From NCBI RefSeq assembly GCF_005543295.1, contig NZ_SRSG01000013.1, positions 1 through 64,000 of the forward strand: a stretch of 64,000 bases of DNA, written 5' to 3'. The notes below the pieces were generated by a model. It saw nothing but the letters and a program-made list of their open reading frames with translations, was not told the DNA's origin and did not search any database. The translations under genes were made by a program, and so were the position numbers. The DNA comes from Halalkalirubrum salinum. Its GTDB lineage: Archaea; Halobacteriota; Halobacteria; Halobacteriales; Haloferacaceae. This document shows positions 1 to 64,000 of this stretch, piece by piece (the first letter of the stretch is position 1; each line of letters opens with the position of its first letter).

Positions 1-1
1 C

Positions 2-256
2 AACAAGTCGACCTCGGACACCATGCCGTACATGGAGATCAACGAGTCGAAAGTCGATGTCGCCCACGAGGCAACCGTCGGGAAGATCGGCGACGAGGAC
101 ATCTTCTACCTCCAGTCGCGCGGACTGGACGACGATGACGCGAAACAGATGATCGTCTCGGGCTTCATCGAGCCGATCACAGAAGAGCTGCCGATCGAGT
201 ACGCTGTCGAGCTGAACCGGCTCGTCGAACTCGAGATGGAGGGATCGCTCGGGTAG
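2..256 (+). CDS. sufB: Fe-S cluster assembly protein SufB, 3' end only
   Basis: Only the last 84 codons lie in the window; the frame is open to the first base, so the start lies upstream. The segment contains the SDTMPYMEI stretch, the LQSRGL segment, a GFIEPITEELP motif and the closing AVELNRLVELEMEGSLG, which match the C terminus of SufB rather than SufD. SufB is the scaffold of the SufBCD complex, which assembles iron-sulfur clusters in the cytoplasm. sufC would be expected just upstream. A strong hairpin follows the stop codon directly. Identification rests on remembered family sequence, including the B. subtilis SufB tail. Confidence 0.9.
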   Translation, partial: NKSTSDTMPYMEINESKVDVAHEATVGKIGDEDIFYLQSRGLDDDDAKQMIVSGFIEPITEELPIEYAVELNRLVELEMEGSLG

Positions 257-297
257 TATCGCGCGCCGGACGTCGCTTCGGGCGACGTAGCGCGATA
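257..297 (+). terminator. stem-loop after sufB
   Basis: Right after the sufB stop, TATCGCGC (257-264) pairs with GCGCGATA (290-297). Inside it, ACGTCGC (270-276) pairs with GCGACGT (282-288) around a TTCGG loop. The two stacked perfect stems (8 and 7 bp) would make a very stable RNA. No long U tract follows, so termination or 3'-end protection is inferred. Confidence 0.55.
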
Positions 298-316
298 TCG
301 ATCATCAATTGAGATC

Positions 317-700
317 ATGACACGTACCAACCTCGTCTGTCTCAGCTGTATGACAACCTACGGCTACATTGGCGACGGCCCGCATCCCGGCTCGTGCCCT
401 GAGTGCGGGAGTCGCTGTGTTCCACCAGCCGGTGAACTCATTATTCGTGGGAACACGACCTGGCGAGCACCGAACGGGCTCGCGACCGCCCGAGTGTACG
501 CATACGACGAGTGCGGCCGCCCGTTCGAGTTCGAACTGAGCGCACACAACGATCGCGGAACACTCACGGGCGTCAAAATCGACGGGATCGAGGTGCCACC
601 GGCACTTTTCCAGCGATACCTCCGTGTACCCGATTCGGTCCACAGAACCTGCGCGTCGCTCGGAATTGCCTCCGCCGGACTGGCCCGTTCGGCGGACTGA
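317..700 (+). CDS. uncharacterised zinc-ribbon protein (127 aa)
   Basis: I do not recognise a named family. The N terminus has two Cys pairs, CLSC (residues 8-11) and CPEC (27-30), typical of a small zinc ribbon. A mixed region without predicted membrane segments follows, with a further lone Cys in DECGRPF. The plus-strand reading is preferred over the overlapping minus-strand frame because of the paired Cys motifs. It stands alone between sufB and a convergent acyl-CoA dehydrogenase gene, so context gives little. A role in nucleic-acid or protein binding is only a guess from the fold. Confidence 0.6.
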   Translation: MTRTNLVCLSCMTTYGYIGDGPHPGSCPECGSRCVPPAGELIIRGNTTWRAPNGLATARVYAYDECGRPFEFELSAHNDRGTLTGVKIDGIEVPPALFQRYLRVPDSVHRTCASLGIASAGLARSAD

Positions 701-739
701 TTGTGCGACGACCGGAGTCAGTCCCGACTACGCGTCCCG

Positions 740-1882
740 TCACTCTAGTAGCTGCGAAGCGATCGTGTTCCGCAGAATCTCGCTCGTCCCCTCGTAGATC
801 TCGTTGAGTTTGGCGTCGCGGTAGTAGCGTTCGACCGGGAAGTCCTTCGTGTAGCCATAGCCGCCGTGGATCTGGATCGCCTCGTTTGCGACCTCACGAG
901 AGATCTCGCTGGCGTACAGCTTCGCCTGTGCGGCCTCTTTGATGAAGGTTTCCCCGCGCATCTTCTTATCGGCGGCCTGGTGCATGAGCAAGCGAGCGCA
1001 CTCGAGTTTGGTGTCCATGTCCGCGAGCTTGTGTTGGATCGATTGGAACCCAGAGATCGGCTGGTCGAACTGCTCGCGCTGTTGGCTGTATTCGAGCGCG
1101 TCGTCGAGGGCCGCCTGGGCGATCCCAATCGATCGCGCGGCGATCGTGATTCGGCCACCGTTGAGCGTCTTCAGCGCGTGGATGAATCCATCTCCTTCCT
1201 CGCCTAGCCGTCGATCGACCGGGATCCGCATCGCATCGAAGCGAAGCTCCGCGGTTGGACACCCCTTATCACCGAGTTTGTGCTCGGTCCCCTCGACGAT
1301 GAAGCCGTCGTCCTCATTGGGTCTGACGATGAACGAGGAGATTCCAGTCCGTCCCGCCTCGGGATCGGTTTTTGCGAACAGTGTCACCGTGTCGGCAACC
1401 GAGCCGTTCGAGATCCAGAGCTTGCCCCCGTCGATGACGTACTCGTCGCCGTCTCGTTCGGCGGTCGTCTCCATCGCTGGGACGTCGCTGCCAGCACCGG
1501 CCTCCGAGAGGGCGAACGCGCCGATGTCGTCACCACGGTTCAACGGTGAAAGGTACATTTGTTTTTGCTCTTCGCTGCCGAAGGCGTAGAGCATGTTCCC
1601 CGCGAGGCTCGTATGCGCGGCGACGATCGTCCCCAGCCCACCAGATCCTCGTGAGAGCTCTGCAAGCCCAAGTGCGTAGCTGTGGTAATCCAATCCTGCA
1701 CCGTCGTATGCTTCCGGAAACGGCATGCCCATGAGGCCGAGCTCGGCCATTTCGTCGATTAGCTTCGCCGGAAACTCGTCGGTTTCGTCAATCTCTGCCG
1801 CGCGTGGTTTGACCTCCTCGTCGACGAACTCTGCAACCATATCCTTGATCTGTCGTTGTTCCGCAGAGAGGCTGAAATCCAT
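740..1882 (-). CDS. acyl-CoA dehydrogenase
   Basis: This FAD enzyme oxidises acyl-CoA to trans-2-enoyl-CoA in fatty-acid or branched-chain amino-acid breakdown. At 380 aa it has the normal family length. It opens with MDFSLSAEQRQIKDMV, carries the flavin-contact segments FALSEAGAGSDVPA and WISNG, the Q-rich C-terminal helices, and the catalytic base Glu364 in YEGTSEILRN. The substrate cannot be told from sequence. The gene is monocistronic and divergent from the squalene/phytoene synthase gene, with 157 bp between them. Confidence 0.93.
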   Translation of the reverse strand: MDFSLSAEQRQIKDMVAEFVDEEVKPRAAEIDETDEFPAKLIDEMAELGLMGMPFPEAYDGAGLDYHSYALGLAELSRGSGGLGTIVAAHTSLAGNMLYAFGSEEQKQMYLSPLNRGDDIGAFALSEAGAGSDVPAMETTAERDGDEYVIDGGKLWISNGSVADTVTLFAKTDPEAGRTGISSFIVRPNEDDGFIVEGTEHKLGDKGCPTAELRFDAMRIPVDRRLGEEGDGFIHALKTLNGGRITIAARSIGIAQAALDDALEYSQQREQFDQPISGFQSIQHKLADMDTKLECARLLMHQAADKKMRGETFIKEAAQAKLYASEISREVANEAIQIHGGYGYTKDFPVERYYRDAKLNEIYEGTSEILRNTIASQLLE

Positions 1883-2004
1883 GCTTTGTCCTTCGGCCGA
1901 TCGCTCTTATGCGTTTCCACACGGTTGTTCATGCATTTCTGCGACAATCGATCGACTGCGGCTCGATTCGTGCCAATAACGGGTTCGAGCAAACCCCAAG
2001 AGAC

Positions 2005-2012
2005 TTTTTATC
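2005..2012 (+). promoter_or_regulatory. TATA box of squalene/phytoene synthase gene
   Basis: TTTTTATC lies about 28-35 bases before the ATG at 2040, and no Shine-Dalgarno sequence precedes the start. This is the usual layout of a leaderless haloarchaeal transcript. Confidence 0.5.
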
Positions 2013-2039
2013 CCCGCTACCTTACGATAGGATACTTGA

Positions 2040-3125
2040 ATGAATGGACACGAATCCCGCCCGCCCGGGGCCGATGCTGAAGCCGACCTCGCGTGGTGTC
2101 GCGACGCGGTCCAGGACGTTTCGCGGACGTTCGCGCTGACCGTCGACGTGTTGGAAGAACCGATGTCGACGCATATCTGCTTGGGGTATCTTTTGTGCCG
2201 TATCGCAGACACAGTTGAGGACGCCGGTCACATCCCGCCCGCGGAGCAAGCCGCAGCCCTCGAAACCTACGATGAAGCAATTGATCCGGCAAGCGACGTA
2301 TCGATCGACGCCTTTCTAACCGAAATCGACCCCTGGCTCCCACCGGAGCGCGACCGCTCGGCCGACTGGACCGTCGTTGCCAACGCCGATCGCGTCCTTG
2401 CGGCGTTCGAAACCCTCCCCGAGGACGTTCAGGCAGCGATCGTCCCGCCGGTGTCAGAGCTCGTCAGTGGGATGGCAATGTTCGTCGAACGCCACGCCGG
2501 CAACGGTGGGCTGCGGATCTCCTCGCGGGAGGAACTCGAAGAGTACTGCTACTACGCCGCCGGAACCGTCGGAAACCTCATTACGAACCTCCTGACACGC
2601 GGTGACCTTGCCGCTGAGAAGCGCCGAATACTCTATGAGACGGCTGAGGATTTCGGCCTGTTGTTGCAGCTCGTCAATATCTCGAAGGACGTCTACGACG
2701 ACTATACCGAAGAGAACAACGTCTACCTGCCTGCCGAGTGGCTCGATGAGGAGGGGGTTGAACAAGACGCGCTCGTTGACCCGGCCAATCGCGACGAGGC
2801 CGCTGCGGTCGTCGATCGAACGGCCGACCACGCCCGATCATTCTTAGACGACGCAGAAGCGTATCTCACTGCAATGCCACTGAAACACGGTAACACCCTT
2901 GCGGCGTGGGGTGTGCCATTTTTGCTCGCGGTCGGAACACTCCGGGAGCTTGCCGCGAGGCCCGAAGACGCGTTGACCGAACGGGGTGTCAAGGTATCTA
3001 GAGAGGAGGTGTACGCCGTCGTTGCGGCGATGAGTTCGACTGGTCGTGACTCAGTCTCAGAACTCCGCCACCAGATCGCCGATCAGCCGTTTCACCGCGC
3101 GATTTCGAACCCACAGTCGCGATAA
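2040..3125 (+). CDS. squalene/phytoene synthase family (head-to-head prenyl synthase)
   Basis: The protein belongs to the trans-isoprenyl synthases that join two C15 or C20 diphosphates head to head. Both Asp-rich Mg-diphosphate motifs are present: DTVED at residues 57-61 and DVYDD at 217-221, the latter in LVNISKDVYDDYTEE. The length of 361 aa and the sequence style resemble the haloarchaeal farnesyl-diphosphate farnesyltransferase (squalene synthase) more than the shorter phytoene synthases, but substrate assignment is an inference. Squalene is a major non-polar membrane lipid of haloarchaea. A TATA box sits about 30 bp before the start. Confidence 0.85.
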   Translation: MNGHESRPPGADAEADLAWCRDAVQDVSRTFALTVDVLEEPMSTHICLGYLLCRIADTVEDAGHIPPAEQAAALETYDEAIDPASDVSIDAFLTEIDPWLPPERDRSADWTVVANADRVLAAFETLPEDVQAAIVPPVSELVSGMAMFVERHAGNGGLRISSREELEEYCYYAAGTVGNLITNLLTRGDLAAEKRRILYETAEDFGLLLQLVNISKDVYDDYTEENNVYLPAEWLDEEGVEQDALVDPANRDEAAAVVDRTADHARSFLDDAEAYLTAMPLKHGNTLAAWGVPFLLAVGTLRELAARPEDALTERGVKVSREEVYAVVAAMSSTGRDSVSELRHQIADQPFHRAISNPQSR

Positions 3126-3139
3126 CACACCTCATCACA

Positions 3140-3703
3140 TTAGGTCTGTTCGAGGAGCTCTCGAAGCTGGGCCCGATCGCGGGTATCTTCCGGGAGCGAA
3201 TCCGGGTGAAACCACTGTGCATCAGAGATTTCGCCGTCTGGGTCGTTCACCGTCAGCGCTGTAACGTTTGTTTGTGCTTCGAACACTGGCAGGACACCCC
3301 ACGTGTTATAATTCCCAGAGCGGATCTGCACACGAGTGAGTGACGCCAACCCCTCGTACTGTGCATCGATTCCCGCCTCTTCATGTAATTCGCGAACCGC
3401 TGCGCGCTCGTATGTTTCGTCGCGGTGCACACCACCACCAGGAAGCACCCATTTGTCGACGCCGTCGTGTCTCACCAACAGAACCGATTGGCCGTCGTTG
3501 GGCGTGACGATCGTGTGTGCACCGTACGGTGCGCCGGAGTCGACAATCCGCGTCGCAAGCGTCCGAAACCGCCGGCGTCGAACTGTGTCGAGCCGTTCAA
3601 ATGTATGGTACTCGCCGTACTCGCGACTCACGCGGTGATACCGCTGTTCGGCCCGTTGGGACGCGCGATCGGCGAGGAACCATAGGTCGTTGACGGTCGT
3701 CAT
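3140..3703 (-). CDS. Nudix hydrolase
   Basis: The Nudix box GX5EX7REUXEEXGU is complete at residues 90-112 (GGGVHRDETYERAAVRELHEE is its core), so hydrolysis of a nucleoside diphosphate linked to another moiety is expected. The substrate is unknown. I chose the ATG at 3703 (187 aa, starting MTTVNDLWFLADRA) because the longer frame adds a Cys/Arg-rich stretch untypical of the proteome. The N-terminal 55 residues form a charged helical domain seen in haloarchaeal Nudix proteins. The gene converges on the prenyl synthase with 14 bp between the stops. Confidence 0.88.
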   Translation of the reverse strand: MTTVNDLWFLADRASQRAEQRYHRVSREYGEYHTFERLDTVRRRRFRTLATRIVDSGAPYGAHTIVTPNDGQSVLLVRHDGVDKWVLPGGGVHRDETYERAAVRELHEEAGIDAQYEGLASLTRVQIRSGNYNTWGVLPVFEAQTNVTALTVNDPDGEISDAQWFHPDSLPEDTRDRAQLRELLEQT

Positions 3704-3843
3704 AGCTCGAATCGATAGTGGCATTTGCCGTCGTGGCGAAGGGACAAAACATCTGTCTAGGCCGCGGCAAACACAGTTACGCATTTAATTTTGTCCGAAC
3801 AGTACAAAAGGCTTCGCTGACGGCGCGATCGAATCCACGGCCC

Positions 3844-3849
3844 TTTTAG
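3844..3849 (+). promoter_or_regulatory. TATA-like box of small acidic protein gene
   Basis: TTTTAG lies 23-28 bases before the ATG at 3872, without an intervening ribosome binding site. This suggests a leaderless transcript. Confidence 0.4.
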
Positions 3850-3871
3850 CGTCCCTTCGCCAACGTCAGGT

Positions 3872-4078
3872 ATGAGCTTCGAAAAAGACGACAAGGTCGT
3901 ACTCTCGGACAAACACAGCGAATACGACGGTGAAACTGGCACAATCACCCAGGTCGTTGAGACGATGTTCGGCGATGCAACGTATACAATTAGCTTTGAA
4001 GATGGCCAAGAAGCAGGGATCCCTGAGGATTCACTGACACTCGCTGCGGACGGCGATGGGGCTGAAGACGAAGAATAA
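3872..4078 (+). CDS. small acidic KOW/SH3-like protein (68 aa)
   Basis: The 68-residue protein reads as a small beta barrel. It starts KDDKVVLSDKHSEYDGETGTI, which resembles a KOW or SH3-type turn, continues with a strand-rich middle and ends in an acidic tail. Similar short proteins are widespread in haloarchaea without known function. It has its own TATA-like box and is followed by a hairpin at 4087-4106, so it is likely a one-gene unit. Function is unknown; the barrel reading is a visual inference. Confidence 0.7.
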   Translation: MSFEKDDKVVLSDKHSEYDGETGTITQVVETMFGDATYTISFEDGQEAGIPEDSLTLAADGDGAEDEE

Positions 4079-4086
4079 TACTGTCC

Positions 4087-4106
4087 AGTGGGAATGATAT
4101 TCCACT
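4087..4106 (+). terminator. hairpin 3' of the 68-aa gene
   Basis: AGTGGGAAT (4087-4095) pairs with ATTCCACT (4099-4106) around GAT, with one bulged G. It lies 9 bases past the stop at 4078. The lack of a following T run makes termination only a plausible role. Confidence 0.4.
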
Positions 4107-4199
4107 GCTGTTCAGGAACTGCCGGCGCAACCGCTCTCGAACTGAAGGTCGTATCATCTGTTGAAAAGCGTTCCAAACGCTTCGGTATTTATTGAGTAC

Positions 4200-4225
4200 A
4201 AAAAGTCCAGCCAAGGCGGCTGGAC
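4200..4225 (-). terminator. intrinsic-terminator-like hairpin, minus strand
   Basis: GTCCAGCC (4205-4212) and GGCTGGAC (4218-4225) form a perfect 8-bp stem around five bases. Read on the minus strand the stem is followed by TTTTT (4204 to 4200), the classic oligo-U terminator form. No protein gene reads into it, so it may end an unannotated minus-strand RNA. Confidence 0.4.
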
Positions 4226-4637
4226 CGTGTGACTGACCAAGCCACTGCGGGAGCACTAGTCCACAGTGTGTCGGCGCGTTTGCGCCACCTGAACTTTGCA
4301 CGCATGTCGATTAAAAAGCTTTCTTCCTGCCAAATATAACCAACTGCCCCCGTGTTTACACCTGTTTCTAATACCATATCTGAAAATTTTGTTGTTTATC
4401 CGTTTCTCTGCATTTGCTGTGAACAATTGTGGTTCTCCACGCTATTCGAACGCCGAGATTCGGTTTGAACTGATGATATTATGCATGAATGATCATTACT
4501 AAAGTTACGTTCGCCATTTCGTTCGAGATGCTATTTTGTGAAGGTTTCAAACGCTCTCCAACCGGACGGAGTATTTGTTGCAAAGCGTTGCAAATGCGAC
4601 GAGAGGATTCTTGTCAACCGGAGGTCTGTGATGTACC

Positions 4638-5642
4638 ATGGTCGATCGACACAGGACGATTCCACGCCGGATTTCGCTGACAAACACGATATTCGAAGGG
4701 AATAACAACGTCTATTTGCTCGACGGAGAGCGTACTATCCTTGTCGACACCGGTGTTTCTGTCCCGGCAATCCGGGAAGAACTCGCTGATGGGCTCGCGG
4801 CGTATGGTGTCTCATACGCAGATATCGACGAGATATTTCTTACCCATTGGCATTACGATCACGCGGGGCTTGCCGGTGAAATACAGGCCGAAAGCAGCGC
4901 AACTGTCTATGTCCATGAGGCTGATGCCGCCCTCGTTGCTGGCGATCGAACGGCGATCGACGCCGAATCGACACTGAAACGCCAGCGGTTCGACGAGTGG
5001 TCGATCCCAGAAGACGCACGCCGCGAACTCGAACAGTACCTCTCCACAGCGATGGAGATTGGCGGCCAAGCGGTTGACGTTACGCCGATCACCGACGGAG
5101 ATACTTTTGAGCGGAACGGGGGTACCCTCGAGGCAGTTCACCTTCCTGGGCACGCGGCCGGGCTAACTGCTTACGCGTTCGAAGGCGAAACGGGTCGTGA
5201 AGCGTTCGTCGGCGATGTGATTCTCCCAAGATACACCCCGAACGTCGGAGGCGCTGACGTCCGGGTCGAACGCCCACTTGAAACGTATCTCAGGAGTCTC
5301 GAACGATTCATCGAATTAGATTTCGAACGCGCCTGGCCGGGGCACAGAGCGCCGATCGACGATCCTTCGAGTCGGGCGGCGACGATTATTGCGCACCACC
5401 GCGATCGGACCGAGCGCGTCATTTCAGTACTCGAAGACCAGGGCCCTGCAGATGTGTGGACGGTGAGCGCACACCTGTTCGGTTCACTCTCGGGGATCCA
5501 CATTCTGCACGGTCCTGGTGAGGCGTACGCCCACTTAGATCACGTACGCGCTGCGGGAATTGTAACCGAAACCGATGGGGTCTACGCGCTGTCGCAATCG
5601 AATCCGTCGATAGAATCACTGTTCCCGTCGATCGATCAGTAG
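4638..5642 (+). CDS. metallo-beta-lactamase-fold hydrolase
   Basis: The zinc-binding HxHxDH motif is present as HWHYDH at residues 70-75, followed by the later His in HLPGHAAG and the Asp in FVGDVILP. These give a binuclear metal centre of the glyoxalase-II/lactonase type. The C-terminal 90 residues, after the WPGHRAPI segment, form a helical domain like that of the LACTB2-type hydrolases. Length is 334 aa. A GGAGGT sequence at 4620-4625 lies 12 bases before this ATG, a rather long spacing. The substrate is unknown; hydrolysis of a thioester or lactone is the usual activity in the family. Confidence 0.85.
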   Translation: MVDRHRTIPRRISLTNTIFEGNNNVYLLDGERTILVDTGVSVPAIREELADGLAAYGVSYADIDEIFLTHWHYDHAGLAGEIQAESSATVYVHEADAALVAGDRTAIDAESTLKRQRFDEWSIPEDARRELEQYLSTAMEIGGQAVDVTPITDGDTFERNGGTLEAVHLPGHAAGLTAYAFEGETGREAFVGDVILPRYTPNVGGADVRVERPLETYLRSLERFIELDFERAWPGHRAPIDDPSSRAATIIAHHRDRTERVISVLEDQGPADVWTVSAHLFGSLSGIHILHGPGEAYAHLDHVRAAGIVTETDGVYALSQSNPSIESLFPSIDQ

Positions 5643-5669
5643 TGGGTCTTCGCGGGAATTCGGGCGATC

Positions 5670-5795
5670 TCAGCTGTGTTTCGAAATCCACAGCTGAAGC
5701 GCATGTCTGATGTGGAAGTCTTTTTCAGCAGGTTCGTCAGCTTTAAGTGCCTGTTGGAGTTGGTTCTGCAAGCGATCATCGACATCCTGTGCCAT
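5670..5795 (-). CDS. conserved-looking 41-aa microprotein
   Basis: The protein begins MAQDVDDRLQNQLQQALKAD and ends HIRHALQLWISKHS. It looks like a single charged, amphipathic helical hairpin without Cys or membrane segments. I chose the ATG at 5795 because TATATAT at 5818-5824 sits 23-29 bases upstream, ideal for a leaderless start; longer frames add a Ser/Cys-rich stretch that overlaps rpoL. It is divergent from rpoL and converges with the beta-lactamase-fold gene. Function unknown. Confidence 0.6.
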   Translation of the reverse strand: MAQDVDDRLQNQLQQALKADEPAEKDFHIRHALQLWISKHS

Positions 5796-5817
5796 ATTTG
5801 TGTAGTTTGAATAACAG

Positions 5818-5824
5818 TATATAT
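5818..5824 (-). promoter_or_regulatory. TATA box of the 41-aa gene
   Basis: TATATAT lies 23-29 bases before the start at 5795 on the minus strand. It is the main reason for choosing the short form of this gene. Confidence 0.5.
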
Positions 5825-5936
5825 CGGCTTTTCGGTCGATAGCTTGTGCAGCCTGATGACGACTCATGACGGTTCTTTGAGCCGGACGATGACAGCGATA
5901 CGAAACACTGAAACAGCAACGTGACGAACTTGAACT

Positions 5937-6221
5937 ATGGAACTTCGAGTCATCGACAAAACCGATGACGAGCTGCGCTTGGAGATCGCTGGTGAGGATC
6001 ACACCTTCATGAACGTCCTCAAAGGGGTACTCTTAGAGCTCGAGACGGTCTCGGCAGCAACGTACGACGTCAACCCCGAACAGTCAGGTGGACAGACCGA
6101 TCCGGTGTTGTCGATCAAAACAGAAGGCGGCGCTGACCCGCTTGACGTGCTGGCCGACGCCGCCGATCGCGTCGAAACACAGACAGACGCGTTCCGAGAC
6201 GCCTTTGCTGCGGCCGCGTAG
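5937..6221 (+). CDS. rpoL: DNA-directed RNA polymerase subunit L (Rpo11)
   Basis: Rpo11 forms the alpha-like heterodimer with Rpo3 (subunit D) that starts assembly of the archaeal RNA polymerase. The 94-aa protein opens [20 protein letters not shown] and contains the diagnostic [14 protein letters not shown] segment, equivalent to the eukaryotic Rpb11 dimerisation helix. The length is normal for the family. The stop is followed within 24 bp by the convergent hisF stop, so the gene is probably transcribed alone. Confidence 0.96.
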
Positions 6222-6244
6222 ACGACAAAACAAACCGAGCGTTC

Positions 6245-7057
6245 TCAGAGACGGATTGCCAGGCCGTGATCGTCGAGATACTGTTTCGTTTCTTGGATGC
6301 TGTACTCGCCGAAGTGAAAGATTGACGCCGCAAGTCCGGCGTCCGCGTTCGCCTCGGTGAACACTTCGTACATGTCTTCTGGCCCGCCACAGCCAGACGA
6401 GGCGATCACAGGCGTTGAGACATTATCACAGACAGCTTTGGTGAGCGGGATGTCGTAGCCGTCTTTGGTCCCGTCAGTGTCGATCGAGTTTACGAATAGC
6501 TCACCAGCACCTCGTGTCTCCGCTTCTCTCGCCCACGAGACCACGTCGACACCAGTCCCTTCACGGCCGCCTTTGACGGTACATTCGAACCAGCAGGACT
6601 CGCCATCGATCTCGGCGTAGTGTTCGCCAGCCTCGTCGTAGCGCCGTCGCGCGTCGACAGAGATCACAATACACTGGCTGCCGAACGCAGCCGCACCCTC
6701 GCCGATGAGTTCGGGACGATCGAGCGCCGCGGTGTTGATCGACACCTTGTCCGCACCCGCCCGAAGCGTCTCTTTGATGTCCGCTTTCGTCCTGATACCC
6801 CCGCCGACCGTCAACGGGATAAAACACTCGTCAGCGACTGCCGAGACGGTGTCAAGCATGGTTTCGCGGCCCTCGGCGCTCGCGGTGATGTCCAAAAAGA
6901 CGAACTCGTCCGCGCCGGCTGCGTTGTAGGCTTTTGCCATCTCGACGGGATCGCCGGTGTACTGTAGATCTTCGAAGTTGACGCCCGTGTACACCGCAGG
7001 GTTGCCGTCCTCGTCGAGATCGACGTCGATACAGGGAATGATGCGTTTCGTGAGCAT
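6245..7057 (-). CDS. hisF: imidazole glycerol phosphate synthase, cyclase subunit HisF
   Basis: HisF turns PRFAR plus ammonia supplied by HisH into imidazole glycerol phosphate and AICAR, linking histidine and purine synthesis. The start at 7057 gives [18 protein letters not shown], placing catalytic Asp11 exactly as in the family; the second catalytic Asp is Asp135 in SVDAR. The phosphate-binding loops TVGGGIRT and [10 protein letters not shown] are intact. Length is 270 aa, with a short internal insert after SVDARRR compared with bacterial enzymes. The other his genes are not in the window. Confidence 0.96.
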
Positions 7058-7203
7058 TCGATATCGAACTCTTTGCGTGGTTGCGGTTTCACCGTTTCGG
7101 GTGCGTGTGCCCGCCCCGTCACTGCGTAAACAAACCAAACCCGACGACTCCCGACAGCGGGTTCTCAGACGCAACTAAGCAACTGGAACACCTCGACTGA
7201 ACG

Positions 7204-8976
7204 CTACTGTGACTCCTCGATCGCGTACACCCGTGCCTCCCACGGACGAAGCTCGGCGTACCGGTGGCCGACGGCCTCCAGTTCGCCGTCCAGTGGATCG
7301 TAGTTGCCGACAAATCGTTCGACTTCGACCGAATCGGCGTCGAACGGAAGTTCGTGATCTGGCAGTTCGATCGCGCCGTCGTGATCTGCGAAGTTCAACA
7401 GCACGAGCAGGTGGCTATCCTCGAAGCTCCGAGTGTATGCCCAGATGTGGTCGTGGTCTCCCGCCAGGAGGCGGTACTGACCATAGACCATCACGTCGTT
7501 GTCCGCCCGCAGGTCGATCAGCTCGCGGTAGTAGTTGAAGACTGAATCTGGATCCTCGCGAGCGGCCACGACGTTGATCTCCTCGTAATTGGGATTGACG
7601 CCGATCCACGGCTCGCCGTCGGTGAAGCCGCCATTTTCGGTGTTGTCCCACTGCATCGGCGTCCGGGCGTTGTCGCGGCTGTTGTGTCGCAGCGCGTCTT
7701 TGACCGACTCGAAGGAGTCGATTGTCCCGTTCTCTAGGGCGCTCGTTACGGGGTTGATTGTCTCCACGTCGCGGAACTCCTCAAGGGAATCGAACGGGTA
7801 GTTCGTCATCCCGATCTCCGCGCCCTGGAAGATGTACGGCGTTCCACGAAGGGTAAATATCAGCGTCGCGAGCAACGTTGCGGATTCGCGGCGATACTCG
7901 TCGTCATTGCCGAATCGGGAGACGAGTCGCGGCTGATCGTGGTTGCTCAGATAGATGCTGTTCCAGCCGTCGTCGGCGAGGCCGTCCTGCCAGCGGGTCA
8001 AGACGCCACGGAGGTCGTGGAGGCCCCAATCACTTCGCTCCCAGATCTCACCGCCGTTGTCGAGCAACACGTGATCGAAGTGAAACAGCGTCGAGAGCGG
8101 ACCGTCGCGGCCGACGTAGCGCTTTGCGGTCTCCATCGACATGTGCTGGCCGATCATCTCGCCGATCGTGAACGCGTCTTCGCCGGCCAACACCTCCTCG
8201 TGCATCTCAGCGAGGAATTCGTGGACGCGTGGGCCGTCGATCGAATCCCACATGGGCGATTCGTTCGTCGGCGGGTCGTGGTGGACGACCGAATCCGGCT
8301 TCGAGATGAGGTTGATGACGTCCATCCGGAAGCCGTCGATGCCTTTCTCGAGCCACCACTGCATCATGTCAAAGACTTCCTCACGGACCTCGGGATTTTC
8401 CCAGTTGAGGTCTGGTTGTTTGCGATCGAACAGGTGCATATACCACTTTTCGAGCTCCTCGTCGTACGCCCAGGCAGGGCCGCCGAAGAACGACTCCCAC
8501 TCATTCGGCGGTGCCTCCCCTTCGGGCCCGTTGAATCCGGTAAAGCCGTCGACGTCGGTCCGACCGTCTCGCCAAATGTAGTAGTCGCGATATTCCTCAT
8601 CGACGCGGGACTTGAGGAACCACTCATGCTCGTCAGACGTATGATTCACGACGAGATCCATGATGAGCCGGATGTCTCTGTCGTGGAGGGCGTCTAAGAG
8701 CCGCTCCCAGTCGTCCATCGTCCCGAACTCATCCATGATCGATCGATAGTCGGCGATGTCGTAGCCATTGTCGGCGTTGGGTGACTCGTACACCGGATTG
8801 AGCCAGATGATGTCGACGCCGAGCTCGTCGAGATAATCAACCTTCTCAATAATCCCGGGAATGTCGCCAACACCGTCACCGGTTGTGTCGTTGAAACTTC
8901 GCGGATAAATCTGGTACACGACAGATTCTTTCCACCACGCTCTATCGATCGCTGGCGGGCTTTCCGTCTCGCTCAT
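7204..8976 (-). CDS. GH13 alpha-glucosidase (oligo-1,6-glucosidase type)
   Basis: The enzyme belongs to the alpha-amylase superfamily and should cleave alpha-glucosidic bonds of short oligosaccharides. The barrel starts WWKESVVYQIYPRSFNDTTGDG, followed by the calcium/substrate region VNHTSDEHEWF, the nucleophile Asp in GFRMDVIN, the acid Glu in FTIGEMIG and the transition-state Asp in LSNHDQPR. The C-terminal beta domain ends in WEARVYAIEES. I prefer the ATG at 8976 (590 aa, MSETESPPAID); an in-frame ATG at 9048 would add 24 residues. There is no signal peptide, so the enzyme is probably cytoplasmic. It is divergent from a small membrane protein gene. Confidence 0.9.
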   Translation of the reverse strand: MSETESPPAIDRAWWKESVVYQIYPRSFNDTTGDGVGDIPGIIEKVDYLDELGVDIIWLNPVYESPNADNGYDIADYRSIMDEFGTMDDWERLLDALHDRDIRLIMDLVVNHTSDEHEWFLKSRVDEEYRDYYIWRDGRTDVDGFTGFNGPEGEAPPNEWESFFGGPAWAYDEELEKWYMHLFDRKQPDLNWENPEVREEVFDMMQWWLEKGIDGFRMDVINLISKPDSVVHHDPPTNESPMWDSIDGPRVHEFLAEMHEEVLAGEDAFTIGEMIGQHMSMETAKRYVGRDGPLSTLFHFDHVLLDNGGEIWERSDWGLHDLRGVLTRWQDGLADDGWNSIYLSNHDQPRLVSRFGNDDEYRRESATLLATLIFTLRGTPYIFQGAEIGMTNYPFDSLEEFRDVETINPVTSALENGTIDSFESVKDALRHNSRDNARTPMQWDNTENGGFTDGEPWIGVNPNYEEINVVAAREDPDSVFNYYRELIDLRADNDVMVYGQYRLLAGDHDHIWAYTRSFEDSHLLVLLNFADHDGAIELPDHELPFDADSVEVERFVGNYDPLDGELEAVGHRYAELRPWEARVYAIEESQ

Positions 8977-9061
8977 AAACCGATGAACGTCACCGACACT
9001 CATAACGGAATCGACATCGCCAGCCGGCTGCGATCGGAACATGGACAACAGAGATGAATGT

Positions 9062-9069
9062 GTTTTAGT
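9062..9069 (+). promoter_or_regulatory. TATA-like box of the His/Asp-repeat microprotein gene
   Basis: GTTTTAGT lies about 24-31 bases before the ATG at 9093 with no ribosome binding site between, fitting a leaderless start. Confidence 0.4.
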
Positions 9070-9092
9070 ACGATCCGCCGCATCGGTCGGGT

Positions 9093-9257
9093 ATGGCAGA
9101 TCACGATCACGATCACGATCACGACCACGAGGAGGATCCAGACGCGCGCATCACATCACCAATGCAGGAATTCACGACGAGCCAGGCACTCACTGGCGGT
9201 GCAGTGTTACTCGTCGGATTGCTCGTCGTCTTCGGAATTCCGCTGCTTTTGGGCTGA
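9093..9257 (+). CDS. 54-aa membrane microprotein with N-terminal His/Asp repeat
   Basis: The 54-codon gene encodes MADHDHDHDHDHEEDPDARI, then a conserved-looking SPMQEFTTSQALTGG segment, then one hydrophobic helix (about residues 36-53) ending at the C terminus. The DNA for the repeat is a run of GATCAC units. Short proteins with SPMQEF and a single C-terminal helix are, as I recall, common in haloarchaea and carry a variable acidic or His-rich head. Metal binding by the five His-Asp pairs is an inference. The gene converges on an ABC ATPase gene with 20 bp between the stops. Confidence 0.75.
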   Translation: MADHDHDHDHDHEEDPDARITSPMQEFTTSQALTGGAVLLVGLLVVFGIPLLLG

Positions 9258-9277
9258 ACGCAGTTTCGTCGATCCGG

Positions 9278-10417
9278 CTACTCTGGGAACCACGCCAATG
9301 GATGATCGGCGACCAACTCGACGCGGACCCGCTCGCCGATTGTAAAGTCGGTGACGTGATTGTGCAGACAGTGAACCGTGTCGCCGCTGTCTAAGTCGAC
9401 TCGATAAATGAACGAGGGGCCGACGTACTGCCGGGCAACAATCTCTCCGTTTGCGTCCTGCGGCGTCGCCGATCGCGCTCGGAGGTCGTCCGGCCGCGCT
9501 AACACCTCGACATCAATCCGATCATACTGTTCAGTGTAGCCTTCGAGCGTGGTCGCGTCGAAAGTGCCGATTCCAGTTTCGATAGTCCCATTCTCTAAGC
9601 GGGCGCTGAGGAAACTTGCCCGCCCGAGGAAACTCGCGACGAACTTCGATTCGGGCTGTTCGAACACCCGCTCTGGTTTCCCGACCTGTTCGATCTGACC
9701 GTCGTTCATTACCGCAACGCGATCGGAGATCGACAGCGCCTCCTCTTGATCGTGTGTCACGGAAATCGCAGTTACCCCGGCGCGTTTGAGGATCGATCGA
9801 ACCTCTTCGCGCATCTGAACGCGCAAGCGAACGTCAAGGTTCGAAAATGGTTCGTCCATAAGCAGTAACTCGGGCTCCGGCGCGAGCGAACGAGCGAGTG
9901 CAACCCGCTGTTTCTGTCCACCCGAGAGCTGGTCAGGCCGTCGATCGGCGTGGCTTGGCATGTTCACGAGATCCAACAGCTCTTCGACGCGATTGGTCTT
10001 TTCGGCGTCAGACTTGTCTGTCAGCCCAAACGCGATATTTTCTGCGACAGTGAGGTGTGGAAACAGCGCGAAGCTCTGGAAAACGATCCCGACGTCACGA
10101 TCTTCCGGAGAGACGAACGCCCCGTCACCGGCGACGGTGGCTCCTGCAAGCGCGATTGTACCCGTCGTTGGCTCCTCTAGCCCGGCGATCATTCTGAGCG
10201 TTGTCGTTTTCCCACAGCCAGACGGACCCAAAAGGGTCACCAACTCTCCGCGCGAAACGGTGAGGTCGATCCCTCGAACCGCCTCTTCTGTGCCAAAGGA
10301 TTTCGAAACGTCGCGAAGCGAAAGAATTGCGTCCTCGGCACTTCGATCGTCTCGCGTCTGCCCTGCGGATTGGTCCGTCGTCCGCATCCGTTGTATCGTG
10401 TTCGAACTAGCCATCAT
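9278..10417 (-). CDS. ABC transporter ATP-binding protein (FbpC/PotA type)
   Basis: This is an importer-type ATPase. Walker A GPSGCGKTT (residues 64-72), the Q loop FQSFALFPHLTV, the signature LSGGQKQR, Walker B LLLMDEP and the H-loop TAISVTHDQEEA are all present, followed by a C-terminal TOBE-like beta domain. Length 379 aa fits Fe(III), thiamine, spermidine or molybdate importers; substrate is not readable. GGAGGG ends 4 bases before the first of two tandem ATGs, so this mRNA is not leaderless. Unusually, no permease or binding-protein gene lies next to it: purL is upstream and a microprotein gene downstream. Confidence 0.9.
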   Translation of the reverse strand: MMASSNTIQRMRTTDQSAGQTRDDRSAEDAILSLRDVSKSFGTEEAVRGIDLTVSRGELVTLLGPSGCGKTTTLRMIAGLEEPTTGTIALAGATVAGDGAFVSPEDRDVGIVFQSFALFPHLTVAENIAFGLTDKSDAEKTNRVEELLDLVNMPSHADRRPDQLSGGQKQRVALARSLAPEPELLLMDEPFSNLDVRLRVQMREEVRSILKRAGVTAISVTHDQEEALSISDRVAVMNDGQIEQVGKPERVFEQPESKFVASFLGRASFLSARLENGTIETGIGTFDATTLEGYTEQYDRIDVEVLARPDDLRARSATPQDANGEIVARQYVGPSFIYRVDLDSGDTVHCLHNHVTDFTIGERVRVELVADHPLAWFPE

Positions 10418-10515
10418 TACCCTCCAGTGCGCCCAATGATCGCGAGCGACACAATGGACGTTCCGGGAACAAACACAGGTCAGCGATCACGGACATTCGT
10501 TACCGAGAGAATTGA

Positions 10516-10531
10516 TTTAGGAACGCCTAAA
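10516..10531. promoter_or_regulatory. palindrome TTTAGG-N4-CCTAAA, possible metal-regulator operator
   Basis: A perfect 6-bp inverted repeat around AACG lies about 100 bp upstream of the ABC ATPase start and 64 bp past the purL stop. On the minus strand its right half merges with the TATA-like string CCTAAATC. The arms resemble the TTAGG/CCTAA arms of DtxR/IdeR iron boxes. Assignment to that regulator family is an inference. Confidence 0.4.
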
Positions 10532-10594
10532 GGATATCGCTCTTTCTCGCGGATCTGCACAAAACGTTGACCGACAGATTCGAGCAAGTGAACG

Positions 10595-12784
10595 TCACTC
10601 GAACGCCGAATCGATCGTCGATCGCAGTGCCGATATCGCCTCATAGTCGTACGTTCGCGAATCGTCTCCAACGCTAAGAGCTAGTTCGCCGTCGGTCGTC
10701 GCCTGCCCGAGCGATCGGACGGGGACGCCATTGGCGACGGCGTTGCGAACCGCGTCGGTGTCTGTCGTCTCAACGACGATTCTCCCTGGCGTCTCGTCGA
10801 ACGCAGCAGCGATCGATTCGAGTGTTACCGCCGCGCCCGCAGTTTCGGTGACGAGTTCAGCGAGCGTGACAGCCAGTCCGCCGGTGCTCACATCGTGGGT
10901 CGCAAGTGTTGAATCGAGCGACGCGACACGTGCAATGGACTCGATAACCGCTGCGGGATCGTCCGGGAGCGTCGGGAACCGATCGCTGCCGTTGAACTCT
11001 GCGAGGTAGGTCGAGCCACCGAGGCGATCGCCCGTCTCGCCGATGACGAGCAGTTCGCCCTCGCCGGCCAGTGCGGCCGGTGGTGCGTCGTAGCCCGATC
11101 GCGCCCCGACCATCGCGAGCGTTGGTGTTGGCGGAATTGGGCCCGTCGCGGAGTCATTGTACAGCGAGACGTTCCCGCCCACGACCGGCGTCGACAGCGC
11201 AGAACACATGTCCGCAAGCCCGTCAACGATTGCTTTGAAGCTGCCGTACACCGTTGGCTTCTCAGGATTTCCGCCGTTCAAGCAGTCGACTGCAGCGAGC
11301 GGGAGCGCCCCCTTCGCGGCGAGGTTTGTCGCGTTCTCAAGCGCAACGGCCCGCGCGCCCTCGTAAGGCGCGGCGGCAGTCCAGTTCGGCACTGCGCCAG
11401 CGCTGATCGCGAGCCCGGTTCCGTCCCCGGAGGTGTCCATCGTATCACCGGTCGTTTCGCGGATCGCCATCACGGCCGCATCGTCGCCAGGCTTCACCGC
11501 AGTCCGAGTGCCGACCTCGTGGTCGTACTGTCGGTAGACCCATTCCTTGGAGGCGGCGCTCGGCGCGGAAACCACGGCTTCGAACGCCTCCACGAGGCCG
11601 ATGTCTGGAACGGCGACCGTCGGCTCAGCGGGCGCTTCGGCGTCGAGATTGTTCATCGGCGCGCCCTCGGTGAGGAAGTCTGAATCCACGTCAACGACGA
11701 CCTCGCCGTCGAACGTACAGACGTAGTTGCCCTCCGTAACCTCACCGATAACTGAACAGCCGAGGTCGAAGCGATCGGCAATCTCGGCGACTCGATCGAC
11801 GTTTTCGGGGCGAACTTCGTAGCACATCCGTTCTTGAGACTCCGCGAGTAGGATCTCGAGGGCTTTCATGTTCGGCTCGCGCTGGTGAACGCGATCTAGT
11901 TCGATTCGTGCGCCGAACCCGCCCTTGCCGACGAGCTCGGACGAGGCACCGCCAAGTCCAGCCGCACCAAGATCACGAGCCGATTCGACGAGTGACTCGT
12001 CGATGAGCGCTTCATTGGCCTCAATGAGGAGCTTCTCCGTGTAGGGATCGCCGACCTGCACCGCCGGACGATCCTCGGTTTCGGCGTCCTCGCTGAGGTC
12101 TTCGCTCGCAAACGAGGCCCCGCCGAGGCCGTCGCGCCCCGTGGCGTTGCCGACCAACACGAGGCGGTTGCCCGCGGACTGCGCTTCGGCGGTGACGAGG
12201 CGATTGGCGTCGGTCAACCCGACGCAGGCGACGTTGACGAGTGGGTTCCCAACGTAGCCCTCGTGGAACTCGACGCTGCCACCGACGGTGGGGACCCCGA
12301 TCGAGTTGCCGTAGTCGGCGATCCCCTCGACGACACCGTCAAAGAGGTACTTCGAGTGTTCGCGGGCGAACGGCCCGAAATAAATGCTGTCCGTCAATGC
12401 GATCGGGTACGCGCCCATCGACATTGTGTCACGGACGATCCCCCCAACCCCAGTGGCAGCACCATCGTACGGATCGACGTAGCTCGGGTGATTGTGACTC
12501 TCGATCCCAAGTGTGATGTACGTCTCGCTGTATTCGTCGGGCGATCGCTTGGCCGCTGGCGTGTTCGCGTGTTCTGAAAGCGGAACTGCGACCACAGCGG
12601 CGTCGTCGCCAGGACCGATGACGACGGCGTCACCCTCGCTGTCGAACGCCGACAGCAGCGGTCGAGACGATCGATACGCACAGTGTTCGCTCCATAGGTT
12701 CTCAAACAGCACCGACTCGGCAGGTGTAGGCTCACGACCGAGTTCGGAAACGATCAGATCCAGATCCGACTCCGGGAGGCTCAT
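10595..12784 (-). CDS. purL: phosphoribosylformylglycinamidine synthase subunit PurL
   Basis: PurL performs the ATP-dependent amidation of FGAR to FGAM in purine synthesis, working with the PurS and PurQ subunits, which are not in this window. The 729-aa length fits the small archaeal/Gram-positive form. The signature is clear: [17 protein letters not shown] near the N terminus, then [25 protein letters not shown], and the second ATP-binding half with [14 protein letters not shown]. The start at 12784 is backed by a TATA-like GGGTTTAA 27-34 bases upstream, flanked by an inverted repeat. Confidence 0.97.
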
Positions 12785-12839
12785 TCACGTGTTTGTTCAG
12801 ATGCGCACGATTAAACCCTTTTCATGTGCACAAACGTGA
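12785..12839 (-). promoter_or_regulatory. purL promoter with flanking inverted repeat
   Basis: On the minus strand GGGTTTAA (12818 to 12811) serves as TATA box for a leaderless purL transcript. It lies between the arms TCACGTGTTTGT (12785-12796) and ACAAACGTGA (12830-12839), complementary apart from two extra bases in the left arm. Such symmetry around a promoter suggests a repressor site, although no regulator is known here. Confidence 0.45.
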
Positions 12840-13021
12840 TTTTTTCGTTCTGGTGCGCGTAGCTTCCGCGGGCGGGCTTGGGGGATGATCGCACTGACCG
12901 CAGAAGTGACCGGACCGGCTGCTACGGCGGTCGCTGTTCACATTGATTTTGACGGCGGAAGTCCGAAACTGTTGAGGGTCTCTGGAGATTCGTACTGCCT
13001 TTGTTCAAGAGCTGGGGCTTC

Positions 13022-13543
13022 TTATTGCCCCTGCTCGCGGATCTCCGCGTACGTCTCACCGGACAAAAGCGCGGACACTTCGGTGAACGAGAGCGTCTCG
13101 ATCATCGATTCGGCCTCACCGTCGACCAATACCGCGCCGATCGCCGGGGTTGTATCAACGATTGAGAGCCCGTCGAGTTCGTCGATATTCGATTCGAAGG
13201 CCGAGCCAGCCTCTTCGAGGAGTTCTTGTTCGGTCTCTTGGAGTTGAACCTGTGCTTCCTGTTGGCTGATCTCCTCGTCTTCGAGTTCGGCCTGAATTGA
13301 CTCTTGGGCTTCTGCGAGCGCTTCTTGATCGGCTTGGAGTGCAACCGTTACCATTCCCTCCTCGACGATCGAGTCTTCACCGCCGGTCTCGTCATCGTCA
13401 GTCTGTTCAGTCGTTGTGTCCGAATCGTTCTCCACCGCAGCGGGGTCCGTGTCTGTGCCGTCATCGCCGAGGCAGCCAGCGATCGACAGCGCCGCACCAG
13501 TCCCAGCTAGTTCGAGAAATCGACGGCGACCGTCAGTTACCAT
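13022..13543 (-). CDS. Tat-exported lipoprotein of unknown function
   Basis: The N terminus carries a twin-arginine signal (RRRFLELAG) followed by a hydrophobic stretch and the lipobox LSIAGC with Cys24, so the protein should be exported by Tat and anchored by a lipid on the outer face of the membrane. After an Asp/Glu/Thr-rich linker (to about residue 60) comes a Gln/Glu-rich segment, about residues 70-115, that looks helical or coiled-coil. The rest is a small mixed domain. Length 173 aa. I do not recognise the family. Confidence 0.75.
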   Translation of the reverse strand: MVTDGRRRFLELAGTGAALSIAGCLGDDGTDTDPAAVENDSDTTTEQTDDDETGGEDSIVEEGMVTVALQADQEALAEAQESIQAELEDEEISQQEAQVQLQETEQELLEEAGSAFESNIDELDGLSIVDTTPAIGAVLVDGEAESMIETLSFTEVSALLSGETYAEIREQGQ

Positions 13544-13663
13544 ATTCGGGTTTCAGGGCGGTATGCGTATAGGCCTTTTTGTGCAGACTGTCGAGGTTTC
13601 AACTCGGCGTTCAACCGAATCAAGATACCGCGGTCGAATAAAAATACAGGCAAGCGGAACCGG

Positions 13664-14125
13664 TTAGGCTGGGGTCATCGTCTCAGCCGCGACTTCCGCT
13701 TCGATCACGTCCTTGGTGTTCTGGAGGTGATTTTTGAACTGGCGGTTATTGTATCGCGTGGCAACCGGCTCAAGCAGTCGATCGCGGAGCGATTCTCCGA
13801 ACTCGTAGTCGGCTTGGTGACGAATTTCGGTTCCGGCATCAGTCTCCGAGAAGTAGTTGTGTACTTCTCCTTTCATACCGGTGCTCTCGACAGTGACGAG
13901 GATGTGTTCGTTCGGCTGAACGATGGTCAATTCCATCTCAGTATCTAGTGCAATGCCGAGCAGTTTGTAGGTGGCCTGCATCCGGGCCCCATTTTCGGTC
14001 TCTTCGAGGACTTCAAGATCTTGAAGACTTGGCATCGTCCGAGACCAATTCTCAGGGTTGGAATCGAACGTGAAGACGCGTTCGATCGGCGCTGCAATCT
14101 CGACGATGTGTTCATAGGTTGTCAT
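13664..14125 (-). CDS. SRPBCC (START-like) family protein
   Basis: MTTYEHIVEIAAPIERVFTF opens the typical helix-grip fold of polyketide cyclase/dehydrase-like proteins, followed by alternating strands and a long C-terminal helix (residues about 115-140). These proteins bind lipids or other hydrophobic ligands in a deep cavity; the ligand here is unknown. I use the ATG at 14125 (153 aa), which gives the canonical start; an in-frame ATG at 14170 lies nearer a TATA-like CTATATAG at about 14206-14213, so a 15-residue longer form is possible. Confidence 0.8.
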   Translation of the reverse strand: MTTYEHIVEIAAPIERVFTFDSNPENWSRTMPSLQDLEVLEETENGARMQATYKLLGIALDTEMELTIVQPNEHILVTVESTGMKGEVHNYFSETDAGTEIRHQADYEFGESLRDRLLEPVATRYNNRQFKNHLQNTKDVIEAEVAAETMTPA

Positions 14126-14311
14126 TAGTTGTAACTCTCTTGTCAAATCTTTCACGCGGTCGCCAACCACGACAGAACTCTCGGCGGCTACGTTGTCTGA
14201 CTACACTATATAGACGCTCTGAGGTATTAAACAGATCGTACAGATTCTGAAACACCGTCGAATCAGAACGTGAGCGCATGACAGATTGGCCACCTCGCGC
14301 AGCACCTCCGC

Positions 14312-14911
14312 CTATATCCCCAACCATTCGCTGTTTCGGATCTCGTAGCCGTTCGTCCGACAGAACGTCGCCGCCTCCCGACGGACATCTCGAGAACCTG
14401 GCAGCGATTCTTTCTCTCGAATGTGTTCGACGATCCAGTCAGCGATCGCAGCGATCCCCTCGTCGTCGTCATCGGCGTCGATCGCTTTGAGTTCTTGAAA
14501 CGTTTTTTCGTACGCGTCACGCTGTGAGTCCCCGAGTTCTGCGTTGGGAAGCGTATTAGTGGCCTCCAGGACTCGTTTCATCCCCGCAGCGATTGTTGGT
14601 CGCTGCAGTCGTACGTTGAGCGCGGACGGGGAGTCGAAGTGCTCTGAATCTACCTCCGGAACGAGTTCCTCAACAGTATAGTGCTCGTCGCCTAATTCGA
14701 CCGCTCGATCGCCGATCACCGCGACGATCTCCGCCCCGGTTGCTGGAAACTTCAGTGAATCGAGTTCTGTTTCGAAGTAGTCGAGCGGCGAGGTGTCGAC
14801 CGACGGTTCTGATTCGTCGCCACGTTCTATTTCTGTGTCAATCTCGCGCTCTCGCTGGCGCCTGTCTTCGTCGCGCGCTTGTTTGTCTCGGCCGCTTTTA
14901 TCATCTGCCAT
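14312..14911 (-). CDS. acidic haloarchaeal protein of unknown function
   Basis: The 199-aa protein starts MADDKSGRDKQARDEDRRQR, a highly charged helical head, followed by two domains: a region around FPATGAEIVAVIGDRAVEL with the look of a small winged or helical fold, and a C-terminal part ending RNSEWLGI. I recall similar heads in haloarchaeal proteins placed in a DUF of unknown function, but I cannot name it with certainty. It is divergent from the UspA gene that follows. No membrane segments or catalytic motifs are visible. Confidence 0.7.
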   Translation of the reverse strand: MADDKSGRDKQARDEDRRQREREIDTEIERGDESEPSVDTSPLDYFETELDSLKFPATGAEIVAVIGDRAVELGDEHYTVEELVPEVDSEHFDSPSALNVRLQRPTIAAGMKRVLEATNTLPNAELGDSQRDAYEKTFQELKAIDADDDDEGIAAIADWIVEHIREKESLPGSRDVRREAATFCRTNGYEIRNSEWLGI

Positions 14912-14996
14912 TCGTAAATATTGGCTCTCCAGTCGCATAGACTTGTGGTTGGGTCTGGTAGTATCAGCGTCGCCCGATCAGTGCGACCGACCTGCC

Positions 14997-15004
14997 GTTT
15001 TATT
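14997..15004 (+). promoter_or_regulatory. TATA box of uspA-like gene
   Basis: GTTTTATT lies 24-31 bases before the ATG at 15028 with no ribosome binding site, consistent with a leaderless transcript. Confidence 0.5.
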
Positions 15005-15027
15005 CCCGCCGTAGTCGTAGCTAAGAT

Positions 15028-15447
15028 ATGATCTCACGAATTCTCGTTCCGATGGACGACTCGGAGATGGCACATCGAGCCCTTGAGTACGCCCTCGAGA
15101 ACCATCCGGACGTGGAGATTACCGTCTTGCACGTCGTGGGGAGCCCGTCAGCGATGGGAGGCGTCGTCACCGCACTCGCTCTCGAGGATGATCTCGAAGA
15201 AGCTGCCCAAGAGCGCGCACAGGAGGTATTCGATGACGCCCGGGGTCTCGCCGCCACGTACGACGTTGAGATCACGACCGAGGTGCAACTTGGGCATCCA
15301 GCACGGGCAATTCTGAACAGGGCCGACGATTTCGATGTGGTAATCATTGGAAGCCACGATGGCTCGCTGGCCGATCGACTCGTCATCGGGAACGTTGCCC
15401 AGAAAGTGTTCCGCAACTCTCCGGTCTCTGTAATCGTCGCTCGGTGA
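15028..15447 (+). CDS. universal stress protein (UspA family)
   Basis: The 139-aa single-domain protein has the Usp fold: start MISRILVPMDDSEMAHRALEYAL, a middle beta-alpha unit and the closing segment VVIIGSHDGSLADRLVIGNV followed by SPVSVIVAR. The family's ATP-binding signature G-2x-G-9x-G-S/T is only partly matched (GS-x8 before the last strand), so nucleotide binding is uncertain. The role is presumed to be stress tolerance. A second Usp gene lies at 44086. Confidence 0.9.
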   Translation: MISRILVPMDDSEMAHRALEYALENHPDVEITVLHVVGSPSAMGGVVTALALEDDLEEAAQERAQEVFDDARGLAATYDVEITTEVQLGHPARAILNRADDFDVVIIGSHDGSLADRLVIGNVAQKVFRNSPVSVIVAR

Positions 15448-15490
15448 GTGCAGCGGCTGCACCCGACGAATCGCCCTATTCGTAGTGTAA

Positions 15491-15548
15491 ACTAATGCGA
15501 TGATAATTGCGCTCTGGTGACTAATGCGATGATAATTGCGCTCTGGTG
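15491..15548. repeat. perfect 29-bp tandem duplication
   Basis: The 29-base unit beginning ACTAATGCGATGATAATTGC occurs twice without a mismatch or spacer (15491-15519 and 15520-15548), in the space between the convergent UspA and MFS genes. Perfect identity points to a recent duplication. It codes for nothing obvious. Confidence 0.95.
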
Positions 15549-15583
15549 AGCACTGCTCGCCGAACGCGACCGGTGATCGTCTG

Positions 15584-16903
15584 TCACTTTCGTAATAAGA
15601 TCGCAACCGGCATGAGCAGGAGGGCTCCAGAAATAAATGGCGACCAGTAGGTGAGCACGTAGGCAGCGGCGGCAAGCGGTGGCCCGATCGTCCGCCCGAG
15701 GCTCCCTGCTCCCTGTGTGACACCGAAGGCTGCCCCCTGTGTTTCTCCGCTGGCACCCTCCGAGACGAGGGCCGTGAGCCCCACGGTTATCGCGCCGTTG
15801 CCGAACGACGCAAGCGCTCCGAAGACGAGCAACACAACGAATCCGCCAGTCACCCATCCAGGCCCACTGGTGAATAGAGATGTTGTTCCGGCAAGCGGAG
15901 ACGCCGCAAGCAACACAAGCGCAAGAAACAGCGACAAAACGCCGGCTTTGACGACGCGTCGAACCCCAAATACACGCGAAAGTCGGCCGATGAGGACTCC
16001 TTGATTGATTATCCCGAGTGCGCCGATATAGGCGAGAAACATCGCTGCCTCAGTCGCGCCGTAGCCAAAGAAATCAGCCATGAACGGAACGAACATCACC
16101 GTGATTCCAGTGAACGCAAGAGACGTCAGAAAGAAGGCAATTACGAGCGGACTGAGCTGCCGATCGGCGAGTGCGGTCTGAAACTGTGCGACGAACGTGA
16201 CACGTCGTGGCGGTGCCCGGATTCGATCTGGCTCTTCCAGGACGACAGCCGCCATCACAAGTGCGAGAAACGAAAATCCCGCAGCGGCAAAACTCGGCAC
16301 CGAGAAGACAGTCACTGGAATAAAACTCGGGAATACAGCACGGGTGATCGAGACGACCGTGTCACTGGCCAAGAGGCCACCGATCGCCGGTCCAAATACG
16401 AACCCCAGACCGAAGGCTGCACCGACGAGACCGAGTGCACCAGTCCGATCTTCTGGTGTCGTCACGTCCGCGATATACGCCTGGGCAGCGGCGATGTTGC
16501 CGCCCGCTGCGCCGGCCAGCAACCGGGCACCAAACAGGACGACGAGGCCAAATGTCACGCCGAGGGTGGCACCGATCTCCGCGGCGACACCAAAGACGAT
16601 CCAGGCCAACCCGGCGACGCCGACAGACAACATGAGTACGGGACGGCGACCACGCTCGTCGGAGATCCGCCCGAGTATCGGCGCGGCGGTGAACTGCGCC
16701 AGCGAGTACGATGCCGCAAGCAGCCCGATAAACACGTCGCTCACTCCGAACGATCGCACATAGAACGGCAAAATTGGGATAATGATACCGAACCCGAGCA
16801 GATCGATAAAGACGATTCCAACGACGACGGCGACACGCCGGCGTGTTTCCGATGTGGAGGGCGTCGTTGCCTGCTTGCTCGTCGCTGCTTGACTAGAAGC
16901 CAC
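15584..16903 (-). CDS. MFS transporter, probable drug exporter
   Basis: At 439 aa with about twelve hydrophobic segments this is a major facilitator. The loop-2 motif A appears as GRISDERGRRPVL and the first helix contains VFIDLLGFGIIIPILP, which together resemble the TetA-like drug:H+ antiporters. A middle helix carries the proline/glycine-rich GLVGAAFGLGFVFGPAIGG segment (motif C), typical of exporters. The substrate is unknown. The N-terminal 20 residues are a Ser/Thr-rich cytoplasmic tail. Confidence 0.87.
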   Translation of the reverse strand: MASSQAATSKQATTPSTSETRRRVAVVVGIVFIDLLGFGIIIPILPFYVRSFGVSDVFIGLLAASYSLAQFTAAPILGRISDERGRRPVLMLSVGVAGLAWIVFGVAAEIGATLGVTFGLVVLFGARLLAGAAGGNIAAAQAYIADVTTPEDRTGALGLVGAAFGLGFVFGPAIGGLLASDTVVSITRAVFPSFIPVTVFSVPSFAAAGFSFLALVMAAVVLEEPDRIRAPPRRVTFVAQFQTALADRQLSPLVIAFFLTSLAFTGITVMFVPFMADFFGYGATEAAMFLAYIGALGIINQGVLIGRLSRVFGVRRVVKAGVLSLFLALVLLAASPLAGTTSLFTSGPGWVTGGFVVLLVFGALASFGNGAITVGLTALVSEGASGETQGAAFGVTQGAGSLGRTIGPPLAAAAYVLTYWSPFISGALLLMPVAILLRK

Positions 16904-16969
16904 TGATCATAGTAACGACTCCAACAAAATAAGAGCAGACGGTTCCCACAAGACGAGATACGAGACCGT

Positions 16970-17164
16970 CTACGCGGTTGCTTCGTCGCGCATATCCGGT
17001 GGGAGGAGGTTTGGAATCCCGTCCTCGATCGGATACGTTTCTCCACATTCTGTACACGTCAGGGTCCCGGCGATGATCTCATCATCGTCGCGTTCCTCGA
17101 CAGACAGTTCGAGATCGCTTTTGTCGATCGGACAACAGATGACGTCCATCAGTGACTCTTTCAT
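16970..17164 (-). CDS. Trm112 family protein (methyltransferase activator)
   Basis: The 64-aa zinc-ribbon protein has the Cys pairs C10-C11 (ICCPIDKSDL) and C37/C40 (CTECGETYPIEDGIPNLLP), which is the Trm112/YcaR pattern. In eukaryotes and archaea Trm112 stabilises and activates several SAM-dependent methyltransferases that modify tRNA, rRNA and release factor. It is divergent from the rnp3 operon with 98 bp between starts, and that operon contains a class I methyltransferase, an attractive partner. The partner assignment is an inference. Confidence 0.88.
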   Translation of the reverse strand: MKESLMDVICCPIDKSDLELSVEERDDDEIIAGTLTCTECGETYPIEDGIPNLLPPDMRDEATA

Positions 17165-17262
17165 TACCAGAAAATGCGCCCGGAACGATCAAAAGCCTAC
17201 GGGTTCGCTCTCGGCTCGATCGGATGAAAACGACCAAGCCCACCCCCAACAAACCGGACAGC

Positions 17263-17970
17263 ATGTACGAGGCGGCCCCAGCGTATCCGAGCGCTGACAG
17301 CACGGCAAGCAGAATGGCGAAAGCCGCCGCGCAGTACGGGTATGATGGGATCGTCATCCAGACCCGGGAGGCGGAGTACGATCCGGCAGCGATCGCCGAA
17401 CGCTACGGGGTTGACGTCGCTCGGGGAATCGAGATCCACGCAGAGACGCCGGAAAGTGCCTCCGGGTCGATTGGAAACTTCCGAAACGAGTACACCGTGC
17501 TCGCGATCCGCGGTGGGACGAACGCGCTCAATCGCTTTGCCGTCGAACAAGACCGCGTTGACGTGTTGACCCGGCCGATGGCCGGAGATGGGAATTTCAA
17601 CCACGTCCTCGCCCGTGCAGCGGTTGAACACGGCGTTCGCGTAGAGTTCGATTTCGGCCCCGTCCTTCGCCAGACTGGAGGAAAGCGTGTCCAAGCACTC
17701 TCGGCGCTCCGAAAGCTTCGCGAGCTGGTCGCACAGTACGACACGCCGTATGTCGTGAGCGTCCGCCCGCGATCGCATCGTCATCTCAGAGCGCCCCGAG
17801 AGCTTCGTGCGGTGGGCGAGACAATTGGCTTCGATCCAGATTGGATCGAGGCAGGACTCGCCGAATGGGGTCGACTCGTCGCGCGCAACCGCGAACGAGC
17901 ATCCGACTCTTTCATTGCGCCAGGGGTCAAACGAGGGAAATATGAAAAAGACGATCGACGAACACGCTGA
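17263..17970 (+). CDS. rnp3: RNase P protein component 3 (Rpp30 homologue)
   Basis: The protein is the TIM-barrel Rpp30 subunit of archaeal RNase P, which with Pop5 activates the catalytic RNA for 5'-end maturation of tRNA. The ATG at 17263 (MYEAAPAYPS, 235 aa) is preferred; the longer frame adds a basic tail overlapping the divergent trm112 gene. Recognisable parts are YGYDGIVIQTR, the GIEIHAETP strand, LTRPMAGDGNFNHVLARAAVEHGVRVEFDF, and SVRPRSHRHLRAPREL near the end. The gene overlaps the next methyltransferase gene by 29 bases. Confidence 0.9.
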   Translation: MYEAAPAYPSADSTASRMAKAAAQYGYDGIVIQTREAEYDPAAIAERYGVDVARGIEIHAETPESASGSIGNFRNEYTVLAIRGGTNALNRFAVEQDRVDVLTRPMAGDGNFNHVLARAAVEHGVRVEFDFGPVLRQTGGKRVQALSALRKLRELVAQYDTPYVVSVRPRSHRHLRAPRELRAVGETIGFDPDWIEAGLAEWGRLVARNRERASDSFIAPGVKRGKYEKDDRRTR

Positions 17971-18583
17971 GCGATTCTCCGAGAAGGCCACGGAGTACGA
18001 CGGCTCGAAAAGCGAGGAGTACCACGCCTGCCGATCGCTCGTGATCGAACACGCCGCGCCGACCAGCGAGGACATTGTCCTCGACCTCGGGACGGGGACC
18101 GGCGCGATCGCGCTGGCGCTCGCCGCCGACGCAAAGAAAGTTGTTGGTCGCGACATCAGCGACGGGATGCTGGCAGAGGCTCGCCGGAAGGCCGACGAAG
18201 CCGGAATTGAAAACATCGAATTCGGTGACGGACGGTTCCGTGATCCGAACTACGACGGACCTGTTTCGATCGCCACGTCGAACTTCGCGTTGCATCACCT
18301 CTCGGACGATGAAAAACGTGACGCGATCGAGACGATCGCGGCGCTCGAACCCGATCGGTTCGTCCTCGGTGACGTGATGTTCTTTGAGACGCCAGACCCC
18401 GAAGCGCCGTTTTACAGTCCGGAGGTCGACGATCCGGCGACGGTCGGCGCGCTGGCCGATATGTTCACCGACGCGGGGTTCGTGCTTACGGCAGTCGAGC
18501 GGGTCCACCCCCAGGTCGGCGTGCTGGTGGGCGAACGAGTACCGATTGACCGCCAGACGATCGATTACGACTCGGATCGCTGA
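17942..18583 (+). CDS. class I SAM-dependent methyltransferase in the RNase P operon
   Basis: The glycine-rich SAM motif I, LDLGTGTGAIALAL, is at about residues 47-60, followed by the acidic strand end VVGRDIS and the motif IV region ATSNFALHHL. The protein is 213 aa. The start at 17942 overlaps the end of rnp3 by 29 bases in another frame, implying translational coupling, and rnp2 follows after 6 bases. Conserved placement between RNase P subunits hints at an RNA or translation-related target, but the motif IV residues do not reveal the substrate; small-molecule methylation remains possible. Confidence 0.85.
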   Translation: MKKTIDEHAERFSEKATEYDGSKSEEYHACRSLVIEHAAPTSEDIVLDLGTGTGAIALALAADAKKVVGRDISDGMLAEARRKADEAGIENIEFGDGRFRDPNYDGPVSIATSNFALHHLSDDEKRDAIETIAALEPDRFVLGDVMFFETPDPEAPFYSPEVDDPATVGALADMFTDAGFVLTAVERVHPQVGVLVGERVPIDRQTIDYDSDR

Positions 18584-18589
18584 GCCCCG

Positions 18590-19069
18590 ATGAAACACCT
18601 CCCGAAACACATCCGGCCACGGTGGCGGTATCTCGCGGTGGAAATCGACGCCCCGATCGACGCGTCGTTTGATCGTGGAGACTTCCAGCGCGAGCTGTGG
18701 TATAGCGCGGGGAACCTCCTCGGTGATCCTGGGAGTGCGGATGCGGATCTCACCGTCTATATGTTCTCGTTGACGGACGGCCGCGGCGAGGCGATCGTCA
18801 GAACCCGCCGCGGAGAGACTGGACCCGCGCGGGCGGCGATCGCCTGCGTTCACGCCATCGATGACACGCCAGTCGGCGTTCGTGTCCGGGGGATTTCAGG
18901 CACGGTTCGAGCCTGTGAAGAAAGGTATTTAGGACGCGCGACCGGAGCAATCTACGAGAACGAGGTCGCCTTCGGTGGCGATCGTCGGCACGCGGACTGC
19001 CGCAGCGACGAGCTGGCTATTCACCTGCCGACTGCCACCGTCTGTGCGACCCAGCTCGACATCGAGTGA
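18590..19069 (+). CDS. rnp2: RNase P protein component 2 (Pop5 homologue)
   Basis: The protein starts MKHLPKHIRPRWRYLAVEID, a standard archaeal Pop5 opening, and contains the ferredoxin-like core with VYMFSLTDGRGEAIVRTRRGETGPARAAIACV and VRVRGISGTVRACEERYLG. Pop5 pairs with Rpp30 to stimulate the RNase P RNA. Length 159 aa is normal. It sits in the order rnp3 - methyltransferase - rnp2 - psmA, with psmA starting 5 bases after its stop. Confidence 0.95.
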   Translation: MKHLPKHIRPRWRYLAVEIDAPIDASFDRGDFQRELWYSAGNLLGDPGSADADLTVYMFSLTDGRGEAIVRTRRGETGPARAAIACVHAIDDTPVGVRVRGISGTVRACEERYLGRATGAIYENEVAFGGDRRHADCRSDELAIHLPTATVCATQLDIE

Positions 19070-19073
19070 TATC

Positions 19074-19844
19074 ATGCAGGGACAAGCCCAACAACAGGCC
19101 TACGATCGTGGGATCACGATCTTCTCGCCAGACGGTCGACTGTATCAAGTAGAGTACGCCCGGGAAGCGGTCAAACGAGGGACTGCCAGCATCGGCGTTC
19201 GGACCGAAGAAGGGATCATCCTCGCCGCAGACAAGCGGAGCCGATCGCCGCTCATGGAGCCCGAAAGCGTCGAGAAGATTCACAAAGCCGACGACCACAT
19301 TGGCGTTGCCTCCGCGGGCCACGTCGCCGACGCCCGCCAGCTCATCGACTTCGCGCGGCGTGAGGCCCAGGTCAACCGGCTGCGCTACGGGGAGCCGATC
19401 GGAATCGAAACGCTCACCAAAACGATCACCGATCATATCCAGCAGTACACCCAGATCGGCGGCGCCCGTCCGTTCGGGGTTGCGTTGATCGTCGGTGGGG
19501 TCGAAGACGGGGAACCACGGCTCTTCGAGACCGATCCGTCAGGAACGCCCTACGAGTGGCAGGCACTCTCGATCGGCGCCAACCGAAGCGACATCCGAGA
19601 GTACCTCGAAGAACACTACGAGGAAGGAATGTCGCTCGACGAGGGCATTGGCCTTGCGCTCTCTGCGCTCGAGGAGGTAACTGACGACGGACTTGAGCCG
19701 GGCGGCGTCGGCGTTGCAACGATCGACGTAGAGACCGCGACCTACCACGACCGTAGCGCCGACGAGCTGGCGTCGATCCTGGAAGAACACGGGCTCGTCG
19801 CCGAAGACGACGAGTCGGACGCAGACACAGACGCAGAGGAGTAG
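19074..19844 (+). CDS. psmA: proteasome subunit alpha
   Basis: The alpha subunit forms the outer rings of the 20S proteasome and gates substrate entry. The start at 19074 gives MQGQAQQQAYDRGITIFSPD followed by GRLYQVEYAREAVKRG, the family signature including the gate-forming N-terminal YDR motif. LAADKRSRSPLM and GGARPFGVALIVGG are further family segments. The length is 256 aa, with an acidic C-terminal tail typical of haloarchaeal alpha subunits. Last gene of the rnp operon. Confidence 0.97.
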   Translation: MQGQAQQQAYDRGITIFSPDGRLYQVEYAREAVKRGTASIGVRTEEGIILAADKRSRSPLMEPESVEKIHKADDHIGVASAGHVADARQLIDFARREAQVNRLRYGEPIGIETLTKTITDHIQQYTQIGGARPFGVALIVGGVEDGEPRLFETDPSGTPYEWQALSIGANRSDIREYLEEHYEEGMSLDEGIGLALSALEEVTDDGLEPGGVGVATIDVETATYHDRSADELASILEEHGLVAEDDESDADTDAEE

Positions 19845-19890
19845 CCGACACTCGATCGAAGCCTGTTCCGAAGGGCGGTGTCTTCGCTTT

Positions 19891-20994
19891 TTACAATCCG
19901 CGATCGGTTCGGTTGAGCCGCATGGCACCATCGTCAGTCACGACGACGAGGTCTTCGATTCGAATGCCAAATTCATCGGGGAGATAGATCCCCGGTTCGA
20001 CGCTGAATACCATGCCCGGTTCGAGTTTGCGTTCGTTGCCGGCGACGATATCTGGCGCTTCGTGGACATCGAGGCCGACACCGTGGCCCGTCCGGTGGAT
20101 GAACCGATCGCCGTATCCGGCTGCCTCGATAACTTCGCGGGCCGCGCGGTCGATCGATTCGGCAGTAACGCCTGGTTCGATCGCGTCGATTGCGGCCGCC
20201 TGTGCCTCCTTGACAACCTCGTGCACTGCACAGACCCGATCAGTGGGCTCACCGTCAAAGGCGATCGTTCGCGTCTGGTCTGACGGGTAGCCGTCGACTC
20301 TGGTGCCAAAATCAAGGACAACAGGCTCGCCCGGACGGATAGCTCGATCGCCTGAGGTGTGATGTGGGCGCGCACCGTTTGGGCCCGATCCGACAATCGT
20401 CTCGAAGGCAGTTCCGGTTCCACCCGCCTCGACGAGTTCAGTCTCGATTCGCCGTGCCAACTCGACCTCTGTCATTCCGATTGCGTCGGATCCGAGCGAT
20501 CGGATCGCGTTCATCGCCGTGTCTGCGGTCTGTCCCGCGTGTTCGAGTGCGTCGATCTCCGTGGCGTCTTTGCATATTCGAAGCGCAGTGAGTGCCTCAC
20601 TGGCAAGTCCATACGTCGCTTCAGGATAGTGTGTCCGAATGTCTTGGGTGAACCGTGCCCACATGGTGTCGTCGAGGAGAATCCGATCTGGGGCTAGCAC
20701 ATCGAGCGCGGCACTGAGTGCAGTTTGCGGCCCCTCCTCATCTGTCCACGTCCGGATATCGTCAACCCATGGCGCGGCCGAGTTGAAGTCCGCCGCCGAG
20801 AGTTCGGGGACGAGCGCGATCGGCGCTCGATCCGCAGGCACAAAGAACAAAAAGTGTCGTTCAGTCGGTTCCTCGTAAAATCCAGTCAAGTACTGGAGAT
20901 TACGTCCCGGAAACATGATACAAACGGTGTTTGAATCGGATTCAAGCTGTGCTTGAAGTGAACGAATCCGCCTCGCGGCGTCGGATGACTCCAT
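19891..20994 (-). CDS. M24 family aminopeptidase (Xaa-Pro peptidase type)
   Basis: All five metal ligands of the pita-bread fold are visible: two Asp in VLDFGTRVDGYPSDQTRT, His in TGHGVGLDVHE, and two Glu in FSVEPGIYLP and IRIEDLVVV. The N-terminal creatinase-like domain occupies about residues 1-125. The length of 367 aa fits archaeal PepQ-like enzymes, which release N-terminal residues before proline or split X-Pro dipeptides. A single TGTACA lies about 30 bp before the start; I attach no function to it. Confidence 0.92.
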   Translation of the reverse strand: MESSDAARRIRSLQAQLESDSNTVCIMFPGRNLQYLTGFYEEPTERHFLFFVPADRAPIALVPELSAADFNSAAPWVDDIRTWTDEEGPQTALSAALDVLAPDRILLDDTMWARFTQDIRTHYPEATYGLASEALTALRICKDATEIDALEHAGQTADTAMNAIRSLGSDAIGMTEVELARRIETELVEAGGTGTAFETIVGSGPNGARPHHTSGDRAIRPGEPVVLDFGTRVDGYPSDQTRTIAFDGEPTDRVCAVHEVVKEAQAAAIDAIEPGVTAESIDRAAREVIEAAGYGDRFIHRTGHGVGLDVHEAPDIVAGNERKLEPGMVFSVEPGIYLPDEFGIRIEDLVVVTDDGAMRLNRTDRGL

Positions 20995-21094
20995 ATGAAT
21001 AAAACAGCGTTCAATCGGCTAAATCGTTCTGTACATTGATACCACTCGTTCACGAATCCACCGTAGTCAGTCCCTTCTCCCAATCAAGGAGCAA

Positions 21095-21101
21095 TTACTT
21101 A
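21095..21101 (+). promoter_or_regulatory. TATA-like box of the 58-aa zinc protein gene
   Basis: TTACTTA lies 27-33 bases before the ATG at 21128. The spacing supports that start over the ATG at 21101. Confidence 0.35.
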
Positions 21102-21127
21102 TGTATCACAACGTGGTATTTTATCAC

Positions 21128-21304
21128 ATGGCGGTCGAAGAACACGCACGGTTCGAATGTGGGCACTGTGGGGCAACGGCACGATCGACGGCAGTGGAGT
21201 ACACTCTCCTCGGTTTCCCGATATGCCCGGTATGTGAAACAGAAACAGGCTATGAGACGATTGTTCGACGCGATCGTGAGTCCGGCTTCGAGTTCGCTGT
21301 GTAA
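21128..21304 (+). CDS. 58-aa zinc-ribbon protein
   Basis: Four Cys in two CxxC pairs, CGHC (residues 11-14) and CPVC (33-36), spaced as in a rubredoxin-like zinc ribbon, make up most of this small protein. The start MAVEEHARFECGHCG is chosen because of the upstream TATA-like box. Function is unknown; small zinc fingers of this kind are frequent in haloarchaea, and at least one has been tied to regulation of biofilm formation in Haloferax, but I cannot link this one to that. Confidence 0.7.
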   Translation: MAVEEHARFECGHCGATARSTAVEYTLLGFPICPVCETETGYETIVRRDRESGFEFAV

Positions 21305-21403
21305 CTGCAGCTGCGAACACACACATTGCAGTCCTGTGGATGACGGTCTTGGGAGCGACCAGTTGTCCCGTAGGCTCATGAGCAGTGGCGACAACTGTTG
21401 GGT

Positions 21404-21628
21404 ATGGAGTGGACCGTCCGCACGGAGACCGATCGGCTCACCGAGTGGCAACGCGAAGATGGATACGTCACGATTCGAAAGCGCGAGCGGCCCGACGGCC
21501 GCTTTGTTGTCCGCCTAGACAAACTCGAACAGGCCGAAGGAGGGAGGGCATACGACCACGCGATTGTTGATACCGACGAGGCCGCTGCAGCGATTGTGAG
21601 CGAGTGGCGACAGACGAATTCCACGTAG
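21404..21628 (+). CDS. small conserved-looking protein (74 aa)
   Basis: The protein, starting MEWTVRTETDRLTEWQREDG, reads as a short beta sheet (VTIRKRERPDGRFVVRLDKLEQ) followed by a helix at the C terminus (DTDEAAAAIVSEWRQ). The codon use matches the neighbours. I believe haloarchaea share such a protein under a DUF name, but I cannot confirm it. An in-frame ATG two codons upstream is an equal alternative. Function unknown. It converges with the antiporter gene that follows. Confidence 0.65.
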   Translation: MEWTVRTETDRLTEWQREDGYVTIRKRERPDGRFVVRLDKLEQAEGGRAYDHAIVDTDEAAAAIVSEWRQTNST

Positions 21629-21667
21629 GTATCTCGCTCCCGTGGCAGGCAGTCGCAATTTTGTCGC

Positions 21668-22888
21668 TCAACCGCTTGGTGAGGTGCCCTCAATCCGTGA
21701 GGCGACAAACGTCTCGAAGGACCCAGCGTACTGCATCAGTGTCGTACCGAGGATCGCCATGACCAGCACGTATCCGACGGCAAATGCGTTTATTGTTGCG
21801 GCCAGCTCAGCCGGGAACGTCCCTGCCTGTGCACCAGCGAGGGCGATCGTCGCGATAATAAGCGAAAACTCGCCACGAGTCGTCATTCCGAGCCCCACAC
21901 GCGTCGATCGCCGGGCGTCGAGTCCGAACGCGCGGCCGCCGAAGTAGCCGCTCACGAGCTTCGTCGGCGTGGTGACGACCACTGCAAGGGTGACTATTCC
22001 GACCACGCCAGTCAAAAGGAGCGGGTCGGTGATGAGTCCGATCCAAAAGAAAAACACTGCAGCAAACGTATCTCGGATCGGTTCGAGGAGCTGTTCCATC
22101 TGGACAAGATCGTCGTGATCGATTGACGAAAACGCCATCCCGACAAAGAACGCAGCTACTGCTTCGCTGACGCCAAGTGCAAGTGCAGCCCCAGCGATAA
22201 GGACGGTAACTCCGAGCGCTCGGAGTACAATGAACTCGTGGGTTCCTGTCGCAACGAGTCGCTGGAACCACGCCGTTCCGACATAGACGAGCAGTAATAA
22301 TCCGAGAATAAACGCCATCGCAATGCCGACGTCCACGGCTGCGGCTCCAAGACTCCCGCCGCCGAGGACGACCGCCGTCGTCACCGCGAGATAAATGGCG
22401 ATGACAAGGTCTTCGAAGACGAGTGTTCCGAGCATCGGTTCGGCTTCATTATTTGCAATCCACCCGAGATCGATGAGCGACTTGGTGATCACCGCCGACG
22501 AAGAGATGTAGACGATCCCTGCAAAGAGAAAGGTGGGAAGAAACGACCCGAACAGGAGCCACCCGAGGACCATCCCTGCACCGAAGTTTACCCCAAGATC
22601 GATCACGCCCGACAGTCCAATCTCACGTCGTCGCTCGATGAGCCGATCGAGATTGAACTCCAAGCCGAGAAAGAACAACAACAGGACGATCCCGAGCTCT
22701 GCCCCGAGTTCGATAAATTCCGATTCCGTCACGTACGGCAGTCCCGCGCGGCCGACGACAAATTCACTGAGCGCCATCCCGACGATAATGTAAAACGGGA
22801 TGACTGACTGCCCGACACGGCTTGCGATCGCACCGACTGTCGCGATCGCTGCAAAGACGACGCCAACCTCCAACAGTAGCTCTGCCAT
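21668..22888 (-). CDS. monovalent cation:H+ antiporter, CPA2 family (KhtU/KefB-like)
   Basis: The 406-aa protein has about 12 hydrophobic segments and family landmarks: IPFYIIVGMALSEFVVGRAGLP, LGIVLLLFFLGLEFNLDRL, the SSSAVITKSL helix and the F(V/F)GMAFSSIDHD region. It should exchange K+ or Na+ for protons. The ATG at 22888 (MAELLLEVG) is used. The regulatory subunit gene lies 17 bp upstream in the same direction, giving the arrangement known for Bacillus KhtTU, in which the antiporter lacks its own cytoplasmic RCK domain. The protein indeed ends soon after the last helix. Confidence 0.88.
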   Translation of the reverse strand: MAELLLEVGVVFAAIATVGAIASRVGQSVIPFYIIVGMALSEFVVGRAGLPYVTESEFIELGAELGIVLLLFFLGLEFNLDRLIERRREIGLSGVIDLGVNFGAGMVLGWLLFGSFLPTFLFAGIVYISSSAVITKSLIDLGWIANNEAEPMLGTLVFEDLVIAIYLAVTTAVVLGGGSLGAAAVDVGIAMAFILGLLLLVYVGTAWFQRLVATGTHEFIVLRALGVTVLIAGAALALGVSEAVAAFFVGMAFSSIDHDDLVQMEQLLEPIRDTFAAVFFFWIGLITDPLLLTGVVGIVTLAVVVTTPTKLVSGYFGGRAFGLDARRSTRVGLGMTTRGEFSLIIATIALAGAQAGTFPAELAATINAFAVGYVLVMAILGTTLMQYAGSFETFVASRIEGTSPSG

Positions 22889-22905
22889 GAATACGCTCCG
22901 GGCGA

Positions 22906-23391
22906 TCACTCACCAGCCAGCATCGCTTCGAAAGCGTCGCAGTTTTTTCGGGTACCAACAACGATCAGCGTGTCTTCCTCTCGAAAACCCGTGTTCGCCC
23001 TGGGACTCGTTATCGTCTCCTCTCCACGCTGAATCGCGATAACGGAGATACCGGTTTTTTGTCCCACTTCGGCGCTTCCGAGTGTCTCACCAATGAGATC
23101 GGCACCGGGCGGTACCTCGTACCACTCCAAGAGCAATCCACCGGGGAGCGTCGTCTCGGTCGAGTCGGGTTCGACCGGCTGAAAGTACGCACCTTCGATG
23201 ATCGAACCAATCTTGCGCGCAAGCGGGTCGTCGAACTCAAACACCCGCTCGGAGTCGCTGTCGGCGTCCGATCGGCGGAACAGCTCTCGCTTGCCGGTGT
23301 TGTGGATGACGACGATCATCTCGTCATCGCCGTCAAGATCTATTTCGAATTTCTTGCCGACACCCGGCAGGGCTGATTCGGAAATCGTCAT
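22906..23391 (-). CDS. RCK_C (TrkA-C) regulatory subunit of the antiporter
   Basis: The 161-aa protein begins MTISESALPGVGKKFEIDLD and has a mixed N-terminal domain followed by a TrkA-C domain (about residues 70-158) with the run PPGADLIGETLGSAEVGQKTG, a beta-rich core and ENTLIVVG-like EDTLIVVGTRKNCD. This is the architecture of KhtT, which inhibits or activates the partner antiporter KhtU in response to pH or nucleotides. Position directly upstream of the antiporter supports the pairing. Ligand specificity is unknown. Confidence 0.85.
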   Translation of the reverse strand: MTISESALPGVGKKFEIDLDGDDEMIVVIHNTGKRELFRRSDADSDSERVFEFDDPLARKIGSIIEGAYFQPVEPDSTETTLPGGLLLEWYEVPPGADLIGETLGSAEVGQKTGISVIAIQRGEETITSPRANTGFREEDTLIVVGTRKNCDAFEAMLAGE

Positions 23392-23449
23392 ACGAACAGT
23401 TCCGCGAAGATCTACATAAATGGCGGGTGTCGCTCGAGCCGCTGGCAAA

Positions 23450-24223
23450 CTAATAGTGTCCAAGGACACCCAACCGTCGCGCCCGATCGGTCGCGCGCAT
23501 GAAGACGTAATAGCCGATTAGAACGTATCCGACCGCGACGCCGACAAGGACGACGAGATCGGCGATCGGAAACTCCCACAGCCGAACACCTTCGCCCATC
23601 GCCGCCTGAAGCATCGCGCTTCCCTGGACGACTGGCAACACAGAAAGCACAGGACTGTCAGCCACCGGCGCAGCGACCAGCCCAAAGATGCCAAACTGTA
23701 GCAGGCCGATCAACTCACCGATCCGTTTGTACAGCACTGCGATTCCCGCAAGCACAAGTCCAATGCCGGCGATCGACGTGATCGCGAGCACCGCGATCGG
23801 TACGACAGTGAGCAGATCGACTCGAAGCGACACATCCACCGTCACGAGCATCAGCGCGAGAACGCTCACACCCCATAGGAAGCTGAACAGAACCGTCACA
23901 GCGGTGGTGACGATCGTCACGCGTCCGAACCCAAGCGGCGACATGTACAGCTGTTCAAGTGTGCCCCACTGTGACTCGCGGGTGATCTTGTTCGTCGTCC
24001 CCTGATACGCTGAGATTGACAAGACAACGAGAAAGTACCCAACCACGAGCGCCCCCAACGAGTCGGTGAACGCCTCGCCAGCGACAGCTTCACCCCCAAA
24101 CGCCGCGAGTGCGAAGAACAAATACGTCGCGACGATCCCAGCGGCTGTGTTGAGCGGATACCGTTTCAGCAGGATCCACTCCTTGCGAACGATCGCCCGC
24201 GACAGAAGCCAAATCCCACTCAT
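23450..24223 (-). CDS. ABC-2 type transporter permease
   Basis: The 257-aa protein has six hydrophobic segments and a topology like ABC-2 exporters: a short basic start WLLSRAIVRKEWILLKRYPLN, helices interrupted by the SQWGTLEQLYMSPLGFGRV cytoplasmic segment typical of these permeases. Its start overlaps the stop of the ATPase gene by 4 bases, a coupled ATGA-type junction. The exported substrate is unknown; such systems move drugs, lipids or polysaccharides. Confidence 0.85.
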   Translation of the reverse strand: MSGIWLLSRAIVRKEWILLKRYPLNTAAGIVATYLFFALAAFGGEAVAGEAFTDSLGALVVGYFLVVLSISAYQGTTNKITRESQWGTLEQLYMSPLGFGRVTIVTTAVTVLFSFLWGVSVLALMLVTVDVSLRVDLLTVVPIAVLAITSIAGIGLVLAGIAVLYKRIGELIGLLQFGIFGLVAAPVADSPVLSVLPVVQGSAMLQAAMGEGVRLWEFPIADLVVLVGVAVGYVLIGYYVFMRATDRARRLGVLGHY

Positions 24224-25260
24224 CTCGCGGGCTCCGATCGATCAAAACGATCTCCGCGCAAGCGACCCTCGCCATCGGTTATCTGGAGGAACGCCTCCGC
24301 GAGATCGGGCTCGGCGGCACTGATGGAGACAACGTGCCCGCCAGCGTCGAGCAGCCGCCCCAAGATTGGATGGAGTTCATCGCCGCTTCCCACTGCGACG
24401 GTGACCCGGACCTGTTCGTCGGTAGCTGGGGTGACGGTTGGGTTGTACTCGACCAACACACGGGTAAGACGATCGGCCGAGAGCCCGTCAATAACGAGCT
24501 CGTACTCTTGGGTTCGAAACAGTTCGAGAAGCCCCGAGACCGAGTCGTCAGCAATGATCGACCCCTCATCCATCACGAGCACGCGATCAGCCAAGTCGGC
24601 AATTACGTCCATGTCGTGACTCGAGAGGACGACCGTGAGCGACTCCTTGTCGACGAGCCGACGGAGCTCACGGCGGAGTCCGAGCGAACTCTCGACGTCA
24701 AGGCCGAGCGTCGGTTCGTCTAAGAAGACGATCGGAACATCCCGCGAGAGCGTGCATGCGAGCGAGACTTTCTGTTTCATGCCCTGAGAGAGGTCGTTGA
24801 CGGCGGTGTCTGCCTTTTCGAGAAGGTCAAATCGCTCGAGGAGTTCGTCGTGGCGATCGCGGGCGGCAGCCGGCTCTGTGCCCGCAAGACTCGAAAAGAA
24901 TTGGAGGTTCTCTCGCACCGTGAGTCGCCAGTACACGTTTCGTGCCCCCTCGAGCATCGCCCCAACAGATCGGTACGCCAGAGTTGGATGACGCCCAACG
25001 TCGACACCTGCAACTGTCGCACGCCCGCTCGTCGGCTCGATCAACCCGAGCAGGCACTTTATCAAGGTTGTCTTGCCCGCGCCGTTTGGTCCCAGTAGTC
25101 CGACAACAGTGCCCTGGTCAATCTCGACAGAGATGTCATCGACCGCCAACACCTCACCGTAGCGCTTCGTGAGCGAGTCGGCAGCGATCGCTGGACCTGT
25201 CTCACGGATTGAGCCGTTTTCGTGCGATCGGAGAGCACGGTCGCCTTGTGAAGAACCCAT
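24220..25260 (-). CDS. ABC exporter ATP-binding protein
   Basis: The ATPase drives the ABC-2 permease encoded directly downstream. It contains Walker A GPNGAGKTT, the Q-loop region VGAMLEGARNVYWRLTVREN, a variant signature LSQGMKQK, Walker B PIVFLDEP and the H-loop LSSHDMD. The LSQGM signature is the form common in DrrA/NatA-type exporters. Length 346 aa includes a C-terminal extension of about 90 residues after the nucleotide-binding domain, also usual for that group. An elaborate palindrome lies 20-75 bp before the start. Confidence 0.9.
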   Translation of the reverse strand: MGSSQGDRALRSHENGSIRETGPAIAADSLTKRYGEVLAVDDISVEIDQGTVVGLLGPNGAGKTTLIKCLLGLIEPTSGRATVAGVDVGRHPTLAYRSVGAMLEGARNVYWRLTVRENLQFFSSLAGTEPAAARDRHDELLERFDLLEKADTAVNDLSQGMKQKVSLACTLSRDVPIVFLDEPTLGLDVESSLGLRRELRRLVDKESLTVVLSSHDMDVIADLADRVLVMDEGSIIADDSVSGLLELFRTQEYELVIDGLSADRLTRVLVEYNPTVTPATDEQVRVTVAVGSGDELHPILGRLLDAGGHVVSISAAEPDLAEAFLQITDGEGRLRGDRFDRSEPAR

Positions 25261-25280
25261 TGACGCTCGTAGGCGATCCA

Positions 25281-25335
25281 GCGGCCTGAATGTTGGCCAG
25301 TTCTCGAGGCGAGAACTAGCAGTCTCTCAGGCCGC
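25281..25335. repeat. nested palindrome before the ABC exporter operon
   Basis: An outer inverted repeat GCGGCCTGA (25281-25289) and TCAGGCCGC (25327-25335) encloses an inner one, AGTTCTCG (25299-25306) and CGAGAACT (25310-25317). All arms are perfect. It lies between the CBS gene's 3' end and the exporter start, so it may be an operator, a 5' leader structure or a terminator of the upstream gene. Confidence 0.7.
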
Positions 25336-25475
25336 CCGCGTTGTTTAATCGGCTGGGACGACCGAAGAAGTCGGGAGCCCCTGCCTCGCGAAATACGTCA
25401 AAGTAGAATTGAAAAACGCTGAGAGTTCACACGCACCACAGGCGCTACACGTGGATCACTGATGTGACCGGAACA

Positions 25476-26258
25476 CTACTGTAACCGCTTTGTCCGCTCG
25501 ATAAGCGGATGTTTCGCGTAGTCGAGAATCTCAATGTCGTCGATTGAGGTCAGGTTTTCTTTGCGTGCGGTTTTCGCCATCCCGAGCTTGATCGGCTGTT
25601 TGGTCTTGATGATGTATGCATCCATTTCATCGATTCCAAGCTGGTCTGCCGCGAGTACGCGGTGATGGCCGTCAGCGAGGTACAATGTTCCGTCGTTGTC
25701 GATCACAACGAGCGGTTCGGCGAGCCCACGATCGAGTTCGTACTTTCGACCGTCAAGTTCGTCGGCGTATACCCGCCCTTGGGTCGGAACTAACGATGAG
25801 ATGTCTACTGTTCGACGTTCCTCGTCCAGTTCTACCTCATGGATCTGTTCGAGTGTTCGAACGAGTTTGCCGACTTTCCCGGGAGTCGCGCGCTCAATCT
25901 GGCTGCGGACGACATCTGTATTCGAAATGATGCCCACAAGATTACCCGCGTCATCGACAACTGGGAGTTTCCTAATGCCCGATCGGAGGATCACCCTGGC
26001 GGCATCGGTCACCTTCATGTCAGGATGAGCAACAATAAGATCCTCTGTCATTACGGTGAAGATCGGGGCATCGTCATCGGCCAACAACAGGTCGCGAGCG
26101 GTGACAAATCCCTCCACTTTGCGGCCCTCACACACCGGAAAGCCGTTATGGCCCTCGCTTTCGATGATCCGTCTGGCGACCGATCGCACCGAATCCATCG
26201 GAGACACCGTTGCGACATCCTTCGTCATATACTCGCCGACGGTCGGCTTGTCAGTCAT
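25476..26258 (-). CDS. CBS-domain protein fused to a ParB-like domain
   Basis: Residues about 8-120 hold a tandem CBS pair (VGEYMTKDVATVSPMDSV ... GFVTARDLLL, then MTEDLIVAHPDM ... LVGIISNTDVV), which usually senses adenine nucleotides. Residues about 150-260 contain a ParB/sulfiredoxin-like module with PLVVIDNDGTLYLADGHHRVLAADQLG. The ADGHHR motif corresponds to the GEHRxxA nucleotide-binding motif of the ParB N-terminal fold. Length 260 aa. The combination suggests an ATP- or CTP-responsive regulator, possibly DNA-related; the actual target is not evident. Confidence 0.85.
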   Translation of the reverse strand: MTDKPTVGEYMTKDVATVSPMDSVRSVARRIIESEGHNGFPVCEGRKVEGFVTARDLLLADDDAPIFTVMTEDLIVAHPDMKVTDAARVILRSGIRKLPVVDDAGNLVGIISNTDVVRSQIERATPGKVGKLVRTLEQIHEVELDEERRTVDISSLVPTQGRVYADELDGRKYELDRGLAEPLVVIDNDGTLYLADGHHRVLAADQLGIDEMDAYIIKTKQPIKLGMAKTARKENLTSIDDIEILDYAKHPLIERTKRLQ

Positions 26259-26696
26259 TGCACGCGCTACGATACGGCAGGAAAAAAAGCTGCCTGCTGT
26301 GGCGGTCTCAATCGTTGGAGTAGGGCACGGTTCCTATTTTCGGTAGCAATCAGCAGTATTTTGCTGTGAGTGGCTGGGCCTCACTACGTTGCTACTTTCT
26401 ATTTTCGTGCTTCTGGCGGGACGCACCGGGCGACCGGAGGGATATCCTTCAAATGACGTTCCCAGCACCAGCAACGTGCAGGACGCTTCATCGAAGCACG
26501 CACTCCAGCGGAACGGCTTGCTAGAGTGTGGAATGTCACAAAACCCTCCTGAACGTTCGTATAGACCGTGTTTGAGGGCCATGTGACTCTTGTACCTTCG
26601 CTACAGGTACTAGTAATAGTTTCGAGTATGAATCATACCATTAGATACTGTTTACTTCTACTTTTTGTAGCTGTTACGCAACCCCACCGATCGTTC
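26259..26696. other. 438-bp intergenic region without a clear gene
   Basis: It contains the upstream region of the CBS-ParB gene (a T-rich run about 26 bases before its start) and an AT-richer part from 26590 to 26690. Short hairpins such as GTACCT/AGGTAC near 26595 are present. Frames of 60-85 codons exist but lack family features, a promoter or the acidic composition of real genes here. I see no insertion-sequence ends. Confidence 0.55.
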
Positions 26697-28160
26697 TCAG
26701 TCTTCAGGGAACTCCACTGTCTGTCCTGCAGTATACGTCGGCGCGGTCGGCGCAGACCGAAGTGTCTCGAAAAATCGACCCGCGACGATGTCCCGAACGA
26801 TCGGATCGAGGTCGTCTGAGGAGTCCGGATCGATATCTTCGAGGATACCAAGCGAGAGCTGCCCGCCTGCCATGTCTGCGTGGCCACCTGCATCGCCGAT
26901 CTGATCGAACGCCTCTCGGAACGTCTCGCCGAGATCGATCATTCCGCCACGGGCCCGCCCCGACACGTACACTGTCCCGTCCATGTAGCCGTAGACAACT
27001 GTTGTGTCAACATCTTCCATGTTCAAAAGCAGGTCTGCAGCCTGTGAAAGGGTATCTCGATCGCGAAGCGAACCAACACCGGTTGCGAGCACGCCATCTT
27101 TGACTTCGCGGTTTCGGATCGCGCGCGCAGTCACTGACAGCACCTCCGCACTCAGACTCGGCGTCTCAACCTGATCAAGCACGTCGTGGTCCGTATACGG
27201 ACGGAGAAATGCTGCCGCCTCGAAGTCCGCAGTCGCAACCTCGCGAACGAAGTCATTGGTATCCGTTCGTATTCCGTACACGAGTGCGGTCGCAAGCTGC
27301 TCGGTCGGTTCGATCCCCAACCGCCGGTAGTACTCTGCAAGTATCGTGCTCGTTGAGCCGATAGCCGGGCGTATATCAACGAATCGACCCGATTGAGAAA
27401 GCGGAACACGCGGCGGATGGTGGTCGATGACGAACGAAACCGCCGTATCAATCGGCAAAAAGTCATTGATCCCGGCCCGCGCGTGATCCACGAGCGCGAT
27501 CGCCCCGAAATCCGCTGGATCAAACGTCGTTGGATCCACTCGAGTAATCGGCAATTCCAGGAGGTTCACGAGCGCGCGGTTTTCTTGATGAGAGATTTCC
27601 CCTCCGTAGTACGCGGTTGCTGGAACACCCACGTATTCGGCCAGATAAGCCAACGCCAGTGCGCTCGCGATCGCATCTGGGTCGGGATTGTCGTGGGCGA
27701 CGACCGCAAGCGGCCCATCAAGCTGACGGAGCCTCAAGAGTAACTCGACAACGGTCTGTCCACCAGGTCCTGCTGCGGCGTCGAGGATTCGCGTTGCAAT
27801 ATATGCGGACATATCCATTGTCTCGTCGGTGCATGAGTCGATCGCTTTCCGTTGATCGAGATCCATCTCGGGCGTGACAACACCAAAGACGAACGCCCCG
27901 TCAATCGTATCACAAACCGTATGGGCGATCTGAACCGCAAGATCGGGATCGGTATCACCGACAATGACAGAATCAATGTCTGAGGGATACAGCGTCGAAT
28001 CAGTTGGATCACCCTCAACTGCTGAGATTCCTGCGTCCCGGAGAGTGGTCACCCATCCCGTATTATTGGTTACTACGTACAACTCGCCGAGATCGTCTTC
28101 CATTGCCTCGACGAGTTCGGTCCCGACCGGACTCCGACCGAGTACCAACCGACGGTGCAT
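26697..28160 (-). CDS. DHH/DHHA1 phosphoesterase with N-terminal TrkA-N-like domain
   Basis: The catalytic DHH family motifs are seen in order: DNPDPDAIASALALAYL, LVDHARAG and FVIDHHPP, then a C-terminal DHHA1 segment with GGHADMAGGQLSLGI. In front of them, residues 1-110 read as a Rossmann-like RCK-N domain (MHRRLVLGRSPVGTELVEAM). DHH proteins of this type hydrolyse nano-RNAs, pAp or cyclic dinucleotides in bacteria; the archaeal substrate is uncertain. The start at 28160 (487 aa) is preferred to the longer frame. It precedes nuoN on the same strand but ends over 400 bp from the next gene. Confidence 0.85.
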   Translation of the reverse strand: MHRRLVLGRSPVGTELVEAMEDDLGELYVVTNNTGWVTTLRDAGISAVEGDPTDSTLYPSDIDSVIVGDTDPDLAVQIAHTVCDTIDGAFVFGVVTPEMDLDQRKAIDSCTDETMDMSAYIATRILDAAAGPGGQTVVELLLRLRQLDGPLAVVAHDNPDPDAIASALALAYLAEYVGVPATAYYGGEISHQENRALVNLLELPITRVDPTTFDPADFGAIALVDHARAGINDFLPIDTAVSFVIDHHPPRVPLSQSGRFVDIRPAIGSTSTILAEYYRRLGIEPTEQLATALVYGIRTDTNDFVREVATADFEAAAFLRPYTDHDVLDQVETPSLSAEVLSVTARAIRNREVKDGVLATGVGSLRDRDTLSQAADLLLNMEDVDTTVVYGYMDGTVYVSGRARGGMIDLGETFREAFDQIGDAGGHADMAGGQLSLGILEDIDPDSSDDLDPIVRDIVAGRFFETLRSAPTAPTYTAGQTVEFPED

Positions 28161-28229
28161 ACCGATAGCTGGAGACGAATTCGGAAAACGGTACCGAGTC
28201 ACCCACAAAAGACGAGATACTTCAGCGTT

Positions 28230-29777
28230 TCAGGCGAACAACGCGCTCGCTGCGGCCTCAGCCGTTTCGAGCGCGATCGGGAAGCCGGGCAACAACAGCA
28301 CGGTCGCGACCGCTGCAAAGATCACCGCGGCGTACAACCCGGTCGGCTTCGAGTCGATCACATCGAGATTCCCGTTGGGTTGCTCGATCCAGAGTGCCTT
28401 CACCACACGGCTGTAGTAGTACAGCGACAGTGCGCTCGTGATCGCGCCGACTGCAGCAAGCCACCAAAAGCCCGCTGACACCGCGCTGGCGAACAGCGCG
28501 TACTTCGAAAAGAAGCCCCCGAAGACGGGCAATCCAGCGAGACTGAACATGAACACCGCCATCGCGAGCGACGCGAACGGCGCCTTCGTCGACAGTCCAG
28601 CGTAATCCTCGAACGTCCGGCCGACGCCCCAGTACTCGACCATCGCGATGAACAGGAACGCCCCGGTGTTCATGAAGCCGTAGATCAACAGGTGCGCCAT
28701 CGCGGCACCCATCACGTCGCCGTTGTGTGGGCCGCCGGCGGTCAACGCGGCGAGTCCGATCAACGCATAGCCGGCATGGCCGATCGACGAGTACGCCAAC
28801 ATTCGTTTGACGTTCTCTTGGGTCGCCGCGGCGAAGTTTCCGAGTACCATCGTCACCACCGCGAGAACCGCGAACGCGAGCGCCCAGTCGATCGCCGGTG
28901 TGGCGTCCAAAAGCGGCATGAACGACGTGGAGAACACCCTGAAGGCGACGACAAAGCCGGCGGCCTTCGAGGCACTTGAGAGGAAGGCACTGATCGGTGC
29001 CGGTGCGCCCTCGTAGGCCTCTGGTGCCCAGAAGTGGAACGGCACCGAGGCTGTCTTGTAGGCAAAGCCGCCCGCGATCATCAACACGCCAATGCCGGCG
29101 ACTCCGGCAAAGCCTGCGACGCCGTCGTCGAATCCGGCCGCAACCTCACTCAAGAGGAGCGATCCGGTAACCGCGTACACGAGGCTGATCCCGAAGGCGA
29201 ACACTGCCGACGAGAGCGCCCCGATAAGGAAGTACTTGAGGCTCGATTCGACGCTGCCGCGGTTCTTTTTCAAGAACCCGACGAGCGCGTAGGATGGCAG
29301 CGAGGCCATCTCGAGGCTCACGAACACTGTCGCGAGCGAGTTCGACACCGCCATGAGCGCCATTCCCAGCGTCGCAAACATCAAAAGCGAATAGTACGAG
29401 GCAGCGTTTTCGTGGCCGGCCAGATAGTCGTGGCTCGCGACAACGACGAGCGCGGCGACGCTCGTGAAGATCGCTGTGAAGAACAGCGCCATCCCGTCAA
29501 CGACGATCGCCTCGCTGAACAGTGTGATCGAACCACCGACCTGACCGGTCCCCGAAACGAGGTACCAGACAGTCACCGCCAGCGCGGTGAGCGATCCAAG
29601 CGCAGAGACGATCGCAAACGTCGTGTTTCCGTTCCGCCCGGGCCAGATCGCGTCGATCGTCAACAGCAACAATCCGGTGAGAGCAAGGATCAACACCGGG
29701 GCGATCGCGGTCCACTCTGGAAGGACGATCTGCAGTGGCGCGGCCGCAACGGCGTTCGTAACCGATACGGCACTCAT
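28230..29777 (-). CDS. nuoN: NADH-quinone oxidoreductase-like subunit N
   Basis: This is one of three antiporter-like proton-pumping subunits of complex I. The 515-aa protein has about 14 hydrophobic segments. The core helix pair includes YALVGFLKKNRGSVESSLKYFLIGALSSA, with the buried Lys and Glu used for proton transfer, and FHFWAPEAYEGAPAPISAFLS. It is the last gene of the locus and shares one base with the nuoM stop/start junction. Confidence 0.95.
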   Translation of the reverse strand: MSAVSVTNAVAAAPLQIVLPEWTAIAPVLILALTGLLLLTIDAIWPGRNGNTTFAIVSALGSLTALAVTVWYLVSGTGQVGGSITLFSEAIVVDGMALFFTAIFTSVAALVVVASHDYLAGHENAASYYSLLMFATLGMALMAVSNSLATVFVSLEMASLPSYALVGFLKKNRGSVESSLKYFLIGALSSAVFAFGISLVYAVTGSLLLSEVAAGFDDGVAGFAGVAGIGVLMIAGGFAYKTASVPFHFWAPEAYEGAPAPISAFLSSASKAAGFVVAFRVFSTSFMPLLDATPAIDWALAFAVLAVVTMVLGNFAAATQENVKRMLAYSSIGHAGYALIGLAALTAGGPHNGDVMGAAMAHLLIYGFMNTGAFLFIAMVEYWGVGRTFEDYAGLSTKAPFASLAMAVFMFSLAGLPVFGGFFSKYALFASAVSAGFWWLAAVGAITSALSLYYYSRVVKALWIEQPNGNLDVIDSKPTGLYAAVIFAAVATVLLLPGFPIALETAEAAASALFA

Positions 29778-31309
29778 CAGAGCCCACCTCCGTTATCGAG
29801 GATTGGGCCAACCGCGTCGAATATCATCTCAAGGAACACCTCTGGAGCGACACCGAGTGCGATGATCGCGAGAAGCAGCACTGCCATTGGCGCAATCTCG
29901 TGCATTGGTGCCGGGGTAATCTCGTAGTCGGTTTCGAGTCGGAACGGTCCGAACAGTGTTCGCTGCATCGCAAGCAGCAGGTAGCCGGCGACGATCACGA
30001 TGCCGAACATCGCAAGCGCCGTGAAGATCGGCGCATACGGCAACAGCGTCGAGTCGAACGAGCCGGCGAAGATGAAGAACTCGCCGGCGAAGCCCGCCAT
30101 GAGCGGCAAGCCCATGTAGGCGAACGCGCCAGCGACGAGGATCCCCACCGCAACGGGCATCCGATCGGCCATCCCGGACATGTCCGAGACGATCCGCGTG
30201 TGCGTCGCGTTGTAGATCACGCCGACGGACATGAACATCAGTCCCGAGATGAGGCCGTGGGCGACCATCTGGAAGGTCGCCCCGCCGACACCAAACTCGG
30301 TGAACGCGATTAGTCCAAGGATGACGTATCCCATCGACGAGACCGACGAGTACGCGACGATGCGTTTGAGGTCCGTCTGTGCAAGCGCCAACATCGCCCC
30401 GTAAATGACCGAGACGACCGCAACGATCGCGATCGGAATCGCGAGCAAACTCGCCTGGTCTGGAAGCATTGTGAAGTTGAACCGCAACAGGGCGTAGGTC
30501 CCCATCTTCAACAGCACGCCCGCCAGCATGATCGACACTGGCGTCGGTGCTTCAACGTGGGCATCCGGCAGCCAGGTGTGAACCGGCACAACCGGGACCT
30601 TCACTGCGAAGCCGACGAACAGTGCGAGGAACGCGATCAGCTTGAGTGTCTCAGGCGCGAGGCCGAACCACGCACCAAGTTGGTCGTTCGCGAGCGCCTG
30701 GGTGATCTCGGGCAGCCCGAACGTCGAGGGGCCGAGCCCGAAGACCAGCGCCATGAAGCCAATGAACATCGCAAGCGACGCGATGTTCGTATACACGAAG
30801 AACTTGATCGCGGCGTATTTGCGGCGCGGTCCGCCCCAGACGCCGATGAGGAAGTACATCGGCACCAACACCGCCTCCCAGAAGATGAACCACAGGAAGA
30901 AATCGAGCGCGGTGAACACGCCCAGCAGGTTCGCTTCCATGAACAACATGAGCCCGTAGAACTGGCTCTGTCTGTCGTCGATCGGCGTCCACGCGCTGAC
31001 GATCGAAAGCGTCGCGAGGAACGTCGTCAGTACGACGAGCGGCAGACTAATTCCGTCGACGCCGACGAACCACTGTACCTGAATTCCAGCGATTTCTAGC
31101 CACGGAATCACCGTCTCGAAGGCGATTTCGCCGCCGGTCAGTGCGTTCCCACCGGATTCGAACGCCGACCACATGTAGAGACTGCCGGCGATCGGCACCA
31201 GACTGAGTGCGAACGCTGTTTTTCCAGCGTATTTGTTCGGAACGGCGAAGGTGAAAAGCGCCGCCGCGAACGTGAACGCAATGAGTGCTTCGATGATCAC
31301 AGGAACCAC
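29777..31309 (-). CDS. nuoM: NADH-quinone oxidoreductase-like subunit M
   Basis: The antiporter-like subunit M has 510 aa and about 14 hydrophobic helices. It shows FFLWFIFWEAVLVPMYFLIGVWGGPRRKYAAIKF, containing the essential Glu of TM5, and PVHTWLPDAHVEAPTPVSIMLAGVLLKMGTY, the TM7-8 broken helix with conserved Lys and His. It lies between nuoL (13-base overlap) and nuoN (1-base overlap), so the three subunits are tightly coupled. Confidence 0.97.
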   Translation of the reverse strand: MVPVIIEALIAFTFAAALFTFAVPNKYAGKTAFALSLVPIAGSLYMWSAFESGGNALTGGEIAFETVIPWLEIAGIQVQWFVGVDGISLPLVVLTTFLATLSIVSAWTPIDDRQSQFYGLMLFMEANLLGVFTALDFFLWFIFWEAVLVPMYFLIGVWGGPRRKYAAIKFFVYTNIASLAMFIGFMALVFGLGPSTFGLPEITQALANDQLGAWFGLAPETLKLIAFLALFVGFAVKVPVVPVHTWLPDAHVEAPTPVSIMLAGVLLKMGTYALLRFNFTMLPDQASLLAIPIAIVAVVSVIYGAMLALAQTDLKRIVAYSSVSSMGYVILGLIAFTEFGVGGATFQMVAHGLISGLMFMSVGVIYNATHTRIVSDMSGMADRMPVAVGILVAGAFAYMGLPLMAGFAGEFFIFAGSFDSTLLPYAPIFTALAMFGIVIVAGYLLLAMQRTLFGPFRLETDYEITPAPMHEIAPMAVLLLAIIALGVAPEVFLEMIFDAVGPILDNGGGL

Positions 31310-33312
31310 CCCCCGAGCAGCCCGAACGCGAGCAACAACGCGGTCAACCCAAGCGTTAGCAGTGCCGCGTAGTTGGTCACGACGCCGGTCTGGATCCGTC
31401 TGATCCGGCTGCCACTGAAGAGGCTCACCGAGGAGACGCCGTTGACGACGCCGTCAACCACACCCTGGTCGAACGTATCGGCGACCGAGGCGACAGCGCG
31501 GGTTCGGTTCGCGATCCATACCTGGAACTCGTCCTGATAGTAGTTGTTGTACAGCACGTCTTTAATCGCCCCGAGCTTGGCGGTGTGTTCGGTCGGTTCG
31601 GCGACGTTGTAGAGCTGTGTCGCCAACAGGAGACCCCCGAGTGCGAGGCCAAGCGAGACCGCCGCGCCGACCAGCACGGTCGTCGCCTCGCCACCGATGT
31701 AACCGCTTGAGTACGGCGACACCTCGGCGTAGTGGTGTGCAGTGAGTGGATCGAAGCTCTGGTCGAGCCACTGGTGCAGATAGTCGATTCCTTCGAGACC
31801 GAGGACCTTCTGGACCGGTACCATATTCACGAGTCCCGCGGTCACCGCGAGCACACCGAGCACCGTCAGGGGGAACTTGACGTTCCACCGAACGGGCTCT
31901 GGATCGCGCGCGGTGTCCGATCGCGGTTCACCGTGGAACGTAAGATACACCATCCGGAAGGTGTAAAACGCCGTCACTGGCACTGCGAGCAGTCCCATAG
32001 CGTACGCGCCAAGTAACAGCGGACTGCCGCCAAGACCGTGAATCAGCGCCTCGTAGAGCACCTCGTCTTTCGACCAAAAGCCCGAGAACGGGAAGATGCC
32101 CGCCAGCGCGAGTGAGCCAGCGAGGAATGTCCAGTAGGTTACCGGCATTTTGTCCTTGAGGCCACCCATGTCCCACATGTTCTCATTGTGGTGCATCGCA
32201 ATGATGACCGACCCCGCACCGAGGAACAAAAGCGCCTTGAAGAAGGCGTGGGTCATGAGGTGGAACGTCGCCGCGACGTACCCGCCCGCACCGAGCGCGA
32301 GCATCATGTAGCCGTACTGTGAGATCGTCGAGTATGCCAGCACTTGCTTGATTTCGCGTTTGACGACACCCATTGTTGCCGCGAACAGTGCGGTGAAGCC
32401 GCCGATAAACGCGATGATCGCGAGCGCGGTCGGCGACACCGCATAGAAGCCGTACATCCGCGCGACGAGGTAGACGCCAGCAGCGACCATCGTCGCAGCG
32501 TGGATGAGTGCCGAGACCGGTGTCGGGCCTTCCATCGCGTCAGGCAGCCACGTGTGCAGTGGGAACTGCGCGGACTTACCGACCACGCCGCCGAGCATCA
32601 ACAGGCCAACGATCGTGAACCACGTCGTCGGATCGAAGCCGAAGGTGTTCACCGTCACATCACCCGCGACTGCCTCCTCAGCGAGGACTGGGAACGACTC
32701 TGCGCCGGCGAAGGCGGCTGTGCCGAACGTCGCAAAGACGGCAACGACGCCAATGAGGAAGAAGTAGTCACCAAAACGGGTGACGAGGAACGCCTTCTTC
32801 GCCGCCGATGGCGGGCCATCTTCGCGGAACGAAAAGCCGATCAGGAGATACGAACACAGCCCAACCAGTTCGAAGAACATGAACGCCATGAGCAGGTTGT
32901 CCGCAACAACGAATCCAAGCATCGACGCCGTGAACAGCCCAAGCCCGGCGTAGTACCGCGGCAGGCCCGTTTCGCCCTCGTCGTTCATGTAGCCGAGACT
33001 GAAGACGTGGACGAGCGTCGCGATCAGCGTCACGATGACGAGCATCATCGCCGACAGCGGATCGATTAACACGCCGAAGGTCAGCTCCCACGGCTGCTCA
33101 CCGAAGCCACTCGCCCACGTGTAGATTGTCTCCTGATACGCGCCCTGTGATCGAACCGTCAGGAACGCCCAGATCGACAACAAGAGCGATCCCGCAGTCG
33201 CCGCAATGCCGGCCAGCGCGCCGCCCTTCGGGAGGTATTTTCCCGCAAAGAGCGCGATCAAAAACGACAGGAACGGGAGCAACACGATCGCCGGAACGTA
33301 CTCAAATGCCAT
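31297..33312 (-). CDS. nuoL: NADH-quinone oxidoreductase-like subunit L
   Basis: NuoL is the distal proton-pump subunit with the long lateral helix that clamps the membrane arm. At 671 aa it is complete, with FVGLCSYLLIGF-like ELVGLCSYLLIGFSFRED, KSAQFPLHTWLPDAMEGPTPVSALIHAATMVAAGVYL and the C-terminal amphipathic region from about residue 520. The start codon at 33312 follows the nuoK stop with 3 bases between. Numbering of helices was not attempted. Confidence 0.97.
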   Translation of the reverse strand: MAFEYVPAIVLLPFLSFLIALFAGKYLPKGGALAGIAATAGSLLLSIWAFLTVRSQGAYQETIYTWASGFGEQPWELTFGVLIDPLSAMMLVIVTLIATLVHVFSLGYMNDEGETGLPRYYAGLGLFTASMLGFVVADNLLMAFMFFELVGLCSYLLIGFSFREDGPPSAAKKAFLVTRFGDYFFLIGVVAVFATFGTAAFAGAESFPVLAEEAVAGDVTVNTFGFDPTTWFTIVGLLMLGGVVGKSAQFPLHTWLPDAMEGPTPVSALIHAATMVAAGVYLVARMYGFYAVSPTALAIIAFIGGFTALFAATMGVVKREIKQVLAYSTISQYGYMMLALGAGGYVAATFHLMTHAFFKALLFLGAGSVIIAMHHNENMWDMGGLKDKMPVTYWTFLAGSLALAGIFPFSGFWSKDEVLYEALIHGLGGSPLLLGAYAMGLLAVPVTAFYTFRMVYLTFHGEPRSDTARDPEPVRWNVKFPLTVLGVLAVTAGLVNMVPVQKVLGLEGIDYLHQWLDQSFDPLTAHHYAEVSPYSSGYIGGEATTVLVGAAVSLGLALGGLLLATQLYNVAEPTEHTAKLGAIKDVLYNNYYQDEFQVWIANRTRAVASVADTFDQGVVDGVVNGVSSVSLFSGSRIRRIQTGVVTNYAALLTLGLTALLLAFGLLGGWFL

Positions 33313-33315
33313 CTG

Positions 33316-33618
33316 TTACCACCTCATTGTCGCTGCGTCTGTCACGGAGACGCTACCGAAGTTGCGGTACAGTACGAGGATGATCCCGATCCCGATCGCG
33401 ACCTCGGCGGCCGCGAGCGCAATCACGAACAGCGCGAATGTTTGACCCGTCAGGTTCCCCCAGAACAGCGAGAACGCGACGAAGTTGATGTTTGCCGCAT
33501 TGAGCATCAGCTCGACGGACATCAAAAAGTACAGCGCGTTGTCTCGTGTGAGGACCCCGAAGAGCCCGATACAGAAGACCGCCGCAGACAGGAGCAAATA
33601 GTACTGTGCTGGAACCAT
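33316..33618 (-). CDS. nuoK: NADH-quinone oxidoreductase-like subunit K
   Basis: The 100-aa protein has three hydrophobic helices with the buried Glu in MSVELMLNAANINFVAF and the second in LAAAEVAIGIGIIL, both needed for proton transfer in complex I. Length and sequence are typical. The start overlaps the nuoJ2 stop by a shared TGATG-type junction. Confidence 0.96.
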   Translation of the reverse strand: MVPAQYYLLLSAAVFCIGLFGVLTRDNALYFLMSVELMLNAANINFVAFSLFWGNLTGQTFALFVIALAAAEVAIGIGIILVLYRNFGSVSVTDAATMRW

Positions 33619-34049
33619 CAGCGAGATCCCTCCGTTGTATCAGTGCTGTCGGGTGTGTCTGTTTCCATGGATGCCTCCTCGGCCGTGGCCGCTGTGGTGG
33701 CCTCGGCGGTATCAAGCAGCTCTCGACCGCCGTCGGTCAAGAGCGCGACGATCGAGCCCTCCTCCTCGCGCTTTGCGAGAAAGAGCGCGCCGTCGACGGC
33801 CACATCAAGCCCGATCGCGATGATCAGGAAGGCGGCCAAAAAGCCCTCCGAGGCGATCGTTCCCATGTCACCCTGGAGATCGAACATTGCATAGCCGATG
33901 TGGGCCACGATGCTTTCGCCCTCAGGGAACGCAACTGCGGTCCCGAACGAGGACTGCACGATTGCGACCGCCATCACGACGAACAGGGCGACCGCCGCGA
34001 GGCCCGGAACCAGGCTTGAACCGGAATTACCGGTCTCATCGGTTGTCAT
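33618..34049 (-). CDS. nuoJ2: NuoJ C-terminal part as a separate protein (NuoJ2)
   Basis: The 143-aa protein has two hydrophobic segments (about residues 14-34 and 68-88) and a long acidic Thr/Glu-rich tail. Its position after nuoJ1 with a 4-base overlap, and before nuoK, fits the known haloarchaeal arrangement in which subunit J is encoded by two genes, each giving part of the five-helix protein. The acidic tail after about residue 95 looks like a surface extension and is not part of the J fold. Identification relies on context more than motif. Confidence 0.8.
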   Translation of the reverse strand: MTTDETGNSGSSLVPGLAAVALFVVMAVAIVQSSFGTAVAFPEGESIVAHIGYAMFDLQGDMGTIASEGFLAAFLIIAIGLDVAVDGALFLAKREEEGSIVALLTDGGRELLDTAEATTAATAEEASMETDTPDSTDTTEGSR

Positions 34050-34306
34050 ACGCTACTCACCTCCGGATCGGTTCGCGTCAGCATCACGGCGAACGTGATA
34101 AGAATGAGAACCCCGCCGACGTACACGAGGATCTGCATCGCTGCGATGAACTCCGCTTGCAGCATCACGTAATGCACCGCGACGCTCAACAGCGCGCCGC
34201 CCAAAAGCAACGAGGCGTGAAACACGTCTCGGGCCAGGACGACGCCCAGGCTGCAGCCCAGTGTGATGAGGGCGAACAGCGCGAACGCGATGGTCTCATA
34301 AACCAT
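34046..34306 (-). CDS. nuoJ1: NuoJ N-terminal part as a separate protein (NuoJ1)
   Basis: The 86-aa protein has three hydrophobic helices and matches the N-terminal half of NuoJ, with the family segment VHYVMLQAEFIAAMQILVYVGGVLILITFAVML, which holds the pi-bulge helix TM3. The ATG at 34306 (MVYETIAFALF) is preferred; an upstream ATG at 34360 would add a polar 18-residue tail. The 181 bp between this start and the nuoI stop is the only real gap inside the locus. Confidence 0.92.
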   Translation of the reverse strand: MVYETIAFALFALITLGCSLGVVLARDVFHASLLLGGALLSVAVHYVMLQAEFIAAMQILVYVGGVLILITFAVMLTRTDPEVSSV

Positions 34307-34487
34307 TGTGTGTGTGTCCAGTAGGAATCCCTTTGAAGATTTCGAGAACGATCGGAACATCCCCCCGATAGCGGCATCGATGTATCACTAATCCGGACCA
34401 AAATTTTGCCTCAGTCCGAATATCCCAGCGGTTCACCGTGGATTCAACGGGGGTCGGCGTCGCGAGCGCGCGTCTGGTCGCTGATGA

Positions 34488-34949
34488 TTACTGGTAATCG
34501 ATTTCGCCGTCGCCCTCGCCAACCCACGCGCTCCGATCGGGGTTCCGCGAGTTGAGCGGGTCGATCCCTTTGTACCACGGAACGTTTTTGAGCTGTTCTT
34601 TGTTGTAGACGAAGTCGTTTTTCGTGTCCGCGGTGAACTCGAAGTTCTGCGTCAGCAAGATTGCGTCCACCGGGCAGACCTCCTCACAGAGCCGACAGTA
34701 GATACACTGCCCGATGTGAAGATTGTACTGTTCGCCGTTGCGCATGTCGTCTTGAACGATCTGGATCGTATCGTTCGGACAGACGTTCTCACACTGTCGA
34801 CACCAGATACAGCGCTCTTGGCTGAACTTGTGCACACCGCGGAAGCGCGGACTCACCTCGGGTGCAGTTTCTGGGTACTCGACGGTGAACGTCTTGCCGT
34901 CCAGCGCGTGTTTCATCGTCGTTGCCATCGATTTGAGTAGTCCGATCAT
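34488..34949 (-). CDS. nuoI: complex I 2x[4Fe-4S] subunit I
   Basis: Two complete ferredoxin motifs, CIWCRQCENVCP and CIYCRLCEEVCP, bind clusters N6a and N6b that hand electrons to NuoB. Length 153 aa, with an amphipathic N-terminal helix and a C-terminal acidic tail. It starts one base after the nuoH stop region. Because nuoEFG are absent, the electron donor that feeds these clusters is not NADH through the canonical module. Confidence 0.97.
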   Translation of the reverse strand: MIGLLKSMATTMKHALDGKTFTVEYPETAPEVSPRFRGVHKFSQERCIWCRQCENVCPNDTIQIVQDDMRNGEQYNLHIGQCIYCRLCEEVCPVDAILLTQNFEFTADTKNDFVYNKEQLKNVPWYKGIDPLNSRNPDRSAWVGEGDGEIDYQ

Positions 34950-34950
34950 A

Positions 34951-36036
34951 TTAGAGTAACACCCCCACGATTACTGCTGTGAGAACTAGGTTCCCAAAGG
35001 AGAGCACGAGCATCCCCTTCCAACCAATTTCGATAAGTTGATCGATCCGCACCCGCGGCAGCGCCGAGCGTGCCCACTGGGTGAACAAGAAGAACGCCCA
35101 CATCTTGATCACGAACCAGACGAACCCTGGAACGAACGACAGCGCCGAAATCGGCGCAGCCGCCCCGCCGAGGAACACCACGGCCATGATCGCGCCGCCG
35201 AGGAAGATGTGGATGAACTCCCCGAGGTAAAACAGCACGAAGTACACAGAGGAGTACTCCGTCTGGTAGCCAGCGACGATCTCCGTCGGCGCTTCCGGAA
35301 TGTCGAACGGATTGCGGCCGATCTCAGCCATGTTCGCGACGAGGAACAACACGAACGCGAACGGATTCACGAACGCGTACCACGCCGGAATCGAAACGCC
35401 GGCGATCGTCACGAGCGCATCGCCTTGCGCGGCGACAATCTCGCTCATCTGTAATGTCCCCGCAAAGATCACGACCGACAGCGCGGTGATAATAAGCGGG
35501 ATCTCATAGGCGATGTTCTGTGCAACCGCCCGAAGCCCACCCATGAGCGAATACTTGTTGTTCGATGAGTAGCCGGCCATAATCAGCGCGACCGACGCAA
35601 TCGAGGCGAACGCGAAGACGATCGCGAGTCCTGCTTCTGGATCCGCGAGGTGGAAATTAATCGGGCCGAGATCGCCCATCGGAATGACCGCAAACCCGAG
35701 CAGTGCCGACGCTGGGAGCACTATCGGTGCCAGATCCCACGAGGGACGATCGACACCCTCAGGGACGATCAACTCTTTCGAGAGCAATCGCACCGCGTCA
35801 GGGATGATCACGAGGATCCCGAACGGACCGATCCGATTTACGGCGATTCGGTCGGTGAACGCCGCGGTGATCTTTCGTTTTGCCCACGGACCGGCAACTG
35901 CCGTCATCGCGAGCATGATGTTCGCGATCAAGAACGCGCCGATCAGGCCACCGACGATCTCACCGAGCACGCCGCTCAGTCCTAACATGCTGGCGATCTG
36001 TTCGGGCAACAACGCCGACTGGAGTGGAGCCGCCAT
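34951..36036 (-). CDS. nuoH: NADH-quinone oxidoreductase-like subunit H
   Basis: NuoH forms most of the quinone-binding chamber and joins the peripheral arm to the membrane. The 361-aa protein has about eight or nine helices and the recognised segments AEIGRNPFDIPEAPTEIVAGYQTEYSS and the RIGPFGILVIIPDAVRLLSKE loop near the N terminus. Its start shares a base with the nuoCD stop. Confidence 0.97.
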   Translation of the reverse strand: MAAPLQSALLPEQIASMLGLSGVLGEIVGGLIGAFLIANIMLAMTAVAGPWAKRKITAAFTDRIAVNRIGPFGILVIIPDAVRLLSKELIVPEGVDRPSWDLAPIVLPASALLGFAVIPMGDLGPINFHLADPEAGLAIVFAFASIASVALIMAGYSSNNKYSLMGGLRAVAQNIAYEIPLIITALSVVIFAGTLQMSEIVAAQGDALVTIAGVSIPAWYAFVNPFAFVLFLVANMAEIGRNPFDIPEAPTEIVAGYQTEYSSVYFVLFYLGEFIHIFLGGAIMAVVFLGGAAAPISALSFVPGFVWFVIKMWAFFLFTQWARSALPRVRIDQLIEIGWKGMLVLSFGNLVLTAVIVGVLL

Positions 36037-37700
36037 CAGCGATCCACCTCACCGAGCACGATGTCGAGGCTGCCGAGCGCGGCGATCATGTCAGGGACGT
36101 ACTCGCCGTTGGACATCTCCGGTAGCGTCTGGAGATTCGAAAAGCACGGGCTGCGAATCTTAAATCGCGCGGGTTTTTCCGTTCCGTCCGCACGCATGTA
36201 GATGCCGAGTTCGCCTTTTGCGCCCTCGACCGCGCGGTAGATCTCCTTGTCGTCGTCCGGACGCAGCGTCCGTGGGACGTTCGACTGGATGTTGCGTTCG
36301 TCTTCTGGCCAGTCTTCGAGTAGGTCGATGCACTGTTCGACGATTTTCGCAGACTGCTCGACTTCGAGCATCCGGACGAGCAGTCGGCTGTAGTTGTCAC
36401 AGCCATCTTTGACGATCACGTCCCAATCGAGTTCGTCGTAGTAGCCGTACGGATCGTCCCGGCGGAGATCGTAATCGATTCCCGAGCCGCGGGCGACGGG
36501 TCCGGTCGCACCATAGCTCTTTGCGACCTCCGGCGGCAGAATACCGGTATCGACCGTCCGCATCTGCAGGATCTCGTTGCCTGTCACGAGGTCGTGGTAC
36601 TCCTCGAGGTGTTCGGGGAGTCGATCGAGATAATCGCGCGTCATCTCGAAGAACTCCTCGCGTGGTTCCGGCAGGTCCCAGACGACTCCACCGAGCCGGA
36701 AGTAGTTGAACATCAGTCGCTGGCCGGTCAGGTCTTCGAGGATGTTCTGGACTTCCTCGCGATCGCGGACCGCGTACATGAAGATCGCCGTGAAGTCACC
36801 GTAGACGTCCAGCGCAAACGTGCCGAGTGCGAGGAAGTGTGCGGCCATCCGACACAGTTCTGCACCCATTGTGCGGATAATCTGCGCGTACTCGGGGACC
36901 TCAATATCGTTGAGATCTTCGGCCGCCCGTGCATAGGCCCACTCGTTGAGCAGCCCTGCAGAAATGTAGTCCCAGCGATCGGGATACGGCATAATCTGGT
37001 GCCGATACGTCTTCGTCTGACACATCTGCTCCTCACAGCGGTGCAGATACCCGATGTCGGATTCGACGTCGGCAACCTGCTCGCCGTCCAGCGTCGCCTT
37101 TACGTGGAGCACGCCGTGGGTTGCCGGATGATGCGGCCCGATGTTGAGGAACATGGTGTCGCTGTCGGAGTCAGATCGTTGATCCTCCTGTAGCGGGTTC
37201 GCGTGCTCGCGGAGCGAGACGATCTGTGGCCGATCCTGATCGTAGTCCATCGACAGCGGATGACCTTGCCAGGTATCGGGCAGCAGAATTCGACGGAGAT
37301 CTGGGTGCTCGTCGTAGTCAATCCCGATCAGGTCGTAGGCCTCTCGTTCGTGCCAATCAGCAGTCCGAAACACCGGTTCTGCGGACTGGCTGACTGGATG
37401 TTCTTTGTCTGCAGGCACGACGACACTCGCCTCCTGGGTCGGGTCGTCGTATTTTTTCAGGTGGTAAATCGACTCGTAGCGGTCCTCATACTCCTGGGCG
37501 GTGACACACGAGAGGTGATCGAAGCCCGCATCGTCGCGGAGGCGTCGAAGCGCGTCCTGAACGGTGTCTGGACGGATGACGAAGCCAGGCGCATTGACGT
37601 GGTCTTCGCGATCGATCACGAGATCGCCGAGCAGTTCGGCGAGTTCGTCCGCAGACTGTCCCTCCTCGACAGTGTCAGGCAGTTGTTCTTCGAGGCTCAT
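36036..37700 (-). CDS. nuoCD: fused complex I subunits C and D
   Basis: The 554-aa protein joins NuoC (about residues 20-170, with DWHEREAYDLIGIDYDEHPDLRRILLP) to NuoD (about 185-554, with GPHHPATHGVLH, LHRCEEQMCQTKTYRHQIMPY and YDLRRDDPYGYYDELDWDV). NuoD houses the quinone site together with NuoB. C-D fusion occurs in several bacteria and archaea. The linker between them is acidic and Ser/Asp-rich. The junction with nuoB upstream is a 4-base overlap. Confidence 0.96.
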   Translation of the reverse strand: MSLEEQLPDTVEEGQSADELAELLGDLVIDREDHVNAPGFVIRPDTVQDALRRLRDDAGFDHLSCVTAQEYEDRYESIYHLKKYDDPTQEASVVVPADKEHPVSQSAEPVFRTADWHEREAYDLIGIDYDEHPDLRRILLPDTWQGHPLSMDYDQDRPQIVSLREHANPLQEDQRSDSDSDTMFLNIGPHHPATHGVLHVKATLDGEQVADVESDIGYLHRCEEQMCQTKTYRHQIMPYPDRWDYISAGLLNEWAYARAAEDLNDIEVPEYAQIIRTMGAELCRMAAHFLALGTFALDVYGDFTAIFMYAVRDREEVQNILEDLTGQRLMFNYFRLGGVVWDLPEPREEFFEMTRDYLDRLPEHLEEYHDLVTGNEILQMRTVDTGILPPEVAKSYGATGPVARGSGIDYDLRRDDPYGYYDELDWDVIVKDGCDNYSRLLVRMLEVEQSAKIVEQCIDLLEDWPEDERNIQSNVPRTLRPDDDKEIYRAVEGAKGELGIYMRADGTEKPARFKIRSPCFSNLQTLPEMSNGEYVPDMIAALGSLDIVLGEVDR

Positions 37701-38398
37701 GGTGAGTCACCCCAGTTGTACCGCATGACGAGGTCGTCGGTGTCAATATCCTCGGCGAGTTGCTCGACGATTTCGTCGCGTTCGAGGTCGCCGAACTGTT
37801 CGAGCTCGTAGGGCTTGACCACAACCGGCGAGGATTCACCGTTTGCGATCCGCTCTTGGAGCTTCGCGACTCCGTAGACGAGCGCTTCGGGCCGTGGTGG
37901 ACAGCCGGGGATGTGGATGTCGATCGGGATAACCTCCTCGGCACCCTTGATGACGTTGTATCCCTCCTGAAACGGCCCGCCGGAGATGGTACACGAGCCC
38001 ATACCGATGACAAACTTGGGCTCCGGCATCTGGTCGTAGACGCGCTTCATCCGCGGGGCGAACTTCGAAACGATCGTCCCGGGGATGATGATGACGTCGG
38101 CCTGCCGCGGTGACGCACGGGGGACGCCCGCGGCGAAGCGGTCAAGATCGTGTTTGACCGCGTAGGTGTGCATCATCTCGATGCTGCAGCAGGCGATCCC
38201 AAACTGCAGCATGAACATCGAGGAGCCACGAACCCAGTTCATGAACTTGTCGAACTTCGTGAGGATGAACGGGGTCGAGCCGAACGCCTCGCGCAGCCGC
38301 GAGTTAAACCGATCGTCCTGGCCCGCGAGTCGGGCGTCGCGCGTTTCGGTCAGTACTTTCGAGTCGTCGGTGACAAAGGGGTGTTGTTGGCTGCTCAT
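37697..38398 (-). CDS. nuoB: complex I [4Fe-4S] subunit B (cluster N2)
   Basis: NuoB carries cluster N2, the last electron relay before quinone. The Cys pair CC in FGIACCSIEMMHTY, the Cys in IGMGSCTISGGPF and the Cys in HIPGCPPRPEALVYG give the four ligands. Length 233 aa with a 45-residue charged N-terminal extension beyond the usual start. Coupled by 4-base overlaps to nuoA and nuoCD. Confidence 0.97.
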   Translation of the reverse strand: MSSQQHPFVTDDSKVLTETRDARLAGQDDRFNSRLREAFGSTPFILTKFDKFMNWVRGSSMFMLQFGIACCSIEMMHTYAVKHDLDRFAAGVPRASPRQADVIIIPGTIVSKFAPRMKRVYDQMPEPKFVIGMGSCTISGGPFQEGYNVIKGAEEVIPIDIHIPGCPPRPEALVYGVAKLQERIANGESSPVVVKPYELEQFGDLERDEIVEQLAEDIDTDDLVMRYNWGDSP

Positions 38399-38808
38399 GC
38401 GTCTTGTTTTTGTGTCTTACGACGGGTAGCGCGGGGACTTTTGATCCACTCGACCGCACCGTTCCGCCACGCCCATACGAGACCGATCACGAGGATACCG
38501 ATGAAAAGCAACATCGGCCCGAGTGCTCGTGTAAGGCCGACCGTGCTCACCGCGTCGTTGTAGATGACGGCCCACGGGAACACGAGGACGGTTTCGATGT
38601 CGAACACGACAAACAGCAGCGCAACCATGTAGTATTGGATGTTAAACTTGAAGCTGCGGGCTGTGCCGGTCGGTATCTCACCGCTCTCGTACGTAGCGCT
38701 TTTACCTTGTTCGGGTACGCTTGGGCGAAGCAGCGCCGACACGACCATCATCGCGATGGGGATGCCCACGCCGATAAGCGCCAACGCACCGATTGCGATC
38801 CATGACAT
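38395..38808 (-). CDS. nuoA: NADH-quinone oxidoreductase-like subunit A
   Basis: The 137-aa protein has three helices and the family segment FKFNIQYYMVALLFVVFDIETVLVFPWAV, whose Asp and Glu line the quinone-chamber loop. It is the first gene of the locus. Upstream on the minus strand CTTATACC lies about 43-50 bases from the start, which would give a short 5' leader. No other gene is cotranscribed before it: purE reads in the same direction but begins far upstream and ends 135 bp away. Confidence 0.96.
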   Translation of the reverse strand: MSWIAIGALALIGVGIPIAMMVVSALLRPSVPEQGKSATYESGEIPTGTARSFKFNIQYYMVALLFVVFDIETVLVFPWAVIYNDAVSTVGLTRALGPMLLFIGILVIGLVWAWRNGAVEWIKSPRATRRKTQKQDA

Positions 38809-38943
38809 TCCGAATTCTCCGTAACGTCTGAGCGTTAGGAACCCACCGGTATAAGCGTTGATTTTCTGCCCCCGCTGTCAACCGAACAATACCTCACGAC
38901 GATCGACCGATACCGCAAGACAACACACCGTAATCAAAAACAG

Positions 38944-39558
38944 TTACTCGTCGAAGCCGTCTCGGCCACGATCGTGCAGCCGCTTCGACACGTCCCCAAC
39001 GCCGCTTTGCAGCTCTTCGTGGTAGGCAACGAGCCGATCGCGGAGTTCGGCGTGTTCGCGCGAAAGCACTTGTACTGCCGATAGCGCGGCATTGAACGAC
39101 TTGCCCGCGTCGACGGCGACAATTGGCGCACCCGTGGGCATCCCGATAACCGAGTCGACGGATTTCTCCTGGACTGGGACGCCGATTACCGGAATCGGGT
39201 AGGCGATTGAGGCGGTCATGTTCGGCAGGTCAGCTGATTTCCCACCCGCCCCGGCGATGAGTACGTCAAGGCCGCGATCGGCCGCCGTCTCGCCGTAGAC
39301 GTACATCAGTTCGGGTGTGCGGTGTGCGGAGACAACGTAACTCTCGAACGTAAATCGACTTTCCGGCGGATTCTCGAAGTCAGTCTGTTCAGCGAAGCCG
39401 AGTTCGAAGAGCGCCTCGTACGCGCCGTCCATCGTCGGCAGGTCCGAATCCGATCCCATGATGATCCCTACGTCGGGGGTTTCGGCGGGATCGCGGTTCT
39501 GTTCGGCTTCGGCTTCAAGTCGATCGATCAGGGTTGAAACGCTTTGTGGAAGTGCCAT
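38944..39558 (-). CDS. purE: N5-CAIR mutase PurE
   Basis: PurE rearranges N5-CAIR to CAIR in purine synthesis. The class I active-site motifs are present: MGSDSDLPTM, SAHRTPELM and GAGGKSADLPNM. Length is 204 aa because of an N-terminal helix (residues 1-25) and a C-terminal charged extension relative to the roughly 165-aa bacterial enzyme. It follows purK with 6 bases between, and the two probably form one transcript. Confidence 0.96.
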   Translation of the reverse strand: MALPQSVSTLIDRLEAEAEQNRDPAETPDVGIIMGSDSDLPTMDGAYEALFELGFAEQTDFENPPESRFTFESYVVSAHRTPELMYVYGETAADRGLDVLIAGAGGKSADLPNMTASIAYPIPVIGVPVQEKSVDSVIGMPTGAPIVAVDAGKSFNAALSAVQVLSREHAELRDRLVAYHEELQSGVGDVSKRLHDRGRDGFDE

Positions 39559-39564
39559 TTGTGA

Positions 39565-40731
39565 TCACTCGAACGTCAGGTCTGCAGTGAGGTCTCTCGC
39601 GTTCGCCAGGAGTGTTTCGATCGCGTTCGGGTCTGCAGCATCTGCGGTAGTATCCGTCACAGTGACGTGGCCCATCTTCCGTAGTGGTCGAACCTCACGC
39701 TTGCCATACCAGTGTAGGCTGGCGGTCGGCGATTCGAGGATAGGATCGACACCGGTGAGGATTGCGGCCGCAGGCTCGTCGACATCTCCGAGGATATTGA
39801 CGCTTACCGTCGGCTCACGGAGTTCTGTCGAGCCAAGCGGCCAGCCAAGAACCGCGCGGATGTGGTTTTCGAACTGCGAGGTTCGAGCGCCTTCGATCGT
39901 CCAATGCCCCGAGTTGTGTGGCCGCGGTGCGATCTCGTTGACCAGAATCTCGCCACCTTGGGTCTCGAAGAGCTCGATTCCGTAGACGCCGCGCCCATCA
40001 AGCATGTCGAGAACGTCTGTGGCAACCTCGGTTGCTCGATCGCGGACCTCGGCGTCAGCTCGCGGCGGCGAGACGCTCTCGCGGAGAATTTCGGCCTCGT
40101 GAATCGTCTCGGTGACGGGATAGGTTGCGACCTCATCGGCACCTTTGACGCCGATCACCGACAGCTCTCGTTCGAACGGGACAAACGCCTCCGCCATCGC
40201 ATCGCCGCCGACCGCAGAGAGGGCGGCTTCAGCCTCGTCGGGTTCGATCGCCGGCGCGTTACCGCGACCGTCGTAGCCGCCGCGACGGGCCTTCACCATT
40301 ACCCCATCAAGTTCTTCGATCGCGTGCACGAGATCACGCTCTCCACCGACGCCAACGAACTCCGGCACCGGAATCCCGGCATGCGCAAGCGCCTCGTTTT
40401 GGACGAGTTTGTCCTGGATCGTCCGAAGCGTGTCTGGATCGGGATGAACGGGGACGTCGTACGCCTCACTCACGCGATCGAGCACGTCGGGATCGGCCAG
40501 TTCGATCTCGAAGGTGAGCAGATCGACTCGCTCGGCAAGTCGCTCGACAGCCTGCTCGTCGTCGAAGTCTCCCACGACCTGTTCGCGCGCAACCAACGAC
40601 GCAGGGCACTCGGGAGTTGGATCAAGGACCACAAGTTCGACGCCGAGCGGGGCGGCCGCCTCTGCAAGCATCCGTCCGAGCTGACCGCCGCCGATCACGC
40701 CGATCGTCGGTCCGGGAATTCGTCGTGTCAC
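39565..40731 (-). CDS. purK: N5-CAIR synthase PurK
   Basis: PurK is an ATP-grasp enzyme that converts AIR, bicarbonate and ATP to N5-CAIR, the substrate of PurE. Recognisable parts are TIGVIGGGQLGRMLAEAAAPLG at the N terminus, VMVKARRGGYDGRGN in the ATP-binding part and EIAPRPHNSGHWTIEG. I propose a GTG start at 40731, because TTTATGC lies 25-31 bases upstream on the minus strand (40762 to 40756) and the next ATG at 40773 would lie inside that promoter. That gives 388 aa. Divergent from ribH. Confidence 0.93.
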   Translation of the reverse strand: MTRRIPGPTIGVIGGGQLGRMLAEAAAPLGVELVVLDPTPECPASLVAREQVVGDFDDEQAVERLAERVDLLTFEIELADPDVLDRVSEAYDVPVHPDPDTLRTIQDKLVQNEALAHAGIPVPEFVGVGGERDLVHAIEELDGVMVKARRGGYDGRGNAPAIEPDEAEAALSAVGGDAMAEAFVPFERELSVIGVKGADEVATYPVTETIHEAEILRESVSPPRADAEVRDRATEVATDVLDMLDGRGVYGIELFETQGGEILVNEIAPRPHNSGHWTIEGARTSQFENHIRAVLGWPLGSTELREPTVSVNILGDVDEPAAAILTGVDPILESPTASLHWYGKREVRPLRKMGHVTVTDTTADAADPNAIETLLANARDLTADLTFE

Positions 40732-40755
40732 GGTCGATCGATTACGGATGATACT

Positions 40756-40762
40756 GCATAAA
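40756..40762 (-). promoter_or_regulatory. TATA box of the purK-purE operon
   Basis: TTTATGC on the minus strand lies 25-31 bases before the proposed GTG start at 40731. It supports a leaderless GTG start for purK. Confidence 0.45.
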
Positions 40763-40854
40763 CGTTCCCACAAAGGACGGATGAATAGTCACAAACTTGG
40801 ATACGATCGGCCGCGAACGGTAGTTCTTTGCGGCAACCACGATATCGGTGAGCT

Positions 40855-41259
40855 ATGGTAAGACTTGGGCTCGTCGTCGCACAGTTCAACTCGTCTGTGA
40901 CCAAACCGATGCGCGAGGCCGCGGAGGCGGCTGCGGACGAACGGAACGCCGAAATTGTCGAGAAGATCGAGGTTCCGGGCGCATACGACTCGCCGCTGGC
41001 AGCCGATCGGCTGGCGCGGCGGTCGGATGTTGAGGCCGTTGCGGTGCTCGGCGCAATCGTGACGGGTGATACCGAACACGATCGAGTAATTGGTGACGCA
41101 ACCGCGAAATCGCTGACTGAGGTGAGTCTCGATCGGGACAAACCCGTGACCTTCGGCGTGAGCGGCCCGGGAATGAGTGCTGCGGAGGCACGTGAACGGA
41201 CTGACAAAGGAGCGGAAGCGGTAAACGCAGCGATCGACATGGTTGAGGTACTAGCATGA
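40855..41259 (+). CDS. ribH: 6,7-dimethyl-8-ribityllumazine synthase
   Basis: RibH condenses the ribulose-derived 4-carbon unit with the pyrimidine intermediate in riboflavin synthesis. The 134-aa protein has the archaeal form of the family: VVAQFNSSVTKPM at the substrate site, VPGAYDSPLAADRL, VAVLGAIVTGDTEHDRVIGD with the catalytic His, and VTFGVSGPGMS. Its stop overlaps the following aminotransferase start by 4 bases (an ATGA junction), implying one transcript. Confidence 0.95.
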   Translation: MVRLGLVVAQFNSSVTKPMREAAEAAADERNAEIVEKIEVPGAYDSPLAADRLARRSDVEAVAVLGAIVTGDTEHDRVIGDATAKSLTEVSLDRDKPVTFGVSGPGMSAAEARERTDKGAEAVNAAIDMVEVLA

Positions 41260-42407
41260 CACTGGACTTTGCGGACCGAGTCGAGCGGGTCGAGCCGAGC
41301 GCAACGCTCGCGATCAGCAACCTTGCGAGCGAACTGGAAGCAGAAGGCAAAGACGTGGTCGACCTCTCGGTCGGCGAGCCGGATTTCCCGACGCCCGACA
41401 ACGTCGTCGAAGCCGGGAAAGCGGCCATGGACGCCGGCCACACCGGGTACACATCCTCGAACGGGATCCGCGAGCTTCGAGCGGCGATCGCCGAGAAGCT
41501 CCGCGGCAACGGCCTCGACGCCGACGCAGACGAGATCATCGTCACACCCGGCGGCAAGCAGGCGCTCTACGAGGTCATCAACACTCTCATCGACGGTGGT
41601 GACGAGGTCGTCCTGCTCGATCCTGCCTGGGTGTCCTACGAGGCGATGGTCAAACTCGCCGGTGGATCGCTCTCGCGGGTCGATCTCTCTCCGTACGAAT
41701 TCCAACTGGAACCCGCGCTCGACGATCTGGCCGAGGCCGTCTCCGACGACACAGAGTTGCTCGTCGTGAACTCCCCGTCGAACCCGACGGGCGCAGTGTA
41801 CTCCGACACAGCACTGGAGGGCGTCCGCGATCTGGCAGTCGAACACGACATCACCGTCATTTCCGATGAAATCTACGAGCGAATCGTTTACGGCGTCGAG
41901 CAGACGTCACTCGGCTCGCTTGAGGGCATGGGCGATCGCACGATCACAATCAACGGCTTCTCGAAGGCCTTCTCGATGACCGGCTGGCGGCTCGGTTACT
42001 TCCACGCCCCCGAGGCACTCGTCTCGCAGGCGGGCAAACTGCACTCGCACTCGGTGTCGTGTGCGGTCAACTTCGTCCAACACGCCGGCGTCGAAGCACT
42101 CTCGTCGGCTACCGACAACGCGGTCGAAGAGATGCGTGTCGCATTCGCCGAGCGCCGGGATATGCTCGTCGAGCTGTTGGCCGACCACGGCGTCGACGTG
42201 CCGGTCGGCGACGGCGCGTTCTACATGATGTTGCCCGTCGACGACGACGATCAGGCGTGGTGTGAGGGTGCGATCGAAGATGCACAGGTTGCGACCGTAC
42301 CGGGCAGCGCGTTCAATGCGCCAGGCTACGCGCGGATCTCCTACGCTGCAAGTGAGGAACGACTTCGCGAGGCGGTCGATCGGCTCGCAGAGAACGGCTA
42401 CCTGTAG
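41256..42407 (+). CDS. class I/II aminotransferase (aspartate aminotransferase type)
   Basis: The 383-aa PLP enzyme has the fold-type I landmarks: VVDLSVGEPDFPTPDNVVEAG, the PLP-contacting NSPSNPTGAVY, the ISDEIYERIVYG Asp and Tyr, the Schiff-base Lys in INGFSKAFSMTGWRLGY, and the substrate-binding Arg in GYARISYAAS. Transfer between aspartate (or aromatic/broad amino acids) and 2-oxoglutarate is expected. Coupling to ribH is unusual functionally but plain in the sequence. Confidence 0.93.
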   Translation: MTLDFADRVERVEPSATLAISNLASELEAEGKDVVDLSVGEPDFPTPDNVVEAGKAAMDAGHTGYTSSNGIRELRAAIAEKLRGNGLDADADEIIVTPGGKQALYEVINTLIDGGDEVVLLDPAWVSYEAMVKLAGGSLSRVDLSPYEFQLEPALDDLAEAVSDDTELLVVNSPSNPTGAVYSDTALEGVRDLAVEHDITVISDEIYERIVYGVEQTSLGSLEGMGDRTITINGFSKAFSMTGWRLGYFHAPEALVSQAGKLHSHSVSCAVNFVQHAGVEALSSATDNAVEEMRVAFAERRDMLVELLADHGVDVPVGDGAFYMMLPVDDDDQAWCEGAIEDAQVATVPGSAFNAPGYARISYAASEERLREAVDRLAENGYL

Positions 42408-42429
42408 GCAACGATTGTACGGCCGCCTG

Positions 42430-43038
42430 TTACTCGAAAACTGCGACCACGGTCCCCTCCGTGAGCGGATCGGGCATCTGATCGCGTCGTTCGCGTTCCT
42501 CGTACTGTGCAGCCTCACGATACTCGACCCGCGCTGCACCTGTCTCGTCGACCGCATACACGACGCCGTCGGTTCCCATATCCGCAACCCAGTGTGAGCC
42601 GTCGTCGCTCACCCCTTCGCTTGCCCCACCGATCACGAGCAGCATGACGATCGAGATGGGCCCAGCGCGATCAATGACGGTCGTTTCTTGAACTGAGTAC
42701 TCCACGCGTAAAATGTAGTCCGATGATTCGCATATCGAACGATGGTGGACGTACGCGCCCTCGAAATCGGTGACATACTCGACAGCGCTGTCGTCTGTGA
42801 CCGTACTCGGTGGATCTGGGTACGGGATCGTTCCGACTGTCTCGACTGTCCGGGATTCTCCGCCCTGTTCGATCTCGATCGTTTCGGGATCGCGGTCGCA
42901 CTCGGGGCGGTTCGGCTCTCCGTCGAACTGGTCGGCGATCGACGGGTGAGAGTCTGAGGCATTGTCAGCACTCAGGCAGCCAGGCAAGGCGATCCCGACT
43001 GCGCCGATAGAGGTGAGGTACGTACGGCGGTAGATCAT
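42430..43038 (-). CDS. putative Tat or Sec lipoprotein of unknown function
   Basis: The N terminus MIYRRTYLTSIGAVGIALPGC combines a twin-Arg (YRRTYL), a short hydrophobic run and a lipobox-like LPGC ending at Cys21, so an exported lipid-anchored protein is likely. Mature sequence is acidic (202 aa in all) with a hydrophobic segment (ISIVMLLVIGGA, about residues 126-137) and a beta-rich end. The longer frame from 43083 would add residues before the signal and is rejected. No family is recognised. Confidence 0.7.
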   Translation of the reverse strand: MIYRRTYLTSIGAVGIALPGCLSADNASDSHPSIADQFDGEPNRPECDRDPETIEIEQGGESRTVETVGTIPYPDPPSTVTDDSAVEYVTDFEGAYVHHRSICESSDYILRVEYSVQETTVIDRAGPISIVMLLVIGGASEGVSDDGSHWVADMGTDGVVYAVDETGAARVEYREAAQYEERERRDQMPDPLTEGTVVAVFE

Positions 43039-43139
43039 GGCTGAACATCTCTCAGTGTTGCTGAAAAACATGCGAAGGCACAAACAGGTATTTGTGATAT
43101 GGCGATCGGCTCTTCGACGAACAGCATCGCGAGACTGAC

Positions 43140-44003
43140 TCAGCCGCTATCCACAAACCGGAATCCGTCATCCGGCTCGTCACTCGTTTTCAACGCTTCG
43201 TCGCCAGGATCGGCGGCTTCGGCGGCCTTGGCGATCTGCTCCGCACGGGTGAAGTCGCCCACGCCGCCGGTTCCCATCACGTCGCCGCCGTCGTCGTGGG
43301 CGAAAATTAGGCTGTCAGCGATCGATGAAAACGCCGCCGCTGCGGGCGAATCCGGACGGTAGATCACGATCGGCTCGCTTCGATCCTGTGCATCCGCCAC
43401 GGCTGGATCGTCTGGCACGGCTCCGAGCAACTCGGTGTCAAGAAACGACGCTAGCCGATCCGGAGGCGGCGCGTTGCCGGTTCCGCTGCGGTTGAAAATC
43501 ACGCCGGCAACGGTCCCGTTAACCCGGTTTGCGAGCTCGATCGTCTTTTTTGTGTCTCTAACGGCGGCGACCCGTGGGGTCGAAACGACGATCACCTCGT
43601 CAGCGAGTCGCAGCGGGTAGATCGTCTCGGGGCTGACTCCCGCAGCGGTGTCGATGAGTACAAAATCGTATTTTGGCCGCAGCGCCCGGATAACCGGTGC
43701 GATCGTCGCGACGTTGACCGCGTTGAAATCGTCCAGGGAGGTGTCAGCGGGGATCACATCAACGCCCGGCGGAACACGTGACACGGCCTGAGAGACGGTT
43801 GCCGTACCTGAGAGGACGTCGTGGATTGTCGTCTGCGGATCAATCTTCAAAAAGTCTACAACATTCGCCATTGCGAGATCGAGTTCGACGACGGCTACCC
43901 GTTCGCCGGCATTGGCGAGCGCAGCTCCGAGGTTCAACGCAGTCGTCGTCTTGCCAACGCCGCCTTTTGCGCCGGCGATTGCGATTACAACGCCATCGGC
44001 CAT
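43140..44003 (-). CDS. MinD/ParA family ATPase
   Basis: The deviant Walker A GAKGGVGKTTTALNLG (residues about 10-25), the switch DLAMANVV and Walker B FVLIDTAAGVS identify the SIMIBI-class ATPase. The central sequence resembles archaeal MinD homologues, several of which occur per haloarchaeal genome and position polar structures. The 40-residue acidic C-terminal tail after DSLIFA replaces a clear amphipathic membrane helix. No MinE or MinC gene is nearby, as expected for archaea. A UspA-like gene lies upstream. Confidence 0.88.
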   Translation of the reverse strand: MADGVVIAIAGAKGGVGKTTTALNLGAALANAGERVAVVELDLAMANVVDFLKIDPQTTIHDVLSGTATVSQAVSRVPPGVDVIPADTSLDDFNAVNVATIAPVIRALRPKYDFVLIDTAAGVSPETIYPLRLADEVIVVSTPRVAAVRDTKKTIELANRVNGTVAGVIFNRSGTGNAPPPDRLASFLDTELLGAVPDDPAVADAQDRSEPIVIYRPDSPAAAAFSSIADSLIFAHDDGGDVMGTGGVGDFTRAEQIAKAAEAADPGDEALKTSDEPDDGFRFVDSG

Positions 44004-44085
44004 GTGCTATGTTGTACACCTCCATTTGATAAATACCCGGGTGTTGGAGCTACGCCAAGTCGGCTACGCAGTGGTATTTGCACAG

Positions 44086-44478
44086 TCACTCCATGCGGAT
44101 TACAGTCACTGGTCGATCGGCATTAAGGATGATATCTTGTGTAACGCTACCGAACAAGGCCTTCCCAGCCGGCGATCGCTTTCGCCCACCAACGAGAATC
44201 ATGTCTGCGTTCACCGCTGTTGTGAGCGATCGAATCGCCTCGCCGGGCTCACCGCTGTCCTCGTGGACTGTAACGTCGATTCCCGTTCGATCGAGTGCCT
44301 CGACAAATCGCCGGACGGATCCGACCTGGGTAGCGGATGCGCCGCTTGGATTGTCTTCGAACGAATGGAGTACGTGCACGTCGAATTCTGCAGGGTCTCC
44401 GGGAAGTGCGGTTACCTGCTCAGCAAGTTGTGTGCCGTGTGTTTCCACGTCGTCGACACCGACTACGATGGTGTACAT
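44086..44478 (-). CDS. universal stress protein (UspA family)
   Basis: The 130-aa protein starts MYTIVVGVDDVETHGTQLAEQV and ends in the nucleotide-binding signature ILVGGRKRSPAGKALFGSVTQDIILNADRPVTVIRME, where GG-R-x-SP-x-GK fits the G-2x-G-9x-G(S/T) pattern better than the Usp protein at 15028. Stress tolerance and ATP binding are inferred from the family. It stands alone between a MinD-like and a HAD gene. Confidence 0.9.
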   Translation of the reverse strand: MYTIVVGVDDVETHGTQLAEQVTALPGDPAEFDVHVLHSFEDNPSGASATQVGSVRRFVEALDRTGIDVTVHEDSGEPGEAIRSLTTAVNADMILVGGRKRSPAGKALFGSVTQDIILNADRPVTVIRME

Positions 44479-44548
44479 ACACGATCGTTCGGATAAGAGG
44501 TATTTATTTCATCCAGTTATGGACTCTTCGGAGATGCCAGGAAGCCGA

Positions 44549-45232
44549 TCAGACGTCCAGTGCTTCGGCCAACTGGAAAAACGTCTCGATCGTGAGATCA
44601 GGCTCAGTCCCAAACGATTCCCACGGAGTTTTCTTTCGATTGACCCAGACGGTCTGCAATCCGGCGTGACTCGCGCCCATCACGTCGAACCAGCCAGCAC
44701 TCACGTGGGTGATCTCCTTGAGTGGGGTACCGGTCCGACCCGCAGCGTACCGGTAAAGATCTGCGGCCGGTTTGAACGTCTCAATCTCATCAGCACTGAC
44801 CGTATCCACGATGAGGTCGCCGATATCGGCGTGGTCGACCATCGACGCGAGCATCTCTGGATTGCCGTTCGAGACGACATAACAGTCGTAACCGCCATCG
44901 CGGAGGCGTTCGATTCCCGCTCGGACGTCGTCGAACACGTCCAGTTCGTGGTAGACCGCCAGAATCTCGTCGCGCTCCTCGGTCGTGATTTCGACACCGT
45001 GGGTATCGAGGGCGTACTGGAGCGCGTCACGGTTGATCTCGTAAAACGGCTGGTATGCGTCGATCTGGTTGGCAACAAACGTGTACGCGAGCGATCGTGA
45101 GCGCCAGAGCTTCGAGACGGGTTCAGGGTCTTCGACTCGTGCGTCAAGTGCCTGTTCGGCGGCGTCAACGTCGACGAGCGTGCTGTAGGAATCGAATGTT
45201 ATGGTCGAAACGCGATCGGGATCGAATGACAT
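44549..45232 (-). CDS. HAD hydrolase, haloacid dehalogenase type II
   Basis: The nucleophile Asp is in TITFDSYSTLVDVDA, the Ser/Thr motif is VVSNGNPEML, the Lys is in ETFKPAADLYRYAA and the acidic motif appears as SAGWFDVMGASHAGL. This matches the L-2-haloacid dehalogenase group more than phosphatases, because the second Asp of the phosphatase DxD motif is replaced by Ser/Tyr (DSYST). Length 227 aa. Whether the natural substrate is a haloacid is unknown. Confidence 0.87.
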   Translation of the reverse strand: MSFDPDRVSTITFDSYSTLVDVDAAEQALDARVEDPEPVSKLWRSRSLAYTFVANQIDAYQPFYEINRDALQYALDTHGVEITTEERDEILAVYHELDVFDDVRAGIERLRDGGYDCYVVSNGNPEMLASMVDHADIGDLIVDTVSADEIETFKPAADLYRYAAGRTGTPLKEITHVSAGWFDVMGASHAGLQTVWVNRKKTPWESFGTEPDLTIETFFQLAEALDV

Positions 45233-45269
45233 GACTCACCAGAGGGTCGCCAAGGTGGTAACCGTTGGC

Positions 45270-45542
45270 TCACTGTGGCTCTGGTGGCTCAGCGTCGTCA
45301 ACGTTCTCGGAGACGTACGTGACGAGCCACAGGAAGAAGCCGAGAATAACACCGATCGTGATTGCGCCGTAGGCAGCCAGCCCGATCGAGGTCGGTGGTA
45401 ACTCAATCAGAAAGAACAATCGCGGCGGCGTGACCGAGGAGACGACCATCGGGAGCAAGTAGCCGGTGACGCCAGCAAACGCGACAATCCCGAGATACAG
45501 AATGAGAATGATCCGTTTGCCGCTGCGCGATCGGGTGGACAC
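45270..45542 (-). CDS. two-helix membrane protein (90 aa, GTG start)
   Basis: Two hydrophobic helices are separated by a polar loop: about residues 10-32 (LILYLGIVAFAGVTGYLLP) and 49-72 (IGLAAYGAITIGVILGFFLWL). The first Arg/Lys-rich residues and the acidic tail EPPEPQ fit a cytoplasmic N and C terminus. I propose the GTG at 45542, because the ATG at 45647 adds a basic stretch unlike the proteome. Haloarchaea have a small membrane-protein DUF with this pattern near cytochrome oxidase genes, but I am not certain it is the same. Function unknown. Confidence 0.65.
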   Translation of the reverse strand: MSTRSRSGKRIILILYLGIVAFAGVTGYLLPMVVSSVTPPRLFFLIELPPTSIGLAAYGAITIGVILGFFLWLVTYVSENVDDAEPPEPQ

Positions 45543-45658
45543 ATCCGTCGATATGGACTGTGTCCTGTAGGACCTTACGATTCTTCGTGCAATTGCTGGA
45601 CGTGCAGAACCGTCGATCGGACCGATGTGGCTTTGAGGGACGATCACGAACGAGTTGT

Positions 45659-45742
45659 ATGGAAGACCGAGACCTCCTCGGGCTCGTACTCGCAGGAATT
45701 GCCGTGATGATGTTCCTCACTGGAATCGTCCTCATCATGTGA
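45659..45742 (+). CDS. 27-aa membrane micropeptide near coxA
   Basis: The short gene encodes MEDRDLLGLVLAGIAVMMFL followed by TGIVLIM and a stop: four charged residues, then a single hydrophobic helix. It lies divergent from the two-helix membrane protein gene and upstream of the oxidase cluster. I recall micropeptides of this kind beside haloarchaeal oxidase genes, and it resembles the small single-helix subunits of other terminal oxidases, but the assignment is a suggestion. No strong TATA box could be picked out. Confidence 0.55.
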   Translation: MEDRDLLGLVLAGIAVMMFLTGIVLIM

Positions 45743-45847
45743 CCACAGACGGTATTGGATGATCTTGAGCGGAATAAAAAGCGTCGTATCGCATAACCTA
45801 TCTGCATAGATTCCACTCTCGATCGCTTGAGCCGCAGATTCACTTGG

Positions 45848-46063
45848 TTAGGTATCACGTCGTTTGTCCTGTGATTTTTGTGCCTGCTCGTCTATCTCGT
45901 TGAGCTCTCGCTCGATTTCTGTATCAGAGCCGCCATGCGAAGCCCGCACAGACAAATCCAGTGGAGATGGAACAAAATTTCCACCATCTTTTTCACGGTC
46001 TTCGTCTCGCTTTTTGTTCCGTTTGAACAACGAAATAAACACCTCCCAGAGTGTCCGGCTCAT
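45848..46063 (-). CDS. 71-aa charged protein downstream of coxA
   Basis: The protein starts MSRTLWEVFISLFKRNKKRD, passes through a charged segment, and has a conserved-looking FVPSPLDLSVRASHGG block and a final helix EIERELNEIDEQAQKSQ. It has no membrane helix. Similar short proteins are, as far as I recall, found beside haloarchaeal oxidase genes, but without known function. It follows coxA on the same strand 144 bp later. Confidence 0.7.
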   Translation of the reverse strand: MSRTLWEVFISLFKRNKKRDEDREKDGGNFVPSPLDLSVRASHGGSDTEIERELNEIDEQAQKSQDKRRDT

Positions 46064-46207
46064 AATTTCAGTATCCCCGGTTCCTTGGTAAGTGTTCGTA
46101 TTGTTAATTGGTAACGTGATCTGAGGGGCTGCGGACTATACGACCTGATCTACGACACGATCGTGAAAAAGTGTAACAAAAGACTAACTGTTGCGTCGCA
46201 AGCGCGA

Positions 46208-48010
46208 TCAGTCGTCGTCAGATTCGGTACCGCCGTCGGTCCGAACCTCACCGCCGTCGGCGATCGGCTCTTCGTCGCCACCGTCGGTGAGTGCTGTTTC
46301 GATACGACGATCGAGCCACTGCCATTCGACAGTGTGAACGCCGTCTTCTTTGAGGTTCCACGGGTCACCCGACTCGATCCGCTTGCCACCGAGCCAGGAG
46401 GTCACGAGGTTCCACACGAAGATGATCTGCCCCACGAGGAGGATCATCGCACCGACCGTCGCGATCGCGTTCAGCGTGAAGAACTGCGGGAGGTACGTCG
46501 CATACCGACGTGGCATCCCACCGTATCCAAGCAGGATCATCGCGAAGAACGTGATGTTCGTGCCGATGAACGACAGCGCGAAGTGCGCCTTTCCGAGCGT
46601 CGCCTGGTACATTCGGCGAGTCACGAGCGGGAACCAGTAGTAGATACCCGCAAAGCCAGCGAAGGCGATCGCCCCCATGACAATGTAGTGGAAGTGCCCG
46701 ACGACGTAGTAGGTATCGTGCAACACGAGGTCGACCGGAATCGACGCGAGGAAGACACCAGTCACGCCGCCGATGATGAAGTTCGAGACGAAGCCAATAC
46801 AGAACAACATTGGTGTGGTGAGCCGAAGCCGGCCGTTCCACAGCGTCGTGATCCAATTAAATGTCTTCACTGCCGAGGGGATCGCAATTGCGAGCGACAC
46901 CGCCATGAACGATGCGCGAAGCCGGGGATCCATCCCGGTCGCGAACATGTGGTGGGCCCACACACCGAACGAGAGGACACCGATTGCGAGCGTCGAATAG
47001 ACGACAAATTTGAACCCAAAGAGCTGTCGGCCCGCAAACCGCGGCAGGACGTAGCTGACGATACCCATCATCGGCAACACGAGGATGTACACCTCGGGAT
47101 GTCCGAAGAACCAAAACAGGTGCTGCCACAGCATGTTGCCGCCGTCAGTGAGGAAGAACGTCGTGCCAAATTTCCGATCGGCGAGTAGCATCAACAGCGC
47201 ACTACCCAGAAGCGGGAAGGCGAAGAGGATAAGCCCAGACTGGGTGAGGATCGTCCACGAGAAGATGTCAAGGTTTGCCCACGAGACGTTCTCATCGCGC
47301 TGGGTGAAGATGGTCGCGATGAAGTTGATCGCGCCCATCGTTGCGGCGACCCCAGAGAGGTGCAGTCCGAGCAGCATGAGGTCGATTCCAGCGCCGCCGG
47401 CAGGGTCGTTACCGACACCAGCAGAGAGCGGCGTGTACATTGTCCAGGCGGTCTGTGCGGGGCCGAAGCCGAGCCCAAGCGGCTGGGCGAAAAAGCCCGC
47501 CCAGATCATGATCGCCGACGGCGGCAATAGCCAGAACGCGATCGCGTTGATCCGCGGGAACGCCATGTCATCTGCGCCAATAATGAGCGGAACGAGGTAG
47601 TTCGCGAACGCAGCAATAATCGGCGTCCCAAAGAGGAACAACATCGTGATGCCGTGGCTCGTCAAAAGCGAGTTGTACACAGCGGGCTCAATGAAGGTGG
47701 TGTTGGGTGTCGCGAGTTCGATCCGCATCGCGGCCACCATCAATCCGCCAACGGCGAACGCGAACAGCCCGTAGGCCCCGTATAGAATGCCGATATCCTT
47801 GTGGTCAACTGTTGTGAGCCACCGCACGATTCCTGCCGGTTTCTCCTGTTCGATGTACTCGGACCGCTCGCCCTGACTGACGACGCCGCCGGCAGACGCA
47901 GAGTACGACCGCCAGTCTTCGATCCGAGTGAGCCACGCGATGACGGCGATGAGGAGGACCCCCATGAACACCGTCAGCGCGATCTGTGCGTTGATTGCCA
48001 TGGAGGACAT
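46208..48010 (-). CDS. coxA: cytochrome c oxidase-type terminal oxidase subunit I
   Basis: Subunit I carries the low-spin haem and the haem-CuB centre. The 600-aa protein has twelve helices and the ligands in LLTSHGITMLF, WFFGHPEVYILVLP (CuB His with cross-linked Tyr and the D-channel Glu), WAHHMFATG and YYVVGHFHYIVMG. The complete GHPEVY sequence puts it in the A-type, aa3-like group rather than the B-type. The start at 48010 is used; an ATG 3 codons later is equivalent. Subunit II is not in the window, although a small membrane gene lies upstream and others downstream. The tail after residue 570 is acidic. Confidence 0.95.
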   Translation of the reverse strand: MSSMAINAQIALTVFMGVLLIAVIAWLTRIEDWRSYSASAGGVVSQGERSEYIEQEKPAGIVRWLTTVDHKDIGILYGAYGLFAFAVGGLMVAAMRIELATPNTTFIEPAVYNSLLTSHGITMLFLFGTPIIAAFANYLVPLIIGADDMAFPRINAIAFWLLPPSAIMIWAGFFAQPLGLGFGPAQTAWTMYTPLSAGVGNDPAGGAGIDLMLLGLHLSGVAATMGAINFIATIFTQRDENVSWANLDIFSWTILTQSGLILFAFPLLGSALLMLLADRKFGTTFFLTDGGNMLWQHLFWFFGHPEVYILVLPMMGIVSYVLPRFAGRQLFGFKFVVYSTLAIGVLSFGVWAHHMFATGMDPRLRASFMAVSLAIAIPSAVKTFNWITTLWNGRLRLTTPMLFCIGFVSNFIIGGVTGVFLASIPVDLVLHDTYYVVGHFHYIVMGAIAFAGFAGIYYWFPLVTRRMYQATLGKAHFALSFIGTNITFFAMILLGYGGMPRRYATYLPQFFTLNAIATVGAMILLVGQIIFVWNLVTSWLGGKRIESGDPWNLKEDGVHTVEWQWLDRRIETALTDGGDEEPIADGGEVRTDGGTESDDD

Positions 48011-48096
48011 TCAGGCATGGATGGTAAAGAAAGGTTCGGCTTTCCCCTGTGTTGATCGATCGATACGTCAGGACAGCGAGACGATTTCAACGCCAA

Positions 48097-48609
48097 TCAG
48101 TTGTCGCTCTTGGAGGATTCGTCGTCGTTGTCAACGGTGGCTTCCTCGTCGTTGTCAGCGGTGACTTCCTCGTCATTGTCAGCGGTGGCTTCCTCGTCGT
48201 TGTTAGCGGTGACTTCCTCGTCACTCTCAGCGTCCGTCTCCTCGTTGTCGGCTCCAGCGCCCGTTTCGTCATCGTCTGTCTCATCCACAGCGTGATCGTT
48301 CTGATCCACATCGTGGTCAGCCTCCTCGTGCTCGATCGGCTCGGAGTCGTCGAGGAATGCTTGCCCCTGCGAGTAGACCGGTTTGGTCTTCTCATCCCCG
48401 GCGATCGCCTTCCCGGAGAGGTACGTCAACACGCCGAGCGCCGTGAACATGATAATCATGACGGCGTACATTATTCCGGAGGCGCGAATGTCGAAGCCCC
48501 AGGGACTCACAACCGCGAAAACGGCGATGAAGGTGAGAATAATCCCCAACGGAATGAAGTTCACCGTCAGGTCAAGGAGCGTCTCCTTGTCGAATATCTT
48601 CGATTCCAT
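48097..48609 (-). CDS. two-helix membrane protein with an acidic repeat tail
   Basis: The first 80 residues have two hydrophobic helices (about 15-37 and 44-66) around the short loop SPWGFDIRASG; I recall such proteins as DUF6684 in haloarchaea, next to coxA, but have not verified it. From about residue 115 the tail is an Asp/Asn/Glu-rich run made of four near-identical 8-residue units (DNDEEATA-like). Length 170 aa. Function unknown; a structural role in the oxidase is a guess from the neighbourhood. Confidence 0.75.
   Translation of the reverse strand: MESKIFDKETLLDLTVNFIPLGIILTFIAVFAVVSPWGFDIRASGIMYAVMIIMFTALGVLTYLSGKAIAGDEKTKPVYSQGQAFLDDSEPIEHEEADHDVDQNDHAVDETDDDETGAGADNEETDAESDEEVTANNDEEATADNDEEVTADNDEEATVDNDDESSKSDN
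48124..48219 (-). repeat. 24-bp tandem repeat, four copies, inside the acidic tail
   Basis: Four consecutive 24-base units (48124-48147, 48148-48171, 48172-48195, 48196-48219) differ at only one to three positions each and encode an 8-residue acidic unit of the form DNDEE(A/V)TA. A partial fifth unit follows. The frame is kept because the period is a multiple of three. Confidence 0.85.
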
Positions 48610-48688
48610 ACCTCCCGGTTGCCTCCCGATCCCAAATAGGTTGTTGGTTCCTCGTGGCCGTCATTCAACCACGCAGTGGTCGGGTCAA

Positions 48689-49066
48689 TCAGGTAGGGAT
48701 CCCGCGCTTCGGGACGAATAGCTTCCCGGCGACAACGCCAAGCGCCATGACGATCGCAGCGGCAAACGTCGCGTACGCCCGTGTGAGAAGCGTCACATCG
48801 GTCGTTCCATCAGCGACGATAAGCAGTCCACCGAACACCCCGAGTAGTCCGCTCATCACGATCAGCGGTTTCCACATGGTGGTTGCGTACTCCGATTCGA
48901 GTAACAGCCCGACGATGCTCCCACAGAAAAGTAACAATCCGCCGACAGCGATCGGAAACAGGTCGAAGACGAGGCCGATCTCAGAAAGCGGCAGGCCAAG
49001 CGCAACGAACACAGGCCACGGGCTCGCCTTACGATACTGATCGCTCAGTCCCGGTGATTCGTCCAT
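48689..49066 (-). CDS. four-helix membrane protein (125 aa)
   Basis: After a polar N terminus (MDESPGLSDQYRKASPWPV) come about four hydrophobic segments: two around ALGLPLSEIGLVFDLFPIAVGGLLLFCGSIVGLLL, one at MSGLLGVFGGLLIVA and one at ATFAAAIVMALGVVAGKLFV. It may be a haloarchaeal membrane-protein DUF placed near the oxidase genes. The ATG at 49066 is preferred to the longer frame, whose extra residues lack the acidic character. Function is unknown. Confidence 0.75.
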   Translation of the reverse strand: MDESPGLSDQYRKASPWPVFVALGLPLSEIGLVFDLFPIAVGGLLLFCGSIVGLLLESEYATTMWKPLIVMSGLLGVFGGLLIVADGTTDVTLLTRAYATFAAAIVMALGVVAGKLFVPKRGIPT

Positions 49067-49180
49067 ATCACCATTACGGGAGAGCCCATAGAAAGCCCTT
49101 CGGAACGACACGTCAATCAAATCAACGGATGCTACAGCAGCCAATGGCTGGGGGCGATCGGTTGCCTGGGGGTCACCAGA

Positions 49181-49384
49181 TTACGGCAGTGAAACGCCGT
49201 GGCGAATGAGAAAATCGTTCACGGCTTTAATCTCCACTGGACTCCCGATAATCCGGTAGTGACTGTCGCCGGCCGAACAGACCGTCACCGTGTAGTCGGC
49301 TTCGAGTTTCGATCGGATACCGTTGAGTTCGCCACAGGGTAGGACGATCTGCGTGCTGTCACGCAGCCGCGAGGGATCCGGCAT
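49181..49384 (-). CDS. small conserved-looking protein, VNG_1110C-like
   Basis: The 67-aa protein MPDPSRLRDSTQIVLPCGEL ends in HYRIIGSPVEIKAVNDFLIRHGVSL, which I recall as a haloarchaeal family named after a Halobacterium gene, seemingly VNG_1110C. It reads as a small alpha/beta fold with one Cys pair (C17 and C36). No membrane segment or catalytic signature is visible. Function unknown. Confidence 0.65.
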   Translation of the reverse strand: MPDPSRLRDSTQIVLPCGELNGIRSKLEADYTVTVCSAGDSHYRIIGSPVEIKAVNDFLIRHGVSLP

Positions 49385-49458
49385 TGAGTCTCGAGTAGAG
49401 AGTGTCAGTCGGCCAGTATAATAGTGTCGAGTTCTCCCTGCTAGGTGTCCAATTAAGC

Positions 49459-49584
49459 GCTGAAAATCGACCCGAACAGCCGGTTCATCCGTGCAGCCTC
49501 GATTCAGGTAGTATGTCTACTAGCTGAAGGTCGATTCAAACAGCGGGTTTAGTAGCTGAGGATCGACCCGAAAGAACACCTTTT
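49459..49584. repeat. three imperfect ~27-bp direct repeats before the GTPase gene
   Basis: Units start GCTGAAAATCGACCCGAACA (49459), GCTGAAGGTCGATTCAAACA (49523) and GCTGAGGATCGACCCGAAAG (49555). Spacing is 64 and 32 bases. The last unit lies just before the GTPase start at 49612, so a regulatory role is possible, but they may also be debris of an old duplication. Confidence 0.5.
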
Positions 49585-49611
49585 TCGACGGCGACGGCGG
49601 ACAATCGGCTA

Positions 49612-50721
49612 ATGGGACTGGAGGAGGAAATCGAGGCGATCGAGGACGAGATCGCCACCACGCCGTACAACAAGGCGACGGAGGCCCACATCGGACGGCT
49701 GAAGGCGAAGCTCGCCGAAAAAAAAGAGAAACTCGAAAACCAGTCCTCCGCCGGCGGTGGGACGGGGTATGCCGTTGAAAAACACGGTGACGCGACGATC
49801 GCACTCGTCGGATTTCCGAGCGTGGGAAAGTCGACGCTAATCAACGCGCTCACGAACGCTGACAGCGAGATCGGCGAATACGAGTTCACGACACTCGACG
49901 TCAATCCCGGGATGTTGCAGTACAACGGCGCAAATATTCAGGTGCTCGACGTTCCGGGACTCATTGAGGGTGCTGCAAGCGGCCGCGGCGACGGGAAAGA
50001 GGTGCTGTCAGTCGTCAGAACCGCTGATCTCGCGGTGTTTGTCCTATCCGTCTTCGAGATCGAAAAGTACGATCGGCTCAAAGAAGAACTGTACAAAAAC
50101 AAGATCCGTCTCGACACCGAGCCGCCAAGCCTCCACGTCGTAAAGCGTGGGAAGGGCGGCATCAAAGTAAACAAAACAGATTCCGTCGAACTGGACGAGG
50201 AAACGATCAAGGACGTTCTCCGAGAGTACGGCTACGTCAACGCCGAGGCGACGATCCGCGGTAATCCGTCGATCGACGAACTGATCGACGCGCTCATGGA
50301 CAATCGAGTGTACATCCCGTCGATCGTGACGGCCAATAAGGCCGATCTCATTGACGAGGACTACCTGCCGACAGTCAACGAAAACCTCAGAGAACACGGG
50401 CTCGATCCCGAGGAGGTGACGTTCATCTCCGCGGAGAAAGAGAAGGGACTAGACGCGCTAAAGGAGCGGATCTGGGACGCACTGGGGCTCGTTCGCGTGT
50501 ACATGGACAAGCCCGGACGCGGGGTCGACTACGAAGAGCCGCTCGTCATGTTCGAGGGATCGACTATTGAAGACGCCTGCAAGAAACTCGGCAAAGACTT
50601 CGAGAACCGTTTTCGGTTCGCCCGCGTGTCAGGTCCGAGTGCGAAACACGACGACCAGCAGGTAGGCAAAGCCCATGTACTCGAAGACGAGGATGTACTC
50701 CGTATCATCGCCCGGCGGTGA
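49612..50721 (+). CDS. Obg/DRG-family GTP-binding protein
   Basis: The archaeal DRG-type GTPase binds ribosomes and has an unclear role in translation. Its G motifs are complete: G1 GFPSVGKST at about residues 65-73, G3 DVPGLIEGAASGRGDGKEVL, and G4 TANKADLID. The protein starts with a coiled region (MGLEEEIEAIEDEIATTPYN), which fits DRG, and ends with a TGS domain (VRVYMDKPGRGVDYEEPLV). Length 369 aa. It is followed 39 bp later by an unrelated membrane protein gene. Confidence 0.95.
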   Translation: MGLEEEIEAIEDEIATTPYNKATEAHIGRLKAKLAEKKEKLENQSSAGGGTGYAVEKHGDATIALVGFPSVGKSTLINALTNADSEIGEYEFTTLDVNPGMLQYNGANIQVLDVPGLIEGAASGRGDGKEVLSVVRTADLAVFVLSVFEIEKYDRLKEELYKNKIRLDTEPPSLHVVKRGKGGIKVNKTDSVELDEETIKDVLREYGYVNAEATIRGNPSIDELIDALMDNRVYIPSIVTANKADLIDEDYLPTVNENLREHGLDPEEVTFISAEKEKGLDALKERIWDALGLVRVYMDKPGRGVDYEEPLVMFEGSTIEDACKKLGKDFENRFRFARVSGPSAKHDDQQVGKAHVLEDEDVLRIIARR

Positions 50722-50760
50722 GGGCCCGGACCGTCGATCGCCACGCGCGGGGAGATCGCA

Positions 50761-51273
50761 ATGACCGATCGTCCCTCGGGAGTAGACACCCAGGCCACCA
50801 ACGCCGAGGAGCGGCGCTCGCCGCAAATCGCAGTCGTCGCGCTGCTCCTCTGTGGCGTTCTTCCGTGGGTTGCGATCGGAAACGCCCCCGGAGATACGAC
50901 ATACGTCATGGGCTACGGCCTCGTGAATACGAACCCGTTTGTCCTCCTCACGCTCCCCGAGTTCTTCTCGCAGACGCTCGGGTTCGAGTCGCTGCCACGT
51001 TCACTACAGGCGTGGCCGGTCGGATTGGTATGTTACGTGGGTGCGCTCGCGAGTGCGATCGGCGGCGCGGTGTTCGATCGAGAGGATCCGCGCGTAACCG
51101 GCGGGCTCGTGGTGTTGACCGCGGTCGCCGGGCTGTTCGTCTGGTCTCGGTTTGCGTTTCGGACGGGCTCGCAGGCGATCCCGATCGCGCCGATTGCGTT
51201 CGCTGCCGTCGCCTGGTGGTGGTATCTTCCGGCGTTCACCAGCGGGCTTCCAGCGAGCGAGCGATCTGAGTGA
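50761..51273 (+). CDS. membrane protein of unknown function (170 aa)
   Basis: Four hydrophobic segments can be seen, the first at VVALLLCGVLPWVAIG, with later ones at about residues 83-103, 112-128 and 140-158. The strings GDTTYVMGYGLV and LPRSLQAWPVGLVCY might be family features; I associate this length and pattern with a haloarchaeal family, TIGR04206, but am not certain. The end is only 38 bp from the convergent MATE stop. Function unknown. Confidence 0.7.
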   Translation: MTDRPSGVDTQATNAEERRSPQIAVVALLLCGVLPWVAIGNAPGDTTYVMGYGLVNTNPFVLLTLPEFFSQTLGFESLPRSLQAWPVGLVCYVGALASAIGGAVFDREDPRVTGGLVVLTAVAGLFVWSRFAFRTGSQAIPIAPIAFAAVAWWWYLPAFTSGLPASERSE

Positions 51274-51311
51274 GGAAGAACGGCTTGCCGGTGCCTGCGA
51301 TTGGTCCGCGA

Positions 51312-52757
51312 TCAGTCGTCTGCGGCGACCGCGTCAGGTCGATATGCCTCGCTAATCCGTTTCCACTTACCGGTTCGAAAGCGCCAGTAGTTGATCGCCG
51401 CAGGCACGCTCGTCTCGGCAACGAACGCGAGGTACAGTCCCCACAATCCCAGCGACGTAGTCGCACCCACGTACGTCAGCGGGATCGAGCAGCCGAACAT
51501 TCCGAGCGCCTGGCTGTAGAAGGGCCATTTGGTGTCACCACTGGCATCAAGCGGTCCAGCAGCACCGCCCGAGACTCCCTGAAGCGTGACCGCAATACAG
51601 GCGGCGTATACCAGCGACACGGCGATCGGCACCACAGGTGAGTTTGGATCGTCAACAAACGCCCCGACAATCTGGACCGCAAAGATCGCGACCAGGGCTG
51701 CCGAGACGAGATAGGTCGCCACAGCAAACCGGATGATCTCGTGGCCGTAGGATTCGGCGGTGTCCTCGTCGTTTTTCCCGAGACTCTGCCCGACCAGACT
51801 CGACGATGCAAGCCCGAAGCCCCAGCCCGGCGTGTTCATGATCCCCCAGATTCGGCGGGCGATCACGAACGCTGACACCACGTCGCGGCCGAAGATGTCG
51901 AGGATAGACAACATTGGGAACTCTGCGACGGTCCACACGAGGTTGCGACCCATGACCGGCAGTCCGATCGTCACCAGATCACGCAGTGTTGCGGGATCGA
52001 CATACGATCCGGTTGGATCAATTTTAACCGGAAACACCCCGATACCTGGGAGGTGTCCGCGAGTGAGTCCGATCGCAAAGGCGACAACAACAATGAGATT
52101 CGACAGGACGGTCCCGATTGCCGCTCCTTCAACGCCCATCCCGAGGCCGAAAATCAATACGGCGTTGATGACGATATTAGCGATCGCACCGCCAGCCCGC
52201 AACATCATGGCAATGTACGAATCATCCGCACCGACGAGAACCCGGCTCCCGATGAGATTCAACCCCGCGAGCGGGACGCCGAGTCCGACGAGTTTGAGAT
52301 AGGCCGCGCCGAGCGCGATCGCCTCGGCGTCCGAACTCAAAAGCGAGACCAACTCCGTGGGAATCGTCCAGAAGATCGCCGCGACCGGGAGGGTGACCAC
52401 AACGACCAACAGCACGCTCGATCGGACCGCCTGCCCAAGATCCTTGTGGGCATCCGCGCCGTAGGACTGGGAGACGAGCGCGATCGTTCCACCGGCGACC
52501 CCACCACCCAGCGCGAACGCGAGCCCCCAGAATGGACCGGCAAACCCAACCCCAGCGATCGCCGCAGAGCCGACCGCGACCCCAACCATCGCCACGTCAA
52601 CGGCGTTTTTCGACATCCGCGCGACACCGGTAACCACCCGCGGCCACGCAAGTGCAGTCGTTCGCTTGGCTCTGTGCGGGTCGATCAGTCCAAGCCGACC
52701 CAGCGCGAGCCCGATGTAGAGGATGACAATTCGAACGGGGTTGGGGATACCGAGCAC
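51312..52757 (-). CDS. MATE family efflux transporter
   Basis: The 481-aa protein has about twelve hydrophobic segments in the two-bundle MATE arrangement, with VDVAMVGVAVGSAAIAGVGFAGPFW as helix 1 of the transport core and SLVGQSLGKNDEDTAESYG as the helix 7 to loop segment of the second half. MATE proteins export organic cations in exchange for H+ or Na+. The long N-terminal basic helix before VTGVARM may target the membrane. Substrate unknown. Confidence 0.88.
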   Translation of the reverse strand: MLGIPNPVRIVILYIGLALGRLGLIDPHRAKRTTALAWPRVVTGVARMSKNAVDVAMVGVAVGSAAIAGVGFAGPFWGLAFALGGGVAGGTIALVSQSYGADAHKDLGQAVRSSVLLVVVVTLPVAAIFWTIPTELVSLLSSDAEAIALGAAYLKLVGLGVPLAGLNLIGSRVLVGADDSYIAMMLRAGGAIANIVINAVLIFGLGMGVEGAAIGTVLSNLIVVVAFAIGLTRGHLPGIGVFPVKIDPTGSYVDPATLRDLVTIGLPVMGRNLVWTVAEFPMLSILDIFGRDVVSAFVIARRIWGIMNTPGWGFGLASSSLVGQSLGKNDEDTAESYGHEIIRFAVATYLVSAALVAIFAVQIVGAFVDDPNSPVVPIAVSLVYAACIAVTLQGVSGGAAGPLDASGDTKWPFYSQALGMFGCSIPLTYVGATTSLGLWGLYLAFVAETSVPAAINYWRFRTGKWKRISEAYRPDAVAADD

Positions 52758-52872
52758 GTCAGAGACAGTTTATTCGCTGATAATAAGGCCCTTCGTCAGT
52801 GGGCATGCGTCGCCGGTTTGCGTGCGTTACGTTGACAGCGACCGAGCGATCGATATCCGCTCTCTGTATGTG

Positions 52873-53328
52873 TCATCCGTTTTCGTGTCGTCGGAGCGCA
52901 GCAGCGATCGACGACGGCGTCGCCCCCTGGCCGTCTCGAACGCGGTGATCCGGGACAAAAAGCGGCACCGGATTCTCTCGGAGTGCGTCCTGAACCGTCT
53001 CGCGGACACCGTCCTCAGCGGGATCGAGCCCGGCGAAGCTGGCGAGTCGATCGATCGTCACAGTTCGCCCGGAGGGAATCTCTCGAAGCGTCTCTAACAC
53101 CCTGCGCTTGTCCGTCGGCATCGTGAGCGCGATGGAAATCTCAGTGAGTCCCTCCCGCTCGCCAGCGAGATAGGCATCGACGGCGTCGAGATAGTCGTGT
53201 GCAACGGAGGCATCTTCCGGAACAGCATCGGGAAACGAGACGCTAATAACTTGACCACCGACAATCCCAAGCTGTACGACCCGTCCGATCGACTCTAACT
53301 CTCGAGCGTAGACGCCCGCGTCTTTCAT
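52873..53328 (-). CDS. MGMT-like protein without the catalytic cysteine
   Basis: The 151-aa protein has the C-terminal fold of O6-alkylguanine-DNA alkyltransferase: LREIPSGRTVTIDRLASFAG (helix-turn-helix), the TVQDALRENPVPLFVP loop and then DHRV where PCHRV is expected. The active-site Cys is Asp127 (PDHRV), so direct alkyl transfer is not possible; alkyltransferase-like proteins instead flag damage for nucleotide excision. Those usually have Trp here, so this is a different class. I use the ATG at 53328. The N-terminal 50 residues are degenerate. Confidence 0.8.
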   Translation of the reverse strand: MKDAGVYARELESIGRVVQLGIVGGQVISVSFPDAVPEDASVAHDYLDAVDAYLAGEREGLTEISIALTMPTDKRRVLETLREIPSGRTVTIDRLASFAGLDPAEDGVRETVQDALRENPVPLFVPDHRVRDGQGATPSSIAAALRRHENG

Positions 53329-53379
53329 ATCCGGCGTTGGCCGCTCACCGGGCTTGAACCTTCCACCTCGGACGCAAGG

Positions 53380-53387
53380 CTTTTGTA
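53380..53387 (+). promoter_or_regulatory. TATA-like box of the trpCBA operon
   Basis: CTTTTGTA lies 26-33 bases before the trpC ATG at 53413. Its last bases overlap the first TGTACA box, so binding there would block transcription initiation. Confidence 0.5.
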
Positions 53388-53409
53388 CATATCCGTCCAT
53401 TAATGTACA
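53384..53409. promoter_or_regulatory. pair of TGTACA TRP boxes over the trp promoter
   Basis: TGTACA occurs at 53384-53389 and again at 53404-53409, 20 bases apart centre to centre (two helical turns). Together they form the 7-bp inverted repeat TGTACAT...ATGTACA. TGTACA is the known consensus bound by the archaeal tryptophan repressor TrpY of Methanothermobacter. The first box overlaps the TATA region and the second the expected transcription start. Confidence 0.55.
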
Positions 53410-53412
53410 CTA

Positions 53413-54327
53413 ATGGACGATACTGAGGAGGCACTCGCACCGGCAGTGCGTGAGATCCTCGACTCTGCGCGGACGCGCCCGGGCGGAGACGAACCACTGT
53501 CTGTCGAGGCCAGATCACTTCCCGATGCGTTCGAACGCGCGGAGTCGGACGGACGAGTCCCAATACTCGCGGAGGTCAAGCCAACGAGTCCCACGACCGA
53601 CGGGACGAACGACGGCGACCCCGTTGCACTGGCGAAAACAATGGTCGACGGCGGTGCAGCGGCGCTGTCGGTGCTCACCGAGCCCGATCACTTCGGGGGA
53701 TCGATCGATAATCTCGAACGGATCAGGGCGGCGGTTGACGTGCCGGTCCTGCGGAAGGACTTCATCCTTCGAGAGGAGCAACTTGATCTCGTCGAGTCCG
53801 ATGTCGTGTTGCTCATCGTGCGGTTTCTCGATGAAGCGACTCTCTCGGAGTTGATTGAGGCCGCCAAGGCCCGTGGGTTTCAACCGCTCGTCGAGGTACA
53901 CACCGAGCCCGAATTGGAACAAGCAATCGACGCGGGTGCGTCCATCATCGGCGTCAACAACCGCGACTTGGCGCGACTGGAGGTCGATCTGGCGACGTTC
54001 GAGGCGATCGCACCGCAAGCCCCAGAGGACGTGTTGTTGATCGCCGAAAGCGGAATTTCGACCCCTGCTGAGGTCCGTCGAATGATCGACGCCGGCGCGG
54101 ACGGCCTGCTTGTCGGTACCGCAATAATGGACGGCGATCCTCGCGAAAACACTCAACAGCTCGTCGGTGCAATGCACACCGACAGCGCGGCTAAAACCAC
54201 GGACCAAGTGGATAGAATTGGCAAGAACGACGGAGGCGGGGAAACAGCGGTCAATGAAGACGGGCCAACACAATCAAAAGCGCGCGAACCTGAGACAGAG
54301 ACATACAACACCGAGACACAATCATGA
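53413..54327 (+). CDS. trpC: indole-3-glycerol phosphate synthase
   Basis: TrpC closes the pyrrole ring of indole-3-glycerol phosphate in tryptophan synthesis. The TIM barrel has the expected Lys and Glu in [11 protein letters not shown], the loop [34 protein letters not shown] and LIAESGIST. Unusually, the conserved barrel ends near residue 250 and is followed by a hydrophilic, Thr/Glu/Asn-rich tail of roughly 55 residues (total 304 aa). Its stop overlaps trpB by 4 bases. TATA box and TRP boxes precede it. Confidence 0.95.
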
Positions 54328-55565
54328 GCACTGACGGAAAATTTGGCGACTACGGCGGACAGTACGTGCCGGAAGCGTTGATGCCGGCGATCGAAGAACT
54401 GACCGAGGCGTACGAACAGTACGTCCTCGAAAACAAAGACGGCTTCATGGACGAATTCCGCGACCGACTCACGGACTTCGGCGGCCGACCGACACCGTTA
54501 CAGCGGGCCGATCGACTCTCAGAGCGATACGATCTCGACATCTATCTCAAACGAGAGGATCTCCTACACGGCGGCGCACACAAGCTGAACAACGCGCTCG
54601 GGCAGGTGCTTCTCGCGAAGTACATGGGCAAAGAACGAATCATCGCCGAAACCGGCGCGGGCCAACACGGCACCGCGACGGCAATGGCGGCGGCGCATCT
54701 TGACATGCCATGTACGATCTACATGGGAGAACGGGACATCAACCGCCAGCGGCCCAATGTCTTCCGGATGAAGCTCAACGGCTCAGAGGTCAAGCCGGTC
54801 ACCACGGGGCGAGGGACGCTCAAAGAGGCGATCAGTGAAACAATGCGCGACTGGGCGACCACGGTTGAGACGACCCACTATGTTATCGGTTCAATTGTCG
54901 GCCCACATCCATTCCCGGTGATGGTTCGGGATTTCCAGTCAGTCATCTCCAAGGAGGCCCGCGAGCAGACGATCGAAAAGACCGGCTCGCTGCCAGATTC
55001 GGTGATCGCCTGCGCGGGTGGTGGCTCGAACACGATGGGTTCGTTTGCGAAGTTCGTTGACGACGAGTCGGTTTCGCTCTACGCGGTGGAGGCGGGCGGC
55101 TCGTCGCTGCGCGTCGACGAGGACACCGGCGTCGCGCCGAACTCCGCGTCGCTGTCGACGGGCAACGAGGGCGTGCTCCACGGCGCACGGACCAAGCTCT
55201 TACAGGACACCGCCGGACAGATCATGGAGTCACACAGCGTCTCCTCAGGGCTCGATTACGCCGGCGTCGGACCCGAACTCGCGTATCTTGTCGACACCGA
55301 TCGCGTGACGCCAGTGACAGTCGACGACGACGCGGCGCTTGAGGGGTTCCACCGACTCTCACAAACAGAGGGGATTATTCCGGCACTCGAGACCGCCCAC
55401 GCGTTTGGGTATCTCGAAGAGCACCACGAGGAGCTTTCAGGAACCGTCGTCGTCAACGTTTCCGGTCGCGGCGACAAGGACCTGGAGACGGTGATCGAAG
55501 AAACAGACGCCCGAGACGTCCCGAACGCGCCCGACATGTCGATGTTCTCCGGAGGTGGGATGTGA
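54324..55565 (+). CDS. trpB: tryptophan synthase beta chain
   Basis: TrpB joins indole and serine to tryptophan with PLP. The Schiff-base Lys is in the segment [15 protein letters not shown] and the phosphate-binding loop is [25 protein letters not shown] and [12 protein letters not shown] are further family signatures, and the 413 aa length is normal for the classical TrpB1 type. It overlaps trpC by 4 bases and trpA by 1-4 bases, so all three genes are translated from one mRNA. Confidence 0.97.
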
Positions 55566-56452
55566 TGGCCGGACAGCGCCGCTCTGCTGTCGATCGATCG
55601 GCCAACAGCGACCTCGCAGCCGCCTTCGAAGATGGCTCCGCATACATTCCGTATCTCGCGGTCGGCGATCCATCCTACGAGCGTTCGAAGGCGTACGTCG
55701 AGGCGCTGGCCCGCGGTGGCGCTGATATCATCGAGCTCGGCTTGCCGTTCTCTGAGCCGATCGCCGAGGGCCCGACGATCCAGAATGCGATCGTTCGTGC
55801 GCTCAAAGGTGGTATGAGCCCCGAGTTGTTTTTCCAGTTCGTCGAGGAGCTCGACGTCGACGTCCCGCTGGTCTGTATGACGTACTACAATCTCATCTAC
55901 CAGTACGGCCGGACAGCCGGCGACGGTCCTGGCCCAGAGGCGTTCGTCGAGAAGGCGGCGTCCGCTGGGATCTCGGGGTTCGTGGTTCCGGACCTACCCG
56001 CCGAAGAAGCCGATCCGCTTCGGGCTGCCTGCGACGAGCACGGTCTCGATCTGATCTTTATTGTCGCACCGACGACCGAGGGCGATCGCCTCGAGCGGAT
56101 GATGCAGCGCGTCTCGGGCTACGTATACGTGCAAGCGCGGCTCGGAACGACGGGGGCACGATCGGACGTCTCCGATCAGACGACTGCGAGCCTCGATCGG
56201 CTCGCCGACTACGATCTTCCAAAGGCGGTCGGCTTTGGGATCTCCGGCGGAGAACAGGCCGAACGGATCGTTGCCAACGGCGCGGATGGGATCATCGTCG
56301 GCTCAGCGCTCGTCGACATCGTCGCAAACGGGGTCGAAAACGACGAACCAACTGAGGCCGTCGCCGATCGCCTCGAAACCCTCTCACGCGAGCTCAAAGC
56401 CGGCGCACAGCGCGGCGACGAGGCGCGACAGGCAAACGTCGACGCGAAGTAG
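55562..56452 (+). CDS. trpA: tryptophan synthase alpha chain
   Basis: TrpA cleaves indole-3-glycerol phosphate to indole and glyceraldehyde phosphate. The catalytic Glu is in [11 protein letters not shown]; the second catalytic acid, Asp60 in the Salmonella enzyme (ADGPTIQ), is here Glu in AEGPTIQ, a conservative change I believe is common in haloarchaea. Other landmarks are [13 protein letters not shown] and the phosphate loop [13 protein letters not shown]. Two overlapping ATG codons make the start 55562 or 55565 (296 or 295 aa). Confidence 0.95.
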
Positions 56453-56543
56453 CGTCACCTTCGGACGCGGATGTGGATCGTCCCCATACGCGCCGCATTC
56501 GCAAGGTACATAAAACCGACTGACAGAAGTTCCCATACTACCG

Positions 56544-57338
56544 ATGACAGCAGGACACGCGACACGACTCACACGGATTTCGACAGACGGCAACTACCTC
56601 ATTGTCCCGATGGACCACGGGATTACGATGGGCGCAGTGAAAGGATTGAAAGACATCGAATCGACGATCGACGGCGTTACTCGCGGCGGCGCAGACGCGG
56701 TATTGACGCAGAAAGGAATTGCACCACGGGTCCATCCGAATAAAAACGAGGCAGGCTACATCGTGCATCTGAACGCCTCGACGACGATCGGCCCGGACGA
56801 GAACGACAAGCGCCTGACTGGGACAATCAAAGAGGCGATTCGGGCGGGCGCGGATGCGGTGTCATTTCATATCAACGTTGGATCGAACTACGAGCCACAA
56901 CAGATCGAGGAGCTTGCGTCGCTCACTGCTGACGCCGCTGATTACGGCATTCCGGTGTTGGCAATGGCGTACGCGCGCGGACCAGGGATCGAAGGCGACG
57001 AGCCAGAAAAGCTCGGACACGCGGTGCGACTCGCTGAGGAACTCGGCGCGGACATCGTCAAGACCGGCTACAGTGGCGATGGCGAGAGCTTCGAACACGT
57101 CTGCACCTCCACGCGACTGCCGGTCGTGATCGCCGGCGGCTCGAAGGGCAGCGATCGCGAGACGATCGAGATGGTCCGTGGCGCGATGGACGGCGGCGCG
57201 GCTGGCGTCTCGATGGGTCGATCAATCTTCCAACACGACGACCCCGAAGCGATCACGAGGGCCGTCTCCGCGGTTGTCCACAAGGATCTCGAGGTATCAG
57301 CCGCCCTTGAGGCGGCTGGATTGGCGATCGAAGCGTAG
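56544..57338 (+). CDS. 2-amino-3,7-dideoxy-D-threo-hept-6-ulosonate synthase (AroA')
   Basis: This class I aldolase-like enzyme makes the 6-deoxy-5-ketofructose-derived precursor in the archaeal route to dehydroquinate, replacing DAHP synthase. The active-site Asp is in IVPMDHGITMG, and the Schiff-base Lys is in DIVKTGYSGD. VIAGGSKGSDRETIEMV is the phosphate-binding loop. Length 264 aa matches the family. The assignment is favoured over fructose-bisphosphate aldolase because aroB' follows 73 bp downstream. Confidence 0.88.
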   Translation: MTAGHATRLTRISTDGNYLIVPMDHGITMGAVKGLKDIESTIDGVTRGGADAVLTQKGIAPRVHPNKNEAGYIVHLNASTTIGPDENDKRLTGTIKEAIRAGADAVSFHINVGSNYEPQQIEELASLTADAADYGIPVLAMAYARGPGIEGDEPEKLGHAVRLAEELGADIVKTGYSGDGESFEHVCTSTRLPVVIAGGSKGSDRETIEMVRGAMDGGAAGVSMGRSIFQHDDPEAITRAVSAVVHKDLEVSAALEAAGLAIEA

Positions 57339-57411
57339 TTTGGGTTGAGCAACTGTTGTGTGGATTGAGTAATCCAACACGTTCAAGCGGTCGGGCACGG
57401 ACATCCAAGCA

Positions 57412-58587
57412 ATGACACGAAGCGTCTGGATCAAAGCCGACGATAGCGTTGGCGGCTGGGAGACACGCAAGCGGCGAATTACAACGGCGATCGAAGCCGG
57501 CGCGGACTGGGTTCTCGTCGACGAGGCAGACGTGTCGCGCGTTCGCGAACTCGGCGATATCAACGTGGCTGCGTTCCGTTCGGACGCCGATCTGGTTGAC
57601 AGCGTCGAGACGGAAACCGCTCGCGCTGACGCGTACCTCGTTGGCAAAGATGGCGAAGGCGACGGCACGGTCGAACTTCCAAACGATTTCTCCGGCTCTG
57701 CGGATCTCTCAACCCTCCGACGGTCGGACAACCGTGCCCAGGGTGCGTACATCCGCATCTTCGACGAAGACTACGAGGCGTTCGCCGAGGAGGCGGCCTA
57801 CGACGCCGAGCACACGATCGTGATCGGGGAAGATTGGTCGATTATTCCACTCGAGAATCTCATTGCCAGAATCGGTGACGAAACCGACCTCATTGCGGGC
57901 GTTACGACCGCTGAAGAAGCGCGAACCGCGTTCGAGACGCTTGAACTCGGCGCAGATGGAGTCTTACTTGACACGGATAATCCTGATGAGATCCGGGCGA
58001 CTGTTGAGGCTCGTGCTGCGAGCGAGCGTGAGGACCTCTCACTTCAGTACGCAACAGTGACCGCCGTCGACAGCACTGGCATGGCCGATCGCGTCTGCGT
58101 CGACACCGCGAGCCTCATGGACCACGACGAGGGAATGTTGGTCGGCTCGCTGGGCCGGGGGCTGTTTTTTGTTCACGCTGAAACCGCCGAGTCACCGTAC
58201 GTCGCCTCACGGCCGTTCCGCGTCAACGCTGGGGCGGTCCACGCCTACGCCCGGACGCCCGAGGGCGGGACAGTCTATCTGTCTGAGCTGCAAAGCGGCG
58301 ACGAGGTCCAACTCGTCGACACCAGAGGCAACACCCGCGAGGCAGTCGTCGGTCGGGTCAAGATCGAGAAACGGCCGATGTTCCGGGTACAAGCGGAAGT
58401 CGAAACCGACGACGGAGTCGATCGGATCGAAACGCTGTTGCAGAACGCTGAGACGATCAAGGTGGCAACCCGCGATGGGCGGAAAGCGGTGACCGATCTC
58501 GAAGTCGGCGACGAACTCCTCGTCTACTACGAGGCTGTGGCTCGACACTTCGGAGAGGCTGTCGAAGAGAGCATCATCGAGAAGTAG
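57412..58587 (+). CDS. 3-dehydroquinate synthase II (AroB')
   Basis: DHQ synthase II performs the oxidative deamination and cyclisation that produces 3-dehydroquinate in archaea without the bacterial aroB. The 391-aa protein is full length with the usual opening MTRSVWIKADDSVGGWETRK, DADLVDSVETE, the middle segment VTAVDSTGMADRVCVDTASLM and GMLVGSLGRGLFFVHAET. It lies beside aroA', and aroD, the next enzyme, is convergent 0.6 kb further on. Confidence 0.95.
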   Translation: MTRSVWIKADDSVGGWETRKRRITTAIEAGADWVLVDEADVSRVRELGDINVAAFRSDADLVDSVETETARADAYLVGKDGEGDGTVELPNDFSGSADLSTLRRSDNRAQGAYIRIFDEDYEAFAEEAAYDAEHTIVIGEDWSIIPLENLIARIGDETDLIAGVTTAEEARTAFETLELGADGVLLDTDNPDEIRATVEARAASEREDLSLQYATVTAVDSTGMADRVCVDTASLMDHDEGMLVGSLGRGLFFVHAETAESPYVASRPFRVNAGAVHAYARTPEGGTVYLSELQSGDEVQLVDTRGNTREAVVGRVKIEKRPMFRVQAEVETDDGVDRIETLLQNAETIKVATRDGRKAVTDLEVGDELLVYYEAVARHFGEAVEESIIEK

Positions 58588-58627
58588 TCTTCAGGAAGGA
58601 TCTCTGAGTTTGCTGGCTGACATCCTG

Positions 58628-59101
58628 TTAGGGGTGCCGATCGCCCACTGGCTCCTCCTCAGGTGGGCGCTCAAACTCGGTCGTGCACCACGGACAAAAG
58701 TCCAACTCGGGGTCGACCTCCTTGCCGCAGTTCGGACAGGTCGGCAACTGCGCGGCCATTTCTGGGTCCACGCCGGCATCGACGCGGGCGTCCTGTTCTG
58801 CCTGCTCTTTGCTTAACGAGATCGACATAAATACCGCATCAAGCACGCTCAGTGTGATGATGACCAACAGTGGGATTGTGACCTCGGTAGGAACGGCGGC
58901 AGGATCGGCAATGTCGATCGCTGCGGGATCCTCAACGTGATAAAACAAGAGTGCGATCGCCGATCCGAGGCCCAGTAGGAACCACACGAGCGACCGTCGC
59001 CACTGTCTGAGATACGCGTGGCCGACGCCAGCGAAGCCGAGATAGCCGGGGATCGCGGCGACGACGAACGTGATAAGCGCTCGGCGGCGTGTGTCGTCCA
59101 T
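58628..59101 (-). CDS. membrane protein with C-terminal zinc ribbon
   Basis: Three hydrophobic segments (about residues 8-25, 33-55 and 75-97) are followed by a soluble tail containing LPTCPNCGKEVDPELDFCPWC, two CxxC pairs with the spacing of a zinc ribbon. Length 157 aa from the ATG at 59101. The gene interrupts the aro cluster between aroB' and aroD on the minus strand, but function cannot be linked to shikimate synthesis. Similar ribbon-tailed membrane proteins occur in haloarchaea. Confidence 0.75.
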   Translation of the reverse strand: MDDTRRRALITFVVAAIPGYLGFAGVGHAYLRQWRRSLVWFLLGLGSAIALLFYHVEDPAAIDIADPAAVPTEVTIPLLVIITLSVLDAVFMSISLSKEQAEQDARVDAGVDPEMAAQLPTCPNCGKEVDPELDFCPWCTTEFERPPEEEPVGDRHP

Positions 59102-59175
59102 CATCTGCCGTTCGAGCACGGCCTTGTTAAATCCACGTTTTCGTGGCGATCATCGCCGGGGGTCTGACTGGGCCA

Positions 59176-59889
59176 CTACGACAAACGGTGATCGAGCGAC
59201 CCAACGAGCGATCGCAGCGTCGCCAGATCGTACTGCCCGGGCGCGGTGGCCCGCTCGGGGGCAACAGGCGCGTACCCGATTCGTGATCCATATAGCGGCG
59301 CAACCGCTCGGGTGTGGCGTCCGTCTTCGCCCATTCCCATCGTCGCGACTGTTCGACCCTCCTGGGTCGCCTCGTGGGTTGCTGTCAAAAGCGCAAGCGC
59401 GTCGGCTCGGTCGTGGGCGGTCGTCGCGAGTTTGCCAACGTCGCCTTCAGCGCTCGCGATCGTGAGCAATTCAGTGAGCCGCTCTTGTCGGGGCGTTCGA
59501 TCGAAGTCGTGAACGGATGCGACAACGGAAACGTCTGCCGAGCGGGCCAGCGATCGGACCTCACGGGCCCGATCGGCTGCGGCCGCTGCCGTCTCACCAG
59601 TCAACGCACGGAGTTCGATATCGATAGCCCCAACCTGCTCGTGTTCGATCGCACTCGCGAGTTCGTCGAATCGATCGGCCTCCGAGGTTGCGTTTCCACC
59701 CTCCCACGTCGGCCGGTTCGTCACGAGCAGGGGCAACTCGCCGTCGTACGCTGCAAGCGCGTCCAGCGGGTCAGTAGCCAGATCGAGGCGAAACTCGATC
59801 GCGTCCGCGTGTTCGCGAGCGGCCGGCTCCTCGGAGAGCGCAGCCGTGCTCGCGGTGAGAACGAACGAATCGAACGAAAGCGTCGTCAT
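59176..59889 (-). CDS. aroD: 3-dehydroquinate dehydratase, type I
   Basis: AroD removes water from 3-dehydroquinate using a Schiff-base Lys. The first Glu is in AIEFRLDLATDP, the active-site His in VSVVASVHDFDRTP, and the Lys in EGDVGKLATTAHD. The C terminus has the substrate-binding RIGYAP...GQYDLATL region. The start at 59889 (MTTLSFDSFVL) gives 237 aa; the longer frame is discarded. Convergent gene order with aroB' suggests separate transcripts. Confidence 0.93.
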   Translation of the reverse strand: MTTLSFDSFVLTASTAALSEEPAAREHADAIEFRLDLATDPLDALAAYDGELPLLVTNRPTWEGGNATSEADRFDELASAIEHEQVGAIDIELRALTGETAAAAADRAREVRSLARSADVSVVASVHDFDRTPRQERLTELLTIASAEGDVGKLATTAHDRADALALLTATHEATQEGRTVATMGMGEDGRHTRAVAPLYGSRIGYAPVAPERATAPGQYDLATLRSLVGSLDHRLS

Positions 59890-59958
59890 AGTGGGGTCAA
59901 CGTGGACGATTGACAAGCGTGTTCCGGGATCAAAAGACGAACAAAAGCACCGGACGAC

Positions 59959-60939
59959 TCAGGCGAGCAGTTCTTCTTCAGCTTCGAGCAGTTCGTGGTA
60001 GCGGTTTCGAATTGTCACTTCTGAGATGTCGGCGACCTCCGACACTGCCGCCTGGGTGGTCTTTTCGTTGGTCAAAAGCGCAGCGGCGTACACCGCGGCG
60101 GCCGCGAGGCCGACAGGTGATTTCCCGCTGTGGACACCTTTTTCCTTCGCGTTTCGCAGGAGTTGTTTCGCACGCATTTCTGATTCCTCGCTGAGTTCGA
60201 GCGAGGAGGCGAACCGTGGCACGTACTGTTCGGGATCGGCCGGTTTGACCTCAAGGGAGAGCTCGCGGACGACGTAGCGGTACGTCCGGGCAATCTCGCT
60301 TTTCTCCACGCGGGAGACCTCCGAAATCTCATCGAGGCTCCGGGGAACGCCGGCCATCCGGGCAGCGGCGTACACACAGGACGTCGAGACGCCTTCGATC
60401 GATCGGCCGGGGAGGAGATCCTCTTCAAGAGCACGGCGGTAGATCACCGACGCCGTCTCGCGAACGTTGTCTGGCAGCCCGAGCGCCGATGCCATCCGAT
60501 CGATCTCGCCGAGCGCCTGTTTGAGATTGCGCTCTTTGGAGTCACGGGTGCGGAACCGCTCGTTCCACTTGCGGAGCCGTTGCATCTTCTGGCGCTGACG
60601 CGCGCCGAGCGATCGCCCGTAGGCATCTTTGTTCCGCCAGTCGATGTTGGTCGACAGGCCCTTGTCGTGCATTGTGTTGGTCGTCGGAGCACCGACGCGG
60701 CTCTTTTGATCTTTCTCGCGGGAGTCGAACGCTCGCCACTCTGGGCCGCGATCGACCGAATCTTCAGTGATGACGAGTCCGCAATCAGAGCAGACTGTCT
60801 CGCCGTGGCCCTCGTCGGTGATAACGTGGCCGCTGCACTCCGGACAGCGGAGCCCTTCTGACTCCGCTGCGGTTTTCTCGTCTTCCTCGGTGCGCGCCGT
60901 CCGTCGCTGTCGGGTGGTTGTGTACGTGTGTTCGCTCAT
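59959..60939 (-). CDS. tfb: transcription initiation factor TFB
   Basis: TFB recruits RNA polymerase to the TBP-TATA complex. The N-terminal zinc ribbon (C32, C35, C50, C53; RCPECSGHV and VCSDCGLV) is followed by the B-reader linker with DRGPEWRAFDSREKDQKSRV and the two cyclin repeats, including the second-repeat helix-turn-helix near TNEKTTQAAVSEVADISEVTI. Length 326 aa is standard. Haloarchaea carry several TFB genes; which paralogue this is cannot be told from the window. The intergenic region upstream is AT-rich (60970-61120). Confidence 0.96.
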   Translation of the reverse strand: MSEHTYTTTRQRRTARTEEDEKTAAESEGLRCPECSGHVITDEGHGETVCSDCGLVITEDSVDRGPEWRAFDSREKDQKSRVGAPTTNTMHDKGLSTNIDWRNKDAYGRSLGARQRQKMQRLRKWNERFRTRDSKERNLKQALGEIDRMASALGLPDNVRETASVIYRRALEEDLLPGRSIEGVSTSCVYAAARMAGVPRSLDEISEVSRVEKSEIARTYRYVVRELSLEVKPADPEQYVPRFASSLELSEESEMRAKQLLRNAKEKGVHSGKSPVGLAAAAVYAAALLTNEKTTQAAVSEVADISEVTIRNRYHELLEAEEELLA

Positions 60940-61201
60940 GCTGTATGAGGGTGTGGGCTCCCGGTGAGCGGGATAAAACCCGGGAAGCAATCCTTGATCG
61001 AAGGACGCAGGAAAACTACTTAAATCCGCTGGTGTTCCCTGAATAGACGGCCAATCCACGCTGATTAACCGGGATATATCCACGCTATACCATGCTATTA
61101 TATACCAAGTATTATCGAGGGTACAACGGACCGCTCGGTCTGCCGTAGTAGTAGCGATCCGACGCGGAGGATTTTCATCCGTTCGGACGAAACAGCGATC
61201 G

Positions 61202-61972
61202 ATGGCATCCGATCGGATCGTCTCGTTGGCCCCGAGCGCTACTGCAACAATTGCAGCAATGGGTGGTGCAGATCGCCTTGTCGGCGTCACCACACACTGC
61301 GAACTCGAAGACCGCGATGTTGAGACAATCGGTGGGTGGTTGAATCCCAAATACGATCGCCTCTCGGCAGTCGATCCAGATCTCGTCTGTACGAGCGACG
61401 CACTTCAACGAGACGTCACAGAAGCACTCCGCGAGCGCGGCTACGAGGTGTTTCATCAAGAGCCAGCCCGCCTCTCTGAAGTGATCGAGGGCTTTGTGGA
61501 TCTGGGTGCGGCGATCGGCGACCCAGCCGCCGGTGAGCGACTTGCGGCTCAGTCGCGTGAACGACTCACTGCAGTCCGCACGGCTGTCGAGGGGCGCGAT
61601 CGACCCGTCGTCTACTGCGAAGAGTGGTCGGACCCGCCGATGGCTGCGGGAAACTGGGTTCCGGACGCTGTCGAGGCTGCCGGTGGTCGATATCCATTTG
61701 TCCAGGCAGGCGAGCGATCGGCGGAGGTTTCTCAGGCGGCGATCGAGTCAACCAATCCCGACCACGCGGTGTTGCACGTCTGTGGATTCGGCGATCGTGT
61801 CTCGCCCGAGCGGATTACTTCTCGGGAGTGGGCGATCGACCCAGAAGTCCACGTTTTTGACGATTCACTGTTGAACCAGCCGAGTCCGCGGCTGCTCGAC
61901 GGAATTGAGCAGTTGGTCAGACGGCTCCATCCTGAAGCATTTGTGGACGCTACTGGCGAGTCAGAACGCTAA
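61202..61972 (+). CDS. BtuF-like periplasmic-binding-fold protein without signal peptide
   Basis: The helical-backbone metal receptor fold is clear: RIVSLAPSATATIAAMGGADRLVGVTTHC at the start, VDPDLVCTSDALQ, VYCEEWSDPPMAAGNWVPDAVEAAGG and HVCGFGD. These match cobalamin/Fe-siderophore binding proteins (BtuF-type), 256 aa. The protein starts directly with the mature sequence and lacks a signal peptide or lipobox, so it may be cytoplasmic. There is no ABC permease or ATPase beside it; a DUF84 NTPase gene follows 25 bp later. Confidence 0.87.
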   Translation: MASDRIVSLAPSATATIAAMGGADRLVGVTTHCELEDRDVETIGGWLNPKYDRLSAVDPDLVCTSDALQRDVTEALRERGYEVFHQEPARLSEVIEGFVDLGAAIGDPAAGERLAAQSRERLTAVRTAVEGRDRPVVYCEEWSDPPMAAGNWVPDAVEAAGGRYPFVQAGERSAEVSQAAIESTNPDHAVLHVCGFGDRVSPERITSREWAIDPEVHVFDDSLLNQPSPRLLDGIEQLVRRLHPEAFVDATGESER

Positions 61973-61997
61973 ACTCACTGCCTCCGGTAGAGTCGGT

Positions 61998-62543
61998 ATG
62001 CGAATCGGCGTCGGCAGCACCAATCCGGTCAAGCGTGCGGCAGTACAGCAGGTAATTACGAGTGACGAAGACGGGTTCGCAAAGGGAGCCTCCGTTGAGG
62101 CTGTGTCGGTTTCCTCTGGGGTTTCTGAACAACCTACCGGTCACGAGGAGACCAAACGCGGCGCAGTTACGCGAGCGACTCGAGTGCTCGAAGCCAGTGA
62201 GTACGATCTCGGTGTCGGAATCGAAGGCGGCGTCGCACGGTTTCCTGGCGGCGACGAGCCGTTTCTCGTGATGTGGGCGAGCGTCACAGACGGCGATCGA
62301 ACGACAGTCGCAAGCGGTCCCAGTCTCCCGTTGCCGGCGTCGATCGCCGATCGTATTGACAGCGGTGAGGAGTTGGGGCCAGTGATGGACGACGTGCTCG
62401 GGACGAATGAGATCGCAAAAGCACAGGGCGCAGCCGGTGCGTTCACGAACGGTCGGATCGATCGGACAGAAGCGCTCGCGCACGCGGTTGCCGGAGCGAT
62501 CGGACCGTTTGTCTGTTCGCTGTACAGTCAACCAACACAGTAG
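61998..62543 (+). CDS. inosine/xanthosine triphosphatase (DUF84 family)
   Basis: MRIGVGSTNPVKRAAVQQVI is the opening typical of the YjjX/DUF84 house-cleaning NTPases, followed by SVSSGVSEQPTGHEETKRGAVTRA, GVGIEGGVARF and a conserved DDVLGTNEIAKAQGAAGAFTNGRIDRTEALAHAV. These remove non-canonical nucleotides such as ITP and XTP. Length 181 aa. The start at 61998 is chosen because the longer frame runs through the BtuF-like gene in another frame. Confidence 0.9.
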   Translation: MRIGVGSTNPVKRAAVQQVITSDEDGFAKGASVEAVSVSSGVSEQPTGHEETKRGAVTRATRVLEASEYDLGVGIEGGVARFPGGDEPFLVMWASVTDGDRTTVASGPSLPLPASIADRIDSGEELGPVMDDVLGTNEIAKAQGAAGAFTNGRIDRTEALAHAVAGAIGPFVCSLYSQPTQ

Positions 62544-62546
62544 GTT

Positions 62547-62640
62547 CGCTGGACGGGCGATCAACTCGCGAAGTTCACTGGACGAGCGACCGACTCGTGA
62601 GAGCTGCTGGACGATCAGTTGACGCGTTAGGCGACCGTAC
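62547..62640. repeat. three degenerate ~30-bp direct repeats
   Basis: Imperfect units beginning CGCTGGACGGGCGATCAACT, CACTGGACGAGCGACCGACT and TGCTGGACGATCAGTTGACG follow the DUF84 stop in tandem with a period of 29-31 bases. They are not coding in a conserved frame. A short hairpin GTACCG/CGGTAC follows at 62637-62652. Confidence 0.45.
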
Positions 62641-62652
62641 CGCAATCGGTAC
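62637..62652 (+). terminator. short hairpin after the DUF84 gene
   Basis: GTACCG (62637-62642) pairs with CGGTAC (62647-62652) around CAAT. It is a candidate 3'-end structure for the 61-62.5 kb transcript, although no oligo-T run follows. Confidence 0.35.
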
Positions 62653-62757
62653 CCAGGTGATCCAAACACGCGGAATAATTAAACAAAATCGACAGGCACC
62701 GGTCTGTTAGGGCGCTCTACCAAAGGGGGTATTAGTTGAACTACCATATGAGTAGGT

Positions 62758-63015
62758 ATGAGCACCGCCATCACGGAATCGGTCGCCGTAGAACCAATCG
62801 CCTCGCTCTCGGAGAAACAACAGCGGATCTACCAGTACCTCGAAGAACACGCCGACGAACAGACGTATTTCAAATCTCGCCTCATAGCCGAAGACCTCGG
62901 CCTGAGCGCAAAAGAAGTCGGCGCGAACATGCGGGCAGTCCGAGACGCTGAGACAGGGTTGACGATCGAAAAGTGGGGGTACTCCTCTGGAACGACGTGG
63001 ATGGTCACCGCGTGA
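62758..63015 (+). CDS. small winged-helix-like protein (85 aa)
   Basis: The protein contains a compact helix-turn-helix pattern: LSEKQQRIYQYLEEHADEQ, YFKSRLIAEDLGLSAKEVGANMRAV and the wing-like TGLTIEKWGYSSGTTWMV. I recall near-identical haloarchaeal proteins with the KSRLIAEDLGLSAKEVG string, possibly DUF7123, with no proven function. DNA binding is an inference from the fold. Confidence 0.8.
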   Translation: MSTAITESVAVEPIASLSEKQQRIYQYLEEHADEQTYFKSRLIAEDLGLSAKEVGANMRAVRDAETGLTIEKWGYSSGTTWMVTA

Positions 63016-63033
63016 GCAACCGATCGTCCGTAA

Positions 63034-63729
63034 TTATGAACGGACGGCACTGATCCAGCCGCGAACCCGATCAGCGAGCGATTGTGACATCCGGTAGGGT
63101 GCGCTCTTCCACTCAACCTCGCAGCGAGCCGAGAGCCCGACGTATGGAATATCCTCTGACCTGGTCGCAACGTACAGGATCGGCCCCGACGCCCGCTGGT
63201 GAAATCCGAGGAGACGACCGCGGCGGCCGGCAAGTGTGTGACGGCCTTCTCGGCGGCGATCGGCGATCGAGAACGTCTCGACGGCGACTGTCGGCGGGCG
63301 GGTGATAACCCCGACAAGCGTCCCATCCGCCGATATTGCGGGCCGCCGAAGCGTCGCATCGAACGGCTCTGTGAGTTGTTCGCGGCCCTCGGCATCAAAG
63401 GCTCGAAGTCGGGTGACAGTCGAGTTTGCCTCCTGGGACTCGACGATCGTCGCGCTCCCGTCGTTCGCGATGGCACCAGCGGTCGGCCGATCGGTCGACC
63501 AATTGTCGACAACACGGTTCTCACGGAGACGGGCGGCCCACGACTCGGAAGCGTTGCGACGCCGCCCGTACGCGAGCGTCCACCGTCCGTCCGGAGAGGT
63601 AACAATCATACAGTCGTACACAGCACCGTCGTATTCTATTGACTGCCGTCCGGGAGCTGTCGGGACTGCCGCTGAATCGAAGCCGGGCGGTTCCTCGTCA
63701 CTGCCGTTGAGCACTCGCAGGATTCCCAT
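63034..63729 (-). CDS. uncharacterised protein with beta-propeller-like repeats (231 aa)
   Basis: The protein is full of short Ser/Asp-rich strand-turn units such as SPDGRWTLAYGRRR, DGSATIVESQ and SADGTLVGVIT, which resemble WD40-like or PD40 blades. There is no signal peptide, membrane helix or catalytic signature. Ends in a helical segment QSLADRVRGWISAVRS. The start at 63729 is the only long choice. Function unknown. Confidence 0.65.
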   Translation of the reverse strand: MGILRVLNGSDEEPPGFDSAAVPTAPGRQSIEYDGAVYDCMIVTSPDGRWTLAYGRRRNASESWAARLRENRVVDNWSTDRPTAGAIANDGSATIVESQEANSTVTRLRAFDAEGREQLTEPFDATLRRPAISADGTLVGVITRPPTVAVETFSIADRRREGRHTLAGRRGRLLGFHQRASGPILYVATRSEDIPYVGLSARCEVEWKSAPYRMSQSLADRVRGWISAVRS

Positions 63730-63894
63730 GTCGATTGGTCCGCTCGCCGCGATATGAAATATGCGATTTATAATTATATAGTGGCATATACGTAAAATAT
63801 ATCTACAATCAAGACAAAAATTTGCATATAATATTGTGTATTATCAAGTAGAATATAGGACTCATAGCAGCCTACTTTACCAGCCTATCCAGAG

Positions 63895-64000
63895 ATGTTG
63901 GTGATGGTTGAAGACCACAAGTCACGGAGAAAATTCTTGATATTGGGCGGCGCAACTGGAGCAGCGGCGTTAGCGGGCTGTGTCGGCGGCAGCGACGACA
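63895..64000 (+). CDS. Tat lipoprotein, 5' end only
   Basis: The gene runs off the window after 35 codons. The translation begins MLVMVEDHKSRRKFLILGG (a methionine four codons later is an alternative start) and continues with a hydrophobic run and the lipobox ALAGC, then a Gly/Ser/Asp-rich linker. This is a Tat signal for a lipid-anchored surface protein, often a solute-binding protein of an ABC importer, but the fold cannot be seen. The upstream 160 bases are strongly AT-rich. Confidence 0.75.
   Translation, partial: MLVMVEDHKSRRKFLILGGATGAAALAGCVGGSDD

Follow-up and report, generated by a model that had tools for sequence, protein, structure and literature searches.

A 10-bp-phased row of TGTACA-type half-sites over the haloarchaeal trpC promoter and its likely TrpY-family regulator

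The promoter of trpC in Halalkalirubrum salinum lies in the window (the whole 64,000-nucleotide stretch of contig NZ_SRSG01000013.1 analysed here) and carries two copies of TGTACA, which is reportedly, from work of 2005, the consensus of the archaeal TRP box. This raises the question of whether the two copies form an operator for tryptophan biosynthesis and, if so, which protein might read it. An earlier note on this DNA had placed both hexamers over the trpCBA promoter, and they do lie there: they begin at 53384 and 53404 and sit on the TATA element and the trpC start.

The half-site row at the trpC promoter

The genes and elements of the locus, with the conservation of each half-site, are as follows.

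53373-53387, plus strand: BRE/TATA-like element of trpC, CGCAAGGCTTTTGTA, overlapping half-site 1; a putative TATA element by its position
53384-53389, no strand assigned: half-site 1, TGTACA (box 1 of the earlier note); its GNNC core (-28) is kept in 100% of the 55 relatives
53394-53399, no strand assigned: half-site 2, CGTCCA, unnoticed in the earlier note; its GNNC core (-18) is kept in 91% of the 55 relatives
53404-53409, no strand assigned: half-site 3, TGTACA (box 2 of the earlier note); its GNNC core (-8) is kept in 98% of the 55 relatives
53414-53419, no strand assigned: possible half-site 4, TGGACG, in trpC codons 1-3; core at +2 in 87% of the 55
53413-54327, plus strand: trpC, indole-3-glycerol phosphate synthase, haloarchaeal type (NF041303, 419.6 bits)
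54324-55565, plus strand: trpB, tryptophan synthase beta (TIGR00263, 581 bits)
55565-56452, plus strand: trpA, tryptophan synthase alpha (TIGR00262, 245 bits)
56544-57338, plus strand: 2-amino-3,7-dideoxy-D-threo-hept-6-ulosonate synthase of the OE1472F type, standing fourth in the operon (TIGR01949, 359 bits)

A 3-dehydroquinate synthase II is encoded after the aldolase, downstream of trpC-trpB-trpA, and Halobacterium salinarum has the same operon layout, trpCBA-OE1472F (PMC4162585).

The two TGTACA copies (53384-53389 and 53404-53409) have a start-to-start distance of 20 bp, and the second stops 3 bp short of the trpC ATG at 53413; the trpC message is probably leaderless. Half-sites with a GNNC core lie at -29, -19, -9 and perhaps +1 relative to the ATG, in exact steps of 10 bp, and the two boxes recognized earlier are therefore the first and third members of a row. 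The earlier note's description as two boxes two helical turns apart needs correction: with half-site 2 lying between them and a fourth possibly following, the trpC operator comprises three to four half-sites in 10-bp phase and is larger than the pair. The fourth is uncertain because the ATG and the Asn/Asp codons alone yield much of its core.

Divergently from trpC, the minus strand encodes an Ogt/MGMT-like protein (PF01035; window positions 52873-53328), in which Asp takes the place of the active-site Cys (VPDHRV versus PCHRV). The Asp form was present in 37 of the 38 relatives with a readable motif upstream of trpC, and the protein is probably, to judge from this motif, an alkyltransferase-like protein without transfer activity.

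Conservation and the extent of the regulon

The trpC gene was detected in 59 of 60 haloarchaeal genomes, and the DNA upstream of it was read in all 59. In 55 of them the array keeps a constant distance to the ATG; the percentages above were taken from this set, so that the absence of the pair from close relatives, which the earlier note had set against its own reading, was not seen, and the boxes are conserved far beyond such relatives. The consensus of the element in the 55 genomes is CGCAAGnCTTATGTACAnATnCGTnCATTAnTGTACAnnnATGAAC. Among all offsets from -50 to +9, none beyond -28, -18, -8 and +2 has a GNNC in more than 40% of these genomes, and positions of the array carry 1.21 bits of information on average, versus 0.17 at -60 to -41; the DNA flanking the array is unconserved among haloarchaea. 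As for the four exceptions, three genomes carry the array before trpB (G043, G045 and G058) and in one (G049) the site falls at a contig end. The trpB array of G058 reads TGTACA-N4-AGTACA-N4-TGTACA-N4-GATACA, and its fourth unit is non-coding. The array goes with the trp genes even when it is absent before trpC.

Alignment of the DNA before trpD, likewise suggested in the earlier note, revealed a sister array, TGTACN-N4-TGTACA-N4-AANACG-N4-NGTACA, in 55 of 56 genomes including that of H. salinum (46 by automatic alignment and nine further by eye), with the same 10-bp phase as at trpC and before the first gene of trpDFEG. Forty-two of the 46 automatically aligned arrays begin 47-50 nt before the ATG, and the third unit, otherwise weak, is a good GTACA in G043 and G058. 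At trpD, a separate TATA element precedes the array, and a GGTG motif resembling a ribosome-binding site comes after it; the trpC and trpD operators share a common phase and differ in placement relative to the promoter.

A sequence model built from the trpC element was run on 40 genomes, and its promoter matches were confined to trp genes. In H. salinum it matched at trpC and once before trpD (contig C62), where trpD heads trpD-F-E-G (F, E and G were named from their sequences, without a profile scan). The remaining two matches in this genome were the trpC array on the opposite strand and a weak match on contig C22, which lies within a gyrB-like reading frame and was rejected as a further target. 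A scan of 117 genomes of the order for TGTACA-N5-GTACA (30 sites with their loci examined) returned the trpC, trpD and trpB promoters and sites mostly within reading frames, and no further convincing promoter target in haloarchaea was found among these 30 loci; a few intergenic sites (for example, L288 and L304) had no gene assigned. Because the scan gave trp promoters and mostly in-frame sites, the haloarchaeal regulon looks limited to two operons. Across the phylum, a strict phased triplet matched 44 times in 247 genomes, with one tandem repeat contributing 11 of the matches, versus 3 for the reversed control, and such triplets precede trpD (L198 and L199), an aromatic-pathway aldolase (L200-L202) and trpC of additional haloarchaea.

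Published expression data bear on the same genes. In H. salinarum deprived of aromatic amino acids, all seven tryptophan-branch genes were induced, in the operons trpCBA-OE1472F and trpD1FE1G1, and the neighbouring OE1475F was not (PMC4162585). The two induced operons are the two that bear arrays here, the arrays being read in the haloarchaeal genomes examined. The aroK, aroA and aroC genes were likewise induced (PMC4162585), yet no arrays were found for them in the haloarchaeal genomes scanned, and a second layer of control over the aromatic pathway is therefore likely.

A TrpY-family protein encoded away from trp

The earlier note had proposed to look for a TrpY-like protein, and an ACT-domain search located a single one in the H. 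salinum genome (G000:C8:79843-80340). This protein matched NF053754 (NCBIfam TrpY_fam) with 237.9 bits (cut-off 180) over its full length, residues 2-164 aligning with positions 1-163 of the 163-position model. Its putative C-terminal ACT segment scored 26.5 bits with PF01842 when the protein was taken alone (cut-off 27) and 27 bits in the genome search, in which the frame included its neighbours. The family is present in 57 of 60 relatives, in all 47 of good quality and in 240 of the 247 genomes of the phylum, and the family model also matches in Haloferax volcanii; the protein and the box arrays have the same broad range. A search by sequence gave no solved structure for the family.

The gene follows hisA- and hisB-like genes (L120:1-2001) and is unlinked to trp. 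No phased boxes were found upstream of it in the 25 genomes read, and autoregulation of the haloarchaeal gene through boxes is therefore not expected. HisB-like C-termini precede the gene in several relatives.

In Methanobacteriaceae (relatives of Methanothermobacter thermautotrophicus, which itself was not in the set), the TrpY-family gene is divergent from a trpE-like gene, with 10-bp-phased boxes between them, such as TGTACA-N4-TGTTCA and TGTATA-N4-TGTACA; Methanothermobacter has been published with this same layout. Over its length, the haloarchaeal protein shares 40% identity with the methanobacterial one; VDRR and G149 are invariant, and SIRQ is almost invariant. Mutants of Methanothermobacter TrpY have reportedly been studied at G149. 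Haloarchaea thus resemble the TrpY/TRP box system of M. thermautotrophicus (trpY-trpEGCFBAD) in having TGTACA boxes over trp promoters and a regulator of the same family (NF053754), and they share the 10-bp box phase with the trpY-trpE region of Methanobacteriaceae. They differ in that their rows are longer (3-4 boxes), two separate operons carry arrays, and the trpY-family gene stands after hisA-hisB, unlinked to trp and without boxes of its own. The difference in gene arrangement is one of layout and not of box or protein family.

In Methanothermobacter, TrpY acts together with tryptophan as a repressor of trpE, and haloarchaeal TrpY homologues have been described as unexamined (PMC6737238). 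Membership of the family does not by itself prove such a role, because a Thermococcus homologue that is 42% identical to the Methanothermobacter protein does not regulate trp (PMC6737238). In Thermococcus kodakarensis, Tar (TK0271) likewise controls trp and aro transcription in an archaeon (PMC6737238), but it is an activator of the aro, trp and tyr/phe operons, and the TrpY homologue of that organism is without trp regulation.

Readings of the arrays

We propose, with a probability of about 0.8, that the arrays are the operator of an unlinked TrpY-family repressor whose units bind side by side and block initiation when tryptophan is present. The sequence checks set out in the earlier note favour its reading of the boxes. 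The protein, encoded elsewhere, would combine a DNA-binding N-terminal half with the C-terminal ACT segment. With tryptophan plentiful and serving as the corepressor, its units would bind next to each other, perhaps cooperatively, on half-sites 10 bp apart, and would come to lie on one face of the DNA because the half-sites are one helical turn apart. At trpC, the row of repressors would cover the TATA element and the start of the leaderless message and would thereby prevent loading of TBP/TFB or of RNA polymerase, and at trpD, where the sister array starts just downstream of the TATA element, initiation would be blocked as well. The two arrays would jointly control the seven tryptophan-branch genes and the first aromatic-pathway aldolase. 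What speaks against the TrpY reading is that the haloarchaeal gene is linked to hisA-hisB and not to trp, that it lacks boxes of its own, that binding is predicted from sequence, and that another regulator, LrpA2, responds strongly to aromatic amino acids.

That regulator is the basis of the main rival, in which the arrays are a real operator but serve an Lrp/AsnC-type protein such as LrpA2 (trh1) that would sense aromatic amino acids; oligomers of this type can bind phased palindromes too. Expression of lrpA2 rose 14.9-fold when H. salinarum lacked aromatic amino acids, and LrpA2 was for this reason proposed as a regulator (PMC4162585). TGTACA is, however, the TrpY box, the DNA separating trpY from trpE in Methanobacteriaceae has boxes in this phase too, and the TrpY family is as broadly distributed as the arrays. 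We know of no TGTACA specificity of LrpA2 or other Lrp-type regulators of Halobacterium, and we regard assignment of the arrays to such a regulator as unlikely.

Considerably less probable is a reading in which the conserved DNA is no more than the core promoter (BRE, TATA and initiator) of a leaderless operon with strong expression. In its favour, box 1 and the TATA element overlap, box 3 is at the start region, and the BRE/TATA part at -40 to -30 is conserved too, with a mean of 1.4 bits per position in the 55 genomes. By contrast, the half-site at -19 is outside any core promoter element and the phased boxes of trpD are downstream of a separate TATA element, and a core promoter alone was rejected on these two grounds; in addition, the trpY-family gene has no such array in its own promoter, and the promoter matches of the trpC-element model do not extend beyond trp genes.

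The earlier note had called a random TGTACA pair at 20 bp improbable, which is stronger than the counts allow. The exact pair TGTACA-N14-TGTACA at trpC is the sole occurrence in the 3.4-Mb genome (control 0), but the hexamer is over-represented in the window, with 18 copies versus 4.7 expected (0 of 100 shuffles reached 18), and at this density 0.27 such pairs would be expected per genome, which makes the pair by itself weak evidence. Several of the window copies fall within reading frames, and composition or codon choice may therefore account for the excess. The evidence for an operator is position plus conservation and not the rarity of the pair. Despite the abundance of the hexamer, chance as the source of the pair has almost no probability left and was rejected, as its position and spacing are constant in 55 haloarchaeal genomes of many families amid unconserved flanks and the array recurs before trpB and trpD.

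Under the TrpY reading, we somewhat favour the broader view that TrpY with 10-bp-phased TGTACA arrays is an old control of tryptophan and aromatic synthesis common to haloarchaea, further members of their phylum and Methanobacteria, and that haloarchaea would have exactly two target operons, side-by-side binding of several units, a gene moved out of the trp cluster and a lost autoregulation. In the literature searched, which included few subscription journals, we came across no account of TRP boxes for haloarchaea, and an earlier one is possible. Amino-acid sensing in haloarchaea is little understood, and a likely regulator, a putative site and a two-operon regulon can now be assigned. The regulon is testable at once in H. 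volcanii, and the arrays might provide a natural tryptophan-repressible promoter for halophile genetics.

Elsewhere in the phylum, phased TGTTCA/TGTACA triplets at L190, L192 and L193 stand near a gene for a membrane protein without a Pfam or NCBIfam match, which at L190 begins about 60 bp downstream of the triplet; this protein is a candidate for tryptophan or aromatic uptake. At L189, a phased triplet (at about 1501) directly precedes a gene whose product has two ABC ATPase domains and by eye resembles an energy-coupling factor; this gene might go with the membrane protein of L190.
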